Shown piece after piece: positions 1 through 64,000 of a stretch of 64,000 nucleotides of DNA (position 1 is its first letter; every line of letters begins with the position of its first letter). The notes below the pieces were generated by a model. It did not search any database. It was not told the DNA's origin and saw nothing but the letters and a program-made list of their open reading frames with translations. The stretch is from positions 1-64,000 of the forward strand of contig NZ_QOVG01000004.1 in NCBI RefSeq assembly GCF_010119615.1. Direction: 5' to 3'. The position numbers were made by a program, and so were the translations under genes. This stretch comes from Pseudoxanthomonas gei (GTDB lineage: Bacteria; Pseudomonadota; Gammaproteobacteria; Xanthomonadales; Xanthomonadaceae).

Positions 1-372
1 TCCCCTTATGGGAGAGGGTGGCCCCGGGCGCTTTATCCGGGGGCCGGGAGAGGGCGCTCTTCGCGATCCACTGCCAACAGCCAGCCTTGGGCAACGACAA
101 CAGCACGCATCGCTACGCTCGCGCGCCCTCTCCTGCCCGTTGGGCATCCTCTCCCGCAAGGGGAGAGGAGAAAGCAGGCATTGCGTGCACCGTCCTTTCC
201 CCGTAGCTGCGTAAAAGTAAAAACTGGCCACGGGATTGTCTCCTCTCCCCTTATGGGAGAGGGTGGCCCCGGGCGCTTTATCCGGGGGCCGGGAGAGGGC
301 GCTCTTCGCGATCCACTGCCAACAGCCAGCCTTGGGCAACGACAACAGCACGCATCGCTACGCTCGCGCGCC
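1..372. repeat. Direct repeat pair of an intergenic palindromic element
   Basis: Bases 1-127 recur without a mismatch that I can see at 246-372, an offset of 245. Both copies then diverge but keep a similar tail with GGGGAG and GAGAAAGCAG. The element contains inverted motifs of the CTCTCCC/GGGAGAG type, so each copy can fold. No convincing gene lies in positions 1-439: the open frames across it simply follow the repeat. Such GC-rich repeats are common between genes in xanthomonads. The left copy starts at the window edge and may continue beyond it. Confidence 0.8.
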
Positions 373-439
373 TTTTACTGCCGGTCGGGGATCCTCTTCG
401 GCAAGGGGAGCCGAGAAAGCAGTCGTTGCCCACACCCCC

Positions 440-817
440 TCACCAGAACCCGTCATCCTCGCGCTCCCTCACCGCCTGCACGCAGTACTCCGCCATCCTG
501 CGGATCAGGTCTTCGGGCAGGGGCTCGTCGTATCGGATCTTGAGCATGTTTTTTGTGGTCTGGCAGGACTCGAGTTCTTCCTTGAACGCCTCCATTGCCG
601 CCGCCATCGGCGCGAAACTTGCGTGGGCCTTGTGCGCCGAGAACGCGAACAGGAATCGCGGTTCCACGAAGAACGGATTGCCCCATTTGATCGCCTCCTG
701 CGCATCAGGCGCGGCCTGCCTGAGCAACGCGTGCAACTGCCGCAGGTGAGGCTGGGCGGCTGGCGGCGCGCTCCGGATGTATTCGGCTATCGTGGCTGCA
801 CGCTGGCTTGCCATCAT
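440..817 (-). CDS. DUF1801 (YdhG-like) family protein
   Basis: This 125-residue soluble protein has the family pattern of a helical N-terminal half ending in a conserved EAIKWGNPFF motif (near residues 41-50), followed by an alpha/beta half. There is no signal peptide or membrane segment. DUF1801 proteins are small SCP2-like/YdhG-like domains whose biochemical role is poorly defined, so no function is assigned. The frame begins with two ATG codons in a row, and either could be the start. It stands alone: its downstream side is the repeat region and its upstream neighbour lies about 210 bases away. Confidence 0.7.
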   Translation of the reverse strand: MMASQRAATIAEYIRSAPPAAQPHLRQLHALLRQAAPDAQEAIKWGNPFFVEPRFLFAFSAHKAHASFAPMAAAMEAFKEELESCQTTKNMLKIRYDEPLPEDLIRRMAEYCVQAVREREDDGFW

Positions 818-1027
818 TCACTCCAGGCATGGGATTGGCGCCAGTTTCCCACGACTTGCATCAGGCGTCCTTCCGCAGGCACAGGCACAGGCAAGCAGAG
901 GAACAAAACCGATCCGGATCCCGGCCATCCGGATCGACCTCCACGAAGGCCGGCCGCGTACGGCGATGTGCCCGCGTCCCGTTTCATCTTGCCTGGCCGA
1001 GCCTGCTCGACTGCTCCCCTACCCTTG

Positions 1028-1372
1028 CTACTGTTCCGGCAGGAACGCCAGCAGCTGCGAGATGCGGTATGGCTTGGGCAGGAATTCAACCGTCGCCGGT
1101 ATGGGCGGCAGCTGCATGCGGGCGTGTCCGGAAACCAGGATCACCCTGGTGGCGGGATGGTTCGCGAGCACCAGCTCGGCCAGCTCGATGCCCGACACGC
1201 CACCGGGCATGGTGACGTCGCTGATCACCACGTCGTAAGCCGACTGTTGCAGCAGTGCCACCGCTTCGGGTGCGTCGGCCGCCACCTGCACCTCATGGCC
1301 CAGCTCGACCAGGGTGTCGCCGATCAGCGTGCGCAGTTGCGCCTCGTCCTCGACAAACAATATGCAGGCCAT
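1028..1372 (-). CDS. Single-domain response regulator (CheY-like receiver)
   Basis: This 114-residue stand-alone receiver domain shows the acidic pocket (E8, D9), the phospho-acceptor D52 in VVISDVTMPGG, the switch residue S81 in ILVSGHA and the conserved K100 in LPKPY. There is no output domain, so it probably acts by protein contact or as a phosphate sink. The ATG at 1372 is preferred over an in-frame start at 1399 because it leaves only two bases after the stop of the upstream histidine kinase, which implies translational coupling. The kinase is its likely partner. It resembles the receiver at the C-terminus of the hybrid kinase at 10544-12208. Confidence 0.85.
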   Translation of the reverse strand: MACILFVEDEAQLRTLIGDTLVELGHEVQVAADAPEAVALLQQSAYDVVISDVTMPGGVSGIELAELVLANHPATRVILVSGHARMQLPPIPATVEFLPKPYRISQLLAFLPEQ

Positions 1373-1374
1373 GC

Positions 1375-2526
1375 TCAGTCCTGTATCCGTGGCAGGCACA
1401 CGTGGATCACCGTGCCTTCGTTTTCCCGGCTCTCGAGTGTCGCGAAGCCGCCGGACTGCGAGGCAAACCCGAACACCTGGCTCAGGCCCAGGCCACTGCC
1501 CTTGCCTACTTCCTTGGTGGTGTAGAACGGCTCGATGGCGCGCTCCACCACATCGGCCGGCATGCCGACGCCGTTGTCCGCAACGCCTACGCAGACATAG
1601 TCGCGGCTGATTCCATTGGGGTCGTCGGGCGCTGCCCGGTTCGCCAGGTGCGTGGAGATCGAAATCCTGCCGCCGCGCGGCATGGCGTCACGGCTGTTCG
1701 CCACCAGGTTCATCATGCTCGCCTCGAACTGCGCGGCATCCACCAGCACCTCGGGCATGTCCGCACCCAGGTCCAGCACGAACTCGACGGTGGGCCCGCA
1801 GGTGCGGCGGTACAGCTCGATGGAATGCGACAGCAGGTTGTTGAGGTTGTGGCGCTCGGCCACCAGGTTCTGGCCGCGCGCGAAGCTCAGCAGCTGGCGC
1901 GTGAGCAACGCACCGCGGTCGGCCGCGCGCATGGCCGTGTCCACCAGCTGCAGGGTCCGGGCATCGGCGCCCGGGCGCATGGAGATCAGGTCCAGGCTGT
2001 TGATCACCACGGTCAGCAGGTTGTTGAAGTCGTGCGCCAGGCCGAAGGTCAGCTTGCCGATCGCCTCGATCTTCTGCGATTGCACCAGCGCCTTCTGCGC
2101 ATCCTGCAGGCGCAGGCCGGCCTCGTAGCGCTCGGTGATGTCGCGGGTGACCTTGGCGTAGCCCACCAGCTCGCCGTGCTGCCAGATCGGGTCGATGACC
2201 ACGCTGGCCCGGAAGCGGCTGCCATCCTTGCGCAGGCGCCAGCCTTCGGCTTCGTACTTGCCTTCCCGGCGCGCCGTCTCCAGTCCTTTCATCGGCAGGC
2301 CGCGCTCGACGTCTTCGGGTACATAGAACCGGGAAAAATGCTGGCCGACGATTTCGTCGTGCTGGTAACCCTTGATGCGATGGCCGCCCGCATTCCAGCT
2401 GCGCACGTGGCCCTCGGGGTCGAGCATGTAGATGGCGTAGTCGGTGACGCTTTGTATCAGCAACGACAGTTGCCGACCCTCGAATACGAGATCGACTTCG
2501 GCTGGAATCCTGAACGCTTCGGTCAT
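1375..2526 (-). CDS. PAS-domain sensor histidine kinase
   Basis: This 383-residue cytoplasmic kinase has no membrane segment. A PAS domain (about residues 15-135) carries the features of a redox or small-ligand sensor, including the YMLDPEGHVRSWNAG stretch. It is followed by a HisKA dimerisation segment with the phospho-accepting H165 in GLAHDFNNLL, and a HATPase domain with an N box (LVANSRDAM) and the late FYTTKEVGKGSGLGL motif. The start at 2526 was chosen because homology-like sequence begins there. An 80-codon upstream extension is arginine- and proline-rich and does not look coding. The gene is followed two bases later by its probable response regulator. The signal sensed cannot be read from the sequence. 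Confidence 0.85.
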   Translation of the reverse strand: MTEAFRIPAEVDLVFEGRQLSLLIQSVTDYAIYMLDPEGHVRSWNAGGHRIKGYQHDEIVGQHFSRFYVPEDVERGLPMKGLETARREGKYEAEGWRLRKDGSRFRASVVIDPIWQHGELVGYAKVTRDITERYEAGLRLQDAQKALVQSQKIEAIGKLTFGLAHDFNNLLTVVINSLDLISMRPGADARTLQLVDTAMRAADRGALLTRQLLSFARGQNLVAERHNLNNLLSHSIELYRRTCGPTVEFVLDLGADMPEVLVDAAQFEASMMNLVANSRDAMPRGGRISISTHLANRAAPDDPNGISRDYVCVGVADNGVGMPADVVERAIEPFYTTKEVGKGSGLGLSQVFGFASQSGGFATLESRENEGTVIHVCLPRIQD

Positions 2527-2772
2527 CAGTGTTCTCGGTGGCGAAATACGGGCCCAGGCGTTACCGGCGAGGAACGGCATCGGGCTGTGCGTGCGCCAGG
2601 CCCCGGACACCCTACTCCAGACGGGGTTGGCGTCGTCCTCACGGGCAAGCCCAGGCCGGCGCAAACGCGGGCCACAATATATACGCGAGCCCACCATGCC
2701 GCGATCCCGCGACCCCGCGCGCACGGCGACCGTGCCGGGACCGTGCTCGTTCCTCGCGCAATGCAACGCGTG

Positions 2773-3195
2773 CTAGGCCACGATGCGGTGGTGCTCGTGC
2801 ATCTCGATGGCGGACTTCAACAGCCCCATATATCCCAGCCCCAGCATCAGCGTGCCGAAGCTCACTTCCTTGATGATGCCGCTGCGGGCCACATAAAGGC
2901 CGTACATGCCGATGAGCAGGAACACCAGCGTGGTGGCCGCGATCATCACCAGCGCGAGCTTGCCCTTGCGCGGGTCCTGCCAGATGCGTCTGGAAAAATC
3001 GTTCTGGGTTCTGGTGGTGTCCTGCAGCGTCGAGAATCCGATACCCAGCCCGCTGAAGATCAGGGCGTTGTTGGCCGCCGCCCAGAACGTCCCGAAACCG
3101 GCGAAGTACGGATAGACCATGTAGCCCAGCGCAACCAGCAGCAGCGGGTATTGCAGGTAGCTGATGATCTGGAACAGTTGCCTGGCCTTGCCCAT
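2773..3195 (-). CDS. Small membrane protein, four predicted helices
   Basis: This 140-residue hydrophobic protein of unrecognised family has likely membrane segments near residues 9-30, 33-52, 82-102 and 108-128. It has a basic loop (RRIWQDPRKGK) in the middle and a histidine-rich tail (EMHEHH). The start at 3195 has a clear ribosome site, GGGGAG, eight bases upstream, which favours it over an in-frame ATG 14 codons earlier. It follows a universal stress protein gene on the same strand. The first 15 codons and the ribosome site recur as a broken copy at 5260-5313, which supports this start. Function unknown. Confidence 0.65.
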   Translation of the reverse strand: MGKARQLFQIISYLQYPLLLVALGYMVYPYFAGFGTFWAAANNALIFSGLGIGFSTLQDTTRTQNDFSRRIWQDPRKGKLALVMIAATTLVFLLIGMYGLYVARSGIIKEVSFGTLMLGLGYMGLLKSAIEMHEHHRIVA

Positions 3196-3384
3196 GCGCT
3201 GTGGCTCCCCGCCGTGCGACGTTGCTGATCGCAACATGCTAGCCCAGGACTGGCGTCGGCATCAGGTGCCATGGACGACGCCTGCGCGTACGTGCGTTTC
3301 GCAGGGAAATCAACGCCGCATTCAACAGCGCGGACGTCGCGCGCCACGGGAGCGGTTCCAACGGGCGCTGCGAAACCGCGGGGC

Positions 3385-4227
3385 TCAGTGCGAGTAGAAC
3401 ACCGGCAACGTGGCGTTGAACAACAGCTCGCGGGTCACCCCGCCCAGCGCCCATTCGCGCAGCCGCGAATGGCCGTAGCCGCCGACCACCAGCATGGTGG
3501 CGCGCATGTCGCGGGCATGCTGCAGCAGCACCGCCGCAACCCGCCCGCCGCTGGAGCCACGGACCTGCACTTCGGCCCGCACGCCATGCCGGACCAGGTG
3601 CGCGGCCACCTCGGCGCCCGGGTTGTCACCATCGCCGCGTTCACCGCCGACCGGATCGACCACCAGCACGTCAACCTGCTCGGCCTGTTTCAGCAAGGGC
3701 AGCGCGTCGTGCACGGCGCGTGCACAGCCGCGGCTCGGATGCCAGGCGACCACGATGCGGCGCGGCGGCACCTCGGCCTTGCAGTGCGGCGGGATCACCA
3801 GCACCGGGCGCCCGGAGTGCATGAGCATGCCGGCGAAGAAGCCATGGGCCAGGTCGCTTGCGCTGGAATCGCCGGTCACGCCCGCCAGCACCACCAGGTC
3901 CGCACGGTGTGCGTGATGGGCAGCCAGCTGCGCAGGGTCGGAGAACAGGGCTTCGACCAGGCGCACGTCATGGGGCACCTCCTCGCCGGCCAGCGTGTCC
4001 TGCCAGGCCTTGACGTTGCGCAGGCCCTGCTGGTGCAGCTCGCGGTAGACGTCGGTCATGCCCAGGTCCGGCATCAGCCCATACGGAGTGGTGGGCGGCA
4101 TGGGCAGGCTCAGCAATTCCAGCACGCTCAACCGGGCCTGGTGCGCCAGGGCGATGTCCAGGGCCACGTTGACGGCGAACTTGTCGCCCTGGTTGCCCAT
4201 GATGGGAACGACGATGTCCTTGTACAT
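3385..4227 (-). CDS. Universal stress protein, tandem UspA domains
   Basis: This 280-residue protein is built of two UspA folds. The first (about 1-145) starts with YKDIVVPIMG. The second (about 155-280) starts with RIVVAWHPS and ends with an ATP-binding type signature, GGYGHSRLREWALGG. Tandem Usp proteins are stress or energy-limitation proteins, often induced under low oxygen. The gene starts at 4227, and a perfect FNR-type palindrome lies 66 bases upstream with a -10-like hexamer correctly placed (see the regulatory entry), suggesting induction when oxygen falls. The downstream membrane protein gene may be co-transcribed. Confidence 0.88.
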   Translation of the reverse strand: MYKDIVVPIMGNQGDKFAVNVALDIALAHQARLSVLELLSLPMPPTTPYGLMPDLGMTDVYRELHQQGLRNVKAWQDTLAGEEVPHDVRLVEALFSDPAQLAAHHAHRADLVVLAGVTGDSSASDLAHGFFAGMLMHSGRPVLVIPPHCKAEVPPRRIVVAWHPSRGCARAVHDALPLLKQAEQVDVLVVDPVGGERGDGDNPGAEVAAHLVRHGVRAEVQVRGSSGGRVAAVLLQHARDMRATMLVVGGYGHSRLREWALGGVTRELLFNATLPVFYSH

Positions 4228-4263
4228 GACCGGCTCCAGGCAGCACGCGGTGGGCGGGCCTTC

Positions 4264-4269
4264 ACTATC
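4264..4269 (-). promoter_or_regulatory. Probable -10 element of the usp promoter
   Basis: Read on the minus strand this is GATAGT, four of six matches to TATAAT. A transcript starting 6-8 bases downstream (about 4256-4258) would place the centre of the FNR-like palindrome at 4293-4306 about 41-43 bases upstream, which is the class II activator position. No separate -35 element is evident, as expected for such promoters. Confidence 0.45.
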
Positions 4270-4292
4270 CCCCTTGTTGCCGGCCTATGGCC

Positions 4293-4306
4293 TTGATCTG
4301 GATCAA
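4293..4306 (-). promoter_or_regulatory. FNR/Anr-type operator upstream of usp
   Basis: TTGATCTGGATCAA matches the FNR consensus TTGAT-N4-ATCAA at all ten specified bases. It lies between the divergently facing ends of the usp promoter region and a repeat-rich intergenic stretch, 66 bases upstream of the usp start codon. FNR/Anr proteins activate transcription under low oxygen. The regulator itself is not in this window. Confidence 0.7.
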
Positions 4307-4478
4307 AAAGCGCCGAGCATCCACAGTCCGGGTAAGGCCGCGGCGCCTGCCCGGTACTTGATGCGGGGCTGCATCCGGGGGACCGTGCTGTGCCGGTGCA
4401 AGGTGCCCGGGCTACTCGCGCCCCTCCCGCAAGCCCGCGGCAATGCTTTGAACCGGATCGCGGTCCATGCGCTCTGCC

Positions 4479-4507
4479 CGTCATTCCCGCGAAGGCGGGA
4501 ACCCAGC
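4479..4507 (+). repeat. Dispersed short palindromic repeat (TTCCCGCGAAGGCGGGAA type)
   Basis: The core TCATTCCCGCGAAGGCGGGA is a short hairpin-forming intergenic repeat that is widespread in proteobacteria. A second, inverted copy lies at 53231-53254. The surrounding gene-free stretch 4307-4592 otherwise holds a GC-rich palindromic patch around 4325-4385, and I see no gene in it. Confidence 0.75.
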
Positions 4508-4592
4508 GACTTTGCCTTTGTTCCGCAGGACATGGGGCGCATCCGGCAATGCAATTGCGTGTAACGCGGAACGGCAGCGCATCACGCGGGGG

Positions 4593-4853
4593 CTATCCCG
4601 GTTGGACCGCCACGATCACGACGCATAGAAGAAGAATCGCCACGACCACCAGGCCCAGCCCATTGGGACTCAGGAACCCGAAGAACCTGATCTTGCGCGA
4701 ACGGAACTGGCGCCTGCAGTTGGGACACTGCACCAGCATCGAGACACCCGAAGCGGTGTACATGTTGAAGAACGCCGGCACGCCCCACGAAACCAGCGCA
4801 GCCCGCGCGTCGAACTTCGCCGAACAGCCGGTGCAGGTTTCCAGTTCGGTCAT
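4593..4853 (-). CDS. Small zinc-ribbon-like protein with C-terminal membrane anchor
   Basis: This 86-residue protein of unrecognised family has two CxxC knuckles (C7/C10 and C43/C46), suggesting a bound metal ion. A single hydrophobic helix near residues 66-83 (LGLVVVAILLLCVVIVAV) would anchor it in the membrane. The ATG at 4853 was chosen because the 23 codons before it are basic and unlike the rest. A decayed copy of the C-terminal helix sits at 6120-6176. Its function is unknown, but it resembles the small zinc-ribbon membrane proteins that often stay hypothetical. Confidence 0.6.
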   Translation of the reverse strand: MTELETCTGCSAKFDARAALVSWGVPAFFNMYTASGVSMLVQCPNCRRQFRSRKIRFFGFLSPNGLGLVVVAILLLCVVIVAVQPG

Positions 4854-5149
4854 GTGCTTTGTCGTGTTGATTGCGCCGGCTCGACGTCGGGCATGGGAGA
4901 GAACGAAGCGAGGTAAACCCATCGGCGCGGCAGGCCAAGGAAACTGCGCTGCGCGGAATCTCAGCGGACATGGATTGCTGTCGTCATGTTCCCCTTCGAT
5001 GATGCTCTGCCTATGGAACCAAGCTTCTCGTATCGGTATGCGCTTGGCACCAGAAGGAAGCTACCACACGTTAAAAGACTGATAGTCGCGCAGCGCACGC
5101 TATGTCAGAGACACTGCAAAAACACGAAATGTTGCAGCCGGTCCTGGCG

Positions 5150-5163
5150 TTGATCTGAATCAT
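5150..5163. promoter_or_regulatory. Degenerate FNR-like box in gene-free region
   Basis: TTGATCTGAATCAT differs from the perfect box at 4293-4306 by one consensus base and by its spacer. It is followed, like the first, by a GAGCATCC motif and a GC-rich repeat. No intact gene lies directly downstream on either strand. The stretch 4854-5259 otherwise holds only low-information sequence and the repeat at 5176-5263. This looks like a relic of a duplicated promoter rather than a working site. Confidence 0.4.
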
Positions 5164-5175
5164 GCGGGAGCATCC

Positions 5176-5263
5176 GTAGCCCGGGTTAGGCTGCAGGCTG
5201 CACCCGGGGCACGCGCAATCTCCGTGCAAAGCGCCCCGGGTGCGCTTCGCTTACCCGGGCTAC
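5176..5263. repeat. BIME-like pair of inverted GTAGCCCGGG repeats
   Basis: The left arm begins GTAGCCCGGGTTAGG and the right arm reads in inverse as GTAGCCCGGGTAAGCGAAGC, ending at 5263. Together they form an 88-base imperfect palindrome. Another pair of the same family is at 6345-6430. The right arm supplies the stop codon that ends the gene fragment at 5260-5313, so the element appears to have inserted into, or be joined to, that gene. Confidence 0.75.
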
Positions 5264-5313
5264 GCTGGCTGCAGGTAACTGATGATCTGGAAAATCTGTT
5301 TTACCTTGCCCAT
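5260..5313 (-). pseudogene. 5' fragment of a paralogue of the membrane protein at 2773-3195
   Basis: Read on the minus strand from ATG 5313 the frame gives MGKVKQIFQIISYLQPA and then TAG. The intact gene at 2773-3195 starts MGKARQLFQIISYLQYP. The ribosome site (GGGGAG followed by a similar spacer) and the stretch GGCTCCCCGCCGTGC (plus-strand reading) are also shared. The remaining 125 codons are missing: the similarity stops exactly where the palindromic repeat at 5176-5263 begins. It is a truncated copy, not a working gene. Confidence 0.75.
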
Positions 5314-5572
5314 GAATCGAAGGCTCCCCGCCGTGCTTCCAAAACGGCTGAAGAATCCTAACGCAAGGCGGGCCTGCACAGGCTGCGGCGAATGAAACCT
5401 GCATCAAGCTGGGACGACGTCGCCATAGGTTGGGGTGAACGAAATAAATCCAACCGCCCTCACCTTTCTGCGGCGGCCTAAGCCCCCCTGAAGCCAATGC
5501 GTGAAGGTGTATAACAGTTTTTTCACGGATGGTTGCTTAGCGTTATTTCGCCGATAAACATGGAGTCGTTTT

Positions 5573-5842
5573 ATGAGAGTCAAAGTACTTTGGATCGCGG
5601 CCTATCTGATGTCTGCCGGCATTGCCATTGCTGTCACGCCCACACCTGCCCTTGCGTACGATCCCTGCCAACGTGCAATAAACGAGTATCAACAGGCAGT
5701 GGCCGAGTACAACGAGCGCGTCGCCAGGTGCGCCGAAAGAAATCCTGGCTCCGCATGCAGGCTCGAAAACCACCCCAACATCTACGAGGCCTGGTTGCGC
5801 TTGAATGCAGCACGGGCACAAATGAATCGCGAGTGCCATTGA
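5573..5842 (+). CDS. Small secreted cysteine-containing protein
   Basis: This 89-residue protein has a good signal peptide (residues 1-28, cut after PALA) and a mature part of about 61 residues with four cysteines (C32, C53, C62, C88) that could form two disulfides. A helical, glutamine- and glutamate-rich segment follows (AINEYQQAVAEYNERVA). A GGAG ribosome site lies about ten bases before the ATG. Base composition is less GC-rich than its neighbours, suggesting recent acquisition or relaxed constraint. Family not recognised. The frame stays open beyond its stop codon (see the next entry), so the protein may be a shortened version of a longer one. Confidence 0.6.
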   Translation: MRVKVLWIAAYLMSAGIAIAVTPTPALAYDPCQRAINEYQQAVAEYNERVARCAERNPGSACRLENHPNIYEAWLRLNAARAQMNRECH

Positions 5843-6040
5843 TTCAGGCTGCGAGTTGATCCGCCCGCCGAGCGCTCACCTTTCCCAAGATATGCAAATG
5901 GCAACCGTATGGTTCGATGCAGCCGGAACGCGGCGGGTCGGGCCCACGCTACAGATCCGAATGGTGATAGCACGCTCAAACTGCCTGATGGTGCCGGACC
6001 AACTGGTTTAAAGCGGTTTGAGGTGCATGTAATGGCGTGA
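5843..6040 (+). other. In-frame open continuation after the stop of the small secreted protein
   Basis: The TGA at 5840-5842 is followed in the same frame by 65 sense codons ending at TGA 6038-6040 (last residues RFEVHVMA). A strong intrinsic terminator begins six bases later. That placement suggests the ancestral gene ended at 6040 and that the internal stop arose later, or that two fragments became joined. The extension resembles no family I know. Its openness alone is not statistically strong. Confidence 0.35.
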
Positions 6041-6045
6041 ATCGA

Positions 6046-6072
6046 GTGGCGGCGGTGCCGCCACTTTTTCTG
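6046..6072 (+). terminator. Rho-independent terminator
   Basis: An eight-base-pair stem GTGGCGGC/GCCGCCAC with a GGT loop is followed by TTTTTCTGTTT. It lies just after the open frame that ends at 6040 and would end transcription of the 5573 gene. Confidence 0.8.
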
Positions 6073-6119
6073 TTTGCGCGGGCATCCTCGCAGGCACACG
6101 CGATGCAGGGACTACGCGG

Positions 6120-6176
6120 CTACGGTCTGTGGGCCATTACGATCACGATGCATAGCAGAAGGATCGCCAAACACGC
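6120..6176 (-). pseudogene. 3' fragment of a paralogue of the zinc-ribbon protein at 4593-4853
   Basis: The minus-strand frame ending at TAG 6120-6122 reads AILLLCIVIVMAHRP at its end. The intact protein ends VAILLLCVVIVAVQPG. The DNA is alike as well (for example CGATCACGATGCATAGCAGAAGGATCGCC against CGATCACGACGCATAGAAGAAGAATCGCC on the plus strand). Upstream codons no longer match and there is no start codon in the frame. It is a decayed remnant. The rest of 6180-6344 shows nothing else recognisable. Confidence 0.6.
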
Positions 6177-6344
6177 TTCCACCGACTTCACCACCGATTG
6201 TTGAGCCGCCACCTCGCGACTCTGACCTGTGGGTTTCTACGCCGACATCACTTCCAACTCCGTGCAGCCCACGCACCCATAACTGTTCCGGAGAAAGCCC
6301 TGCACCTGTGACGGGTACTATGTTGACGTCCCCGACCGAGTGGC

Positions 6345-6430
6345 GTAGCCCGGGTAGCGCGCAGCCACACCCGGGACTTTTCATTGACCCGCCAGAAGCT
6401 CCGGGTTTCGCTGCGCTCTACCCAGGCTAC
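6345..6430. repeat. BIME-like pair of inverted GTAGCCCGGG repeats
   Basis: The left arm 6345-6375 (GTAGCCCGGGTAGCGCGCAG...) and the right arm 6399-6430 are inverted, imperfect copies of the repeat also found at 5176-5263. They are separated by about 23 bases. This is a typical extragenic palindromic element between a decayed gene and a tRNA terminator. Confidence 0.75.
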
Positions 6431-6447
6431 GGATGCCTTGGGCACAA

Positions 6448-6478
6448 CAAAAAAGGCCACCTGTAAAGGCGGCCTTTT
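6448..6478 (-). terminator. Terminator of tRNA-Val
   Basis: On the minus strand AAAAGGCC and GGCCTTTTTT pair across a loop of about 12 bases and run into a T tract. It lies 11 bases past the tRNA-Val CCA end. Confidence 0.8.
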
Positions 6479-6488
6479 CCGTTGCAAC

Positions 6489-6563
6489 TGGTGGGCGGTG
6501 CAGGGTTCGAACCTGCGACCCTTGCCGTGTGAAGGCAATGCTCTACCACTGAGCTAACCGCCC
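6489..6563 (-). tRNA. tRNA-Val (anticodon CAC)
   Basis: A cloverleaf can be drawn: acceptor GGGCGGT/ACCGCCC, D-arm with AGCTCAGTGGTAGAGC, anticodon stem TTGCC/GGCAA around the loop TTCACAC (anticodon CAC), and T-arm GCAGG-TTCGAAC-CCTGC. The discriminator is A and the CCA end is encoded (6489-6491). It reads GUG codons. It stands alone with its own terminator. Confidence 0.93.
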
Positions 6564-6669
6564 GAATACGGGTGTTTCGGGCCGCAGATGGTAAAGGTCG
6601 GGGCCGTTGCGGTCAATGCGCGCCCTGCTCCACCAGGCAGCAGGCGAGCCCGACCTGCGGGCATCTGCC

Positions 6670-6738
6670 CTTGTGGGAGGGGCTTCAGCCCCGACGGCTG
6701 GGCCAGTGGAGCGTCGGGGCTGAAGCCCCTCCCACAAG
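6670..6738. repeat. REP-type hairpin with perfect 27-bp arms
   Basis: The arms 6670-6696 (CTTGTGGGAGGGGCTTCAGC...) and 6712-6738 are exact reverse complements, with a 15-base loop. The motif TGTGGGAGGGGCTTCAGCCCCGAC belongs to a known class of extragenic palindromes in Pseudomonas and xanthomonads. It sits 30 bases beyond the stop of the glutamate-synthase-family gene and could stabilise the 3' end of its transcript. Confidence 0.85.
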
Positions 6739-6768
6739 AGCCATCACCACCATCGTCCTCAGGCAGAC

Positions 6769-8394
6769 CTAGCGCGACTTGGAATCCCGCAGCGCCCGCA
6801 CCCGGGCCGGCGGCGCGAACGAATCGCTGCGCGCGTCGGCCCAGAAATCGCGAAACACCGCGTGTTCGGGAATCCCGTCCAGCAGCTCGCCCGGTTCCAG
6901 GAAATTGAACAGTGCCCCCAGCGAACGGATTTCCACCGGCGAAATGCGCCGCAGGATGTGCTCCGGGCCCAGCTGCTCCGGATGAGCCAGCCCCGCCGCG
7001 CCCAGCAGGTCGCGCAGCGCCTTCAGCGTGTTGTCGTGGTAGCGCTGCACGCGCACAGCCTTGTCGGCCACGTCGAGCTTCTGCCAGCGGCTGGGGTTCT
7101 GCGTGGCCACCCCGGTCGGGCACTTGTCGTTGTGGCAGCTCTGCGACTGGATGCAGCCCAGCGCGAACATGTAACCGCGGCCCGCGTTGCACCAGTCCGC
7201 ACCCATCGCCATGGTCCGCGCGATATCGAAGGCGCTGGTGATGCGCCCCGCCGCGCCGATGCGGATGCGGTCGCGCAGGCCCAGGCCGACCAGCGTGTTG
7301 TGGACCAGCATCAGCGCCTCGTGCATGGGCACGCCCACGTGGTCGATGAATTCGGCCGGTGCGGCGCCGGTGCCGCCTTCGGCGCCGTCGACCACGATGT
7401 AGTCCGGCAATACCCCCGTTTCCTGCATGGCCTTGGCGATGCCGAACCATTCCCAGGGATGGCCGATGGCCAGCTTGAAGCCGGTCGGCTTGCCGCCGGA
7501 CAACGTGCGCAGCCGGGCCACGAATTCCAGCAGGCCCTTGGGCGTTGAGAACGCCGAATGCTTTGCCGGCGACACGCAGTCCACGCCCATCGGCACGCCA
7601 CGGGTGATCGAGATCTCGCGGCTGACCTTCGCCGCCGGCAGCACCCCGCCGTGGCCGGGCTTGGCGCCCTGCGACAGCTTGACCTCGATCATCTTCACCT
7701 GCGGCGTGTTGGCGTTGGCGACGAAGCGCTCCTCGCTGAAGCCGCCATCGTCGGCGCGGCAACCGAAGTACCCGGACCCGATCTCCCAGACCAGGTCGCC
7801 GCCGGGCTCGCGGTGATAGGGCGAGATCGAGCCTTCGCCGGTGTCATGGTAGAAATTCCCGAGGCGGGCGCCGGCGTTCAGCGCGCGGATGGCGTTGGCC
7901 GACAGCGAGCCGAAGCTCATCGCCGAGATGTTGAACACGCTGGCGCTGTAGGGCTGGGCGGTTTCGGCGCCGATGATGATGCGGAAATCGTGGGACGGGA
8001 TCTCGGTGGGGGCCAGCGAATGGTTCAACCATTCGTAGTCCAGGCTGTAGACGCCCTGCTGGCTGCCGAACGGCACCACGTCGTTGACGCCCTTGGCGCG
8101 CTGGTAGACCAGGGCGCGCTGCTGCCGCGAGAACGGCACCTCGGCAGTGTCGCCTTCGATGAAGTACTGGCGCATCTCCGGACCGACCGATTCCAGTCCG
8201 TAGCGGAAATGGGCCAGGATCGGATAGTTGCGGCGCAGCGTGCTGCGCCTCTGCAGCAGGTCCCAGGTTCCCAGCGCGGCCAGCGCACCGAACACGCCCA
8301 CGCCCCACCACCATGCAGGCTGCCGGGCCAGCACCAGCGCAAGCGAGAGGACCGTGAGCACGATGCTCGTTGCATAGGCCAGGTAGCGGAGCAT
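6769..8394 (-). CDS. FMN-binding glutamate synthase family protein, membrane-anchored
   Basis: This 541-residue protein has two N-terminal hydrophobic helices (about 5-24 and 27-44), followed by the central FMN-binding/TIM-barrel domain of glutamate synthases. Visible motifs are GQGAKPGHGG-type phosphate binding (LSQGAKPGHGGVLP), VDGAEGGTGAAP and a cysteine cluster CIQSQSCHNDKCPTG like the iron-sulfur ligands of GltB. It lacks the glutaminase domain, so ammonia-dependent or entirely different redox chemistry is possible. Members of this stand-alone family have no agreed substrate. The start at 8394 has a GAGGAA ribosome site; frames extending further upstream lack protein-like sequence. Probably monocistronic. 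Confidence 0.85.
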   Translation of the reverse strand: MLRYLAYATSIVLTVLSLALVLARQPAWWWGVGVFGALAALGTWDLLQRRSTLRRNYPILAHFRYGLESVGPEMRQYFIEGDTAEVPFSRQQRALVYQRAKGVNDVVPFGSQQGVYSLDYEWLNHSLAPTEIPSHDFRIIIGAETAQPYSASVFNISAMSFGSLSANAIRALNAGARLGNFYHDTGEGSISPYHREPGGDLVWEIGSGYFGCRADDGGFSEERFVANANTPQVKMIEVKLSQGAKPGHGGVLPAAKVSREISITRGVPMGVDCVSPAKHSAFSTPKGLLEFVARLRTLSGGKPTGFKLAIGHPWEWFGIAKAMQETGVLPDYIVVDGAEGGTGAAPAEFIDHVGVPMHEALMLVHNTLVGLGLRDRIRIGAAGRITSAFDIARTMAMGADWCNAGRGYMFALGCIQSQSCHNDKCPTGVATQNPSRWQKLDVADKAVRVQRYHDNTLKALRDLLGAAGLAHPEQLGPEHILRRISPVEIRSLGALFNFLEPGELLDGIPEHAVFRDFWADARSDSFAPPARVRALRDSKSR

Positions 8395-8644
8395 TGCGTT
8401 CCTCGGGGTGTTGGAAAGCGAAGTGCGGGCCTGCCGGCAGGACCAGGCAGCCGCCAGCGGCGCGGTTCGACAGGTTAGCGGGTGTCCACAGGCAGGGATA
8501 GCCGGAAACAGCCGCGGCTGCACGCCGTGGCCCGGCCCGGCGACGGCGGAGCTCGCGTGTACGCAGGCCGTAGGCCGAGCCTCCGTCAATCCGATTTAAC
8601 GGACCTTCGGACATAGTTCGCACCAACAAAACACGGACAGGACT

Positions 8645-9037
8645 ATGGCCGAATCGATAAAGGGAAAGCACATCCTGCTGGTGGAGGACGACCAGCTGGT
8701 CGCTTTCACCGTGGAGGACATGCTGCTGTATGCCGAAGCAGGCACCGTGACCGTGGCCGAGACCGTGGCCAAGGCCCTGGAGGCGCTGGCCTCCCAGCAG
8801 TTCGATGCCGCCATCGTCGACGTCAACCTGCGGGGCGAAGCGTCCTGGCCGGTTGCCACCGAGTTGCGAAGCCAGGGCGTGCCCTACCTCACCGCCACCG
8901 GTTATGGCGAGATGGTGCAGCACGACCTGGCCGGCACCCTGCTGTCCAAGCCCTATTCAATGAACCAGCTGCTCACTGCCCTGTCGACATTGTTCGAACC
9001 CCAGGCGATCCAACCCGACCAAGCGAGGCAGGCATGA
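8645..9037 (+). CDS. Response regulator receiver protein of the KaiC module
   Basis: This 130-residue single receiver domain has an acidic pocket E14-D15-D16, phospho-acceptor D59 in AAIVDVNLRG, a switch threonine in LTATGYG and a conserved lysine in LLSKPYS. There is no DNA-binding domain. Its stop overlaps the start of the following KaiC-like gene by four bases (ATGA), so the two are translationally coupled and probably act together with the hybrid kinase encoded third. Confidence 0.88.
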   Translation: MAESIKGKHILLVEDDQLVAFTVEDMLLYAEAGTVTVAETVAKALEALASQQFDAAIVDVNLRGEASWPVATELRSQGVPYLTATGYGEMVQHDLAGTLLSKPYSMNQLLTALSTLFEPQAIQPDQARQA

Positions 9038-10551
9038 ATACCGAAGACGCCGTCGAGAACGAGTCCGACCTGCGCATCTCAACCGGCAACGAGGGACTGG
9101 ACGACATCCTGGGCGGTGGGCTGGATGCAAACCGCATGTACCTGTACGAGGGACGTCCTGGCTCCGGCAAGACCACGCTGGCGCTTGAATTCCTGCTCGA
9201 GGGCGTGCGCCAGGGCGAAACCGTCCTTTACATCACCCTGTCGGAAACCGAGCGCGAACTGAAACTGGTTGCGCGCCGCCATGGCTGGAGCCTGGACGGT
9301 ATCAACATCTTCGAGCTGGTGCCCCCTGAGACCACGCTGGACCCGGGCCGCGAGATCACCGTCCTGCACCCGGTGGAACTGGAGCTGGGCGAGACCACCA
9401 AGCTGATCCTGGACCGGGTCGGCGAGCTCAATCCAAGCCGGGTCATCATCGACAGCCTGTCCGAGCTGCGCCTGCTGGCCCAGAGTTCGTTGCGCTACCG
9501 CCGCCAGGTGCTGGCGCTGAAGCACTTCTTCGCCAAGCGCCGCTGCACGGTGGTGCTGCTCGACGACATGACCTCGCAGCAGAACGACCTGCAACTGCAC
9601 TCGATCTCCCACGGCGTGGTCCTGCTGGAACAACTGGCCATCGATTACGGCGCCGAGCGCCGGCGGGTGCGCGTGGTCAAGATGCGGGGCATCAGCTTCC
9701 GCGGAGGCTTCCACGACCTCACCATCCGCAAGGGCGGGCTGGAGATCTATCCCCGCCTCGTCGCATCCGAACACCATCGGCCTTTCATTGGCGACCCGAC
9801 CCCCAGTGGCAATGCCGAACTGGACAAGCTGCTGGGTGGCGGCCTGGAACGCGGCACCAATGCGCTGCTGATCGGCGCAGCGGGCGTGGGCAAGTCCTCG
9901 ATGGCGCTTACCTATGCCATAGCCGCGGCAGAGCGTGGCGAGAAAAGCGTGTTCTTCGCCTTCGATGAGGGTCGCGGCACCGTGGAGGCGCGCGCCAAGG
10001 CCCTGGGATTGAACCTGACGCCAGCGCTGGAGTCCGGGATGATCCGCTTCCAGCAGATCGACCCTGCCGAGATGTCACCCGGCGAGTTCGCTTCCATTGT
10101 TCGCAACAGCGTGCAGCAGGACGGCGCACGGCTGGTCATCATCGACAGCCTCAACGGCTACCTCAACGCCATGCCCGATGGCCGCTTCCTGATCCTGCAG
10201 ATGCACGAGCTGTTGAGTTTCCTTGCCCAACAGGGCGTGCTGACGATCCTGGTGCTGGCGCAGCACGGCCTGGTCGGCCCGATGGAAACCCCGCTGGACA
10301 TCAGCTACCTGAGCGATGCGGTGCTGATGCTGCGGTATTTCGAGCATGAAGGCGTCGTGCGCAGGGCACTGTCGGTGGTCAAGAAGCGCAGTGGCGACCA
10401 TGAACACACGATCCGCGAATTCCGCCTGACCAGGCGTGGCATCGCGCTGGGCCCGCCGCTGCGCGAGTTCAGCGGAATCCTGTCCGGTACCCCCACCTAC
10501 ACCGGCGACAGCAACCCGCTGCTGCAGGACAGCGTGCTGCAGGATGACTGA
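9034..10551 (+). CDS. Double-domain KaiC-like RecA-superfamily ATPase
   Basis: This 505-residue protein carries two KaiC domains. The first has Walker A GRPGSGKTT at about residues 40-48 and Walker B RVIIDSLSELR. The second has GAAGVGKSS at about 280-288 and RLVIIDSLNGYL. Compared with cyanobacterial KaiC, the paired catalytic glutamates read SE in the first domain and DE in the second. The segment holding the two phosphorylation sites reads DISYLSD where KaiC has HISTITD, so the serine is kept and the threonine replaced. It is therefore more likely a signalling ATPase than a clock protein. No kaiA or kaiB lies nearby. It overlaps both flanking genes (4 and 8 bases). Confidence 0.9.
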   Translation: MNTEDAVENESDLRISTGNEGLDDILGGGLDANRMYLYEGRPGSGKTTLALEFLLEGVRQGETVLYITLSETERELKLVARRHGWSLDGINIFELVPPETTLDPGREITVLHPVELELGETTKLILDRVGELNPSRVIIDSLSELRLLAQSSLRYRRQVLALKHFFAKRRCTVVLLDDMTSQQNDLQLHSISHGVVLLEQLAIDYGAERRRVRVVKMRGISFRGGFHDLTIRKGGLEIYPRLVASEHHRPFIGDPTPSGNAELDKLLGGGLERGTNALLIGAAGVGKSSMALTYAIAAAERGEKSVFFAFDEGRGTVEARAKALGLNLTPALESGMIRFQQIDPAEMSPGEFASIVRNSVQQDGARLVIIDSLNGYLNAMPDGRFLILQMHELLSFLAQQGVLTILVLAQHGLVGPMETPLDISYLSDAVLMLRYFEHEGVVRRALSVVKKRSGDHEHTIREFRLTRRGIALGPPLREFSGILSGTPTYTGDSNPLLQDSVLQDD

Positions 10552-12208
10552 GCTGTCGGAGGCCCAGCGGGTCCTGGTCTTCGCACCCACCGGGCGTGAT
10601 GCCCCCGCCACGGCAGATCTGTTGAGGCGGTCCGGCATCGGCGCAGACGTATGTAACGGCTATGAAGACCTGATGGCCGAGTTGCGGGCCGGGGCCGATG
10701 TCGCGTTCGTGGCCGAGGAAGCACTGTTCGGCAAGCCGCTGGATCCGCTGGCGGACTGGATCGATCACCAGGAAGCGTGGTCCGACCTGCCCTTTGTCAT
10801 CCTCACCAGTCGCCATGACGAACCGCGCGTCACGGCGTGGCGGCAGCAACTGGTACGCACGCTGGGCAACGTCGCCCTGCTGGAGCGACCCGTGCAGCCC
10901 CTGACCCTGGTCAGCGTGGTGCGGGCTGCCCTGCGCGCGCGCGACCGGCAGATGCAGGTGCGCTCGCTGCTGGGCGCTCGCGACCAGGCCGCCGCGCAGC
11001 TCGAGTACCTGGTGGTCCAGCGCACCGCACAATTGCAGCAGGTCAATGCGCAACTGCGCACTGAAATGACCGAGCGGGCGCGCATCGAGGAAAACCTGCG
11101 CCACGCCCAGAAGCTGGAAGCCCTGGGCCAGCTCACCGGTGGGGTTGCCCACGACTTCAACAACCTGCTGATGGTGATCACCGCCGGGCTGGACATGATG
11201 GAGCGCCCGCAGGAGCCCGCTCGCCGCGAACGCACCCTGCAGGGCATGCGCCATGCCGCCCAGCGCGGCGCCGGCCTGACCCGGCAGTTGCTCGCCTTCT
11301 CGCGCAGCCATGCGCTGCGCCCTGAAACGGTCGACCTCTCGCAGCACCTGCATGACATGAAGGAACTGCTGGGTCGCAGCCTCAGCGGCAACATGCAGGT
11401 GCACGTGCACATGGCCCCGGACCTGTGGCCGGTGCAGGTTGATCCGGGCGAACTGGAGCTGGTGCTGCTGAACCTGGCGGTGAATGCGCGCGACGCGATG
11501 GATGGCGGCGGCGTGATCACGGTCCGCGGTGAAAACGTGGCCAGCCACAATGGCAAGGATTTCGTCAGCCTGGCGGTATCCGACACCGGGTCGGGCATGT
11601 CCGATGAGGTCAAGGAACACGTGTTCGAACCGTTCTTCACCACCAAGGACGTGGGCAAGGGATCGGGCCTGGGCCTGGCCCAGGTGTATGGCTTTGCCCA
11701 GCAGTCCGGCGGCACCGTGGAAGTGGATTCCGCGCTGGGCCGCGGCACCACCATCACCCTGCTGCTGCCACGCTCGCACAACGCCCTGCCGGGGGCCCAG
11801 GCGCCGGGCCTGCCCAGCGGCGAAGTGGTACCCATGCACTCCAGCGGATGCGTGCTGCTGGTCGAGGACGACAGCGAAGTGGCCGCACTGGTCGAGGACA
11901 TGCTGCGCGACCTGGGCTACCAGGTGATCAGCGCCAGCAGCGCAGCCGCTGCGCTCGGAGCCCTCGCCAACGAAAGGCGGATCGACCTGGTGTTCTCCGA
12001 CATCATGATGCCCGGCGGCACCAGCGGCATCGAACTGGCGCGCGAAGTACGCGTGCGCCGCCCCGGCCTGCCCATCCTGTTGACCAGCGGCTTCGCCGAA
12101 CGCAGCCGCAACGATGCGCTGGCGTTGAACATCCCGGTGCTGGCCAAGCCTTACGGCCTGGAAGAGCTGAGGCACGCGATCGCGCAGTTGCCGATCAGGG
12201 TTGGCTGA
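10544..12208 (+). CDS. Hybrid histidine kinase with N- and C-terminal receiver-like domains
   Basis: This 554-residue cytoplasmic protein has four parts. An N-terminal receiver-like fold (about 1-125) lacks a clear phospho-aspartate motif and may be degenerate. A coiled-coil linker follows (VQRTAQLQQVNAQLRTEM region). The kinase core has its histidine near residue 202 in GGVAHDFNNLL and a HATPase domain (NLAVNARDAM, FFTTKDVGKGSGLGLAQ). The C-terminal receiver carries its aspartate near residue 485 in VFSDIMMPGGTSG and the lysine in LAKPYG. The start at 10544 lies inside the last codons of the kaiC-like gene. Kinases paired with KaiC-like ATPases of this type may be controlled by them, but the input signal is unknown. 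Confidence 0.88.
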   Translation: MTELSEAQRVLVFAPTGRDAPATADLLRRSGIGADVCNGYEDLMAELRAGADVAFVAEEALFGKPLDPLADWIDHQEAWSDLPFVILTSRHDEPRVTAWRQQLVRTLGNVALLERPVQPLTLVSVVRAALRARDRQMQVRSLLGARDQAAAQLEYLVVQRTAQLQQVNAQLRTEMTERARIEENLRHAQKLEALGQLTGGVAHDFNNLLMVITAGLDMMERPQEPARRERTLQGMRHAAQRGAGLTRQLLAFSRSHALRPETVDLSQHLHDMKELLGRSLSGNMQVHVHMAPDLWPVQVDPGELELVLLNLAVNARDAMDGGGVITVRGENVASHNGKDFVSLAVSDTGSGMSDEVKEHVFEPFFTTKDVGKGSGLGLAQVYGFAQQSGGTVEVDSALGRGTTITLLLPRSHNALPGAQAPGLPSGEVVPMHSSGCVLLVEDDSEVAALVEDMLRDLGYQVISASSAAAALGALANERRIDLVFSDIMMPGGTSGIELAREVRVRRPGLPILLTSGFAERSRNDALALNIPVLAKPYGLEELRHAIAQLPIRVG

Positions 12209-12524
12209 GGGTCCGACGCCGTTGGCATTGGACTTTCTGAAGTCCCGGCCTACGCGGCTCGTACCTGCTACGCGACAGCGATATCCACTGGACTGGTGCC
12301 ACGCGCTCCTGCGATGGGAGAAGCCTGAGGCAACACCGGCAGCAGCCCTATGTCGCGTCCGCGGCTGCCTGCCGCGGCGCTCGACATGGAAACCAGCGAC
12401 GTCACGCGTGCTGCCATGGAACCGCGGGACCGCCGATTGCCTGTTGTGCTCTCAGGCAGCCCCAGCGTCCACGCATTGGCCAGCGACTCCCGCTTGCCCA
12501 CAACCGCCCTGCCGTCGCTGACGG

Positions 12525-12784
12525 CGCGTAGCAATGCGCCTGGTGCGACCAGCGAGCTTTTGATGATTGCTGTTGGTGCCCTGGCGCGGGAATCCAACCG
12601 CGCCACCATCGCCTGTCGCGGACCTTTCCGCCGAACGCGTCGCAACGCGCCTGTGGGGCGAACTGCGGCAAGCGGTTTTTGGTGCCCGGAGCCGGAATCG
12701 AACCGCGCCACCACTGCGTATCAGCGACCCTTCCGCAGAACGCGTCGCAACGCGCCTTTGAGGCGAACTGCGGCAAGCGGCTTT
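12525..12784 (-). repeat. Degenerate tandem array repeating the tRNA-Leu 3' end
   Basis: Downstream of tRNA-Leu (towards lower coordinates) there are two clear units of 105-106 bases and one weaker unit. Each unit ends with a copy of the last part of the tRNA gene: 12680-12705 matches 12785-12810 exactly (26 bases), and 12574-12600 is a mutated copy. Between them lies a shared spacer containing CGCGTCGCAACGCGCCT and GCGAACTGCGGCAAGCGG. None of the partial copies can form a tRNA. The remaining gene-free stretch 12209-12524 shows only a further faint copy of the spacer near 12525 and no gene. Confidence 0.8.
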
Positions 12785-12871
12785 TGGTGCCCGGAGCCGG
12801 AATCGAACCGGCATGGGGTTGCCCCCGGCAGATTTTAAGTCTGATGCGTCTACCAATTTCGCCACCCGGGC
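12785..12871 (-). tRNA. tRNA-Leu (anticodon TAA)
   Basis: The acceptor GCCCGGG pairs with CCCGGGC. The D-arm is TGGCGAAATTGGTAGACGCA, the anticodon stem CAGA/TCTG encloses TAA, and a long variable arm (GCCGGGGGCAACCCC) is typical of leucine tRNAs. The T-arm is GCCGG-TTCGATT-CCGGC and the CCA end is encoded (12785-12787). It reads UUA, a rare codon in so GC-rich a genome. No intrinsic terminator follows; the tandem array does. Confidence 0.93.
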
Positions 12872-12922
12872 AAGGAGTGCGGCCTGCATTTGCGGGCACG
12901 GCCGATGATACGGGCCAACAAC

Positions 12923-12950
12923 AAAAAACGCCCGCGTAAGCGGGCGTTTT
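12923..12950 (-). terminator. Terminator between tRNA-Cys and tRNA-Leu
   Basis: The stem AACGCCCGC/GCGGGCGTT with a four-base loop is followed on the minus strand by TTTTTTGTTG. It ends the tRNA-Cys transcript, so tRNA-Leu must have its own promoter in the roughly 50 bases between. Confidence 0.85.
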
Positions 12951-12979
12951 CTGGCGAGACACCCAGCGTTGCGGCTGGA

Positions 12980-13053
12980 TGGAGGCCTGGGTCGGAATCG
13001 AACCGGCGTACGCGGCTTTGCAGGCCGCTACATGACCACTCTGCCACCAGGCC
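12980..13053 (-). tRNA. tRNA-Cys (anticodon GCA)
   Basis: The acceptor GGCCTGG pairs with CCAGGCC. The anticodon stem GCGGC/GCCGC encloses CTGCAAA (anticodon GCA), the T-loop is TTCGATT, and the CCA end is encoded at 12980-12982. It lies between tRNA-Leu and tRNA-Gly on the same strand, with terminators on both sides. Confidence 0.93.
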
Positions 13054-13111
13054 GGTGACTTGTTGCGCCGAGACTGGCGCAATCACAGGGCGTTTTCAAG
13101 CGCCCTACAAA

Positions 13112-13136
13112 ACAAAACCCCGATAACGGGGTTTCG
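13112..13136 (-). terminator. Terminator of tRNA-Gly
   Basis: The stem AAACCCCG/CGGGGTTT with an ATAA loop is followed on the minus strand by GTTTTGTTTTG, starting ten bases past the tRNA-Gly 3' end. Confidence 0.85.
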
Positions 13137-13145
13137 TCTTGAAAC

Positions 13146-13865
<720 letters not shown>

Positions 13866-13871
13866 CGCGTG

Positions 13872-15734
13872 TCACTCTTTTCCTGCGGCAGGAGGCGCCG
13901 CCGTAGGCGCCAGCCCATGCAGGTTAGCGTAGATTCGTTCGGCCAGCGCCGCATTGATACCCTCCACTCGCGCGATCTCGTCAATGCCCGCGGCCTTCAG
14001 GCCCACGATTCCGCCGAAATGCTTGAGCAGGCTGGCGCGGCGGCGCGGGCCGATGCCGGCGATGTCCTCGAGCTTGCTGGTCATGCGCGCCTTCTGGCGC
14101 TTGCCGCGATGGCCGGTGATGGCGAAACGGTGCGCCTCGTCACGGACCTGCTGGACCAGTTGCAGCGCCGGCGACGCCGCGCCGGGGTTCACTTCCCTGC
14201 CATCGGCCAGGATCAGCGTCTCGTGGCCAGCACGGCGCTCCACGCCCTTGGCCACGCCCACGATGACCACGCTGTCGATGCCGAGCTCGGCCAGCGCTGC
14301 ACGCGCCTGCGTGAGCTGTCCGGCACCTCCATCGATCAGCAGGACCTCGGGCAGCACCCCGCCTTCCTCCACCGCCCGGCGGAAGCGTCGCTCGATGGCC
14401 TGGCGCATGGCCGCGTAATCGTCGCCGGGCTCGATGCCGCTGATGTTGTAGCGGCGGTATTGCGAGCGCACCGGCCCGGCGGCGTCGAACACCACGCACG
14501 AGGCCACGGTCGCCTCACCCATGGTGTGGCTGATGTCGAAGCACTCGATGCGCCTGGCCGGTTCGGCCATGCCCAGCAGGTCGCGCAAGGATTCGCTGCG
14601 CAACTGCTGGGCGTTACGGCTGGACAGCTCGCTGGCCAGGGTGATCTCGGCATTGCGGGTCGCCAGCTGCAGGTAGCCGGCGCGTTCGCCGCGCACGTTC
14701 CATTTCAGCTGCACCTTGCGCTCGGCCGCGGCGGAGAGCGCCGATTCGATCAGCGCGGCATCGGGAATCTCGCGGTCCAGCACGATTTCCTGGGGCGGGA
14801 CCTGCTCGGCGTAGTACTGGGAAACGAAGGCGCCCAGCACTTCGGCCGGGCTGTCTTCGCCATTGGTGCGCGGGAAGAACGAACGCGTGCCCAGGTTGCG
14901 GCCGTCGCGGAAGGCCAGCAGCAGCACGCAGGCGCCCGTGCCCTGCATGGCGCAGGCCAGCACGTCCAGGTCGGCGGCGCGGCCGTCCACGTACTGGCGC
15001 GAGTGCATGCTTCGCAGCGAGCCCACCAGGTCGCGCAGGCGCGCGGCCTGTTCGAACTCCAGGCGCGCGCTGGCTGCTTCCATCGCGTTGCCCAGTTCAC
15101 TGGTGAGCTCGTCGCTGCGGCCGTCCAGGAACAACGAGGCGCGGCGCACCGATTCCGAATAGTCCAGTGCGTCCACCAGGCCCACGCAGGGCGCGCTGCA
15201 GCGGCCGATCTGGTGCTGCAGGCAGGGCCGCGTGCGGTTGCGGAACACGCTGTCCTCGCAGTTGCGGATCTTGAACAGCTTCTGCATCAGGTTGAGGGTG
15301 TCGCGCACCGCCCCCACGCCGGGATAAGGGCCGAAATAGCGGCCGGGCACCGCACGCGGGCCACGGTGCATGGCGATGCGCGGCCACTGCTCGGTGGTGA
15401 GCAGCACGTAGGGATAGCTCTTGTCGTCGCGCAGGGACACGTTGAAGCGCGGCGACAGCGACTTGATCAGCTGGTTCTCCAGCAGCAGCGCCTCGCCCTC
15501 GGTGCGGGTCACGGTCACGTCCATCCGCGCCACCTGGGCCAGCATGGCGTGGGTGCGCGGGCTCTTGGGGGTATTGCTGAAGTAGCTGGCCACGCGCTTG
15601 CGCAGGGCCCCCGCCTTGCCTACATACAACAGGCTTTCATCAGCGGCATACATGCGGTAGACGCCGGGTGCAGTGCTGAGTGCCGCCGCATACGCCTTGC
15701 CATCGAATCCACCAGCCACGCGGGAACCTGTCAC
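13872..15734 (-). CDS. uvrC: Excinuclease ABC subunit C
   Basis: UvrC makes both incisions in nucleotide excision repair after UvrAB loading. The 620-residue protein has an N-terminal GIY-YIG nuclease domain (APGVYRMY...LLYVGKAG), a UVR motif near residues 205-240, the RNase H-like C-terminal endonuclease domain (CFDISH, LLIDGGAGQL) and a terminal helix-hairpin-helix pair (LEDIAGIGPRRR). The GTG start at 15734 is chosen because it overlaps the stop of the upstream gene (GTGA) and gives the normal length. The much longer open frame upstream is arginine-rich and not UvrC-like. It is probably cotranscribed with pgsA. Confidence 0.95.
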   Translation of the reverse strand: MTGSRVAGGFDGKAYAAALSTAPGVYRMYAADESLLYVGKAGALRKRVASYFSNTPKSPRTHAMLAQVARMDVTVTRTEGEALLLENQLIKSLSPRFNVSLRDDKSYPYVLLTTEQWPRIAMHRGPRAVPGRYFGPYPGVGAVRDTLNLMQKLFKIRNCEDSVFRNRTRPCLQHQIGRCSAPCVGLVDALDYSESVRRASLFLDGRSDELTSELGNAMEAASARLEFEQAARLRDLVGSLRSMHSRQYVDGRAADLDVLACAMQGTGACVLLLAFRDGRNLGTRSFFPRTNGEDSPAEVLGAFVSQYYAEQVPPQEIVLDREIPDAALIESALSAAAERKVQLKWNVRGERAGYLQLATRNAEITLASELSSRNAQQLRSESLRDLLGMAEPARRIECFDISHTMGEATVASCVVFDAAGPVRSQYRRYNISGIEPGDDYAAMRQAIERRFRRAVEEGGVLPEVLLIDGGAGQLTQARAALAELGIDSVVIVGVAKGVERRAGHETLILADGREVNPGAASPALQLVQQVRDEAHRFAITGHRGKRQKARMTSKLEDIAGIGPRRRASLLKHFGGIVGLKAAGIDEIARVEGINAALAERIYANLHGLAPTAAPPAAGKE

Positions 15735-17155
15735 TCGTCGATCGCGACCCGCGCCAGTTCGCCACTGGCAAGGTCGTAGCGCAACACCGCATGGGCGTCG
15801 GTCTCGGCGATCCACACCGCACCGGCGGCGATGGACAACCCGGACACCCCCTGCAGTCGCCGCGGCAGCGGCACGGTCGCCACCTCGCCCCCGCCCAGGC
15901 GCAGGGTGCGCAGGGTGCCGTTGCCGGTATCGGCAATCCACAACAGCGGCGAATCCGGACTGAGGGCGATGGCCTGCGGGTTCTGCAGCAGCGCCCTTTC
16001 GCGCGGGCCGTCGGCGGTGCCGAAGTCCCACGGGCCCTGCCCGACCAGGGTCTGGACCACGTTGTTGCGCAGCTGCAGCGAGCGCACCGCCGAACCCACG
16101 GCATCGCATACGTAGAGCATCTGTTGCACGGCGGCCAGCGCGACCGGCTGGGCGAAGGCGGCCATGGCGCCGCTGCCGTCACGGACATCCAGCTGACCGG
16201 AACCGGCGCGGCAGGTCAGTTCCCCGCGGCCCAGCCCGTAGGTCCAGATGCGGTTGTCTCCCGCCAGCGCCAGATGCACTTCGCTGTCGGTGGCGAACAC
16301 CGCCTGCGGCTGGTTCAGGGCGATGTCGCGGGCGTTGCCCACCACGCCTTCGACGGGTTCGCCGGCACGGCCGTTGCCACAGATGGTATCGACGCGGCCG
16401 CTGCGCAACATGATCCGCCGCAGGGCGTGGTTGCCGGTGTCGGCCACGTACAGCATGTCGCGCACCAGGGAGAGCCCGTGCGGGCGCCGGAAGGCGGCCT
16501 GCTCCAGGTCACCATCGATGAAATCGGCGGTGCCCATGCCGAACTGGCGAAGCACGCGGCCGCCGTGGTTGCACTCAAGGATGCGGTGGTGGCCGCTGTC
16601 GGCGACAAACAGGCGGTCGGCGGTGGCGGCGATACCACTCGGAAAGCGCAGCGGCAGGCGCGGCTCGGGGCTGGTTTCCACCATGACCCGGGCATCGTCG
16701 TCGGTCGCCAGCGGCAGGTCTTCGCACAACGCGGCCAGCGGGCGCTCGAGCTCGGCCATGGAGTCCAGGCCCACCACGCGCTCGCGGACCTGGCCGTCGG
16801 CATCGATCAGCAGCACGGTCGGCCAGGAATCGATGCCGAAGCGCTGCCAGGCGTGCCAGTCGGGATCATGGGCGATGGGGACAGCCACGCCCTGGCGGCG
16901 CAGCTGGCTGAGTACGTGCTGGGGATCGCGCTCGCAGTCGAAGCGCGGCACGTGCACGGCCAGCGGCTGCAGGCGCCCCGGGTAGCGCTTCTGCAACTGG
17001 GCGACGTCGCGAAGACGCTGCCAGGACCAGGCCGAGCCGGCATTGACGAAGACCAGCGCCACAACGCGCCCGCGCTGCTCATGCAGCGAGCTGGCGGGTG
17101 CGTTGAGCCACTGCACGCTTCTGGGGAATTCGGGAGCGGTCGTTGTTTTTTCCAT
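15731..17155 (-). CDS. Thioredoxin-fold/NHL-repeat fusion protein
   Basis: This 474-residue protein has an N-terminal thioredoxin-like domain (about 20-150; VALVFVNAGSAWSWQRL, WPTVLLIDADG) and a C-terminal beta-propeller of NHL repeats (about 165-470; repeated VADSGHHRI, VADTGNHALRR and IADTGNGTLR strands). The usual catalytic CxxC of thioredoxins is missing (AGSAWSW in its place), so disulfide chemistry is unlikely. The layout matches NHLRC2-type proteins, whose biochemical role is unsettled. There is no signal peptide, so it is probably cytoplasmic. It ends by overlapping the uvrC start by four bases. Confidence 0.85.
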   Translation of the reverse strand: MEKTTTAPEFPRSVQWLNAPASSLHEQRGRVVALVFVNAGSAWSWQRLRDVAQLQKRYPGRLQPLAVHVPRFDCERDPQHVLSQLRRQGVAVPIAHDPDWHAWQRFGIDSWPTVLLIDADGQVRERVVGLDSMAELERPLAALCEDLPLATDDDARVMVETSPEPRLPLRFPSGIAATADRLFVADSGHHRILECNHGGRVLRQFGMGTADFIDGDLEQAAFRRPHGLSLVRDMLYVADTGNHALRRIMLRSGRVDTICGNGRAGEPVEGVVGNARDIALNQPQAVFATDSEVHLALAGDNRIWTYGLGRGELTCRAGSGQLDVRDGSGAMAAFAQPVALAAVQQMLYVCDAVGSAVRSLQLRNNVVQTLVGQGPWDFGTADGPRERALLQNPQAIALSPDSPLLWIADTGNGTLRTLRLGGGEVATVPLPRRLQGVSGLSIAAGAVWIAETDAHAVLRYDLASGELARVAIDE

Positions 17156-17179
17156 CAGTGCATCGATTATGCCGGAGTC

Positions 17180-17644
17180 TCAACCGGCACACAGGCGCGC
17201 GACAACCGCCCGTGCGGCTGAATCGACCAGTCGCCAAGCATGCTCGAACTCCTGCTTGCCCCCCGTGTAGGGATCGGGAACGGCGCCGCCGGCTTCCACG
17301 CCCGACCAGTCCATCAGCAGCGCGACCTTGTGGCGGGCACCGGCGGGAGCGCGTGCAAGCACATCGCGCAGGTTCTGCGGGTCCGCGCACAGCAGCCAGT
17401 CGAATTCCACATAGTCACTGTCCCGTAGCTGGCGTGCGCGCTGGCCGGAGATGTCGACGCCGTGCCCGCGCGCGCAGGCAATGGCGCGCGGATCGGGTGG
17501 CTGGCCTGCATGCCAGTGCCCGGTGCCGGCCGAATCCACCTGCACGCGGCCTGCCAGATGCGAGGCCGCGACGCGTGCCGTCAATGCGCCTTCGGCCAGC
17601 GGCGAACGGCAGATGTTGCCCAGGCAGACCATCAGCAGCTTCAA
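17180..17644 (-). CDS. Low-molecular-weight protein tyrosine phosphatase
   Basis: This 154-residue enzyme has the P-loop CLGNICRS at the N-terminus (nucleophilic Cys, then Arg) and the general-acid aspartate in VPDPYTGG near the C-terminus, the complete LMW-PTP signature. Such enzymes often regulate bacterial tyrosine kinases for polysaccharide export, or act as arsenate-reductase-like proteins. The TTG at 17644 is chosen because it overlaps the kdsB stop (TTGA) and gives the family-typical KLLMVCLGN beginning. An ATG four codons later (17632) is the alternative. It is part of the lpxK-kdsB transcript. Confidence 0.88.
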
Positions 17645-18420
17645 GTGCGACCCAGGGCGAGGTGGCGCTCGGCGCGCTCGAGGTCTTCGGGGGTATCGAC
17701 GCCCGGCGGAAAGGGTTCGGGCGTCAGCGCCACCGCAATGCGGAAACCTGCTTCCAGCACGCGCAATTGTTCCAGCGATTCGACCTGCTCCAGCACCCCG
17801 GGCGGCAGGCTGGCGAACTGGCGCAGGAATCCGGCACGGTAGGCGTAGATGCCTATGTGCCGCAGCCACTGGCCTGGCGGCAGCGTGTCACGGTCGCGTG
17901 CAAAACCATCACGATGCCAGGGGATCGGCGCACGGCTGAAATACAGCGCATCACCCCAGCCCGGTTGCGGCGCGGTGCGGACCAGCTTGACCGCGTTGGG
18001 GTCGAACAGGGTTGCCGCATCGGTAACCTCGGTGGCCAGGGTCGCCATGTGCGCGCCGCTGTCGGCCAAAGCCTGGGCCACGGCGCGGATGCCGGCGGCG
18101 GGCGCGAACGGCTCGTCACCCTGCAGGTTCACCACCAGCGTGTCGTCGTCCCAGCCTGCGATATCCGCGCATTCGGCCAGGCGATCGCTGCCGGAAGCGT
18201 GGTCCGCCGAGGTCATCGCCACGCGCACGGCGGTTCCGCGCAGGGCGTCGGCGATGCGCGCATCGTCCGCGGCCACCCATACCTCGCGCGCGCCAGCGGC
18301 CAGCGCCCGCCGGGCGACGTGCACGACCAATGGCTCGCCACCCAGCAGCCGAAGCGGCTTGCCAGGCAGACGCGAGGCCGCGTAACGGGCGGGGATGGCG
18401 ACGAAGAAATCAAGGCTCAT
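17641..18420 (-). CDS. kdsB: 3-deoxy-manno-octulosonate cytidylyltransferase
   Basis: KdsB activates Kdo as CMP-Kdo for lipopolysaccharide core synthesis, in the cytoplasm. The 259-residue protein shows the family hallmarks: [15 protein letters not shown] at the N-terminus, [18 protein letters not shown] and the metal-binding aspartates. The start overlaps the lpxK stop by four bases (ATGA), so the chain msbA-lpxK-kdsB is translationally coupled. All three act in lipid A/core assembly. Confidence 0.95.
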
Positions 18421-19415
18421 GGACTTTTCTCCTCCCGCCGGGGCAGCTTTTCCAGCAGCGCCACCCAGAAAGCCTCGGGCAGCTCCGCGACCACCGGCAC
18501 GCTGTAATGCCATTCATTGGCGAAGGCGCGGCACTTGACCGCATCCTTTTCCGTCATCAGCACCGGCAGCTCGCTGCCGAATTCCAGGTCGCGCGCCACG
18601 TAACGATGGTGATCGGGGAAAGCATGCGGCACCACGCCCATGCCGAACCCGCGCAGCATCTCGAAAAAGCGCTGCGGGTTGCCGATACCGGCCACCGCCT
18701 GCACGCGATGGCCGCCGAACGAGGCCAGCAGGCGGCTGCGCCCGCCACGCAGGGGCATGGCGCTGTCGGCACGCAGCAGCATCGGCCATTCGCCGAAACT
18801 GGCCTCGCCACCGTTGACGACACGGAAATCACAGGCCGCGCCGCGCTCGGCCGGCTCGCGCAGCGGCCCGGCCGGCAGCAGCATGCCGTTGCCATAGCGC
18901 CGGCGGCCGTCGATGACCTCGATTTCGATGTCGCGACGCAGCCGGTAATGCTGCAGGCCGTCATCGCAAACCACCACGTCGCAGCCAGCGGCGATGAGTT
19001 CGCGAGCAGCGGCGGCGCGGTCGCGGTCAACGCGAACGCGTGCACGGGTACGGCGCGCGATCAAGACGGGTTCGTCGCCGCCCTCCAGCGGCGCGGTATC
19101 GGCCTCCACCCAGGCGGGCGTACCTTCGTCGCGACGTCCATGGCCGCGGCTGGCCACGCCGGGACGCCAGCCCAGTTGTTGCAGGCGCTGTACCAGCGCA
19201 ATGGTGAGCGGCGTCTTGCCGGTACCGCCGACCGAAACGTTGCCAACCACGATGACCGGTACGCCGACTTTGCGGCTGCGCAGCACGCCCGCGCGGAACA
19301 ACCGGCGACGCAGCCCGGTTACCCCGCCATACAGCGCGGCCAGAGCGCGTGCATGCCACGGAGGCGCAACGTCGCCGTACCAATACGCGGGCGTGGTGTC
19401 CTGCGACTTGCTCAC
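18417..19415 (-). CDS. lpxK: Tetraacyldisaccharide 4'-kinase
   Basis: LpxK phosphorylates the lipid A disaccharide to lipid IVA at the inner face of the inner membrane. This 332-residue protein carries the P-loop [13 protein letters not shown] near residues 57-69 and the DDGLQHYRL motif with catalytic aspartates. A hydrophobic/amphipathic N-terminal segment fits membrane association. It overlaps msbA upstream and kdsB downstream by four bases each. Confidence 0.95.
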
Positions 19416-21157
19416 TCGGCCTCGCGGAACTGCATGCCATGCAGGTGTGCATACACGCCCTGGCGCGCCAGCAGTTCGTCGTGGGTGCCCTGCTCCACCA
19501 GCTTGCCGTGGTCCAGCACCAGCACCTGGTCGGCATGTTCGATCGTGGACAGGCGATGGGCAATGACCAGGGTAGTGCGGTCAGGCATCAGCTTCTGCAG
19601 CGCGTTCTGCACCAGGCGCTCGGATTCGTTGTCCAGCGCGGCGGTGGCCTCGTCCAGGATCAGCAGCGGCGCATCGCGCAGGATCGCGCGCGCGATGGCC
19701 AGGCGCTGGCGCTGGCCGCCGGACAGCAGCGCGCCGTTCTCGCCGATGGAACTGTCCATCTGCGCGGGGAAGCGCTCGATGAATTCCCACGCATTGGCCG
19801 CCTCGGCCGCAGCGCGTAGGCGTGCCGGATCAGCTTCCGCGCCATAGGCGATGTTGGTGCCGATACTGTCGTCGAAAAGCATCACTTTCTGCCCGACCAG
19901 TGCGATCTGGCGGCGCAGGTCGGCCAGCCGGTAATCGTCCAGCGGCACGCCATCCAGGGTGATCAGCCCCGAAGTGGGCTGGTAGAAGCGCGGCACCAGG
20001 CGCACCAGGCTGGTCTTGCCGCTGCCGGAGCGGCCAACGATGGCGGTGACGGTGCCGGGACGCGCGGTGAAGCTGATGTCGCTCAGCACCATGCGTTCAT
20101 GGCCGGGATAGCGCAGGCTGACCCGGTCGAACACCAGTTCGCCGCGCGCCCGGCCGATGGAGACCTGGCCAGTATCCCGCTCTTCCGGCGCGTCGAGGAT
20201 GCCGAACAGGCGCTCGGCGGCCGCGACGCCGCGCGAGATCTGCGTCTGCACGCTGGTGATGCGGCGCAGCGAAGGGATGATCGCCATCATCGAGGTCATC
20301 AGGGTCATGAACTGACCGGCGTTGAGTCGCCCCTGCAGCGCCTCACGGGTCGCTACCCACACGATCGCGGCCAGGGCGAAGGCCGCCAGGAACTGGATCA
20401 CGCCCGAGGCCATGGCGCGGGTGGTCTCGACCTTCATGTTGAGGCCGAGGATGCGGTTGGCCAGGGCCGCATAGCGCGCGGTTTCCAGCGCCTGCGCGCC
20501 ATGCACTTTGACGTCCTGCTGGGCGCCAAGCGACTGCTCGGCACTCTGGGCCATCTTGCCCATGCCGTCCTGGATGCCGCCGCTGATGCGCCGGTAGCGC
20601 TTGCCCACATAGGAAACGATGACGCCGATGAAGGGCGCGATGATCACCAGCGCCAGGGTCACCTTGACGCTCATCTGCAGCATCAGCACGACCATGGCGA
20701 TGATGGTCAGGCCATCGGCCACCAGTGTCTTCAGCGCATCGGCGCTGGCCTGGGTGACCTGTTCGGTATCGAAGTTGAGCCGGCTGACCATCACCGGGGT
20801 CGACTCGGCATCGAAATGGCTGGACGGCAGGCGCAGGTACTTGGCAAGCACCTGTTCGCGCAGGTCGCGCACCACGCTGCGTCCGGTCCGGGCCATGCCG
20901 TAATCGGAGACGAAGGTGGCCAGGCTGCGGGTGATGAACAGGCCGACGATCGCCAGCGGCAGCAGCACGGCCATCCGCGGCTCGGGATTCACGAAGCCGC
21001 GATTGACCAGCGGATCCATCAGGCGGATGAAGCCATAGCCGGCGATCGCTTCCACCACCATGCCGGTCACCGCCGCGGCCAGGAACCAGCGATACCGGGC
21101 GGTATAGGCCAGCAGGCGCTTGTAGATCGGCCACACCGGCGGCTGTGCCTGCTTCAT
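19412..21157 (-). CDS. msbA: Lipid A export ATP-binding/permease protein
   Basis: This 581-residue ABC half-transporter flips lipid A-core across the inner membrane as a homodimer. It has six predicted N-terminal helices (about residues 15-310) followed by a nucleotide-binding domain with Walker [12 protein letters not shown], signature LLSGGQRQR, Walker [12 protein letters not shown] and the switch His in VIAHRLST. Length and domain order match MsbA. It overlaps exbD (upstream) and lpxK (downstream) by four bases, placing lipid A export beside lipid A synthesis. Confidence 0.94.
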
Positions 21158-21576
21158 TTTGCCGGCTCGGGCGCGGTGGCGATGGATATGCGGCGGAACC
21201 CCAGCTGCCCCAGCGCATCCAGTGCCGTGACCACGGCCTGGTGCGGGGTACGCGCATCGGCGCGCAACATCACCGGACGCGCCCGGTCGCTGCCGCCGGC
21301 CACGTTCAAGGCCTGTTTCAGCGCGTCGATATCGGTGCGCAGCAGTTCCTGGTCGCCGACGAAGTAGTGCCCTTCGGCATTGATCAGCACGCTCAACGAT
21401 TTGGTCTGGTCGCCCGCCGGCTCGCCCGTGGCGCTGGGCAACTGCAGCTGCAGGGTGGAACGCGCATCGAAGGTGGTGGTGATCACGAAGAAGATGATCA
21501 GCACCAGGATCACGTCGATCAACGGAACCAGGTTGATCTCGGGCTCGTCATGGGCACGGTCGTCGCGGATGCGCAT
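21154..21576 (-). CDS. exbD: Biopolymer transport protein ExbD/TolR family
   Basis: This 140-residue protein has one N-terminal membrane helix (about 18-38) bearing the essential aspartate in INLVPLIDVILVLIIFF, followed by a periplasmic domain. ExbD works with ExbB to convert proton motive force into energy for outer-membrane transport. It starts seven bases after exbB and overlaps msbA. This exbB-exbD-msbA order is typical of xanthomonads, and the pair may serve TonB-like or other envelope functions. Confidence 0.92.
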   Translation of the reverse strand: MRIRDDRAHDEPEINLVPLIDVILVLIIFFVITTTFDARSTLQLQLPSATGEPAGDQTKSLSVLINAEGHYFVGDQELLRTDIDALKQALNVAGGSDRARPVMLRADARTPHQAVVTALDALGQLGFRRISIATAPEPAK

Positions 21577-21583
21577 GCGGCGG

Positions 21584-22249
21584 TCAGCCCTGCACGGCGG
21601 TCGCGGTCGCGTTGTCCTGGGCAGTGCGCGCTCGCGCCGCCACCACGGCCTTCGCTTCCAGCGAATCGAGCAGCGCGGTGGCCTGCTGCTCCATCTCGAT
21701 CACATAGCCGGTCACCCGCCCGCGGAAATAGCGGTGGAACATGAGTGCCGGGATGGCCACGATCATGCCGGTCGCCGTGCATACCAGCGCCTTGCCGATG
21801 CCGCCAGCCAGCTGGTTCACATCGCCCACGCCGTGGTCGAGGATGCCGAGGAACATCTGGATCATGCCCACCACCGTGCCCAGCAGTCCCAGCAAGGGAC
21901 CTGCGGCGGCGATGGTGCCCAGGCTGTTCAGGAATTTCTCCATCCTGTGCACCAGGTGGCGGCCGGTGTCCTCGATACGCTCGCGGACCTGGTCGCGGGG
22001 GCGGTTGCGCGTGTCCAGCGCGGCAGCCAGCAGCGCGCCCAGCGGCGAATTGCGGCGCAGCGATTCGATGTGGGCCGGGTCCAGCTGGCCGCGCGCGGCC
22101 CAGCTGCGGACTTCCTCGCCCAGGTTGGGGGGAAGCACTTCCTTGCGGCGCAGGGTCCAGAACCGTTCGACCACGATGGCCAGGGCAACTACCGCCAGCA
22201 GCAGCAGGGGAATCATGGGCCAACCACCGGCCTTGACCAATTCCAGCAC
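21584..22249 (-). CDS. exbB: MotA/TolQ/ExbB proton channel protein
   Basis: This 221-residue protein has an N-terminal helix (MIPLLLLAVVALAIVVERFW), a long cytoplasmic loop and two C-terminal helices in the conserved region LGLLGTVVGMIQMF and ALVCTATGMIVAIPALMFHRYF. It forms the proton channel with ExbD. The GTG start at 22249 follows the comEC stop by two bases and has GGAGG nine bases upstream, still within comEC, so it is translationally linked to comEC. The longer open frame upstream lies inside comEC. Confidence 0.92.
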   Translation of the reverse strand: MLELVKAGGWPMIPLLLLAVVALAIVVERFWTLRRKEVLPPNLGEEVRSWAARGQLDPAHIESLRRNSPLGALLAAALDTRNRPRDQVRERIEDTGRHLVHRMEKFLNSLGTIAAAGPLLGLLGTVVGMIQMFLGILDHGVGDVNQLAGGIGKALVCTATGMIVAIPALMFHRYFRGRVTGYVIEMEQQATALLDSLEAKAVVAARARTAQDNATATAVQG

Positions 22250-22251
22250 TT

Positions 22252-24648
22252 TCAGTCCTCCGGCACCTGTGGCCGTCTGTTCGCAGGCCGATAGGATAGC
22301 GCAGCCACCTGGCGCCGCCCCACCGCGTCCCACAGCCGGGCCCGGGCGCGACGCCGTTCACGCACCTGCAGCCCGTCCTGGCCCAGCCACAGGCGGATGG
22401 CGCCGCTTTCAGCCGTATTGAGGACTTCCGCACCGTGCCCTTGCCAACGGGCCACCACATCGGGCCTGGGATGGCCGAAGCGGTTGCCAAACCCGGCCGA
22501 AACCAGCACCAGCCGCGCGCCCGTTGCGGTGACGAAGGCCGGATCGGAAGAACCGCCACTGCCATGGTGGGCGGCCAGCACGACCTGGGCACGCAGGTCG
22601 GGGGAAGCACGCCGCACCAGCTCGCGTTCGATGACTTCACCAATGTCACCGGTCAGCAGCGCCACGCCATGCGCGCTTTCTATGCGCAGCACGCAGCTGG
22701 CTTCGTTGCCGAGGTAGGGGAAATGCGCGGTGGGATGCAGGAAGCGGAAGCGCACGCCATCCCAGGTCCAGCTCTGGCCGGCTACGCAAGCGGCGTCGGC
22801 TAGAACTGGCGAGCCTTGCGGAGCCAGCGAGCCGCGCGAGGGGATCGCCGCGATCACCGAGGCGAACCCACCGGCGTGGTCATTGTCGCCATGGCTGATC
22901 ACCACCCGGTCCAGCGCCGCCACGCCCAGTGCGCGCAATGTCGGCACGACCGCGCGCTCGCCGGCATCGAAGCCATCGGGCACGGCGGGGCCGGTGTCGT
23001 ACAACAGGTTGTGATGTTCAGTCCGCACCAGTACCGAAAGCCCCTGGCCCACATCCACCACCAGGAGTTCGACTTCCCCCTGTTTCGGGGACTCCAGATC
23101 AGGCCAGAGCAGTGGCAGCGAGAGCAGCGCGGCCAGCGACTTGCCCGGCACCCCGCGCGGCAACAGCAACCAGAAGGCGCCCAGCATGGCCAACGGCAGG
23201 GCATACCAGGCCGGCTCGGGCAACCACCACAATGCGAACCGGCTTTGCGCCATTGCGACGAACATCGGCCAAGTGAGATCGAAACACCACGCGGCGGCAC
23301 GCCATGCCCAGCCGCCCGCGCCGGCATGCATGACCTCCATCGCCGTGCCGATGAGGGAAAGGGGAACCACCACCAGGCTCCACCACGGAATGGCCACCAG
23401 GTTGATCAGCGGCCCCACCGCCGAGGCCTGCCCGAACAGGGCCACGGTCAGCGGCAACAGGCCCAGGGTGGCGGCTCCCTGTGCGGAAAGGAAGCCCTTC
23501 GCCCAATGCTGGGATTGCGGCAGGCACCAGGCCAGCACGGCAACGCCAGCGAAGCTCAGCCAGAACCCGGCGGCAAGCAGCGACAGCGGATCGAAAAGCA
23601 CCAGCGCGATGATGGCCAGGCCAAGCGAATCAACCACGCGCACGGGTCGTCGGGACAGGCGTGCGACCACCACGACCGCGATCATCAGGACGGTCCGCAC
23701 GGTGGGCAGCGCGAAGCCTGCCAGCGCTGCATAGCCGCAGGCCCCCGCCAGACCTGCCATGCCGGCGACCTGCGGGCGCGGAACGCGCTGCATCCAGCCA
23801 GGAGCCCATCGCCACAGGCCGGCGGCACACAGTGCGAAGAACCCGGCGACCATGCCGACATGGAATCCGGAAATGGCGATGAGGTGGGTAACGCCTGCAG
23901 CGCGCAGGATTTCCCAGTCCTGGTCGTCGAGCCCACGGGTGTCGCCCAGCGCCAACGCACGCACGTAACGCGAGGAGGGGGACGCAATGGCAGCCTGGAT
24001 CCGCGCGGACAGGGCTTCACGCCAGGCATTGATGCCAGCCGGTGTCGACAGCGCGCGCGCCCTGCCCGGCTCACGTATGTAACCGGTGGCGGCGATGCGT
24101 TGCGAAAGCGCATGGCGCTCGCTGTCGAAGCCGCCGGGGTTGCTCAATCCACGTGGGGCGCGCACCTGCACCACCAGCTTCCAGCGCGCGCCCGCCTTCA
24201 GGCCTGTGCGCGGGCCGGGTGCCAGCGCATCGAAATCGTCGTACCAGGAAAGCTGGAGGGTCCTGCCGCGGAGTGGCCCGGGCATCGCCTCGCGGTCATC
24301 GACCTTGAACCGGAACCGTGTGCGCCGAAGCTCGGCCTGGGGCAGGTCGACGATGCGACCTTCGATGGCCACGTCGCGCTTTTCCCAATGCGGCGGCAAC
24401 TGCGAAGACAGTATGTATGTCGCCTGCAGCCCGGCCCAGCCAAAGCCTGCCAACAACGGGCCCAGCCAGCGAAGTCGCCCGCCCCGCCACCAACACCCCG
24501 CACCGACCAAGACCAGGACTGCCAACGGCGGCCACCACGGCAGGCCGGGCAGCAGCAGACAGGTGATCGCGCCGGCCAGCAGCGACAGTGCACAGCGGGC
24601 GCTCAATGCGCCATCGGCAGTTCGGGCAGTTCCGTTGCCTGGATACAT
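22252..24648 (-). CDS. comEC: ComEC/Rec2 DNA uptake channel
   Basis: This 798-residue polytopic membrane protein is the inner-membrane channel for single-stranded DNA in natural transformation. It has an N-terminal OB-like domain, the competence membrane domain (LIAISGFHVGMVAG signature) and a C-terminal metallo-beta-lactamase-like domain with the metal motif HGDNDHAGG and a second motif AAHHGSGGSSD. All parts are present and in order, so the gene looks intact. It lies 123 bases downstream of lolD and heads the exbB-exbD-msbA chain. Confidence 0.93.
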   Translation of the reverse strand: MYPGNGTARTADGALSARCALSLLAGAITCLLLPGLPWWPPLAVLVLVGAGCWWRGGRLRWLGPLLAGFGWAGLQATYILSSQLPPHWEKRDVAIEGRIVDLPQAELRRTRFRFKVDDREAMPGPLRGRTLQLSWYDDFDALAPGPRTGLKAGARWKLVVQVRAPRGLSNPGGFDSERHALSQRIAATGYIREPGRARALSTPAGINAWREALSARIQAAIASPSSRYVRALALGDTRGLDDQDWEILRAAGVTHLIAISGFHVGMVAGFFALCAAGLWRWAPGWMQRVPRPQVAGMAGLAGACGYAALAGFALPTVRTVLMIAVVVVARLSRRPVRVVDSLGLAIIALVLFDPLSLLAAGFWLSFAGVAVLAWCLPQSQHWAKGFLSAQGAATLGLLPLTVALFGQASAVGPLINLVAIPWWSLVVVPLSLIGTAMEVMHAGAGGWAWRAAAWCFDLTWPMFVAMAQSRFALWWLPEPAWYALPLAMLGAFWLLLPRGVPGKSLAALLSLPLLWPDLESPKQGEVELLVVDVGQGLSVLVRTEHHNLLYDTGPAVPDGFDAGERAVVPTLRALGVAALDRVVISHGDNDHAGGFASVIAAIPSRGSLAPQGSPVLADAACVAGQSWTWDGVRFRFLHPTAHFPYLGNEASCVLRIESAHGVALLTGDIGEVIERELVRRASPDLRAQVVLAAHHGSGGSSDPAFVTATGARLVLVSAGFGNRFGHPRPDVVARWQGHGAEVLNTAESGAIRLWLGQDGLQVRERRRARARLWDAVGRRQVAALSYRPANRRPQVPED

Positions 24649-24771
24649 GGGTGGCGGCAGTCGTGATGGAGTCAGCGTTCAGGGTGCGCGTCGTGCCTCA
24701 CCACCACCATCAGTCAACCCCGCCCTGGCGGGTAGGAAAACGCGCCGCCCGTCCTTCTATGCTCTGTCGAC

Positions 24772-25506
24772 TCAAACGTCGGCGATAGCCAGTTCGCGCA
24801 GGCGCCCCTCATGCAGTTCCAGCACCCGGTCCAGCTTGCGGGCCAGGCGGCGGTCGTGGGTCACCAGCACCAGGCTGGTCTGCTGGGCGCGGTTGAGTTC
24901 CAGCATCAACTCGAACACCGTAGCCGCGGTGCGCTCGTCAAGGTTGCCGGTCGGTTCGTCGCCCAAGACGCAGGCAGGCTGGTTGACCAGTGCGCGCGCT
25001 ACCGCGGCACGCTGGCGTTCGCCGCCGGACAGTTCACCGGGCTTGTGCTCGATGCGGTGGCCCAACCCCACCTTCTCCAGCAATGCCTTTGCGCGCTGCG
25101 CTGCAATCTTGACGTCCACGCCCCCCAGCATCACCGGCATCATGACGTTCTCCAGCGCGGTGAACTCGGGCAGCAGGTGGTGGAACTGGTAGACGAAGCC
25201 CAAGGCGCGATTGCGCAGCTGGCCGCGGGCTGAATTGGAAAGCGAGGACATTTTCTGGCCCGTCACATACACCTCGCCCGCCGTCGGTGTATCCAGGCCA
25301 CCCAGCAGGTGCAGCAACGTGCTCTTGCCGGCGCCGGAGGCCCCGACAATCGCCACGGTTTCGCCGGCCGCCACCACCAGTTCCAGCCCGTCGAACACCG
25401 GGGTGCGCATCTTGCCCTCGGCATAGGTCTTGGCAAGCTTTTCGGCACGAATGACGTCGCCGCCGGCATTGGCGCCCACTGCAGCCGCTATTGGTGAGTC
25501 ACTCAT
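24772..25506 (-). CDS. lolD: Lipoprotein-releasing system ATP-binding protein
   Basis: This 244-residue ABC ATPase of the LolCDE complex extracts lipoproteins from the inner membrane for transfer to LolA. Motifs are Walker [12 protein letters not shown], signature ELSGGERQR, Walker [13 protein letters not shown] and H-loop VTHDRRLA. The MacB/LolD-type [15 protein letters not shown]-loop region supports LolD specifically. It overlaps lolC by eight bases. Confidence 0.94.
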
Positions 25507-26743
25507 AACGCAAGGCCTCCGCCGGGTCGGTACGCGCCGCGCGCCAGGCCGGGTACAGCGTGGCCAGGAAGCTCATGGTCAAGGCAATCAGGGCGATCAC
25601 TGCCACGTCGCTGCCCTGCAGGTCATACGGCAGGCCGGTGATGTAGTAGACGTCGGGAGGCAGCAGGGTGATGTTGAACACCGACTCGATGAAGCCGAGG
25701 ATCGATTCAAGGTTGATGGTCAGCAAGACGCCGCCTGCCACGCCCAGCAAGGTGCCGATGATGCCGATCAGCGAACCCTGGACCATGAACACCTGCATCA
25801 CCCCGCGCGGGGTCAGGCCCAGTGTGCGCAGGATGGCGATGTCGGCCTGCTTGTCGGTGACCAGCATCACCTGCGAGGACACCAGGTTGAATGCACCCAT
25901 GGCGATGATCAGCGACAGCAGGATGCCCATCACCGTCTTCTCCATCTTCAGCGAGCTGTAGAGGTTGGCGTTCTCGCTGGTCCAGTCGCTGATGCGGTAC
26001 GGGCCGTGCAGATTTTCGGCCAGGTCACGCGCTACGTTCCACGACTGGTCCATGTCATGCAGTTTCAGGCGCACGCCGGTCACCCCATCACCCATCTTCA
26101 GGACACGCTGCAGGTCGGACATGTTGACCACGGCCAGGCCCTTGTCGATCTCGTTGTAGCCGGCCTCGAAGATGCCGCTGACCTTGAAGCGCTTGATGCT
26201 GGGCATGGCGCCCATGGGAGTGCTGCGTTCATCCGCCAGCATGACAACGACGCTGTCGCCGACGCCGACGCCCAGCCACAACGCGAGTTCCTGGCCGAGC
26301 ACGACGTTGAAGGAACCCGGCGCGAGCGAATCAAGGCTGCCGCGCTTCATCTTGTCAGCCAGCACCGAGACCTTCTTTTCTTCGGCCGGGATGACACCGC
26401 GCACGATCGCCGGCTGGTTGCGCGCCCCCTTCAACAGCGCCTGGCTGTCGACGTAGGGGGCCGCGCCCGCAACCCGTTTGTCCTGGATTGCAACGGCAAC
26501 CGCGTGCGGCCAATCCTGCATCGCATCGCCAGCGGCGCTGACCGTGGCGTGGGCGGTCATCTGCAGCATGCGGTCGCGGATCTCGCGCTGGAATCCGCCC
26601 ATCACCGACAGCGTGGTGATCAGCACGGTCACGCCCAGGGCAATGCCCAGGATCGAGGCCATGGAGATGAAGGATATGAAGCCGTTGCGGCGCTTGGCCC
26701 GCAGGTAGCGCAAGCCGATGGAGACGGGTATGGGTTTGAACAT
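25499..26743 (-). CDS. lolC: Lipoprotein-releasing permease, LolC/LolE family
   Basis: This 414-residue FtsX-type permease has one N-terminal membrane helix ([23 protein letters not shown]), a large periplasmic domain (about 50-265) and three C-terminal helices. It ends in the family-typical [18 protein letters not shown] tail. Only one permease gene is present, so the complex may use it as a homodimer, as in LolF-type systems. Calling it LolC rather than LolE is conventional. It overlaps lolD. Confidence 0.92.
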
Positions 26744-26749
26744 AGTCGC

Positions 26750-27202
26750 CTATGGTGCCATTGCCAGCGCGTGCCGCGAAGCTTGCAGGCTGCCAGCGGC
26801 CAGACGGAGTTCACGTCGACGGCCGGCCGGCAGCGTGTCGGGCCACCAGCACAGGCGCACGCGCCTGCCGTCCCTGCCCTTCCACGAGACGAAGGCAAGG
26901 GGTCCACGCCACTGCACGTCAACCGCTTCCACGGGCATGCCATCCACCATTGCGGGGAGTTCGGTGCCGGGAAACATCAGCGAACGGGCCGGTGAACGCC
27001 ACTCATGCCGTGCCAGCTGTGCGGCGTGCAGTATTACCGCGATGCTCAGCATCCAGGCCGGGGCCCGGGGCAGGTCCGAGGCCATTATCGAAAACGTGGC
27101 GAGCAGGCCCAACAACAGCAAGGTGCCTACCAGCCAGCGAGAAGGTCGCCACTCAAGGCGGCAGCTGACGGATCCGCTGGATGAGTGATGCGAGTGCGGC
27201 AT
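26750..27202 (-). CDS. ygfX: YgfX-like membrane protein
   Basis: This 150-residue protein has a short N-terminal part, two adjacent membrane helices (about 18-58) and a C-terminal beta-rich domain ([14 protein letters not shown]). The position directly after sdhE matches the ygfY-ygfX (sdhE-cptA) gene pair of enterobacteria. There YgfX has been reported both as a toxin-like inhibitor of cytoskeletal proteins and as an SdhE partner, and the role here is inferred from context. With the ATG at 27202 it overlaps sdhE by 50 bases; no better start codon is visible. Confidence 0.72.
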
Positions 27203-27407
27203 CGGGACAATCCTCGTAGCCCATGAACCAGCGCCAGAGCTTATCGTCCTCGCAATCGAGCAGGCGTAGGAAAACCCCGCGCTCTTCCCCGGAGGCATTC
27301 GCCCATTCCCTGTCCACGTAGCGTCCGAACAGCTGGTCCAGCTCGCGCATCCCGCGGCGGCAGCGCCAGCGGATGCGCTTGAGTTCGACTTCCCCGGTAC
27401 CGTTCAT
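27153..27407 (-). CDS. sdhE: Succinate dehydrogenase flavinylation factor
   Basis: This 84-residue helical protein of the YgfY/SDH5 family promotes covalent FAD attachment to SdhA. The diagnostic RGxxE motif is present (R18-G19-M-R-E22 in CRRGMRELD), followed by LDxLFGRY-like and [11 protein letters not shown] sequences. It lies downstream of sdhB, separated by one gene whose stop overlaps the sdhE start (ATGA), so it belongs to the sdh transcription unit. Confidence 0.93.
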
Positions 27408-28390
27408 GGCGCCCCGACCCCCGCGATGCCGGTAGCGCCCACTTCGGCCCGTCGCTTGTAGAAGCGCAGGATGGTTCCCGCCGCGTCGGCCACCAGAACC
27501 CGTCCCCAAGCGTCGGCATACCAGTTGAAATGGGTACTGACCCGGTAGGTGACGTGGATGTCGAGGCGCGTTCCGGTTGCCACGGGAGTCAATCGATAGG
27601 AGGTGTCGACCAGGTCGAAATACTTGCCTCCGATGACTACGTGCTCGTCCAGCGCGTCGGGGGGGATGGCCCCGGCTGGAAACGAGTAGGACCAGCGTAT
27701 GAAGCGGTTTTCCTGCCAGTCCAGGATGGGTTCGTCGAAACGCACGCCCTTCTCCCAACTGAGTTTCCTGACCCTACCCTGCTCGGTTTCAGTGGTGCGC
27801 GCGGAGATTGGATAAGGCAACCCCATACGGTACGCGAGACCTTCGCGCATCTCGGCCGGGCGGATATCTTCGGCACGGTTGATCAGCTTCCAAACCGCCT
27901 CGGGGGAGGCGGCGATCATGATCGTGGCATCAGCGGCCTGCAACGCCTGCGGCAATGGCTGGTCGCGCTCCCACGATCCGGCCAGCAGGGGCAGCAGCAG
28001 CAACGAACCGAGCACCGAGGAAGATGGGCGGTAGAACCTGGACACCAGCCACATCACCAGGCCTCCGAGCGAAGCCAATGCAAGGAACAGAGGCAGTGCC
28101 ATGGCGATGCAGATGCTGCCCTCGATGAGCAATACGGCGGCACCGCCGACGAACATGAGGATCGAGACCCAAGGTGCAATGATGGCGTAGCCCACGCTGC
28201 GCTGGCGCCCGCCGGAGAAGTGCACCGTCAGCGCACCCACCAATGGCGGCACCAGACACAGGAACGACCACAGCATCGCCTGGCTGGCGGTATTGCTGAT
28301 TTCAGCCGAGCCGAAAAACGGCAGGCCGAAGGCGAGCCGCATCAGCAAGCCATAGCCAGCGCCTGCCGCAAAGACATAACGCTTCTTCAT
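27404..28390 (-). CDS. Membrane protein with C-terminal SRPBCC (START-like) domain
   Basis: This 328-residue protein has about four to five N-terminal membrane helices (residues 1-150; for example [17 protein letters not shown] and LLLLPLLAG). A soluble region follows that looks like the SRPBCC/polyketide-cyclase fold, starting [21 protein letters not shown] and ending [26 protein letters not shown] domains bind hydrophobic ligands, so a lipid or quinone is possible but not shown. The start at 28390 was chosen over a longer proline-rich frame. It sits between sdhB and sdhE and overlaps sdhE by four bases, an unexpected insert in the usual order. Confidence 0.75.
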
Positions 28391-28458
28391 CCCGCTGCCA
28401 AACGAGGCTGGCGGTGGACCGCCTGCCCTCGCCCGGTCGGGAGCTGGTGGCGCCTGCA

Positions 28459-29241
28459 TCAGCCGCGGCGGGCCAGCATCAGCTTCTTGATTTCCGCGAT
28501 CGCCAGCGCCGGATTCAATCCCTTCGGGCAGGTACGCGCGCAGTTCATGATGGTGTGGCAGCGGTACAGGCGGAACGGGTCTTCCAGGTCATCCAGGCGC
28601 GCGCCGGTGTTCTCGTCGCGGGAATCGACGATCCAGCGGTAGGCCTGCAGCAGGATGGCCGGCCCAAGGTAGCGTTCGCCGTTCCACCAGTAGCTGGGGC
28701 ATGAGGTCGAACAGCACGCACACAGGATGCATTCGTAGAGGCCGTCGAGCTGCTTGCGGTCTTCCGGCGACTGCAGGCGCTCGCGGTCTGGCGGCGGCGC
28801 GGACTGGGTCTGCATCCACGGCTTGATCGAGGCGTACTGCGCATAGAAATGGGTGAGGTCCGGGACCAGGTCCTTGACCACTTCCATGTGCGGCAACGGG
28901 TAGATCGGCACCTCGTTTTTCTTGCAGTCGCTGATCGCGCGCGTGCAGGCCAGCGTGTTGGTGCCGTCGATGTTCATTGCGCAGGAGCCGCAGATGCCTT
29001 CGCGGCAGGACCGGCGGAAGGTCAGCGTGGGGTCGATCTCGTTCTTGATCTTGATCAGCGCGTCCAGCACCATCGGCCCGCATGAATCCAGGTCGACCTC
29101 GTAGGTGTCGGTGCGCGGGTTCTGGTCGTCGTCCGGGCTCCAGCGGTAGACCTTGAAGGTGCGCGGGTTCTTTGCACCCTGGGCGGGGAAATGCCTGCCC
29201 TTGGTGACGCGTGAGTTCTTCGGGAGCGAAAATTCAGCCAT
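28459..29241 (-). CDS. sdhB: Succinate dehydrogenase iron-sulfur subunit
   Basis: This 260-residue electron-transfer subunit carries cysteines for all three clusters: [2Fe-2S] C79, C84, C87 and C99 (CREGICGSC); [4Fe-4S] in CILCACC (from C171); and [3Fe-4S]/[4Fe-4S] partners C228, C234 and C238 ([10 protein letters not shown]). It passes electrons from the flavin of SdhA to quinone at SdhCD. It is last of the four structural genes and is separated from sdhA by 114 bases containing an imperfect palindrome. Confidence 0.96.
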
Positions 29242-29252
29242 GTCTCAGATCC

Positions 29253-29352
29253 GTGAATAGCGAACGGCAAATAGGAAAGTGTGGGAACCGGAATGCGAAC
29301 GGAAGCGGGCCTGGCCGCTCCAGCAGTTCCCTATTCTCGATTCACTATTCAC
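29253..29352. repeat. Imperfect inverted repeat between sdhA and sdhB
   Basis: The arms 29253-29278 (GTGAATAGCGAACGGCAAAT...) and 29327-29352 (inverse: GTGAATAGTGAATCGAGAAT...) can pair around a GC-rich centre of 48 bases. It fills nearly the whole gap between the two genes. It may be a dispersed GAATAG-type element, and in the mRNA it would form a large hairpin inside the operon. Confidence 0.6.
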
Positions 29353-29355
29353 TGC

Positions 29356-31149
29356 TTAGTAAACGCGTGGCTTCGGCGGCACCACGTCCACGTCCTTGCT
29401 CAACGTGTACATGTGCACCGGTCGGAAATCGAAACTGCACTGGCCCTTCTCGTCTACGTTGACCAGCGTGTGCTTCTGCCAGTTGACGTCGTCGCGGTCG
29501 GGGAAGTCCTCGTGCGCATGCGCGCCGCGGCTTTCGTGGCGCTGTTCCGCGGAATTGATGGTGGCCACCGCGTTGAGCAGCAGGTTGTGCAGCTCGTAGG
29601 TTTCCAGCAGGTCGGAGTTCCACACCAGCGAACGGTCCGAGACCTTGACGTCTTCGAACGAGTTGAAGATGTCGGCCATCTTGTCGCAGCCTTCCTTCAG
29701 CGTCTTGGAGGTGCGGAACACCGCCGCGTCGCTCTGCATGGTGGCCTGCATGTTGTCGCGGATCACCGCCGTCGGCGTATCGCCGCTGGCATTGCGCAGC
29801 TTGTCCAGGTGCGACAGCGCCTTGTCGCAGACATCATCGGCCAGCCTGCTGTGCGGGCCGCCGATCTTGATGGTCTCGGCACAACGGTTGGCCACCGCGC
29901 GCCCGAACACCACCAGGTCCAGCAGCGAGTTCGAACCCAGGCGGTTGGCGCCATGCACCGACACGCAGGCCGCTTCGCCAATGGCGTAGAGCCCGGGCAC
30001 CACCGCATCGGGGTTGTCGCCGACCTTGCGCACCACTTCACCGTGGTAGTTGGTCGGGATGCCGCCCATGTTGTAGTGCACGGTGGGGATGACCGGAATC
30101 GGCTGGGTGGCAACGTCAACCCCGGCGAAGATGCGCGCGCTCTCGGCAATGCCGGGCAGCTTCTCGTGGATGACTTCCGGCCCGAGGTGGGTCAGGTCGA
30201 GCAGGATGTGGTCCTTCTTTTCGCCCACGCCGCGGCCCTCGCGGATCTCGATGGTCATCGACCGCGACACCACGTCGCGCGACGCCAGATCCTTGTAGTG
30301 CGGCGCATAGCGCTCCATGAAGCGCTCGCCGTTGCTGTTGCGCAGGATGCCGCCTTCGCCGCGCACGCCCTCGGTGATCAGGCAGCCGGCGCCATAGATG
30401 CCGGTGGGATGGAACTGCACGAACTCCATGTCCTGCATCGGCAGGCCGGCGCGCAGCGCAAGGCCACCGCCATCGCCGGTGCAGGTATGGGCGGAAGTCG
30501 CGCTGAAATAGGCACGGCCATAGCCGCCGGTGGCCAGCACCACGCCCTGGGCGCGGAACAGGTGCAACGATCCCTCGGCCATGTCGAGGGCCAGTACGCC
30601 CTTGCACGCGCCTTCCTCGTCGAAGATCAGGTCCAGGGCGAAGTACTCGATCATGAAACGCGCGTCGTGCTTCAGCGACTGCTGGTACAGCGTGTGCAGC
30701 ATGGCGTGGCCGGTGCGGTCGGCCGCGGCGCAGGTGCGCTGGGCGGGCGGGCCTTCGCCGTACTTGGTGGTCATGCCACCGAAGGGGCGCTGGTAGATCT
30801 TGCCTTCCTCGGTACGGCTGAAAGGCACGCCGTAATGTTCCAGTTCGACAATCGCCGGGATCGCCTCGCGGCACATGTACTCGATCGCGTCCTGGTCGCC
30901 CAGCCAGTCCGAGCCCTTGATGGTGTCGTAGAAGTGGTAGCGCCAGTCGTCCTCGCCCATGTTGCCGAGGGCAGCCGATATGCCACCCTGGGCGGCGACG
31001 GTATGCGAACGCGTCGGGAACACCTTGGTCAGGCACACCGTCTGCAATCCTTTGGCGGCGAGGCCGAAGGTGGCGCGCAAGCCGGCGCCGCCGGCGCCGA
31101 CCACGACCATGTCGTACTTGTGTTCGGTGATCTTGTAAGCCGAAGTCAT
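29356..31149 (-). CDS. sdhA: Succinate dehydrogenase flavoprotein subunit
   Basis: This 597-residue catalytic subunit oxidises succinate to fumarate in the TCA cycle and respiratory chain. It has an N-terminal dinucleotide-binding motif [11 protein letters not shown], the covalent FAD histidine H49 in [10 protein letters not shown], the active-site region HPTGIYGAG and [12 protein letters not shown], and a C-terminal domain ending [10 protein letters not shown]. The start at 31149 lies two bases after the sdhD stop. Longer open frames upstream run through sdhD in another frame. Confidence 0.97.
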
Positions 31150-31151
31150 GT

Positions 31152-31538
31152 TCAATTTCCCAACGCGATGAGGACCACGGCAAAAGCGCTGGCCAGCGCG
31201 CCGAGAATGCAGACGAAACGGACCACTACCTGGAAAAACAGCGCCACGCCGTGGCTGTGCACGTAGTCCTCGATGATCACCTGCATGCCGAGCTGGGCGT
31301 GCCAGAACATCGCGACCAGGAAGGCGATCAGCAAGGTCGCATTCCAGGGCTTGGCCACGGCGTCGCTGGCGGTCAGGTAATCGGCCTGCATCAGGTCGAT
31401 GACGAAGTACAGGAACCAGCAGGCCAGCACGACCAGCGCAATGGCGGTCAGGCGCTGGACGATGAAATGGTGCGTGCCCTCCTTCGCCGAGCCCAGGCCG
31501 CGCACGTCTTTCAACGGGGTACGGTAACGATGGCTCAC
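31152..31538 (-). CDS. sdhD: Succinate dehydrogenase membrane anchor subunit
   Basis: This 128-residue protein has three membrane helices (about 28-50, 64-86 and 98-125) and the conserved [14 protein letters not shown] beginning. The [15 protein letters not shown] region contains the histidine expected to be near heme b and the quinone site. It overlaps sdhC by four bases and precedes sdhA by two. Confidence 0.93.
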
Positions 31539-31930
31539 AGCCAGCCTCCACGCGCGGCGACCGCGCTCCAGATGACGCCGGTCAGCACCAGGCTGCCGAT
31601 TACCGACAGCCAGCCGTTACGGATGAAAGCGGGAATGCTGAAACCGAACCCTGCGTCCTGCGCCAGGTGGCGTATGCCATTGAGCAGGTGGTAGGCGAAG
31701 GCCCAGGTCCACCCGAACAGCACTGCCAGGCCCAGCCATGAGCCGGCCAGCCGGCGCACGCAGTCCCAGGCTTCCGGGCCGGTGGCCATGGCCAGCATTG
31801 CCGCTGCGATGAGCAGCGCGCCGACGGTGAGGATGATTCCGGTAGCCCGATGGATGATCGAAGTCATCATCTGGATCTGCCAGCGGTACACCTGCAGGTG
31901 TGGTGAAAGCGGACGTTGTCTGGTCGCCAT
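31535..31930 (-). CDS. sdhC: Succinate dehydrogenase cytochrome b556 subunit
   Basis: This 131-residue protein begins [12 protein letters not shown], the family signature. It has the [11 protein letters not shown] motif with the quinone-site Ser/Arg, three helices and the heme-ligand histidine in [17 protein letters not shown]. It is the first structural gene of sdhCDAB, 80 bases after a small SDHAF4-like gene on the same strand. Confidence 0.95.
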
Positions 31931-32010
31931 TCGCTGGGCTCGTTATCTCGGCTGGGCGGTCTTCCGTGGGACCGCGTTGGCTGGGCAGGCGTTGTTCGAT
32001 GACCTGTGGG

Positions 32011-32181
32011 TCAGAAATCGATGCAGCGTCCGTTTTTTTCCCAATCCCCATAACGCGTCGGCTCGGGACCGTCGCGACCACCGATCTCTTTCGGTGCCAC
32101 TGCTTCCGGCTCCACAGATTCCCTCGCAGGCTGCTGTGTTCCGGGTACAGGATCGGGAATGGAAGGGGTTTGGCCTATCAT
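32011..32181 (-). CDS. SDHAF4/DUF1674-like succinate dehydrogenase assembly mini-protein
   Basis: This 56-residue protein ends with the DUF1674 signature EIGGRDGPEPTRYGDWEKNG and a terminal IDF. The same family in eukaryotes (SDHAF4) binds flavinylated SdhA and protects it before assembly. The protein is soluble and proline-rich at its N-terminus. The position directly upstream of sdhC supports the role. The ATG at 32181 was chosen because upstream codons in the frame lie in the divergent ygfZ gene. Confidence 0.82.
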   Translation of the reverse strand: MIGQTPSIPDPVPGTQQPARESVEPEAVAPKEIGGRDGPEPTRYGDWEKNGRCIDF

Positions 32182-32219
32182 GCTGTTCTCGCAATCCGCA
32201 AATTTTAGTCCTCCCCCCC

Positions 32220-33086
32220 TTGCCTGACAACCTGCCAGCCACTTCGTCGCCCTTTCTTCCCCTGTCCGACCATGCCCTGGTCGCACTGGATGGGCCCGAC
32301 GCAATTGCGTTTGCACAGGCGCAATTCGCCAATGACGTCAGCGGCCTGGCCGATCTCCACTGGCAATGGAACACGTGGCTTACGCCAAAAGGGCGGGTTA
32401 TCGCGGTGTTTGCGTTGCTCAGGCTGGCGGCCGACAGGATCCTGCTGGTGCTGCCGGATACTGCCGCGGCGGAGCTGGCCACGGAGTTGCAGCGCTACGT
32501 GTTTCGACGAAAGTTGAAGATCACCGCGCGCGCGGACCTGCAGGTCGGCGGGGCGTTCGTGAAGTCCGGTAGGGCCGGAAATGCGCGAATCGGGATGAGT
32601 GGCGACACCATTGAGCTGGATTATGGCGATGAGGCAGTGGCCCGTACCCTTGTGATAGTGCAGTCGCCACTGCTTGCCTTAGATGCCGGCTTCGAACGGC
32701 GCTGGTTTGCCTCCGATCTCCAGGCAGGCCTGCCGCGCCTGCCTGCGCAACAGCGCGAGCAATGGACGCCGCAGCAGCTCTCGCTGGACCGCCTGCAGGC
32801 CTTCAGTGTGAAGAAAGGCTGCTATCCGGGCCAGGAAATCGTTGCCCGCACCCATTTCCTGGGCAAGGCCAAGCGCGGTATCGCGCTGTTCGAAGCCGAC
32901 GCGTCGGTTGAAGCAGGCATGGACGTGGGTGATGGTGAACGCACGGTCGGCAGCATCATCAGCGTGGTCCAGGACCAGACGACGCTGGCCCTGGCGGTCC
33001 TGCCACTGGATCGTTCCGCGGCACCCCTGCACGCGGGCGCCGCCGTCCTTCGCGGAATTCCTTTGCGGGATGGCCTGGTGCGCTGA
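32220..33086 (+). CDS. ygfZ: tRNA-modifying/iron-sulfur maintenance protein YgfZ
   Basis: This 288-residue folate-binding-like protein (GcvT fold) is involved in iron-sulfur enzyme assembly or repair. The defining KGCYPGQEIVARTH motif is present near residues 200-213. No ATG is available before the conserved region: the frame begins at a TTG (32220, giving PDNLPATSSP), 38 bases from the divergent SDHAF4-like gene, and this start is uncertain. Divergence from the sdh genes suggests shared control of iron-sulfur enzyme assembly. Confidence 0.85.
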   Translation: MPDNLPATSSPFLPLSDHALVALDGPDAIAFAQAQFANDVSGLADLHWQWNTWLTPKGRVIAVFALLRLAADRILLVLPDTAAAELATELQRYVFRRKLKITARADLQVGGAFVKSGRAGNARIGMSGDTIELDYGDEAVARTLVIVQSPLLALDAGFERRWFASDLQAGLPRLPAQQREQWTPQQLSLDRLQAFSVKKGCYPGQEIVARTHFLGKAKRGIALFEADASVEAGMDVGDGERTVGSIISVVQDQTTLALAVLPLDRSAAPLHAGAAVLRGIPLRDGLVR

Positions 33087-33184
33087 GACGCCTTGCGCGT
33101 GCGTTCGGGCGACTCCAGTGCCACGTTCCGATGGAACGAATCAGTCGCGACTTATCCCGCTGACGCCTTTTCGGTACCGCGGGC

Positions 33185-33742
33185 TCACGCTCCCAGCGTC
33201 CTGATCAGCCAGGTCGAATAGCCGTCGACGAACCGCTGCAGGAATTTCTGCGTGCGTTCGTTGTCGATGCGCCCCTCCCCGTCGATCAGGCCTTCCTGGT
33301 ACTGCACCGTGACCTCGGGTTGCGGCATGGCCAGCACATCCAGCCCGACCAGCACGTTGCGCAAATGCTGCTGCGCCAGCGCCGTGCCACGCGCACCTGG
33401 CGAAGTTCCTATGACCGCAGCCGGCTTGCCCCCGAAGGAGTTGCTGCCTGAAGGTCTTGAACCCACATCGATCGCGTTCTTGAGCACGCCCGGTATGGAA
33501 CGATTGTATTCGGGAGTGACGAAGAGCAACGCGTCCGCTGCTTCGACCTGCTGCTTGAAATGGAGGCCTGGCGCCGGGAAGTCGCCGTCGAAATCCTGGT
33601 TATAGAGCGGCAGTCCGGAAATTTCGACCCGCTGCAGCGCGAAGCGGTCGGCAAACATGCCGCTGACCGCCAGCGCCAGCTTCTTGTTGATCGACTCCTT
33701 GCGCAGGCTGCCGACGATCACCGCGATCCTGATCTGACTCAT
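33185..33742 (-). CDS. NADPH-dependent FMN reductase
   Basis: This 185-residue flavodoxin-like protein has the N-terminal phosphate-binding VGSLRKESINKKLA segment and the family motif LLFVTPEYNRSIPGVLKNAIDV. It resembles ChrR/ArsH-like quinone, azo or chromate reductases; the physiological substrate is unknown. It is 80 bases upstream of the 2-oxoacid dehydrogenase stop region on the same strand but probably has its own promoter. There is no membrane segment. Confidence 0.9.
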   Translation of the reverse strand: MSQIRIAVIVGSLRKESINKKLALAVSGMFADRFALQRVEISGLPLYNQDFDGDFPAPGLHFKQQVEAADALLFVTPEYNRSIPGVLKNAIDVGSRPSGSNSFGGKPAAVIGTSPGARGTALAQQHLRNVLVGLDVLAMPQPEVTVQYQEGLIDGEGRIDNERTQKFLQRFVDGYSTWLIRTLGA

Positions 33743-33823
33743 GCATTTCTCCTAGTGGGCAATCGCTTGCGCGCAGTCGATATTAGCCACGAATGTGCAG
33801 GGATGCCGTGCAGGCAGCGAAGA

Positions 33824-36109
33824 TCAGGCCAGGCGCCCGGCCGCCTGCACGATATCCGCCTCGCCCGGCAGGACCAGCAGGGCAGCCCCGGCAAGCGGCG
33901 TGTAGGTATCAACCCCCACGACACGCTGGAACGGCCGGCCGCCGAAGCCGGCTTCGGCGATGGCGGTGATGACGCCCTCGCCCACGCCGGCCGAATGACG
34001 GCCTTCATCGACGATCAGGATGCGCCTGGCCGAGCGGGCCTGTTCGGCGATGTACTGCTCATTCAAAGGCACCAGCCAGCGCAGGTCGACCACCCGCACC
34101 TTCCAGCCATGCACGGCTTCGATGTCGCGGCCGGCACGCAGGCTCATCGGCACGCCGTTGCCGTAGGTGAAGATCACCAGGTCATCGGCTTCCGGGCTGT
34201 AGACGCGGCCTTCGCCCAGGACCATCGCCTGCTCCGGTGGCGGATAGGTGGTCAGCCAGCCTCCATCCCCGGCTTCGTACAGATCCTTGGTCATGTACAG
34301 GGCAATGGGCTCCAGGAAGATGCTGACCCGTCCATCCACCTTGGCCAGTGCGGCAAGCGTGCGCAGCATGGTGGCGGCATCGTCGCCCCGCGAAGGACAA
34401 CCGACCACCAGGCCGGGAATATCGCGAAGCGCGGTGATCGAATTGTCGTTGTGGAAATGACCACCGAATCCGCGCTGGTAGCCCAGTCCGGCCATGCGCA
34501 CCACCATGGGATTGCGGTACTGGTCGTTCGAAAAGAACTGCAGCGATGCCGCCTCGCCGCGGAGCTGGTCGCAGGCGTTATGGAAATAGGCCAGGTACTG
34601 GATTTCGGGAACCGGCAGCATGCCGAGGTTGGCATAGCCCTGGGCCAGGCCAAGGATTATGGTCTCGTCAAGCAGGGTATTGAACACGCGGCTGTTCTTG
34701 AACGCCTTGTGCAGGCCCTTGGTCACCGTGTACACGCCGCCCTTCTGGGCGACGTCCTCGCCGAACAGCAGGGCTTCGGGATATTTGCAGAACAGGTCAT
34801 GCAGCGCGTTGTTGATCTGGATCGCCAGATGCCGCGGCGGCTGCGCTTCAGGCAGTTTCTCAGCGCTGCCGAAAACCTGCAGGCGCTTGTCTTCGTTGCC
34901 GATGCGCGTGGCTTCGGCCATGACTTTTTCCGGCGAGTACGGCGCCAGCGGGGCGATCACGTCGTCCAGACTGGTCAACTTGGGCGTCCTGTCGGCGGCA
35001 TCGGCGGCGGCGAAGCACTTGACGCGGATCTGTTCGTACAGCGCCAGCAGGCTGTCCTTCGAATACAGTCCCGATTCCAGCGCGATGGCCGCCGAACGCA
35101 GCAAGGGATCGCCCGCCTCCACTGCCACCAGCTCTTCGATGGGGCGCCATTCGATTTCGAAATCGGTACCCGCGTGGCCCATGATGCGCGTGGTGCGCAG
35201 ATGCAGGAAAGTAGGACGGCGGCTGCGTCGGCAGTGTTCCACCGCCGCCTGCACCTGCCCATAGCCGGTCGCCAGATCCAGGCCGTCGGCGTAAAAGTAG
35301 TCCAGGTCTTCGCGCCTGGAGAAATTGCGCTCGATCCAGCCTCCCGGCGTCTTCACCGAGATGCCGATCCCGTTGTCCTCGCACACGAACAGCACCGGCG
35401 CCGGCAGCTTCTGATAGCTGGTCCAGGCCGCGGCGTTGAATGCGGTCTGCGCGGTGGCGTGGTTGCTGGAGGCATCGCCGAAGGAGCAGATGACGATGCT
35501 GTCCTCGGGAATGGGCGAAGCATGGCCGATGCGCCTGGCCTGTTCGATCGCCACCGCCGTGCCCAGCGCCTTGGGCAGGTGGGAAGCAATGGTGGAAGTC
35601 TGCGGCAGCACCCACAACGGTTTGGAACCCCAGACCTTGTGGCGGCCACCCGACGCGGGATCTTCGGAACTTGCGGCAAACGAAAGCGCCGAATCCATGA
35701 TCGGGTCACGCGGTTTGCCATCTGTGCCAGGCAGCTTGCGGAAGCGTTCGGCCATGAACGCACCGCTGCGGTAATGCAGGAACGCCGGATCGGTATGCCG
35801 GGTCAGGCGCGCGACCATGGCGTTGCCTTCATGGCCGGAACTGCCGATGGTGTAGAAGACCTTGTTCTGCACGCGCAGCACGCGCGCCATCAGGTCCAGG
35901 TGGCGCGAGATCAGCTGCGATTCCAGCAGCTCGACGAAGGAGTGTGCATCCAGCGCACTGCCCTCGATCACTGCCTCGCCCGGTGCCGGCCTGGCCACTG
36001 TCCTGCCATTCCATTCGCGCACGAACTCGATGAAATTCTGGTCGCAGATCTCTGCGCGGTTGAGTCCCTTCATGCGGGCGGGAATGGGTGGTGTTGCAGC
36101 AGATGACAT
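33824..36109 (-). CDS. Fused alpha-beta E1 of a 2-oxoacid dehydrogenase complex
   Basis: This 761-residue thiamine-diphosphate enzyme contains an E1 alpha part (about 60-390) with the cofactor motif GDASSNHATAQTAFNAA...N and an E1 beta part (about 425-760) with LLFGEDVAQKGGVY, YPPPEQAMVLG and LRWLVPLN. Branched-chain 2-oxoacid or pyruvate dehydrogenases usually split these parts into two genes. Substrate is uncertain: branched-chain 2-oxoacids are favoured by the E1 beta features. No E2 or E3 gene lies beside it. The start at 36109 has a GGAAAAG ribosome site. Confidence 0.85.
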   Translation of the reverse strand: MSSAATPPIPARMKGLNRAEICDQNFIEFVREWNGRTVARPAPGEAVIEGSALDAHSFVELLESQLISRHLDLMARVLRVQNKVFYTIGSSGHEGNAMVARLTRHTDPAFLHYRSGAFMAERFRKLPGTDGKPRDPIMDSALSFAASSEDPASGGRHKVWGSKPLWVLPQTSTIASHLPKALGTAVAIEQARRIGHASPIPEDSIVICSFGDASSNHATAQTAFNAAAWTSYQKLPAPVLFVCEDNGIGISVKTPGGWIERNFSRREDLDYFYADGLDLATGYGQVQAAVEHCRRSRRPTFLHLRTTRIMGHAGTDFEIEWRPIEELVAVEAGDPLLRSAAIALESGLYSKDSLLALYEQIRVKCFAAADAADRTPKLTSLDDVIAPLAPYSPEKVMAEATRIGNEDKRLQVFGSAEKLPEAQPPRHLAIQINNALHDLFCKYPEALLFGEDVAQKGGVYTVTKGLHKAFKNSRVFNTLLDETIILGLAQGYANLGMLPVPEIQYLAYFHNACDQLRGEAASLQFFSNDQYRNPMVVRMAGLGYQRGFGGHFHNDNSITALRDIPGLVVGCPSRGDDAATMLRTLAALAKVDGRVSIFLEPIALYMTKDLYEAGDGGWLTTYPPPEQAMVLGEGRVYSPEADDLVIFTYGNGVPMSLRAGRDIEAVHGWKVRVVDLRWLVPLNEQYIAEQARSARRILIVDEGRHSAGVGEGVITAIAEAGFGGRPFQRVVGVDTYTPLAGAALLVLPGEADIVQAAGRLA

Positions 36110-36122
36110 TCGTTCTTTTCCG

Positions 36123-36782
36123 TTAGCTGGAGTGCGGGTCGGTGACGGGATGCAACTGCTTGGCAACAGCACTGGCTGGCGAGCCGCGCATGGGCACGAA
36201 GCCGGGTTGCGCGGCCACCCGCCGCAACCAGTCGAGGACGCGCGGATAGCGGTCCAGTTCAAACCCGCCCTCATCGGCGACATGGGTGTAGGCGAACAAG
36301 GCAATGTCGGCAATCGTGTAGCAGTGGCCGCCGAACCAGGACAACCGGCCCAGGTGCCTCTCCATCGCCGCCAGCGCCTCCTCTCCGAAAGGCTTCAACA
36401 CGGCCAATTGCTGCTGGCGGGGATGGTCGGCCGGCAGGAACCGCATGACGAAGCGCGATACCGCGATGTAGGGTTCGTGGCTGTACTGCTCGAAGAACAT
36501 CCACTGCAAGGTCTTGGCCTGGGCCCATGGATCGGATGGCAGCAGTTCGGAACCCTGGGCCAGGTAGTGCAGGATCGCGTTGGATTCGGCCATGATCCGG
36601 CCGTCCTCGAGTTGCAGCACCGGCACCTTGCCGCGATCGTTCAAGGCCAGGAATTCCGGCGACAGGTTCTCGCCCCGGGTGATGTCGATTTCCTGCCAGT
36701 CGTAGGCTCGGCCCAGCTGTGCCATCAGCAGCTGCAGCTTGTAGCAATTGCCCGACCACGACATGCCATGCAGGGTAATCAT
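36123..36782 (-). CDS. Glutathione S-transferase family protein
   Basis: This 219-residue protein has an N-terminal thioredoxin-like glutathione site (MSWSGNCYKLQLL; KVPVLQLEDG; ESNAILHYLA with the conserved E-S pair) and an all-helical C-terminal domain. The start overlaps the upstream acetyltransferase stop by four bases, and it ends 13 bases before the E1 gene, so the three probably share a transcript. Substrate unknown. Confidence 0.88.
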   Translation of the reverse strand: MITLHGMSWSGNCYKLQLLMAQLGRAYDWQEIDITRGENLSPEFLALNDRGKVPVLQLEDGRIMAESNAILHYLAQGSELLPSDPWAQAKTLQWMFFEQYSHEPYIAVSRFVMRFLPADHPRQQQLAVLKPFGEEALAAMERHLGRLSWFGGHCYTIADIALFAYTHVADEGGFELDRYPRVLDWLRRVAAQPGFVPMRGSPASAVAKQLHPVTDPHSS

Positions 36783-37336
36783 GTTGGTGCTCCGCTCGCG
36801 CGCCCGGCGCGCCATTCTTCCCGGGTCTGTCCCCACACCTCGACCGGTTTTGCATCAAGCGGGGCCGGCAACCAGTCCATGCGCAGGAACCGCGACCCCA
36901 GTTTCGCCGCGACCGCCTTGGAATTCGCGTTGTCCTCGGCGATGGTATGGATCACCTCGCTCCAGCCAAGCGCGTCGAACGCCCAGTCAGTGGCAGCGCG
37001 CGCGCCTTCCGGCGCGAAGCCCTTGCCCCAGTGTTCGCGGACGATGCTCCAGCCCACTTCGGTGCCGGGCCAGCCTTCGGGCTGCCAGGGACCCAGCCTG
37101 CCTACCCATTGGCCACTGGCCTTTTCTATCACCGAGAAGAACGCAAACCCCTGCAGGTGCCACACCCCGACCATGGCGGCAAAACTGCGCCAGGCGACTG
37201 GGCGCGGCTGCACCCCGCCGATATGCCGGGCGGCCTGCTCGTCGGCGATGAACGCCGCCCACGGTTCGAAATCCTGCGCCTGCGGCGGGCGCAGGAGCAG
37301 GCGTTCGGTTTCCAGCTTCAGATCGAAGATGCTCAT
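36779..37336 (-). CDS. GNAT family N-acetyltransferase (RimJ/RimL type)
   Basis: This 185-residue protein has the typical LETERLLLRPPQAQDFEPW beginning and the acetyl-CoA binding segment EVGWSIVREHWGKGFAPEGARA. RimJ/RimL-like enzymes acetylate protein N-termini or small amines, and the substrate cannot be assigned. It overlaps the GST gene by four bases. Confidence 0.88.
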   Translation of the reverse strand: MSIFDLKLETERLLLRPPQAQDFEPWAAFIADEQAARHIGGVQPRPVAWRSFAAMVGVWHLQGFAFFSVIEKASGQWVGRLGPWQPEGWPGTEVGWSIVREHWGKGFAPEGARAATDWAFDALGWSEVIHTIAEDNANSKAVAAKLGSRFLRMDWLPAPLDAKPVEVWGQTREEWRAGRASGAPT

Positions 37337-37374
37337 GACACCCGCCCTGTCCTGCCTCGGGCAGGACGCACGAA

Positions 37375-38538
37375 TCAGAACGCGTTGATGCCGGTCAGCT
37401 CGCGCCCGATGACCAACTGGTGCACGGTCTCGGTACCCTCATAGGTGATCACCGATTCCAGGTTCAATGCGTGACGGATAGCGGCATGCTCTGTAGTAAT
37501 GCCGGCGCCGCCGAGCAGGTCGCGACATTCGCGGGCGATGTCGATCGCCATGCGGCAGTTGTTCCACTTGGCCAGCGAGACCTGCGCAGGCTGCATGTTG
37601 CCGGCATCCTTCAGCCGGCCCAATTGCAGCGAGAGCAACTGCGCCAGGGTGATGCGGCGGGCCATCTCGGCCATCTTGATCTGCGCGCTCTGGGTGGCGG
37701 CGACAGGACGGTCGAACAGGATGCGTTCCTTGGTATAGGCCAGCACCTCGTCCAGGCAGGCAATGGCCGCGCCGATCGGGCCCCAGGTGATGCCATAACG
37801 GGCCTGGGTCAGGCAGCCCAGCGGACCCTTGAGGCCTTTCACGTTGGGCAGGCGGTTGGCTTCGGGCACGCGCACGTTGTCCAGGAACAGCGCCGAGGTC
37901 ACCGAGGCCCGCAGGCTCATCTTCTTGTGGATTTCCTGGGCGGTGAAACCGGGGAAGTCCTTTTCGACCACGAAACCCTGGATGCCGTCCTCGGTCTGCA
38001 CCCAGACGATGGCGATATCGGCCAGGTTGCCGTTGGTGATCCACATTTTCGAGCCATTGAGTACCCAATCGCCGCCATCGCGTTTGGCATTGGTCTTCAT
38101 GGCACCCGGGTCCGAGCCGCCCTGCGGTTCGGTCAGGCCGAAGCAGCCGATGACCTTGCCTGCGGCCATGTCCGGCAGCCAGCGCATGCGCTGCTCCTCG
38201 CTGCCGTACGCGTAGATGGGGTACATGCACAGCGAGGATTGCACGCTGACGAAGCTGCGGATGCCCGAATCACCGCGCTCCAGCTCCTGGCAGATCAGGC
38301 CGTAACTGACTCCATTGAGACCGCCACCGCCGTATTCCTCAGGCAACGAGGAGCCCAGCAAGCCCAGGTCGGCGATCTCGGCGATCAACTCCCTCGGGAA
38401 GCGGCCTTCGGCGAATGCATCGCCAATGATCGGGCGCACGCGCTCGTCGGTGAAGCGGGCCACGGTGTCCTGGACTGCACGCTCCTCCTCTGTCAGCAGG
38501 GAACGGATGTCAAACAGGTCATAGGGATTGAGAGCCAT
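37375..38538 (-). CDS. gcdH: Glutaryl-CoA dehydrogenase (acyl-CoA dehydrogenase family)
   Basis: This 387-residue FAD enzyme probably converts glutaryl-CoA to crotonyl-CoA in lysine/tryptophan breakdown. Family motifs are CFGLTEPQGGSDPG, KMWITNGNLADI and the catalytic glutamate in VITYEGTETVHQLVIGRELT, which is the GCDH form. The start at 38538 is preceded by a TACAAT -10-like element at 38568-38573, about 29 bases upstream. It stands alone. Confidence 0.9.
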   Translation of the reverse strand: MALNPYDLFDIRSLLTEEERAVQDTVARFTDERVRPIIGDAFAEGRFPRELIAEIADLGLLGSSLPEEYGGGGLNGVSYGLICQELERGDSGIRSFVSVQSSLCMYPIYAYGSEEQRMRWLPDMAAGKVIGCFGLTEPQGGSDPGAMKTNAKRDGGDWVLNGSKMWITNGNLADIAIVWVQTEDGIQGFVVEKDFPGFTAQEIHKKMSLRASVTSALFLDNVRVPEANRLPNVKGLKGPLGCLTQARYGITWGPIGAAIACLDEVLAYTKERILFDRPVAATQSAQIKMAEMARRITLAQLLSLQLGRLKDAGNMQPAQVSLAKWNNCRMAIDIARECRDLLGGAGITTEHAAIRHALNLESVITYEGTETVHQLVIGRELTGINAF

Positions 38539-38625
38539 GCGCGGAAGCCGATTCAGGACAGTCCTACATTGTATTCGCGGCCGGCTTGGCGCCGTAACCC
38601 CCGGCCGCGGCCGGAAACGACAAGG

Positions 38626-38643
38626 CCGGCATCCGCCGGCCCT
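38626..38643 (-). terminator. Probable terminator of the glycine-zipper gene
   Basis: A perfect seven-base-pair stem GGCCGGC/GCCGGCC with a four-base loop is followed on the minus strand by TTGTCGTTT. It lies 26 bases past the stop at 38670. The T tract is weak, so termination may be partial. Confidence 0.45.
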
Positions 38644-38669
38644 GTCCAAACCCAGGCTTGCAACCGCTT

Positions 38670-39491
38670 TCAACCCTGGCTGTTGCCCTCGAGGGCCGCA
38701 GTCTGGGTCACGACCTTGCCATCGACGATCGGCAGGCGCTCACCCGGCTTGTCATCCATGCGCACGGTCTTCTCCTGGCCTTCAAAGCGGTAGGTCACGT
38801 CATAGCCGACCACCTTGTCCGTATTGCCCATGGCAATGCGCGACCCGGGCTTGCTGTCCATCCGCATGGTGCCGGTGGTGCCATCGGCATTGCGATAGGT
38901 GACGTTGTAACCGGTCACGCGCGAGGACTGCGATGCGCTGTTCTCGGTATGGCACTGGCGCTCAGTGCGGGTCACGACCCGCCCACCGACATGGTTCTTG
39001 TCGACCTTGTTGCCGATCAGCCCGCCGACCACGGCGCCACCGGCAGTCGCGGCCTTGCGGCCATTGCCCTTGCCGACCTGGTTGCCGAGCAAGCCACCAA
39101 TGAGGGCACCGGCGACGGTACCCCCGGTATTGCCATCGCGCTCCGGCAGGCGCTCCTGCACGGCAACGTCCTGGCAGACTTCATGTGGCGTATTGGTGGT
39201 GGTGGTTTCGCGCACGGCCTCGCTGCCGATGACGGTCGCGTATACCTTGTTCTTGTTGGTGATGGGATCGACCTTGACCACATCGGCATACTGCAGCGTG
39301 TTGGGCTGGATCTGGTTGTCCAGCGCCGCCGAATCGTCCAGCGCAGTGTCCATGCCAGCCACGGGCTGGCCCGTGGAAGCGCTGACGAATTCGGTGGGCT
39401 GTGCGCGATTATTCATGTAAGCGGCAGTCGCGATGCCGCCGAAGAGCAAGGCGCCAGTCGCGATCAGGATCGTGGTGGTATTGCTTTTCAT
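38670..39491 (-). CDS. Glycine-zipper 2TM-domain envelope protein
   Basis: This 273-residue protein has an N-terminal signal or anchor helix (ILIATGALLFGGIATAAY). A central glycine zipper follows, AGALIGGLLGNQVGKGNGRK with GGAVVGGLIGNKV, and a C-terminal region has two similar segments, each with a VTYR motif and a DDKPG/DSKPG turn, suggesting an internal duplication. Similar SlyB/YMGG-type proteins sit in the cell envelope with structural or stress roles. Monocistronic. Confidence 0.82.
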   Translation of the reverse strand: MKSNTTTILIATGALLFGGIATAAYMNNRAQPTEFVSASTGQPVAGMDTALDDSAALDNQIQPNTLQYADVVKVDPITNKNKVYATVIGSEAVRETTTTNTPHEVCQDVAVQERLPERDGNTGGTVAGALIGGLLGNQVGKGNGRKAATAGGAVVGGLIGNKVDKNHVGGRVVTRTERQCHTENSASQSSRVTGYNVTYRNADGTTGTMRMDSKPGSRIAMGNTDKVVGYDVTYRFEGQEKTVRMDDKPGERLPIVDGKVVTQTAALEGNSQG

Positions 39492-39658
39492 GGTGCAGTC
39501 TCCAGGCGGGCGGCTCCCGCGTTATCGTTGTGTCAATTGCAGCACGGGATCACTGAATGGAACCCGGTCGGTACGGCTCAAAACCGCCTGCAGGATGAAC
39601 CGGCGGGGTTGCCGCCGCCGTGCTAGCGTGTGCCCCGCACGCCCTTGAGACCGGACAC

Positions 39659-39883
39659 ATGGCCACCCCTTTCCTGCTACCTATATTGAATTGGGCCCGA
39701 CGACTGCGGTATCCCACGCTGTTCAAGATTACCGCCGCCTTGTTCGCCATCACGCTGGTGGTACCCGACCCGATCCCGCTCGTCGATGAAATCCTGCTGG
39801 GACTCGGCGCCCTGCTGCTGGCCAATTGGAAGAACCGCAAGAACCCCCCCGTGGTGGATACCACTGAGCGACCCTATCAATAG
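39659..39883 (+). CDS. Small membrane protein (DUF6116-like)
   Basis: This 74-residue protein has an N-terminal amphipathic part and a hydrophobic segment (ALFAITLVVPDPIPLVDEILLGLGALLLANW) that likely forms a hairpin or single helix. Small proteins of this kind with a VPDPIPLVDEI motif are common in xanthomonads; the function is unknown. It ends seven bases before tatD, so the two are probably one transcription unit. Confidence 0.65.
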   Translation: MATPFLLPILNWARRLRYPTLFKITAALFAITLVVPDPIPLVDEILLGLGALLLANWKNRKNPPVVDTTERPYQ

Positions 39884-39890
39884 GCGCGGC

Positions 39891-40679
39891 GTGCTGGTCG
39901 ACAGCCACTGCCACCTGGATGCGCCGGAGTTCGACGTCGACCGGGAAGCCGTCATCAACCGCGCCCGGCTGGCCGGCGTGCTCCAGCAAGTAGTGCCCGC
40001 CATTGCTGCCGCGTATTGGCCGAAACTGCGTGAGCTATGCCGGCAGCATTCCGGCCTGTTCCCGGCATACGGCCTGCACCCCATGTTCCTGACGGAGCAT
40101 GAACCGGATCACCTCGAGTTGCTGGGCGAATGGATAGCCGGCGAACGCCCCTTGGCGGTGGGCGAATGCGGCCTGGACTATTTCGTGGATGGGCTTGATC
40201 CGGACGTACAGCAGCTCTACTTCGACGGGCAACTGGCGCTGGCGCGTGATTTCGACCTGCCCGTGATCGTGCATGCGCGACACGCGGTGGATGCCGTGAT
40301 CGCCGCGATCAAGCGCATTGGAAATTTGCGGGGGGTGGTACACAGCTTCTCGGGCAGCCCCGAGCAAGCGCGGCAGCTGTGGCGGCTTGGATTCCTGATC
40401 GGAATCGGTGGACCGGCAACCTATGATCGCGCCAACCGCCTGCGCCGACTGGTGGCAGACATGCCGCTGGAATACCTGCTGCTCGAAACGGATGCACCGG
40501 ACCAGCCCGATGCCGGCATTCGCGGTCAGCGCAATGAACCGGCGCGTTTGTCCGCCATCTGCCATGCAGTCGCAGAGTTGCGCGGCCAGGCGGCTGAAGA
40601 AATAGCCTTGGCAACTACGGCCAATGCACGCGCCCTGTTCAAGCTCCCCACGCCCGCCAGCGCCGACGCCCTGGCGTGA
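39891..40679 (+). CDS. tatD: TatD family metal-dependent hydrolase
   Basis: This 262-residue TIM-barrel DNase-like protein has the metal-binding N-terminal SHCHLDAPEF, GECGLDYF, VHARHAVDAV, VHSFSG and the late ETDAPDQP motif, all expected ligands. TatD proteins act as 3'-5' exonucleases or aminoacyl-tRNA/DNA quality-control hydrolases. The GTG start at 39891 gives the family-typical LVDSHCHLD beginning. Its stop abuts that of convergent tcdA with no bases between. Confidence 0.92.
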   Translation: MLVDSHCHLDAPEFDVDREAVINRARLAGVLQQVVPAIAAAYWPKLRELCRQHSGLFPAYGLHPMFLTEHEPDHLELLGEWIAGERPLAVGECGLDYFVDGLDPDVQQLYFDGQLALARDFDLPVIVHARHAVDAVIAAIKRIGNLRGVVHSFSGSPEQARQLWRLGFLIGIGGPATYDRANRLRRLVADMPLEYLLLETDAPDQPDAGIRGQRNEPARLSAICHAVAELRGQAAEEIALATTANARALFKLPTPASADALA

Positions 40680-41486
40680 TCAGGCGGCGTTAGTCTTGGC
40701 CTTGGCCTTGAGCAGAATTTCAAGCGCCTTGCCCACCATTGCAAACGCGAACGCACCGGTGACATGGGTCGCCGCGCCCAATCCGGCACCGCAGTCCAGT
40801 TTCAATGCCGCATCCGCGCCCATTTGCGGACGGACACCGCGGACACTGCCATCGGCTTGCGGGTACCTGACGTTTTCCAGCGAATACACCGCCTGCACGC
40901 CGAAGTAGCGATCCGGGTTCTTCGGAAAATTGAACTCGGCACGCAATTTCTTGCGGACCAGGGCGAGCAGCGCATCGTGCTCGGTGCGTGAAAGGTCCCG
41001 CAAGCGCAACTGCGTGGGATCGGTGCGCCCACCCGCCGAGCCCGAGACTATTACAGGCAGCTTGCGCCGCCTGCACCAGGCGATCAGCTCCACCTTGGTG
41101 CGGAAACTGTCGCAGGCATCCAGCACCAGGTCGAACCCCTGCTCCAGGACGCCCTCAAGGTTGGAAGCGGTCAGGAAAACCGGCACGACCTCGACTTCGA
41201 CCAGGGGATTGATCGCGCGGCATCGATCTGCCATTGCCTCGCACTTGTTGCGGCCGTATTGCCCATCGAGCGCCGGCAATTGCCGGTTGGTGTTGGAGAT
41301 GCAGATGTCATCGGCGTCTATCAAGGTGAGGTGGCCGATGCCCGAACGCACCAGCGCCTCGACCACCCAGGAACCCACGCCACCCATGCCGACCACTGCA
41401 ACGCGGCTGGCCGCATAGGTTTCAACCGCGCCCTGCCCGTACAGTCGGTCGATGCCGGCAAAGCGGTCGCGCAATTCTTTCTTCAT
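40680..41486 (-). CDS. tcdA: tRNA threonylcarbamoyladenosine dehydratase
   Basis: This 268-residue E1/ThiF-like enzyme (CsdL) cyclises t6A37 in tRNA using ATP. It shows the nucleotide-binding GMGGVGSWVVEALVRSG motif, the adenylation site NTNRQLPAL, and D(ACDSFRTK). The start at 41486 lies six bases after a TACAAT element, implying a leaderless or near-leaderless mRNA. Convergent and abutting with tatD. Confidence 0.92.
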   Translation of the reverse strand: MKKELRDRFAGIDRLYGQGAVETYAASRVAVVGMGGVGSWVVEALVRSGIGHLTLIDADDICISNTNRQLPALDGQYGRNKCEAMADRCRAINPLVEVEVVPVFLTASNLEGVLEQGFDLVLDACDSFRTKVELIAWCRRRKLPVIVSGSAGGRTDPTQLRLRDLSRTEHDALLALVRKKLRAEFNFPKNPDRYFGVQAVYSLENVRYPQADGSVRGVRPQMGADAALKLDCGAGLGAATHVTGAFAFAMVGKALEILLKAKAKTNAA

Positions 41487-41492
41487 TGGCGC

Positions 41493-41498
41493 ATTGTA
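41493..41498 (-). promoter_or_regulatory. -10 element of tcdA
   Basis: The minus strand reads TACAAT, five of six matches to TATAAT, ending six bases before the tcdA ATG. Transcription would begin at or within a base or two of the start codon. No good -35 hexamer is visible. Confidence 0.5.
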
Positions 41499-41563
41499 GA
41501 CGTGGCGGAAGCGCTGACACGCGTCGTACTATTCCAACGCCCACCTCCCAGGATCAATCCCGC

Positions 41564-42007
41564 ATGGCCAGCCAGCCCACGAAATCGTCCAATGCATCGC
41601 GGTACCTTTTCCTGTTCCTCATAGGTCTGGTCATCGGAATAATCGGGGTGGTGATGGTGCTGCGCGCAATCGAGGGCCGCAAGACCTGGCAGGACCATTT
41701 CCCGGAAGCCAGCATGCGGGTGATGGATGCCCATGTCGCGGAGCTGCGTGCAAGCGTCGCAGCCAACCGCTGCAGCGCGACCGATGTGCTGCCGCACCTG
41801 CAGACCCTGAGATACCTCGCCAATGATCCTGAACTCGCTTTCCCCGGACTCAAGGATGACGAGCGTTTCACCAGGCACGCCAGCGAATTGAGGGCCAGGC
41901 TGGACGGCGTGCTGGCGACGCCCCCGCTGGGCTGCGCCGGGGCAGAGGCAGCGCTCAAGCAGGTAGGAGAAGCGTGCAAGGCTTGTCACCAGGATTTCCG
42001 TGGCTGA
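41564..42007 (+). CDS. Membrane-anchored cytochrome c'-like (class II) protein
   Basis: This 147-residue protein has one N-terminal membrane anchor (about 13-33) and a helical periplasmic domain. Its heme-binding motif CKACH (138-142) comes almost at the C-terminus, followed by QDFRG, the arrangement of class II cytochromes c (cytochrome c'). The domain is short for a four-helix c' and other members are normally secreted, so it could be a degenerate or specialised heme protein. Maturation would depend on the ccm operon at 55-61.7 kb. Confidence 0.72.
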   Translation: MASQPTKSSNASRYLFLFLIGLVIGIIGVVMVLRAIEGRKTWQDHFPEASMRVMDAHVAELRASVAANRCSATDVLPHLQTLRYLANDPELAFPGLKDDERFTRHASELRARLDGVLATPPLGCAGAEAALKQVGEACKACHQDFRG

Positions 42008-42162
42008 ATCGCCGCTGGCGTCGAAAACTGCAGGCCTTATCTTTACTGCCAGGATTGACGCGTCGTTCATGCAATGACGGACAGGATGTCGGCCAACAAG
42101 CACGACCGCGTGCTTTCGTCCGACATACAGCCACTGCCTGTCTAAGGCTCAAGGAGAACCGC

Positions 42163-42633
42163 ATGAAGATCCGTTTGCTTGCCATCGGCGCCGTAGCCGC
42201 AGTCACATTGGCCGGTTGCGCCACCACGTCTCCGGGTTACGGCAGTTCGTCTGCTTCGTATCCCTCATCCAGTTCCTCGGCACGCTGCTATGACTGCGGC
42301 GTTGTCACGCGTATCGATACTGTCGGCGGCAGCCGGACCGCGCCCTCCAAGACCGGCGCGGTGCTCGGTGGAATCGTCGGCGCGGTCGCCGGCCACGAAA
42401 TCGCCGACAAGACCGGCGGCAGCAAGGGCAACCAGAACCTCGCCGCCGTTGCGGGCGCGGTAGGCGGCGCGGTTGCGGGCAATGCAATCCAGAACCGCAC
42501 GACCGGCAACAGCTATGACGTCCATGTGCGCATGGACGACGGCCGCACGGTAGTCATCAACCAGCACGACCTGGGTGGAATTCGCGAAAATACCTATGTC
42601 CGCGTGGTCAACGGCCGGGTCGTCATTCGCTGA
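42163..42633 (+). CDS. Glycine-zipper outer-membrane lipoprotein (SlyB-like)
   Basis: This 156-residue protein has a lipoprotein signal with lipobox LAGC (C19), a serine-rich linker, a conserved RCYDCGVVTRID patch, and a glycine zipper (GAVLGGIVGAVAGHEI and AGAVGGAVAGNAI) followed by a small C-terminal domain ending VNGRVVIR. It resembles SlyB/Pcp, an outer-membrane stress lipoprotein. A clear AAGGAG ribosome site precedes ATG 42163. A strong terminator follows. Confidence 0.85.
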   Translation: MKIRLLAIGAVAAVTLAGCATTSPGYGSSSASYPSSSSSARCYDCGVVTRIDTVGGSRTAPSKTGAVLGGIVGAVAGHEIADKTGGSKGNQNLAAVAGAVGGAVAGNAIQNRTTGNSYDVHVRMDDGRTVVINQHDLGGIRENTYVRVVNGRVVIR

Positions 42634-42663
42634 GGACAGGCCGCTCCACCAGGCGCGAGAATG

Positions 42664-42690
42664 AAAAACCCGGCCGTAGCCGGGTTTTTC
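42664..42690 (+). terminator. Bidirectional terminator between slyB-like gene and cold-shock gene
   Basis: The stem AAAAACCCGGC/GCCGGGTTTTT with a CGTA loop gives a T tract on both strands. It can serve the plus-strand lipoprotein gene and the converging cold-shock gene. Confidence 0.85.
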
Positions 42691-42738
42691 TTGTTCGACA
42701 GCAGGTTCGACGGGATCGTCGCCTGGGTCTGGCTTATG

Positions 42739-42948
42739 TCAAAGGGCTTCCACCGCGTCAGCCTGCAGGCCTTTCTGGCCTTGCACGACGGTGAAACTGA
42801 CCTTCTGACCTTCCTTGAGGCTCTTGAAACCCTGGCTCTGGATGGCGCGGAAATGTACGAATACATCCTCCCCATTCTCGCGGCTGATGAAGCCGAAGCC
42901 CTTGGCGTCGTTGAACCATTTGACGGTACCGTTTTCGCGATCTGCCAT
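42739..42948 (-). CDS. Cold-shock domain protein (CspA family)
   Basis: This 69-residue OB-fold RNA chaperone has both RNA-binding motifs, KGFGFIS (RNP1) and VFVHF (RNP2), plus the typical [11 protein letters not shown] start. The ribosome site AAGGAG lies nine bases upstream of ATG 42948. The intergenic region above it (42949-43176) could hold a long structured 5' leader as in other csp genes, but I see no diagnostic motif. Confidence 0.94.
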
Positions 42949-43176
42949 TTTGCTAACTCCTTGGAACGGATAGTGGATACGCCTGTGTTCCGGCGGCTGG
43001 TTGCAAGGAGGAAGCGTGTAACGTTGTAGCCGAACGGGGTTCGGCTGCATCAGGCCACGATTCACAGTGACCTTGGCAAGCGCAGCAGCTGAACAGTAAC
43101 TCGCAAAAATCCAAAATGCAATAAATTGGCGGACCCGGTTTTTGTTCGCAACATATTGATATAAAAGGGGAAAACA

Positions 43177-43662
43177 TTGGAACTACAGGCACTGTATTAC
43201 CTGCTCGCGGGTATTCTGATCGTGGTCGGCGTGGTCGGGGTGATCCTGCCCGCCCTGCCCGGCCTGCCCCTGGTCTTTGCCGGCATGCTGCTGGCGGCAT
43301 GGGCGGGTGGTTTCCAGCAGGTCGGCTGGGTGCCTCTGGTGATACTTGGATTGCTGACCGCAGTGTCGGTAGGCGTGGATTTTTTCGCCACCATGGTCGG
43401 CGCCAGGCGCGTGGGCGCCAGCAGGAAGGCGCTGGTCGGCGCCGTCATTGGTACCTTCGCCGGACTGTTCTTTGGACCGATCGGCCTGTTCGCCGGGCCG
43501 TTCGTAGGGGCGCTGCTGGGCGAGCTCTGGCATGGCAGGGAAATTGGACAGGCGGCGAAGGTGGGGCTTGGGACCTGGCTAGGCATCCTGCTTGGCACCG
43601 TGCTCAAGCTGGGCCTGGCCTTTGCCATGCTGGGTCTGTTCGCATTCGCCTGGCTGGTCTGA
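43177..43662 (+). CDS. DUF456 family membrane protein
   Basis: This 161-residue protein is almost entirely hydrophobic, with about four to five helices and the DUF456 hallmark [17 protein letters not shown] and [22 protein letters not shown]. Function unknown. The TTG start at 43177 follows an AAAAGGGG ribosome-like stretch, and no ATG is available. The next plus-strand gene, for a PLD-family protein, starts 67 bases downstream. Confidence 0.85.
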
Positions 43663-43729
43663 CCCCGCCGGCTTCACCCGGCAACGATGTGCCCCGGTGG
43701 ATACTTCCCACGCTAGGGGAGAAAACTCA

Positions 43730-45025
43730 ATGATCCGCATGAACTGGAGCCGTAAGCGCATGGCGTGGACGATCGTGATCACGGTGCTTGTCACCGTACT
43801 TTGCGTGGTGCTGGCGATGAATTTCGCCACCCCAGAAAAAAAGATGGAAAAGCCGGTTCCGCATCATTACGCGATTACCGATCCGGAGTTCCGCCGCGAA
43901 ATGTCGGTCATGCTTGGGCCGACCATTGTTGCCGGCAACCGGGTCCAGTCGCTGCAGGACGGCGACGAGATTTTTCCAGCCATGCTGGAGGCGATCCGGG
44001 GCGCGAAGACCTCGATCACTTTCGAAACCTACATCTACTGGTCCGGCGAAATCGGCAAGGAATTCACCGATGCCCTGGCCGAACGCGCCAAGGCCGGGGT
44101 GCCCGTCAGCGTGATAGTGGACTGGGCTGGCAGCATCAAGATGGACGATGACCTCTTGGACGAGATGCGCACGGCCGGCGTTCGCATCCAACACTACCGC
44201 CCGCTGCACTGGTACACGTTGAGCCGGATCAACAACCGCACCCACCGCAAGCTGCTGGTGGTGGACGGCCGCATCGGGTTCACGGGCGGCGTGGGCATCG
44301 CCGACCAGTGGACCGGCCATGCGCAGGATCCCGAGCACTGGCGCGATTCGCATTTCCGTGTCGACGGTCCGGCGGTGGCGCAGATCCAGGCCGCCTTCAA
44401 CGACAACTGGATCAAGACCACCGGCGAAGTATTGAACGGGCCGGCCTATTTCCCGCACATCGAGCCGCAGGGCGACGTTGCCGGCCACCTGTTCATTGCC
44501 TCGCCCTCGGGCGGCAGCGAGAGCATGCACCTGATGTACCTGATGGCCATCGCCGCCGCGGGTGAAAGCATCGACCTGGCAGCGTCGTATTTCGTCCCGG
44601 ACGACCTGATCAAGCAGGCCCTGCTGGCGGCCAGGCAGCGTGGGGTGCGCGTGCGCATCCTCCTGCCAGGGCCGAACATCGATTCGGATGCGGTTCGCCT
44701 GGCCTCCCGCGCGGGATGGGGGGACCTGTTGCTGGCCGGAATGGAGATCAGCGAATACCAGCCCACCATGCTGCATACCAAGATGCTGATCGTGGATCGC
44801 GAGCTGGTTTCGGTTGGATCGACCAACTTCGACATACGCTCCTTCCGACTCAACGACGAAGCCAGCCTGAACCTCTACGACCGTGCTTTCGCGGAGGAAA
44901 TGACCGATGTATTCGAGGCCGACCTGCGCCACGCCAAGCGTTACACGCATGAAATGTGGCAGGCGCGTCCGTTAAAAGAGAAACTGATGGAGAAATTCAT
45001 CCTTCCCCTCAAGTCACAACTGTGA
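43730..45025 (+). CDS. Phospholipase D/cardiolipin synthase family protein
   Basis: This 431-residue protein has an N-terminal membrane helix (about 12-30) and two HKD motifs, HRKLLVVDGRIGFTGG and HTKMLIVDRELVSVGSTN, the catalytic pair of the PLD superfamily. Likely cardiolipin synthase activity (two phosphatidylglycerol to cardiolipin) or a phospholipase on the membrane surface. A good AGGGGAG ribosome site precedes ATG 43730. It is followed five bases later by phospholipase A. Confidence 0.88.
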   Translation: MIRMNWSRKRMAWTIVITVLVTVLCVVLAMNFATPEKKMEKPVPHHYAITDPEFRREMSVMLGPTIVAGNRVQSLQDGDEIFPAMLEAIRGAKTSITFETYIYWSGEIGKEFTDALAERAKAGVPVSVIVDWAGSIKMDDDLLDEMRTAGVRIQHYRPLHWYTLSRINNRTHRKLLVVDGRIGFTGGVGIADQWTGHAQDPEHWRDSHFRVDGPAVAQIQAAFNDNWIKTTGEVLNGPAYFPHIEPQGDVAGHLFIASPSGGSESMHLMYLMAIAAAGESIDLAASYFVPDDLIKQALLAARQRGVRVRILLPGPNIDSDAVRLASRAGWGDLLLAGMEISEYQPTMLHTKMLIVDRELVSVGSTNFDIRSFRLNDEASLNLYDRAFAEEMTDVFEADLRHAKRYTHEMWQARPLKEKLMEKFILPLKSQL

Positions 45026-45030
45026 GCTGC

Positions 45031-46191
45031 ATGACCCCTCGTACCCTCCGCTGCAGCCTGCTGGCTTCGGCCATCGCCTTCTCGTCCACCGCACTGGCAC
45101 AGGATGCTGCGCCCACTCCCGCCACGCCGGAGGCCTGCCTCTCCATTGCAACGGACGCTACCCGCCTGGCCTGCTATGACGCCGCACTCAAACGCACCCC
45201 TGCCGACACCCGCGTTGCCGATTCGGTAGCCAAGCAGGCCAAGGAACTGTCGAAGCTGGATCAGGAAGCAGCCGCGCCTGCGGATGACGCTCCCCTGGCC
45301 GAGCGCACCCGCCACCGTCTGGGTTCGCTGTTCCATGACCGCGACGTGTATGACGCCGCCGTTGCCAACGCGGGCAAGGGATCACTGCTCGACAGCCGCT
45401 GGGAGCTTGCCAAGGATTCCAAGCTGGGCCTGTTCCAGTTGCGCGCATACAAGCCGGTTTACGTGCTGCCGGCGTTCTGGACCAGCGATACCAACAAGGC
45501 GCCCAGCTCGCCCAACCCGGACAACAACGTGACCACCCCCGAGGAACTGGACAGCCTGGAAGCCAAGTTCCAGCTCAGTTTCAAGACCAAGATCGCGGAA
45601 AACCTGTTCGGCGACAACGGCGACATCTGGGCTGCCTACACGCAGAGCTCGCGATGGCAGGTCTACAACTCGGAACTCTCGCGGCCCTTCCGGGAAACCA
45701 ATTACGAACCCGAAGTGATGCTGGTCGTCCGCAATAACTACGGAATCGCCGGCTGGCGCGGTCGCATGATGGGCCTCAGCCTGAATCACCAGTCCAATGG
45801 GCGCGGTGATCCGCTCTCCCGCAGCTGGAACCGCGCCATCCTCAGCGTTGGCCTGGACCGTGAGAACTGGGCGCTGACCCTGCGCCCCTGGTACCGCATC
45901 AAGGAAGATGCCAGCGATGACAACAACGCGGACATCGAGGATTACGTGGGTCGTGGCGACGCTACCCTGACCTACACCAGGGACGGTCACGAATTCAGCG
46001 TGATGGGGCGCCATTCCCTGCGTGGCGGCGACAAATCCCACGGGGCACTTCAGCTGGACTGGGGCTTTCCGATCAACCGCCAGTTGCGCGGGCACGTGCA
46101 GTTGTTCGACGGTTATGGCGAAAGCCTGATCGACTACAACCACAAGGCGACTTATGTCGGCCTGGGAGTTTCGTTGCTCGAGTGGTTCTGA
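45031..46191 (+). CDS. pldA: Outer-membrane phospholipase A (OMPLA)
   Basis: This 386-residue protein has a signal peptide (1-23) and the OMPLA catalytic segment SLNHQSNGRGDPLSRSWNR (His and Ser, with the later Asn). Beta strands end at the C-terminal aromatic F, typical of outer-membrane barrels. An extra N-terminal region of about 75 residues before the barrel (with RLACYD) is usual in xanthomonads. It breaks down misplaced phospholipids in the outer leaflet. Its start is five bases after the PLD gene. Confidence 0.92.
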   Translation: MTPRTLRCSLLASAIAFSSTALAQDAAPTPATPEACLSIATDATRLACYDAALKRTPADTRVADSVAKQAKELSKLDQEAAAPADDAPLAERTRHRLGSLFHDRDVYDAAVANAGKGSLLDSRWELAKDSKLGLFQLRAYKPVYVLPAFWTSDTNKAPSSPNPDNNVTTPEELDSLEAKFQLSFKTKIAENLFGDNGDIWAAYTQSSRWQVYNSELSRPFRETNYEPEVMLVVRNNYGIAGWRGRMMGLSLNHQSNGRGDPLSRSWNRAILSVGLDRENWALTLRPWYRIKEDASDDNNADIEDYVGRGDATLTYTRDGHEFSVMGRHSLRGGDKSHGALQLDWGFPINRQLRGHVQLFDGYGESLIDYNHKATYVGLGVSLLEWF

Positions 46192-46228
46192 GCAGGCGCG
46201 AGAGCGACACCTCGCCGTCGAATCTCGT

Positions 46229-46256
46229 AATGCCGGGCTTGCCCGGCATTTTTTTG
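46229..46256 (+). terminator. Terminator of the PLD-pldA unit
   Basis: The stem ATGCCGGGC/GCCCGGCAT is followed by TTTTTTTG. It lies 38 bases after the pldA stop and faces the convergent GST gene. Confidence 0.9.
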
Positions 46257-46311
46257 AGTAGAACGCAGCCAGGCAAGCCCGGCTGAAGCCTGGGGCGCCG
46301 TCCGCCAGCCC

Positions 46312-46950
46312 TCAGGCCCAGTCGGTGAGGCCTTCGCGCGCGCAGGTCTCCTTGAACGCGGGCCTGGCCTTCATGACTTGCGCGTGGGCCTCCAGTGCCG
46401 GCCAGCTGTCGGTGCATCGCGGCATGTTGCGCGACCAGCGCATCAGCATGGTAAGCATGAAGTCCGCCGCCGACAGTTGCGTCCCAAGCAGGTAGGGTCC
46501 GCTATGCGAGGCCAGATGATCGGCCACGCGCGTCCAGGCGGTTTCAATCCTGTGCCGCGCCTGCTGCTGCACCGCTTCCACGTTGCCCTCGCCCGCCGGC
46601 TCATCGGTATAGAACCAGGCGCGGTAAGCGGGCTGCAGCGTGTTGGCCATGAAAAACATCCACCGGTAATACTGCGCGCGCTGCGGCGTGCCCACGGCTG
46701 GCGCGAGCCCTGCCCACGGGTGCAGGTCGGCCAGGTGCATGGCGATGGCGGCGGCCTCGGTGATGACTTCTCCGTCCATCACCAGCGTGGGCACCACGCC
46801 TGCGGGATTGAGTTCCAGGTAAGCAGCCGATTTCTGCTCCTGCGTGTCGAAATCCAGCAGGTGCAGTGTGTGTGGCACTTGCAGTTCGAGCAGCAGCCAG
46901 TGCACCACCAGCGAGGCGGTGCTTCTCGACCCGTACAGAACCGTGCTCAT
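46312..46950 (-). CDS. Glutathione S-transferase family protein
   Basis: This 212-residue protein has an N-terminal thioredoxin-like domain (YGSRSTASLVVHWLL; AGVVPTLVMDGEVITEAAAI) and a helical C-terminal domain with ADFMLTMLM. The GSRSTASL stretch resembles Beta-class or unclassified GSTs. Its ATG overlaps the fumarase stop by four bases, so it is made from the fumarase transcript. Substrate unknown. Confidence 0.88.
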   Translation of the reverse strand: MSTVLYGSRSTASLVVHWLLLELQVPHTLHLLDFDTQEQKSAAYLELNPAGVVPTLVMDGEVITEAAAIAMHLADLHPWAGLAPAVGTPQRAQYYRWMFFMANTLQPAYRAWFYTDEPAGEGNVEAVQQQARHRIETAWTRVADHLASHSGPYLLGTQLSAADFMLTMLMRWSRNMPRCTDSWPALEAHAQVMKARPAFKETCAREGLTDWA

Positions 46951-48503
46951 GCGCCTTCCAGCAGCACCGGAATCTTGCCGATGCGGGCCTGCCACTCGCG
47001 CGGCCCGGTCTTGTGCACCGACTCGCCGGTGCTGTCCACCGCGACCGTGACCGGCATGTCCTTCACTTCGAATTCGTAGATCGCCTCCATGCCAAGGTCG
47101 GCGAAACCGACCACGCGCGCGGCCTTGATCGCCTTGGAGACCAGGTAAGCCGCGCCGCCCACCGCCATCAGGTAGACCGACCTGTGCTTGCGGATCGCCT
47201 CGATCGCCGCCGCACCGCGCTCGGCTTTTCCGACCATGCCCATCAGCCCGGTCTGGCTGAGCACCTGCTCGGTGAACTTGTCCATGCGCGTGGCCGTGGT
47301 GGGGCCGGCCGGACCGACGACTTCGTCGCGCACCGGGTCAACCGGCCCGACGTAATAGATGAAGCGACCGCGGAAATCCACTGGCAACTGCTCGCCCCGG
47401 TCGAGCATTTCAACCATGCGCTTGTGCGCGGCGTCGCGACCGGTCAGCAGCTTGCCATTGAGCAACAGCACTTCACCGGGCTTGAAGCTGGCCACCTCTT
47501 CGGCCGTGATCGTATCCAGGTCGACGCGGCGGCCCTTGGACGTGTCATAGGTCAACTTGGGCCAGTCTTCCAGCGACGGTGGTTCCAGCATCACCGGCCC
47601 GCTGCCATCCAGGGTGAAATGGGCGTGGCGGGTGGCCGCGCAATTGGGGATCAGCGCCACCGGCAGGTTGGCGGCGTGGGTGGGGAAATCCTTGACCTTG
47701 ACGTCCAGCACCGTGGTCAGTCCGCCCAGGCCCTGCGCGCCGATGCCCAGTGCGTTGACCTTCTCGTAAAGCTCCAGCCGCAGTTCCTCGGCGCGATTGG
47801 ACGCGCCACGCGCCTGCAGGTCGGTGATGTCGATGGGTTCCATCAACGCCTCCTTGGCCAGCAGCATCGCTTTCTCGGCGGTGCCGCCGATGCCGATGCC
47901 GAGCATGCCCGGCGGACACCAGCCGGCCCCCATGGTCGGCACCGTCTTCAACACCCAGTCGACGATGGAATCGGAGGGATTGAGCATGGCGAACTTGGAC
48001 TTGGCTTCGGACCCGCCGCCCTTGGCCGCCACGATCACGTCGACCGTATTGCCCGGTACCACTTTCATGTTGACCACGGCCGGGGTGTTGTCGCGGGTGT
48101 TGACGCGCTTGCCGGCCGGATCGGCCAGCACGCTGGCCCGCAGTTTGTTGTCGGGATGGTTGTAGGCGCGGCGCACGCCTTCGTTGGCCATCTCTTCCAC
48201 GCCCATGGTGGCGTCTTCCCAGCGCACGTCCATGCCGATCTGCAGGAAGACGGTGACGATGCCGGTGTCCTGGCAGATCGGCCGGTGGCCCTCGGCGCAC
48301 ATGCGCGAATTGATCAGGATCTGCGCGATGGCATCGCGGGCGGCCTCCGACTCCTCGCGCTCATAAGCAGCGGACAGGCTGCGGATGTAGTCGACCGGAT
48401 GGTAGTAGCTGATGTATTGCAGCGCATCGGCGACGCTCTGGATGAAGTCTTCCTGCTTGATCGTGGTCACGGCTGCCATGGGGGTAGCGGGCGAAGCGCT
48501 CAT
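46947..48503 (-). CDS. fumA: Class I (iron-sulfur) fumarate hydratase
   Basis: This 518-residue TCA enzyme hydrates fumarate to malate. The N-terminal domain has the cluster-ligand regions CQDTG (C77), GWCPPGM and PNCAATRH, and the C-terminal domain has the GPTTATRMD and VGKAERG stretches. Class I fumarases are oxygen-sensitive [4Fe-4S] enzymes. A second class II fumarase is common elsewhere in such genomes but not here. The start could be ATG 48503 or the nearer ATG 48479. Confidence 0.93.
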   Translation of the reverse strand: MSASPATPMAAVTTIKQEDFIQSVADALQYISYYHPVDYIRSLSAAYEREESEAARDAIAQILINSRMCAEGHRPICQDTGIVTVFLQIGMDVRWEDATMGVEEMANEGVRRAYNHPDNKLRASVLADPAGKRVNTRDNTPAVVNMKVVPGNTVDVIVAAKGGGSEAKSKFAMLNPSDSIVDWVLKTVPTMGAGWCPPGMLGIGIGGTAEKAMLLAKEALMEPIDITDLQARGASNRAEELRLELYEKVNALGIGAQGLGGLTTVLDVKVKDFPTHAANLPVALIPNCAATRHAHFTLDGSGPVMLEPPSLEDWPKLTYDTSKGRRVDLDTITAEEVASFKPGEVLLLNGKLLTGRDAAHKRMVEMLDRGEQLPVDFRGRFIYYVGPVDPVRDEVVGPAGPTTATRMDKFTEQVLSQTGLMGMVGKAERGAAAIEAIRKHRSVYLMAVGGAAYLVSKAIKAARVVGFADLGMEAIYEFEVKDMPVTVAVDSTGESVHKTGPREWQARIGKIPVLLEGA

Positions 48504-48592
48504 TTTAGGCCAAGCCGCCGGCTTTGGCCGGCATTGCGCTGCCGTGCCGAATCCTGCAACGTCAAGGCCACCGTCTCGCGAAGGCGATCTTC

Positions 48593-49411
48593 ATGCCGCC
48601 CGGCCCCCGTTTGCTGATGTGTCCGCCTACCCACTTCGGGGTGGAATACGTGATCAATCCCTGGATGGAAGGCAACCTGGCCTCGACCGATGCGGCGACG
48701 GCGGCGACTCAATGGAATGCCCTGCATGCCGGACTGGCCCGGCTGGCCGGGATTGAATTGATCCAGCCGGGTGACGGCTTGCCTGACATGCCCTTTACCG
48801 CCAACGCAGGCCTGGTGATCGGCGATGTGTTCGTCCCCAGCTGCTTTCGCCATGCGCAACGCCGTGGCGAAGAGCCGCTTTTCACCGAATGGGCCACGCA
48901 CTACGGCTTTACCGTCCGCAAACTCCCAGACGGCATGCATTTCGAAGGTGCGGGTGACGCCCTGCTGGACCGGGGCTCTCCCCGCCTGTGGCTGGGCCAT
49001 GGTCCGCGCAGCGATCCGGGCGTGGAGGCCGGGCTGGCGGCCCTGTTCGACATCGAAACCGTCGCCCTGCGCCTGGTCGATCCACGCTTCTATCACCTGG
49101 ACACCTGCTTCTGCCCGCTTGCAGGGGGCTGGCTGCTCTACTATCCGCCCGCTTTCGACACCGACGGCATCGGCGCGATCACCGCGCGGGTGCCCGAGTC
49201 CAGGCGCATCGCGCTTTCGGAGCAGGACGCGCTCGCCTTCGCCTGCAACGCGGTGAACGTGGGCCGCAGCTTGGTCGTGAACCAGGCCAGCGCGTCATTG
49301 CAGGCAACCCTGCGCGCGGCCGGGTTCGAGGTCATCGAAACACCACTCGGTGAATTCCTCAAGGCCGGCGGATCGGCCAAGTGCCTGACCCTCAGGCTGG
49401 ACGAATCCTGA
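48593..49411 (+). CDS. Amidinotransferase/dimethylarginine dimethylaminohydrolase-like enzyme
   Basis: This 272-residue protein of the guanidine-group-modifying family has MPFTANAGLV near the start, FEGAGDALL, the catalytic histidine in FYHLDTCF and the nucleophilic cysteine in GGSAKCLTL at the end. These are the features of DDAH/arginine-deiminase-type hydrolases, and the guanidino substrate (arginine, methylarginine or citrulline-related) is unknown. Divergent from fumarase. The start at 48593 was chosen because of the immediately following family-like CPPTHFGVEYVINPW. Confidence 0.82.
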   Translation: MPPGPRLLMCPPTHFGVEYVINPWMEGNLASTDAATAATQWNALHAGLARLAGIELIQPGDGLPDMPFTANAGLVIGDVFVPSCFRHAQRRGEEPLFTEWATHYGFTVRKLPDGMHFEGAGDALLDRGSPRLWLGHGPRSDPGVEAGLAALFDIETVALRLVDPRFYHLDTCFCPLAGGWLLYYPPAFDTDGIGAITARVPESRRIALSEQDALAFACNAVNVGRSLVVNQASASLQATLRAAGFEVIETPLGEFLKAGGSAKCLTLRLDES

Positions 49412-49447
49412 GCGGCCCCGTGATTTCTCCAATCACCGAAGCCAAGT

Positions 49448-49453
49448 CACAAT
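49448..49453 (+). promoter_or_regulatory. -10-like element directly before the ABC exporter
   Basis: CACAAT ends six bases before ATG 49460, suggesting a leaderless transcript. The match to TATAAT is 4 of 6, and a -35 is not evident. Confidence 0.35.
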
Positions 49454-49459
49454 GCCGGC

Positions 49460-51352
49460 ATGGCTGAATCCGCCCCCGCATCCCCAACTCCGGCGTCGCC
49501 CAGGCGCGGCGCCAAATCCGGTCCCAGCCTGCGCGACCGCTTCGATGCGATGCGCAACCTGCCGCCTTTCCTCAGGCAGATCTGGGCCACCAGTCCCTGG
49601 CTGACGATGGCCAGCATGGGCTTGCGGCTGATCCGCGCCGTGCTGCCCATCATCACCTTGTATATCGGCAAGCTGATCATCGACGAAGCCCTGCGCCTGG
49701 TCGGCCTGGGCCTGGGATTCGACACGCTGGGCGATGCCTGGCGCAGCGGCCAGCTCGACCATCTGCTGTGGCTGCTGGGCATGGAATTCGCCCTGGCCAT
49801 CCTGTCCGACCTGCTGGGGCGGATGGTGAGCTATGCCGACTCGCTGCTGTCGGAGCTGTTCACCAACGCCACCAGCATCCGCCTTATGGAACACGCAGCG
49901 ACGCTGGACCTGGAGGACTTCGAAGACCCCGACCTGCAGGACAAGCTGGATCGCGCGCGCCGCCAGACCATGGGCCGAATGAACCTGATGAGCACGCTGT
50001 TCGGGCAGGTGCAGGACGCCATCACCGTGGTCAGCTTCGCCGCCGGCCTGATGGTCTACGCGCCCTGGCTGATGGTGCTGCTGGCCGTGGCCCTGATTCC
50101 GGCCTTCATCGGCGAAGCCCACTTCAATGCCATGGGCTACTCGCTGAACTTCGCCTGGACGCCCGAGCGCCGCCAGCTCGAGTACGTCAAGCAGACCGGT
50201 GCCAGCGTGGAAAGCGCCAAGGAGGTGAAGATATTCAACCTCCACCATTTCCTGATCGCGCGCTACCGCACCCTGGCAGACAAGTTCTTCAAGGCCAATC
50301 GCTCGCTGGCCAGGAAACGCGCGATCTGGGGCGCGTTGTTCGCCGCGCTGGGTACGCTGGGCTACTACATCGCCTATGGCTATATCGCCTGGCGCACGGT
50401 GCGCGGCGACTTCACCATCGGCGACCTGACCTTCCTGGCCGGCAGCTTCCGCCGCCTGCGCCAGTTGCTGGAGGGCCTGCTGGTCGGCTTTTCCCAGGTC
50501 GCCAGCCAGGCGCTGTACCTGGACGATCTGTTCTCATTCTTCGAGATCGAGCCGGAAATCACTTCGCCGGAAAACCCGGTCGCCATTCCCAAGCCCATCA
50601 TGCGCGGCTTCGTGTTCGAGGACGTGGGCTTCCGCTATCCCGATGCCGAACGCTGGGCGGTACGCCACCTGAGCTTCGAGCTGCGTGCTGGCGAGGTGCT
50701 GGCACTGGTGGGTGAGAACGGCGCCGGCAAGACCACCCTGGTGAAGCTGCTGGCACGCCTGTACGACCCGGACGAAGGCCGCATCCTGCTCGATGGCATC
50801 GACCTGCGCGAGTACGACATCGATGAGCTGCGCGCCAACATCGGCGTGATCTTCCAGGATTTCGTGCGCTACCACCTCACCGCCGGCGAGAACATCGGCG
50901 TCGGCCAGATCGACCACATGGACGACGCCGGACGCATCCGCGATGCCGCCCGGCGCGCGATGGCCGATGAAGTCATCGCCACCCTGCCCAACGGTTACGA
51001 CCAGCTGATCGGCCGCCGCTTCAAGACCGGCGTGGACCTGTCTGGCGGCCAGTGGCAGAAAATCGCCATCGCCCGCGCCTACATGCGCGATGCGCAGGTG
51101 ATGATCCTGGACGAGCCCACCGCGGCACTGGATGCGCGGTCCGAGTTCGAGGTGTTCCAGCGTTTCAAGGAACTGTCCGACGACCGCACCGCCGTGCTGA
51201 TCTCGCACCGCTTCTCCAGCGTGCGCATGGCCGACCGCATCCTGGTGCTGGAGCAGGGCCAGCTGGAAGCCAGCGGCACCCACGATGAGCTGCTGGCCGA
51301 GGGCGGACGTTATGCCGAGCTGTTCGAACTGCAGGCCGCCGGCTACCGTTGA
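49460..51352 (+). CDS. ABC exporter, fused permease and ATPase
   Basis: This 630-residue type I ABC half-transporter has an N-terminal basic tail, six likely helices (about 45-350) and an ATPase domain with Walker A LVGENGAGKTT, signature DLSGGQWQK, Walker B VMILDEPTAAL and switch His in LISHRFSS. Exporters of this shape carry lipids, peptides or drugs, and the substrate cannot be assigned. There is no partner subunit nearby. It is longer than MsbA and differs in the linker. Confidence 0.88.
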   Translation: MAESAPASPTPASPRRGAKSGPSLRDRFDAMRNLPPFLRQIWATSPWLTMASMGLRLIRAVLPIITLYIGKLIIDEALRLVGLGLGFDTLGDAWRSGQLDHLLWLLGMEFALAILSDLLGRMVSYADSLLSELFTNATSIRLMEHAATLDLEDFEDPDLQDKLDRARRQTMGRMNLMSTLFGQVQDAITVVSFAAGLMVYAPWLMVLLAVALIPAFIGEAHFNAMGYSLNFAWTPERRQLEYVKQTGASVESAKEVKIFNLHHFLIARYRTLADKFFKANRSLARKRAIWGALFAALGTLGYYIAYGYIAWRTVRGDFTIGDLTFLAGSFRRLRQLLEGLLVGFSQVASQALYLDDLFSFFEIEPEITSPENPVAIPKPIMRGFVFEDVGFRYPDAERWAVRHLSFELRAGEVLALVGENGAGKTTLVKLLARLYDPDEGRILLDGIDLREYDIDELRANIGVIFQDFVRYHLTAGENIGVGQIDHMDDAGRIRDAARRAMADEVIATLPNGYDQLIGRRFKTGVDLSGGQWQKIAIARAYMRDAQVMILDEPTAALDARSEFEVFQRFKELSDDRTAVLISHRFSSVRMADRILVLEQGQLEASGTHDELLAEGGRYAELFELQAAGYR

Positions 51353-51400
51353 TTGACCACTATCGCCCAGCCACTGGCTGGGCCATCCCAAGGAACGCAG

Positions 51401-51778
51401 ATGAAGCTGCTTGCACTGGTCACACTCGCGCTGCTGGCTGGCCCTGCTCCGGCGGCTACTGTGCTGGAGTACGCCGAAGCCAAGTCGTTGGCGGATGCGG
51501 ATGAAGCCTCGCTGTCGCCACAGCAACGATCCGAGCTGCGCGCTTCCCAGGCCGCGCTGCTGGCCTCAGGCACCGCGGCCTGCTCCACCCCGGTTCCCGA
51601 CCTGTCGGCCCTGGTCGTGGTCATGGAACTGGATGCGCAGGGCAAGGTGGTGCGTACCTGGCTGCAGGGCAATTCCCCGCTGGCGATCTGCCTGCGCAAG
51701 CATGCCGCGGCGCGCTGGCTATCGGTGCCGCCTCGTGCGCCTTTCTACGCGTCGATAGAAGTTTCCTTCACTAAATAA
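51401..51778 (+). CDS. Small secreted protein of unknown function
   Basis: This 125-residue protein has a signal peptide (MKLLALVTLALLAGPAPAA, cut near residue 19) and a mature part of about 105 residues with two cysteines (CSTPVPD and AICLRKH) that could pair. The C-terminal VVVMELDAQGKVVRTW and ARWLSVPPRAPFY stretches resemble TonB-C-like/energy-transducer tail sequences, but I do not assign a family. It follows the ABC exporter by 48 bases. Confidence 0.6.
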   Translation: MKLLALVTLALLAGPAPAATVLEYAEAKSLADADEASLSPQQRSELRASQAALLASGTAACSTPVPDLSALVVVMELDAQGKVVRTWLQGNSPLAICLRKHAAARWLSVPPRAPFYASIEVSFTK

Positions 51779-51789
51779 ACTGCGAGGCG

Positions 51790-52347
51790 TCAGAACAGCG
51801 AGGGCTGGGGATCGGCGGGCAGCGTGTAATCCAGGCAACCGTCGACGACACGCGCTGCGGAGGTATAGGGATGTTCCTGCTCCCGACCCGGCGACAGCAG
51901 ATGGATCACTTCCCAGCCGCTGGCCTTGAAATCATCCGAGATCAGGCTGCGATGGCATTGCCACCACATGGCTTCGGCGCACATCACGGCCGTGCGGTAG
52001 TGCGACGCCTGTTCGGCCAGCCGGTTCCGGGCGGCGTGCCAGGGAGCCGTCGCCATGTAGTCCGCATAGCCCCGGAAACCGGCGTTGCGCCAGGCAAGGT
52101 TGATGGAGTCCACGCTGGTGGGGCGGCGGCCGCCCAGGTCGGCCATCGGCACATATTCGACCCCCTCCCTGGCCAGCGCGGCGCCCATGGTTTCGCCGCT
52201 GAATTGCGGATTGCGCCTGGAACCCGCGAAGCGGCGCACGTCGACGAGCGACTGTATCGAAGCGGCTGCCAGCATGCCGATGAACTCATCCCACGGCCGG
52301 ATGGAATGACCGATGGTCCAAAAAGTGCCGGTCTTCGACTCGCTCAT
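51790..52347 (-). CDS. DUF488 family protein
   Basis: This 185-residue protein has the DUF488 hallmarks TIGHSIRPWDEF, LVDVRRFAGSRRNPQF, LGGRRP and MCAEAMWWQCHRSLISDDF. Proteins of this family are small and cytoplasmic, with no known reaction; the conserved Cys/His set suggests catalysis or metal binding. It is encoded just downstream (25 bases) of the omega-amidase gene on the same strand. Confidence 0.85.
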   Translation of the reverse strand: MSESKTGTFWTIGHSIRPWDEFIGMLAAASIQSLVDVRRFAGSRRNPQFSGETMGAALAREGVEYVPMADLGGRRPTSVDSINLAWRNAGFRGYADYMATAPWHAARNRLAEQASHYRTAVMCAEAMWWQCHRSLISDDFKASGWEVIHLLSPGREQEHPYTSAARVVDGCLDYTLPADPQPSLF

Positions 52348-52371
52348 GCCCGTAGCGTAGGCAAGCCGGGA

Positions 52372-53169
52372 TCAGGCCAGCGAGAAGGAATCGCCATCCA
52401 GCATCGCCGGGAAGCGCTCGCGGTGGGCGGCCAGGGCCGCCCATGAGGCCACGCTGCTGACCACGCCTTCGTCGCCCGTGGTCTCGACCAGCGGCTGGCC
52501 CAGGAAATCGATCAGCGCGCTGTCGCCGGAATATTCCAGGCCGTTTCCATCCACGCCGACACGATTGACCGCGGCGACGTAGCACAGGTTCTCGATGGCA
52601 CGTGCGCGCAAAAGGGTTTTCCACGGGTAGGCGCGTGCCGCAGGCCAGTTGGCCACGAACAGCTGCAGGTCGAAGTCCAGCGCGTTCTCGCGTTCCACGT
52701 TGTATCGGTTGCGCGAATACACCGGAAACCGCAGGTCGTAGCAGACCAGCGGATTGATGCGCCAGCCTTTCCATTCCACGGTCAGGCGCCGGTCGCCGGC
52801 GGCATAGCGTTTGTGCTCGCCCGCGTAACGGAACAGGTGGCGCTTGTCGTAGTACTGGAGCTCGCCATCTGGTGTCGCCCACAGCAGCCGATTGAACACC
52901 CCTTCGTCAGTCCGCAATTGCACGCTGCCGGTCACCGCTGCATCCAGACGGACCGCCTGCTCGCGGATCCAGGCCACGGTCGGACCCTCCATGGTCTCGG
53001 CCTGGTCTATGACCTCGTTGCTGAAACCACTGGTGAAGGTCTCCGGCAGGATCACCAGGTCGGTAGCGTGCGCCAGTGGCCCGATCAGGTCGCCGTAGTA
53101 TTCGCGGTTTCCGGCCGGGTCGTGCCAGCGGGTGGCGCCTTGCACCAGCGAGATTCTCAGGTCCTGCAT
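52372..53169 (-). CDS. Omega-amidase-like carbon-nitrogen hydrolase
   Basis: This 265-residue nitrilase-superfamily enzyme carries the triad E43 (ILPETFTSGF), a lysine in YYDKRHLFR and the cysteine in NPLVCYDLRFP. It most resembles YafV/Nit2 omega-amidases, which hydrolyse 2-oxoglutaramate and 2-oxosuccinamate. Located upstream of DUF488 and just beyond the aminotransferase 53264-54412 on the same strand. Such pairs (glutamine-dependent transaminase plus omega-amidase) close the methionine salvage cycle. Confidence 0.87.
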   Translation of the reverse strand: MQDLRISLVQGATRWHDPAGNREYYGDLIGPLAHATDLVILPETFTSGFSNEVIDQAETMEGPTVAWIREQAVRLDAAVTGSVQLRTDEGVFNRLLWATPDGELQYYDKRHLFRYAGEHKRYAAGDRRLTVEWKGWRINPLVCYDLRFPVYSRNRYNVERENALDFDLQLFVANWPAARAYPWKTLLRARAIENLCYVAAVNRVGVDGNGLEYSGDSALIDFLGQPLVETTGDEGVVSSVASWAALAAHRERFPAMLDGDSFSLA

Positions 53170-53230
53170 CGTTCCACCTCCATGGGTTCTTATCGCGCTG
53201 GCATTGGCGTCCAGCAGGGCGCGAGTCGCG

Positions 53231-53254
53231 GGGTCCCGCCTTCGCGGGAATGAG
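53231..53254 (-). repeat. Second copy of the TTCCCGCGAAGGCGGGAA-type repeat
   Basis: The plus strand reads GGGTCCCGCCTTCGCGGGAATGAG. Its reverse complement matches the element at 4479-4507 apart from a few bases. It sits between the aminotransferase stop and the omega-amidase start. Confidence 0.7.
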
Positions 53255-53263
53255 GTTAACCAA

Positions 53264-54412
53264 TCAAAGCTTCAGGAGACGCGCCACTGCCGCGTCCATC
53301 GTTGCATCGTTCTTGGCGAAGCACAGCCGCGCCAGGCGCTGGCCCGGCGGCGGCGTTTCATAGAAAGGAGACAATGGAATCGCGGTCACGCCATGCTCGA
53401 TGGTCAGCCACTTCACGAATTCGGTATCGGGCAGGTCGCTGACCGCCGAATAATCGACCAGCTGGAAATAGCCTCCCGGCACCGGCAACGGCTTGAGTTT
53501 CGTCGCCAGCAGCTGTTCGCGGAAGCGGTCGCGCTTGGCCTGGTAGAAGGCGCCAAGCTGCTCGTAGTGTTCCGGCTCGTCGCGGATCATCGCCGCGAAT
53601 GCATATTGCGCCGGGGAGAAGCTGGTGAAGGTGTTGTACTGGTGCACCTTGCGGAATTCCGCGCTCAATGCCGGCGGCGCGATCGCGTAGCCTATCTTCC
53701 AGCCGGTGCAGTGGTAGGTCTTGCCGAAACTGGAAATGACGAAGGCGCGCGCCGCCAGCTCGGGGTACCGCAGTATCGATTCGTGGCGACGGCCGTCGAA
53801 GACTATATGTTCGTAGACCTCGTCCGACAGCAGGAAGATATCGGTGCCCTGGAGGATCGCGGCCAGTTCCCGCAGGTCGTCTTCGCCCAGCATCGCCCCG
53901 GACGGATTGTGCGGGCTGTTGATCATCAGCATGCGGGTGCGCGGGGTGATCGCATCGCGCACTTTCTGCCAGTCCACCGCGAAGGTCTGCGGATCCAGTG
54001 CAACGTGGACCGCCGTCGCCCCGGCCAGGTCGATCGCCGGCTCATAGCAGTCGTAGGCAGGGTCCAGCACGATCACTTCCTCACCCGCGCGCACCACCGC
54101 ATGGATGGCGTCGAAGATGGCCTCGGTCGCGCCGCTGGTTACGGTGATCTCGGTGTCGGCATTGACCTGGGCGCCATAGCAACGCAAGGCCTTTTCGGCG
54201 ATGGCCTGGCGCAGCGCGGGCACGCCGGTCATCGGTGCGTACTGGTTGTGGCCGGCGCGCATGGCGGCGTCGAGTTCGTCGACCAGGCGTGGAGGCACCG
54301 GGAAGTCTGGAAAGCCCTGCCCCAGGTTGACTGCGCCGTGTTCGGCGGCGAGCTGGGACATCACGGTGAAGATGGTGGTGCCCACCTTGGGCAATTTGGT
54401 CTCGAGGTGCAT
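53264..54412 (-). CDS. Methionine aminotransferase (YbdL/class I PLP)
   Basis: This 382-residue class I aminotransferase has the PLP lysine in SSFGKTYHCTGWKIGY, the pyridine-binding NSPHNPSGAM and the phosphate-site arginine in ARLCFAKND. It resembles YbdL, a glutamine- or methionine-specific aminotransferase of methionine salvage, and is paired with the omega-amidase downstream. The start at 54412 gives MHLETKLPKVGTTIF, the family beginning. The longer frame upstream lies over the next, divergent gene. Confidence 0.88.
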   Translation of the reverse strand: MHLETKLPKVGTTIFTVMSQLAAEHGAVNLGQGFPDFPVPPRLVDELDAAMRAGHNQYAPMTGVPALRQAIAEKALRCYGAQVNADTEITVTSGATEAIFDAIHAVVRAGEEVIVLDPAYDCYEPAIDLAGATAVHVALDPQTFAVDWQKVRDAITPRTRMLMINSPHNPSGAMLGEDDLRELAAILQGTDIFLLSDEVYEHIVFDGRRHESILRYPELAARAFVISSFGKTYHCTGWKIGYAIAPPALSAEFRKVHQYNTFTSFSPAQYAFAAMIRDEPEHYEQLGAFYQAKRDRFREQLLATKLKPLPVPGGYFQLVDYSAVSDLPDTEFVKWLTIEHGVTAIPLSPFYETPPPGQRLARLCFAKNDATMDAAVARLLKL

Positions 54413-54478
54413 CAAGCTTTCCGTCGAACATGGGGAAACCGGAGTGTACGCAATGAAGCAGAACGGCGATGATGCGGA

Positions 54479-54955
54479 ATGGACCGGCCTGGCACGCAAC
54501 ACCCGTCGGCGGCGCAACTGGTCGCCGCTTACAGCGCCGCCCATTATTTCGTGACCATCGGCCACCGCGAGTGGCTGTTCTCGGTAGGCCAGCCTGCCGA
54601 CGACATAGAGAGGCAGCTGGGCGCCGACCTCTATCTCTTCATCACGGCCTGGAACCCTGCGCCCCAGACCGCCACGCTGGCCGAAAACATGGCGGCGGAC
54701 GAGGCCTTGCAGAAACGCCTGCGTGCCAGTGGGCTGGCACGACACAGGGCACTGGGCAGCAACGCGCAGGGTGGAGCCGTGGAACACGGCTGGCTGGTGC
54801 TGGACGCGCCGCTTCCGACTGCAGATGCCTGGGCAGCGGAGTTCGGCCAGGCCGCCATCCTGTGCTGGAAACACGGCGAACCAGTGCGTTTACGCATGTT
54901 TTGGCCCCGGCCAGATGGCATCGGCGACGATCCGCATATCGACTGGGCAGGCTGA
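54479..54955 (+). CDS. DUF3293 family protein
   Basis: This 158-residue soluble protein has the conserved [12 protein letters not shown]-type segment in the middle and [11 protein letters not shown] towards the C-terminus. DUF3293 proteins have no known role. It is encoded divergently from the aminotransferase and ends 43 bases before ccmA. Two other frames run open here, but this one has the family-like sequence. Confidence 0.75.
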
Positions 54956-54984
54956 TCGGTCTGGGGTGGATGGGGCCGCCGGTT

Positions 54985-54990
54985 TACAAT
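54985..54990 (+). promoter_or_regulatory. -10 element of the ccm operon
   Basis: TACAAT matches TATAAT in five of six bases and ends eight bases before the ccmA ATG, again implying a leaderless or very short leader. No good -35 hexamer is visible at 16-18 bases upstream. Confidence 0.5.
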
Positions 54991-54998
54991 GGCTGCCA

Positions 54999-55646
54999 AT
55001 GAGTCTTCCCCCCGAATCCAGCCAGCTGCCGCTGTTGTCCGCGCGCGGCCTGGCTTTCACGCGCAATGACGAGCCAGTCTTCGGCCCACTCGACTTCGTG
55101 GTGGCCGCCGGCGAGGCCTTGCTGGTCCAGGGTGGCAACGGTGCGGGCAAGACCACCCTGCTGCGGGTGCTGGCGGGCCTGCTGAGGGCTGATGCGGGCG
55201 AGGTGGAAATCGACGGGCGCAAGGCCAGGCCCGACCTGCGCGCACGCGCCATCGCCTACCTGGGTCATCTTCCTGCACTGAAGGCGGACCTGGGCGCGCT
55301 GGAGAACCTCGAGTTCCTGTGCGGCCTGCATGGACGCCGCGCACGCCAGTTGCCGGGTGATGCCATGGGCATGGTCGGCCTGTCCGGCCATGAGGACACG
55401 CTGGCCCGCCAGCTTTCGGCCGGACAGAAGAAGCGCCTGTCGCTGGCCCGGCTGTGGCTTTCCCCTGCGCCGTTGTGGTTGCTGGACGAGCCCTACGCCA
55501 ATCTGGACCTGGACGGCATCAACCTGGTCAACCGGATGATTTCCGCGCATCTTCGCGAAGGTGGTGCGGCCCTGGTCACCACCCATGGTGCCTATGCCGC
55601 CCCGCCGGTGCAGACCCGCATGCTGGTGCTGGAGCGTCAGGTTTGA
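54999..55646 (+). CDS. ccmA: Cytochrome c maturation ATPase CcmA
   Basis: This 215-residue ABC ATPase powers release of holo-CcmE in System I cytochrome c maturation. Motifs are Walker [13 protein letters not shown], signature QLSAGQKKR, Walker [13 protein letters not shown] and H-loop VTTHGAY. First gene of the ccm operon. It overlaps ccmB (TTGA). Confidence 0.93.
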
Positions 55647-56326
55647 GCGGGCCATCGCTGTTGCAGGCCGGCAAGGCCCTGATGGTGCGCGACCTGCGCC
55701 TGCTCTGGCGTCGGCGCGGCGACGCCTTCCAGCCTGCCCTGTTCGCGCTGCTGGTAGTGGTGTTGTTCGCACTGGCGCTGGGCGGCGAGCCGCAGGCTTT
55801 GGCGAAGGTCGCGTCTGCGGCGATGTGGGTGGCCATCCTGCTGGCCGGCCTGCTGTCGCTGGATACCCTGTTCCGGGGCGACGCGGAGGATGGTTCGCTG
55901 GAACAGTGGATCCTGGCGCCGGTGCCGCTGGCATGGCTGGTGGCCGTGCGCGTGCTCGGCCACTGGCTGACCACCGCCCTGCCGCTGATCCTCGTCACGC
56001 CCTTGCTGGCTGAACTGCTGCACCTTCCGCATGACCAATTGCCCGTATTGCTGGCCTCGCTTGCACTGGGCACGCCGTTGTTGAGTCTTCTGGGCGCGGT
56101 AGTGGCGGCGCTGACTGTCGGCATGAGGCGCTCTGGTATTCTTGTAGCCCTGCTGGCGTTGCCGCTTTATGTCCCCGTGCTGATCTTCGGCGCCGGCAGC
56201 GTCGCCCGCAGCGCCGAAGGCCTGGATGCCGTGGGCGCACTGCTTTACCTGGGCGCCGGACTGGTGCTCACCCTGGTCCTTGCACCCCTGGCCGCCGCCG
56301 CGGCCATTCGCATCGCCCTGCACTGA
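55643..56326 (+). CDS. ccmB: Heme exporter membrane protein CcmB
   Basis: This 227-residue membrane subunit has about six helices and the conserved [25 protein letters not shown] start. The TTG at 55643 overlaps the ccmA stop and gives typical length; an ATG 13 codons later (55682) is the alternative. Works with CcmA and CcmC in heme delivery to CcmE. Confidence 0.9.
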
Positions 56327-56381
56327 CGCCCTGCATCGGAGCCATTGCCTTGCCCCCCGCCGCATTGAAAAACAAGCCCGC

Positions 56382-57125
56382 ATGAATCCCGTCCTGCTCT
56401 GGTTCCACCAACTCGGTTCGCCCCCTGTGTTCGACCGCTTCGCCGCGCGCTGGGCCCCCTGGTGCCATGGCATCGCGCTGGCGGTCATGGCGGTGGGCCT
56501 GTGGCAGGCCTTCCAGGTGCCGGCGGACTACCAGCAGGGCGACAGCTTCCGCATCTTCTACATCCACGTGCCCAGCGCGATGCTGAGCCTGTCGATCTTC
56601 GCGGTGATGGCCGCCTATTCCGCCATTGCCCTGATCTGGCGCATCAAGCTGTGCGAGATCCTGGCCATGGCCTGCGCGCCGATCGGCGCCGCCTTCACCG
56701 TGATCACCCTGGTCACCGGTTCGATCTGGGGCAAGCCCATGTGGGGTACCTGGTGGGACTGGGATCCGCGCCTGACCACCGAGCTGATCCTGCTGTTCCT
56801 GTACCTGGGCGTGATCGGCCTCTACAACGCGATCGACGATCGCCGCACGGCCGCGCGCGCCGCCGGTTTTCTGGCCATCGTCGGCGTGGCCCTGCTGCCG
56901 GTGATCAAGTATTCGGTGGTGTGGTGGAATTCCCTGCACCAGGGACAGACCATCAGCCTGTTCGGAGAGTCTAAGATGGATGCCAGCATGGCCCTGCCGT
57001 TCTGGCTGATGTTCGTGGGCGTGCAGTTCTGGTTCGCCGGTTCCCTGCTGGTGCGCGCGCGCGCCGACAACCTGCGCCGTGAAGCCGGCAAGGACTGGGT
57101 GGCCCGGCTGGTGGCGCAACCATGA
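56382..57125 (+). CDS. ccmC: Heme chaperone-loading protein CcmC
   Basis: This 247-residue polytopic protein has the tryptophan-rich [12 protein letters not shown] heme-binding motif and flanking histidines ([19 protein letters not shown]). CcmC attaches heme to CcmE in the periplasm. It follows ccmB by 55 bases and overlaps ccmD by four. Confidence 0.94.
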
Positions 57126-57286
57126 GCTACCTCAACTACCTGATCGGTGCCTATGCCGTGTTTGCCGTGGTCATGCTGTGGGACCTGCTGGCCCCACGCC
57201 TGCAGATCCGGCGCGAGTTGCGGGCGGCGCGCCTGCGCAAGGGCCGCGCTGCCAAACGTACGCAACCCGTGGAGCTGAGCCGATGA
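57122..57286 (+). CDS. ccmD: CcmD mini-protein
   Basis: This 54-residue protein has one membrane helix ([20 protein letters not shown]) and a basic cytoplasmic tail ([17 protein letters not shown]), the classic CcmD architecture. CcmD helps release holo-CcmE from CcmABC. It overlaps ccmC and ccmE by four bases each. Confidence 0.9.
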
Positions 57287-57753
57287 ATCCGGTCCGTCGC
57301 CGTCGCCTGCTCTGGGTGCTGCTGCTGGTGGTCGCTGCGGGCGTCGCCACCACCCTGGTGGTGTTCGCCCTGCAGCGCAATGTCGCCTACCTGTACACCC
57401 CGGCCGAAGTGCTGCGTGGGGAAACCGGGGAGCGCGCGCGTTTCCGGCTGGGCGGCATGGTGGAAAAAGGTTCTTTCCAGCGCACGCCGGGTTCGCTTGA
57501 GGTGCGTTTCAAGGTCACCGATGGCGATGCGCTGTTGCCGGTGGTCTATGGCCGCATCCTCCCGGACCTGTTCCGCGAAGGCCAGGCCGTGGTCGCCACG
57601 GGCACCATGAAGGACGGCGTGTTCGTGGCCGAGGATGTGCTGGCCAAGCACGACGAGAACTACATGCCCAAGGAAGTGGCCGACAAGATGGGCATGGCCC
57701 ACAAGAAGCACGACGTGCAGGCTCCCGCCGCACCCGCATCGGAAAAACTTTAA
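57283..57753 (+). CDS. ccmE: Heme chaperone CcmE
   Basis: This 156-residue periplasmic OB-fold protein has an N-terminal anchor helix ([22 protein letters not shown]). The heme-binding histidine lies in [10 protein letters not shown], near residue 125, followed by a flexible charged tail. It carries heme from CcmC to CcmFH. It is followed directly by ccmF with no gap. Confidence 0.94.
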
Positions 57754-59673
57754 GTGCTGCCCGAACTTGGACAGATAGCGCTGCTGCTGGCGCTGTTGAT
57801 CGCCGCGCTGCAGGCCGTGTTGCCCCTGGCCGGCGCACATCGCGGAAAGGCGACATGGATGGCAGTCGCCAGGCCTGCCGCCTATGCGCAGCTGCTGCTG
57901 GTACTGGGCGCCTTCGCGATACTGACGTTTGCGTTCGTGGCCCAGGATTTCTCGGTCAAGTACGTGGCCGACAACTCCAACTCGCTGCTGCCGCTGGTCT
58001 ATCGCTACACCGCGGTGTGGGGCGCGCATGAAGGCTCGCTGCTGTTGTGGACGCTGGTGCTGGCGGCGTGGAACGCGGCGGTCGCGCGGTTCTCGCACGG
58101 CCTGCCCGACCGGGTGAGCGCGCGCGTGCTCGGCGTGATCGGGCTCATCAGCCTGGGCTTCCTGGCGTTCCTGGTCTTTACTTCAAACCCCTTCATCCGC
58201 CTGCTGCCCGTGCCCATCGAAGGCCACGACCTCAACCCGCTGTTGCAGGACGTGGGCATGATCATGCATCCGCCGCTGCTCTACATCGGCTACGTGGGTT
58301 TCGTGGTGCCGTTCGCGTTCTCGGTGGCCGCGCTGATCGACGGCAGCGTGGATGCACGCTGGCTGCGCTGGACGAGGCCGTGGACCAACGTGGCCTGGGG
58401 CTTCCTGACCATCGGCATCGCGCTGGGCAGCTGGTGGGCGTACTACGAACTGGGCTGGGGCGGCTGGTGGTTCTGGGATCCGGTGGAGAACGCCAGCTTC
58501 ATGCCATGGCTGGCCGGCGCGGCGCTGTTGCATTCGCAGGCGGTGACCGAGAAGCGCGGCAGCTTCCGCGGCTGGACCCTGCTGCTGGCCATTGCCGCTT
58601 TTTCGCTGTCGCTGCTGGGCGCGTTCCTGGTCCGCTCTGGCGTGTTGACCAGCGTGCATGCCTTCGCCGCTGATCCCTCGCGCGGTTTGTTCATCCTGAT
58701 TTTCCTGGGGGTGGTCATCGGCGGTTCGCTGGTGTTGTACGTGGCCCGCGTGCCGCGGCTGGAGCAGGGATCGCCGTTCACCGCCAGCTCGCGCGAAACG
58801 CTGCTGCTGGCCAACAATGTGCTGCTGACCTGCGCCTGCGCGATGGTGTTGCTAGGAACTCTATATCCGTTGCTGGCCGACGCGCTGGGCCTCGGCAAGA
58901 TCTCGGTGGGTCCGCCCTACTTCGGCCTGCTGTTCCTGCTGTTGATGGGGCCGCTGGTGCTGCTGCTGCCGTTCGGTCCGCTGACCCGCTGGCAACGCGA
59001 AGAACCTTCGCGGCCCTTGCGCATGCTGGCGCCGTGGGCCGGCCTGGCCCTGCTGCTGGCGGTGATCGGCTATTTCATGGCGCCGCAGGGCCAGTGGAAA
59101 ACGGCCGCCGGCGTGGGCTTTGCCGCCTGGGTGGCATTCGGAACCCTGCGCTTCCTGTGGACCCGCTTCCAGTCCAGGGGCAACCGCTTCACCGCCGAAA
59201 TGCTGGGCATGACCCTGGCCCATGGCGGCATCGCCGTGTTCCTGGTCGGCGCCCTGCTGGTCGAAGGCCTGAACGTGCAGCGCGAACTGGCCATGAGCCC
59301 CGGCCAGACCATGCAGATCGGCCGCTACGCATTCCAGTACCAGGGCGTGGACGAGACCCAGGGGCCCAACTACCTGTCCACGCGCGGGCACGTGCAGGTG
59401 ATGCGCGGCGGCGAGCCATTGGCGCTGCTGCACCCCGAGAAGCGCGCCTACGCCAGCGGCGGCCAGGTGATGACCGAGGCCGGCATCCACCCCGGCCTGT
59501 TTGGCGACGTGTACGTGGCGCTGGGCGAATCGCTGGGCGGTGAAGCCCGCGCGGTCCGCATACATATCAAGCCGTTCGTGCGCTGGATCTGGCTGGGCGC
59601 CGGGCTGATGGCACTGGGCGGCTTCGTCACCGCCACCGACCGGCGATTCCGCAAACCCGAGGACAAGCGATGA
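57754..59673 (+). CDS. ccmF: Cytochrome c heme lyase subunit CcmF
   Basis: This 639-residue polytopic protein with about 14-15 helices has the WGGWWFWDPVENASFMPW tryptophan-rich motif and conserved histidines. It transfers heme from CcmE to apocytochrome. The GTG start at 57754 follows the ccmE TAA without spacer. It overlaps ccmG by four bases. Confidence 0.95.
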   Translation: MLPELGQIALLLALLIAALQAVLPLAGAHRGKATWMAVARPAAYAQLLLVLGAFAILTFAFVAQDFSVKYVADNSNSLLPLVYRYTAVWGAHEGSLLLWTLVLAAWNAAVARFSHGLPDRVSARVLGVIGLISLGFLAFLVFTSNPFIRLLPVPIEGHDLNPLLQDVGMIMHPPLLYIGYVGFVVPFAFSVAALIDGSVDARWLRWTRPWTNVAWGFLTIGIALGSWWAYYELGWGGWWFWDPVENASFMPWLAGAALLHSQAVTEKRGSFRGWTLLLAIAAFSLSLLGAFLVRSGVLTSVHAFAADPSRGLFILIFLGVVIGGSLVLYVARVPRLEQGSPFTASSRETLLLANNVLLTCACAMVLLGTLYPLLADALGLGKISVGPPYFGLLFLLLMGPLVLLLPFGPLTRWQREEPSRPLRMLAPWAGLALLLAVIGYFMAPQGQWKTAAGVGFAAWVAFGTLRFLWTRFQSRGNRFTAEMLGMTLAHGGIAVFLVGALLVEGLNVQRELAMSPGQTMQIGRYAFQYQGVDETQGPNYLSTRGHVQVMRGGEPLALLHPEKRAYASGGQVMTEAGIHPGLFGDVYVALGESLGGEARAVRIHIKPFVRWIWLGAGLMALGGFVTATDRRFRKPEDKR

Positions 59674-60260
59674 ACCAACCCGCGAAAAAACCCGAGAGCA
59701 GGACCACGGGCGCGTTCGTCTTCGCCGGCGTGATCATCGCCTTGTTCTTCCTCGGCCTGATGGGCCTGCTGTACTACGGAGTGAAGCAGTCCGACCGCGC
59801 CGGTCGCGACGCCCTGCCTTCGCCGCTGATCGGAAAACCCGCGCCCGCCTTCGACCTGCCGCTGCTGCACGAACCCGGCAAGCGCTTCACCCTGGCCGAG
59901 CTGCGCGGCCAGCCGTTCGTGATGAACGTATGGGGCAGCTGGTGCCCGGAATGCCGCGTGGAGCATCCAGTGATCAGCAAATTCGCGCTGACCAAGCGCG
60001 TGCGCTTCATCGGCTACAACCTGAAGGACACGCGCGTGGATGCGCTGCGCTGGCTGGAACAGTTCGGCAATCCCTACCTGATGGTGGTGGCTGACGAACC
60101 CGGCCGCACCGCGATCGACTGGGGTATCTACGGCGCGCCGGAAACTTTCCTGGTCGACGCCAAGGGCATCGTGCGCTGGAAGCACGTGGGCGCCATTACC
60201 GACCAGATCATCGCCGAACAGTTGGTCCCGGCGCTCGAGAAGGCGGAAGCGGAAAAGTGA
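59670..60260 (+). CDS. ccmG: Thiol:disulfide interchange protein CcmG/DsbE
   Basis: This 196-residue periplasmic thioredoxin-like protein has an anchor helix (about 17-38) and the active site GSWCPECRVEHP. It reduces the CxxCH cysteines of apocytochromes before heme attachment. Overlaps ccmF and ccmH (GTGA). Confidence 0.94.
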   Translation: MNQPAKKPESRTTGAFVFAGVIIALFFLGLMGLLYYGVKQSDRAGRDALPSPLIGKPAPAFDLPLLHEPGKRFTLAELRGQPFVMNVWGSWCPECRVEHPVISKFALTKRVRFIGYNLKDTRVDALRWLEQFGNPYLMVVADEPGRTAIDWGIYGAPETFLVDAKGIVRWKHVGAITDQIIAEQLVPALEKAEAEK

Positions 60261-60721
60261 TCGCGACCATCGCCAGGCGAATGGGCCGACCTGTGTTCAT
60301 GGTCGTTCTGCTGCTTCTTTCCCTCGGTTCCTTTGCCCAGGTCAGCGATCCGACCCCGCTGCAGTTCCGCGACGCCGCTGAGGAAACCCGCTTCCACGCG
60401 CTCACCGCCGAATTGCGCTGCGTGATGTGCCAGAACCAGTCGTTGGCCGACTCCAACGCCCAGATCGCCCACGACCTGCGGCGCGAAGTGCTGGACCTGA
60501 TGAACCAGGGCAAGTCGGACGCCGAGATCAAGCAGTTCCTGGTCGAGCGCTATGGCGAATTCGTGCTCTACAAGCCTGAAGTGGCCGGCAATACCTGGCT
60601 GCTCTGGTTCGGCCCGGCGCTGTTGTTGCTGGCCGGCGCCGCGATCGTCTTCCGCATCGTGCGCAGGCGCAGCGGCCCGGCCGCTGGCGCAGTCGCGCAC
60701 GACGACAACCAGGAGTGGTGA
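60257..60721 (+). CDS. ccmH: Cytochrome c maturation protein CcmH
   Basis: This 154-residue protein has a signal or anchor N-terminus, the LRCVMCQNQSLADSNA redox motif (CxxC) and a C-terminal membrane helix. CcmH binds apocytochrome as part of the heme lyase. The GTG start at 60257 overlaps ccmG. The TPR part that is fused in E. coli CcmH is separate here, as ccmI. Confidence 0.93.
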   Translation: MIATIARRMGRPVFMVVLLLLSLGSFAQVSDPTPLQFRDAAEETRFHALTAELRCVMCQNQSLADSNAQIAHDLRREVLDLMNQGKSDAEIKQFLVERYGEFVLYKPEVAGNTWLLWFGPALLLLAGAAIVFRIVRRRSGPAAGAVAHDDNQEW

Positions 60722-61731
60722 TGACCCCCTTCGTCGTATCAGCTGTGGTGTTGTCGCTCGTGGTCCTGCTGCTGGTGTTGTGGCCGCTGTGGCGCGACTC
60801 ACGCGCGCTGGTCATCGGCGGCGTACTGGCGCTGGGGCTGGCGACCTTCGCCTTGTACAGCGTCACCGGCACGCCCTCCGCGATCAACCAGGTGGTCGCA
60901 CCGGCCCCCAGCCTGGACGAGGCCCTTGCTGACCTGCGCGCCGAGCTGAAGCGCAATCCCGCACTGCCCGAGGGCTGGCAGTTGCTGGGCAAGACACTGG
61001 CTTCGGAAGGTCGTCTGGCCGAGTCCAGCGAAGCTTTCGCCGAGGCCGTCAAACACCTCCCCGATGATCCCAACCTGCTGGTCGAGGCAGCCCAGGCGCG
61101 CCTGTATGCAGCGCCGGACCGCAAGCTGGACGCCCAGGCGCTGGCGTGGGTGCAGCATGCACTGGCAGTGCAGCCTGGCCACCAGCGTGCAACCTGGCTG
61201 CTGGGCATCGCCCAGCGCCAGCAGGGCAAGCCGGCCGACGCCGCCAAAACCTGGGAGCCGCTGCTGGCGCAGGTCGACCCGGCCACCGCGGCCACTTTGC
61301 GCGTGCAGATCAATGCCGCTCGCGCCGATGCGGGCATGCCATCGCTCGCCGACGCCGCGCCTGCACCCGCAAGCACCAACGCACTGACCGTGAAGGTGGC
61401 GCTGGATCCGGATTTCGCCTCACGCGTGCGCCTGCGCGGCGACACCACGGTCTTCATCATCGCGCGCCTGCCCGGTGGCCCGCCGATGCCGGTTGCGGCG
61501 GAAAAACATGCATTGCAGGACTTGCCCCTGACCGTGACGCTGGATGACGGCGACAGCCCGATGCCCACGCAGAAACTGTCGGCACTGAAGGAAGTGGAAG
61601 TGATCGCGCGGCTGTCGGCCAGTGGGGATCCGATGCGGCAGGAAGGCGATATCGAGTCGGCGCCGGTGCGTACAGCCCTGCCTGCCAGCGGCACCGTGGA
61701 ACTGGTACTGGGCCAATCCAGGCCGAAGTGA
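60721..61731 (+). CDS. ccmI: Apocytochrome chaperone CcmI (CycH), TPR protein
   Basis: This 336-residue protein has two N-terminal membrane helices (about 4-20 and 30-50), a TPR region (ALPEGWQLLGKTLASEGRLAESSEAF pattern, about 75-205) and a C-terminal beta domain (VKVALDPDFASRVRLRGDTTV). It holds the C-terminal helix of apocytochrome c. The ATG at 60721 overlaps the ccmH TGA by one base, preferred over a GTG two codons before. Confidence 0.9.
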   Translation: MTPFVVSAVVLSLVVLLLVLWPLWRDSRALVIGGVLALGLATFALYSVTGTPSAINQVVAPAPSLDEALADLRAELKRNPALPEGWQLLGKTLASEGRLAESSEAFAEAVKHLPDDPNLLVEAAQARLYAAPDRKLDAQALAWVQHALAVQPGHQRATWLLGIAQRQQGKPADAAKTWEPLLAQVDPATAATLRVQINAARADAGMPSLADAAPAPASTNALTVKVALDPDFASRVRLRGDTTVFIIARLPGGPPMPVAAEKHALQDLPLTVTLDDGDSPMPTQKLSALKEVEVIARLSASGDPMRQEGDIESAPVRTALPASGTVELVLGQSRPK

Positions 61732-61754
61732 CCCGTACCTGTTGCCGGGCCGGC

Positions 61755-61760
61755 TAAAAT
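61755..61760 (+). promoter_or_regulatory. -10-like element before metX
   Basis: TAAAAT ends six bases before ATG 61767, inside the sequence GGCTAAAATCG, which is echoed as GGCTAAAATGC at 62928-62938 before the cysteine-dioxygenase gene. It implies a leaderless metX mRNA, or that metX is simply read through from ccmI. Confidence 0.45.
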
Positions 61761-61766
61761 CGAACC

Positions 61767-62879
61767 ATGACTGAATTCATTCCACCCGGCACGCGCTTCC
61801 ACTCCCTGCCCTCGCCCTTCCCCATGAAACGGGGTGGCGCACTGCATGGCGCCCGCGTGGCCTATGAAACATGGGGTGAGCTCAACCCGGCGGGCAACAA
61901 CGCCATCCTCATCGTCACCGGCCTGTCGCCCGATGCGCATGCGGCCAGCAACGCGGGCAACGCAGATGCCGGATGGTGGGAAGCGATGCTCGGGCCGGGC
62001 AAGCCGATCGATACCGACCGCTGGTTCGTGGTCTGCGTGAACTCGCTGGGCAGCTGCAAGGGTTCGACGGGGCCTGCGTCGTTGAACCCGGACACCGGCA
62101 CCCTGTACCGCCTGGATTTTCCTGAACTGTCGATCGAAGACGGCGCAGATGCGGCGCGCGAAGTCGTTCGCGGGCTCGGCATCGAACGACTGGCTTGCGT
62201 CATCGGCAATTCGATGGGCGGTATGACCGCCCTGGCCCTGCTGTTGCGGCATCCGGGCCTGGCCCGTACCCATATCAATATTTCGGGTAGCGCGCAGGCA
62301 CTGCCATTTTCTATCGCCATCCGTTCGCTGCAGCGCGAGGCCATTCGCCTGGACCCGAACTGGAACAACGGCAATTACGACGAGGCGACCTATCCGGAAT
62401 CGGGCATGCGCATGGCCCGCAAGCTGGGTGTCATCACCTATCGTTCCGCGCTGGAATGGGATGGGCGCTTCGGCCGGGTACGACTGGAGTCCGATCGCCC
62501 TGAAGAAGAACCCTTCGGCCTTGAATTCCAGGTGGAAAGTTACCTCGAGGGCCATGCGCGCCGCTTCGTGCGCCGCTTCGATCCCAACTGCTATCTGTAC
62601 CTGAGCCGCTCGATGGACTGGTTCGACCTGGCTGACGTAGCTGGCGGCGACGTGCTCCAGGGACTTGCGCGGATCAAGGTCGAGAAGGCACTGGCCATCG
62701 GCGCAAGCACCGACATCCTGTTCCCCCTGCAGCAGCAGCAGCAGGTGGCCGATGGCCTGCGCGCCGGCGGCGCCGAAGCTGAGTTCCTGCCATTGGACTC
62801 GCCGCAGGGGCACGACGCATTCCTGGTGGACATGGAGCGTTTCGGACCCGCCGTGGCGAATTTCCTCGCTGTTCTCTGA
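61767..62879 (+). CDS. metX: MetX-family O-acyltransferase (homoserine or serine)
   Basis: This 370-residue alpha/beta-hydrolase enzyme has the nucleophilic serine in VIGNSMGGMTAL, the aspartate in ASTDILFP and the histidine in SPQGHDAFLVD. It transfers an acyl group from CoA to the hydroxyl of homoserine (methionine pathway). Characterised family members also include homoserine O-succinyltransferases and serine O-succinyltransferases, and sequence by eye cannot separate them. The NSLGSCKGSTGPAS motif differs from the GGCQGTTGP form common in acetyltransferases, which hints at succinyl or serine specificity. Confidence 0.87.
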   Translation: MTEFIPPGTRFHSLPSPFPMKRGGALHGARVAYETWGELNPAGNNAILIVTGLSPDAHAASNAGNADAGWWEAMLGPGKPIDTDRWFVVCVNSLGSCKGSTGPASLNPDTGTLYRLDFPELSIEDGADAAREVVRGLGIERLACVIGNSMGGMTALALLLRHPGLARTHINISGSAQALPFSIAIRSLQREAIRLDPNWNNGNYDEATYPESGMRMARKLGVITYRSALEWDGRFGRVRLESDRPEEEPFGLEFQVESYLEGHARRFVRRFDPNCYLYLSRSMDWFDLADVAGGDVLQGLARIKVEKALAIGASTDILFPLQQQQQVADGLRAGGAEAEFLPLDSPQGHDAFLVDMERFGPAVANFLAVL

Positions 62880-62963
62880 GTTCCTGGCGCGCTGGCAGAG
62901 GCGTGGCTACGGCCAAACTGCTGGCGGGCTAAAATGCGCGCACATTCTCCGCGGAACACCGCC

Positions 62964-63545
62964 ATGAACCTCGATTTCCCCGGCCACGAAAAATTGATCG
63001 CCTCGCTGGATGCCGCCGTCAGCCTGGGCGATGACCGCGCAGTCACCGATGCTTTGCGCAAGTCCCTGTGCAGGATGATCTGCGACGAGGACGTAGCCCT
63101 GCCCGCCTGCGTGCTGGAGCCCATCGCCGACCATTACGCACGGCGCGAGCTCTACACCAGCCCCGAACACGGCTACAGCGTGGTGGCGATGACCTGGGGC
63201 CCCGGCCAGGGCACCAAGATCCACGACCACTCGGGCATGTGGTGCGTCGAAGGCGTGTGGAAGGGCCGGCTCGAGATCACCCAGTACGAACTGGCCGAGC
63301 GGGACGCGGATCGCTACCGTTTCATTCCTGCTGGAACCATCGAGGCCGGCACCGGCTCGGCCGGCAGCCTGATCCCGCCGCATGAGTACCACACCATCCG
63401 CAATCCCTCTGAACAGGCCGTTGCCGTGTCTTTGCACGTCTACCAGCGCACCATGGTCCGCTGCGGCGTGTTTTCACCCGAAGGCGATAACACCGAATGG
63501 CAGAGTCGTGGCGAGCGCCTGCTGGGCACCGACCAGGTCCAGTAG
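62964..63545 (+). CDS. Cysteine dioxygenase family (cupin) protein
   Basis: This 193-residue cupin has the iron-binding pair in TKIHDHSGMWCVEGVW and the third histidine in PPHEYHTI. Such enzymes oxidise cysteine or related thiols to sulfinates. Beside a metX-family gene it suggests handling of sulfur amino acids. The start at 62964 excludes a ten-codon arginine-rich upstream extension. A -10-like TAAAAT lies 28 bases upstream. Confidence 0.87.
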   Translation: MNLDFPGHEKLIASLDAAVSLGDDRAVTDALRKSLCRMICDEDVALPACVLEPIADHYARRELYTSPEHGYSVVAMTWGPGQGTKIHDHSGMWCVEGVWKGRLEITQYELAERDADRYRFIPAGTIEAGTGSAGSLIPPHEYHTIRNPSEQAVAVSLHVYQRTMVRCGVFSPEGDNTEWQSRGERLLGTDQVQ

Positions 63546-63562
63546 GGTCTGCGGTTGTACCG

Positions 63563-63585
63563 GCGCGGCCACGAGGGGGCCGCGC
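63563..63585. terminator. GC-rich hairpin between convergent genes
   Basis: GCGCGGCC and GGCCGCGC pair over a seven-base loop between the 63545 and 63598 stops. No T tract follows on either strand, so it would mainly protect transcript ends. Confidence 0.4.
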
Positions 63586-63597
63586 ATCGCCAGCTGA

Positions 63598-64000
63598 TCA
63601 GGGGCCGCATTCCAGCAATCGGTCGGCCGTCGTGCCGTAGCCGACCTCGCTGATGGAAAGCTGGGTCCCGGCCTGCGCCTCGATTCCCGGCACTACGGTC
63701 AGGCGCCCCATGCTGGCGTTGGCGGCCTGGAAACATTTCAGCGGAACGCCGACCCGCGTCCAGGTATCCAGCGGCAGCGCGGCCAGTTGCGCGCCCACCG
63801 CAACACTTCCGCTGCAGCCTTCGCCACATTCAACGAAGAACCTTGCGTCAGGGGCCACATCGGACTCGCGGCGCAGCGTCAGCAGCAGCAAGGCGTCGCC
63901 ATTGGTTTCACGGCCCAGGTCCAGCGGTTGCGCGGGCACCAGTGCGACTTTGGACAGGCCCGGGCCGGTCCACTTGAACCGCCATGCATCCTCCTGCGCC
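63598..64000 (-). CDS. C-terminal part of glycoside hydrolase family 3 enzyme (partial)
   Basis: The frame is open to the window edge, giving at least 133 residues of the C-terminal ExoP-like, galactose-binding-type domain. Typical pieces are EDAWRFKWTG, LPLDTWTRVGVPLKCF and LSISEVGYGT. This domain caps exo-1,3/1,4-beta-glucosidases of xanthomonads. The catalytic domain lies beyond the right edge, so activity cannot be confirmed. There is no frame break in the visible part. Confidence 0.65.
   Translation of the reverse strand, partial: AQEDAWRFKWTGPGLSKVALVPAQPLDLGRETNGDALLLLTLRRESDVAPDARFFVECGEGCSGSVAVGAQLAALPLDTWTRVGVPLKCFQAANASMGRLTVVPGIEAQAGTQLSISEVGYGTTADRLLECGP

Follow-up and report, generated by a model that had tools for sequence, protein, structure and literature searches.

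Tandem units and palindromic repeats at gene ends

In the tyrT operon of Escherichia coli, tandem units stand behind a tRNA gene, each with the tRNA end, and the operon gives the rtT RNA and the tpr reading frame. Gene ends are also duplicated by genomic islands that integrate at tRNA 3' ends, a process that keeps the gene whole. The leuZ gene of E. coli belongs to a Gly-Cys-Leu cluster like the one described below. A regulatory 3' trailer is known for leuZ (PMC8166272).

Tandem arrays have likewise been described for dispersed palindromic repeats. The SMAG (GTAG-REP) repeats of Stenotrophomonas maltophilia form tandem arrays that include flanking DNA; in one example, a 72-base dimer of the repeat and a 31-base flank make up units of 103 bases. 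The number of units varies between strains (PMC2613905). The account of the GTAG and CGTC REP superfamilies presents them as short hairpin repeats that lie mostly behind genes, some of them inside genes and some clustered with their flank, and defines the CGTC type by a stem of 8-9 pairs with A-T at the first two positions and as having no dedicated transposase (PMC3733652). The same paper describes the Rickettsia palindromic elements (RPE) as small palindromic repeats that can sit inside genes (PMC3733652). Tandem arrays of a REP plus its flank are already known; in the array described here the element is another one, the junction is recurrent and the flank is usually a gene end.

The array behind tRNA-Leu(TAA) in Pseudoxanthomonas gei

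The array lies in a window of 64,000 nucleotides, the whole stretch of DNA that was analysed, behind the tRNA-Leu(TAA) gene. This gene is the last of a minus-strand cluster with the order Gly(GCC)-Cys(GCA)-Leu(TAA), which is preceded by a CDP-alcohol phosphatidyltransferase gene (pgsA-like, 13215-13865; Pfam CDP-OH_P_transf). The order in the array is tRNA(S0)-E1-S1-E2-S2, in which S denotes the tRNA end and E a dispersed element. E was searched for with two models whose E-values are rough owing to a short calibration: R1, which consists of 29 of 38 distinct E copies and includes both copies of the window, and R2, which has 24 rows, one of them (C50) from the same genome, the two window copies and three odd-shaped rows having been left out.

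12785..12871, minus strand: tRNA-Leu(TAA) gene (ARAGORN; Rfam tRNA match)
12768..12809, minus strand: S0, the repeated part of the tRNA gene plus trailer, from the T-stem GG (GGTTCGATT...) up to E1 (alignment of the downstream copy to the upstream sequence)
12703..12767, minus strand: E1, first copy of the dispersed 65-base element, with hairpin core at 12741-12756 and terminal GGCGCGG at 12703-12709 (R1 61.9 bits; R2 55.7 bits, E-value 2.9e-8)
12663..12704, minus strand: S1, copy of the tRNA 3' end plus trailer, 1 mismatch in 42, beginning at the final GG of E1
12598..12662, minus strand: E2, second copy of the dispersed 65-base element, with hairpin core at 12636-12651 and terminal GGCGCGG at 12598-12604 (R1 66.5 bits; R2 56.3 bits, E-value 2.3e-8)
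12574..12599, minus strand: S2, worn third copy of the tRNA 3' end (GGTTGGATTCCCGCGCCAGGGCACCA) (sequence, alignment)
12525..12539, minus strand: hairpin core, 2 mismatches, perhaps what is left of a third element, without R1 or R2 match

Tandem Repeats Finder assigns to 12569-12810 a period of 105 with 2.3 copies, 87% matches and a score of 368. Ungapped, the repeat consists of two 105-base units with 85% identity and a spacing of exactly 105, and the 42 bases that begin with the T-stem GG of the tRNA and extend up to E recur with a single mismatch. The tandem array that an earlier note on this DNA had recognized is real, with two units 105 apart and 85% alike. Of the third, decayed unit that the note had added, the worn tRNA end at 12574-12599 holds up, but a whole unit does not, as R1 and R2 find only two copies: R2, free of window copies, recovers both units at the E-values given above and nothing else there below 0.4, and the hairpin-core pattern with two mismatches, as seen at 12525-12539, is no commoner there than its reversed control. 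The nearest copy does share an identical stretch with the tRNA gene, although by eye it counts 29 bases and not the 26 first reported.

The absence of an ordinary terminator behind tRNA-Leu agrees with a simple scan, whose sole minus-strand site lies between tRNA-Cys and tRNA-Leu; the scan is weak evidence, because its sites (two, against a shuffle mean of 1.4) are no more numerous than in shuffles. Rfam searches of 11800-13400 with E-values up to 5 returned the three tRNAs and matches far under the family cut-offs, and nothing similar to the array units was found in plasmid and phage collections. The four neighbouring frames tested with Pfam encode a KaiC-type ATPase, a histidine kinase, the CDP-alcohol phosphatidyltransferase and UvrC, with no integrase among them.

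A dispersed element with a hairpin and a terminal GGCGCGG

E is a dispersed element of 64-65 bases with the build TTCRCC-N5-hairpin-N30/31-GGCGCGG, in which mostly five bases separate TTCRCC from the hairpin GGCGCG(T/C)TGCG(A/G)CGCG and 30-31 variable bases follow; one of the searches had already asked for about that build, another, looser one less so. The core pattern TTCGCC-N3-8-GCGCGTTGCGACGCG was found at 20 places in 11 of the 38 genomes of the genus and its reversed control at none. With E-values up to 0.05, R1 matches in 30 of these 38 genomes (229 matches in total, 0 to 37 per genome), and at family level, with E-values up to 0.001 and stricter filters, in 51 of 247 genomes and 14 of 54 genera. 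The window's own genome has four R1 matches, two of them in the array and one, among the matches listed, on contig C50; its parC gene (L296) is followed by E and then by a copy of the gene end, and its M23 peptidase gene (L177) by what appears by eye to be an E remnant only.

When 99 distinct copies are aligned to the model, 98.4% of the hairpin cells are paired, whereas shifted partners reach 72.0% at most, and the innermost pair is C-G in 58 copies, U-A in 40, U-G in one and unpaired in none. The number of cells paired, the number of cells changed on both sides and the covariation score are higher than in all 500 shuffles, while the two remaining of the five measures, pairs changed on both sides and pair types, are matched by 45 of the 500; these counts are inflated by relatedness and rest mainly on one base pair. 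Rfam searches of five E-bearing loci returned only tRNAs at the cut-offs.

Among the loci examined, E lies mostly outside genes. A class I tRNA synthetase gene (valS-like; Pfam tRNA-synt_1, Anticodon_1) of genus g26 holds an antisense E that keeps the frame unbroken (L212, at about 1501), L231 representing the same site and L213 looking alike by eye. Four further loci of genera g62 and g26 (L226, L227, L228, L229) have opposed E pairs about 25 bases apart. Another tandem array, with a period of about 77 by eye and containing AGTTCGCC and a GCGCATTGCGATGCG hairpin, is found at about 350-540 of L088 (G019:C12) and is perhaps a sister family of E. A record called a Verrucomicrobiia MAG (L142) has one core-pattern match without the GGCGCGG end, which may be contamination or chance.

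Being dispersed, hairpin-bearing and clustered with its flank, E is a REP-type repeat in the wide sense. It shares with the SMAG repeats the palindromic repeat reiterated in tandem with its flank, but SMAG has GTAG and another sequence (PMC2613905), and no GTAG tag is present at the hairpin foot in the consensus of the 99 distinct E copies. With the GTAG and CGTC superfamilies it has in common a hairpin repeat behind genes and a copy inside a gene (the synthetase gene of L212); the CGTC type has no dedicated transposase (PMC3733652), and for E too the search turned up none. In contrast to these, E is 64-65 bases long and has one 7-pair hairpin at a fixed distance of 30-31 bases from GGCGCGG. 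The outer two of its seven pairs are mostly G-U, which is not the CGTC REP stem, and TTCGTC stands directly behind the hairpin in only 18 of the 99 copies. E also resembles RPE (PMC3733652) in being small, palindromic and able to sit inside genes, but is set apart by lying, among the loci examined, mostly outside them. No description of E, of its junction or of the reuse of one tRNA site was found in the literature searched, and a motif search of the literature with three 15-letter forms returned no paper; these searches are the sole basis on which newness is claimed, and they are not proof that E is unpublished.

A second array at tRNA-Leu(TAA) in another genus

A search for GGGCACCA-N12-42-core in 395 genomes of the family, which covers only GGGCACCA ends followed by the exact core, matched two genomes, the window's own and G343, an 86% complete genome of another genus. 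Here too the host gene is tRNA-Leu(TAA), with tRNA-Gly and tRNA-Cys on the opposite strand, and the order is tRNA-E-S-E-S followed by other sequence, with a period of 104 and three intact tRNA ends. The E copies of G343 reach 36.5-36.7 bits with R1 and are weaker than those of the window. The junction, GGCGCGG directly followed by TTCGA, is common to both genomes, and the copies in G343 have the T-stem of G343 itself, hence the copies were made locally in each lineage.

Among related genomes, in which the earlier note had proposed to look for the array, none of the 37 congeners (one genome per species) matches the units beyond short stretches, but this one genome of another genus does have such an array. 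At the tRNA-Leu loci of 33 of the 37 congeners, no E was found with an E-value below 0.06.

The same anatomy behind protein genes

E stands between copies of a gene end behind parC, the M23 peptidase gene, polA, the RDD gene and others. By Pfam, the host genes encode topoisomerase IV A (parC), M23 peptidase, RDD, DNA polymerase A, UPF0093, TldD/PmbA-type and cytochrome c-type proteins, and one host gene is without a Pfam match. The M23 peptidase gene is followed by one to four E in many congeners, most of these E copies having a copy of the gene end from GGTTCGA on behind them; parC arrays occur in genera g1, g30, g36 and g48, and the RDD gene array has seven E copies with a period of 121. E-free gene ends are found at M23 and at parC. 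At the M23 gene, the end before E in G028 (L162/L163 comparison) differs from that in G021 over a short stretch starting with GGTTCGA, which by eye resembles the end in G023, as if exchanged.

The junction was surveyed in 86 loci chosen for arrays or for parC or M23 ends. A copy of the front sequence stands behind E in 44 loci (45 rows, one locus counting on both strands), 31 loci have an E-like match without a copy at the score limit, and 11 have no E-like match. Of the 45 rows, 29 have a copy that begins precisely with the last GG of GGCGCGG, while in 14 it begins 1-12 bases earlier and in two (L180, L319) 9-10 bases later, the rows not being independent, as parC and M23 make up 34 of them and four genomes are included twice (L214/L304, L221/L315, L232/L312, L274/L298). 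Copies start before the GG where gene and element share more bases, or where the front stretch is itself E (L108). The copied stretch S is about 30 to 80 bases long, which is unusual for a target duplication.

In 60 further loci of the genus, chosen outside the arrays already examined, a copy at the GG is clear in four (L269, L274, L289, L291) and weak in two (L238, L250), so that single E copies without a copied end are common. By eye, several of these single copies sit between the halves of a GTAG-type REP.

Origin of the array

The array was probably made by E, a dispersed REP-like element whose entry or multiplication was accompanied by duplication of the gene end next to it. Behind protein genes, and in G343 behind that genome's own tRNA-Leu, the same E and junction go with a copy of the local gene end, which argues for the tRNA end being copied flank. 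On this reading, no tRNA-related function has to be invoked for the tRNA-like repeats.

E would have entered behind tRNA-Leu and duplicated the tRNA end from the T-stem GG on, leaving the tRNA intact; alternatively, a resident E might have been joined back to the T-stem GG. Two GG sites would be cut or joined, the one that ends E and another about 30-80 bases before it. The S+E unit would then have been doubled through recombination or slippage involving the copies. Events that leave the gene whole would be favoured by selection, which would account for the intact tRNA and for the stop codons in the copies. The E hairpins could possibly affect the 3' trailer of the transcript.

No moving enzyme for E was found by counting Y1 transposase and reverse transcriptase matches in the 38 genomes. 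The number of Y1 (RAYT-type) transposase matches does not correlate with that of E (rho 0.10), and G006, a 94% complete genome, has 20 E matches and no Y1_Tnp match. IS91-like rolling-circle movement would be a further conceivable route. A standard reverse transcriptase was considered because the duplicated ends are long, and its match number does not correlate with that of E either (rho 0.05): RVT_1 has a match in 13 of the 38 genomes (12 over the cut-off), among them the copy-rich G008 and G015 (14 E each), and is absent from the window's genome and from the copy-rich G035 (37 E), G006 (20) and G061 (12).

A more far-reaching reading, which we put forward tentatively, is that E represents a new kind of mobile mini-element, about 65-80 bases long, whose entry site is a GG in the last codons of a gene or in the tRNA T-stem, and that it supplies or duplicates the gene end so that the gene stays whole, and multiplies as a cassette of gene end plus E. 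Before E, parC ends in DVQ, EVQ or DVE in 25 of 26 E-positive loci, and the end is AVE or GVE in 8 of the 12 E-negative loci, counts in which two E-positive loci (L316, L317) may be chance matches in GC-rich DNA and two E-negative ones (L294, L310) resemble, by eye, a decayed E. In the window's genome, AVD is the end of the copy behind E, and the last parC copy in L217 ends in AVE. These differences would fit cassettes that bring their own gene end; however, the copy behind E ends like the front gene in nine E-positive parC loci, and shared descent is another possible cause. In G023 (L295), parC ends in DVQ as in E-bearing genomes, with no E behind it, possibly after the loss of a copy.

Alternative explanations

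The alternatives considered below overlap with each other and with the copying of flank by E, and their probabilities do not sum to one. It is unlikely that the array arose by chance slippage, as a plain tandem duplication with E as a bystander. Copy number does vary among species, from one to four E at M23 to seven at the RDD gene, but in 43 of 45 rows the junction coincides with one and the same E end or is no more than 12 bases away from it, and this holds at different host genes. Slippage on 2-3 shared bases would not pick this E base each time. By eye, many arrays moreover read S-E-S and then another flank, though some finish in E with no further S (L214, L215, L222).

The proposal that the array is a scar of integrating islands, made of attachment-site remnants at the tRNA, is quite unlikely, even though tRNA-Leu(TAA) itself seems to attract islands: in G019 (L031), a phage-type integrase gene stands behind it (frame from 1765 on), and other genomes have partial or second tRNA-Leu ends, which suggests that tRNA-Leu(TAA) is an island site in the group. 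As with islands that integrate at tRNAs, a gene end is duplicated without loss of the whole gene, and both genera make use of one T-stem/T-loop position. In contrast to these, the unit measures about 105 bases and contains no integrase, and several different host genes are involved, the protein genes having the same anatomy. The four neighbouring window frames tested are not integrases either, and the spacer is E, which is found away from tRNAs (no tRNA in 20 other E loci, nor in another 60). Of the earlier ideas, a scar of repeated site-specific integration nevertheless comes nearest to the truth.

Very doubtful is an independent parallel of the E. coli tyrT operon, i.e. a tRNA-specific array kept for a stable or decoy RNA with tRNA 3' ends. 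The likeness on which the earlier note had based this comparison stands, as units lie behind a tRNA gene and contain the tRNA 3' end in each; a second genus has an array with intact copies at this tRNA as well, and the 3' trailer of leuZ acts as a regulatory sponge in E. coli (PMC8166272). However, the core of the unit is a dispersed element that also stands behind protein genes, whose ends are copied by the same E with the same junction, and the array is found in none of the 37 congeners. RtT gave no row among 4227 Rfam families (cmscan, 11800-13400, E-values up to 5), a basic frame with a start of its own is lacking, and tRNA plus array folds only a little more stably than shuffled sequences do (z -1.5; 8 of 100 equally good). 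A processing signal or a decoy for tRNA enzymes, also suggested at first, is not supported, given the copying of protein-gene ends by the same E at the same junction. By analogy with leuZ, the tRNA-Leu trailer may nevertheless have an RNA role.

That the units encode a repeated arginine-rich protein like tpr is extremely improbable. The frame is open throughout, and as a matter of arithmetic its period is indeed 35 codons. However, the ATG with which the 145-codon frame begins lies upstream of the tRNA, further frames are open on either strand, the 145-aa and 162-aa frames have no Pfam match up to an E-value of 0.01, and a protamine-like frame is at odds with the 13 array periods (94, 100, 101, 104, 105, 106, 115, 116, 121, 122, 123, 124 and 139), among which only 105 and 123 are divisible by three.

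Meaning for arrays at gene ends

If E has copied its flank, as we consider probable, a puzzling array of tRNA ends is explained without a tRNA-specific function, and a dispersed element whose junction recurs can give rise to arrays that look like this. Should the junction reflect an enzyme, there would be an undescribed way by which very small DNA elements are moved or multiplied where housekeeping genes end, which would also cover the use of one tRNA site in two genera. Other arrays of tRNA ends, that of tyrT in E. coli among them, can be tested in the light of such copying.
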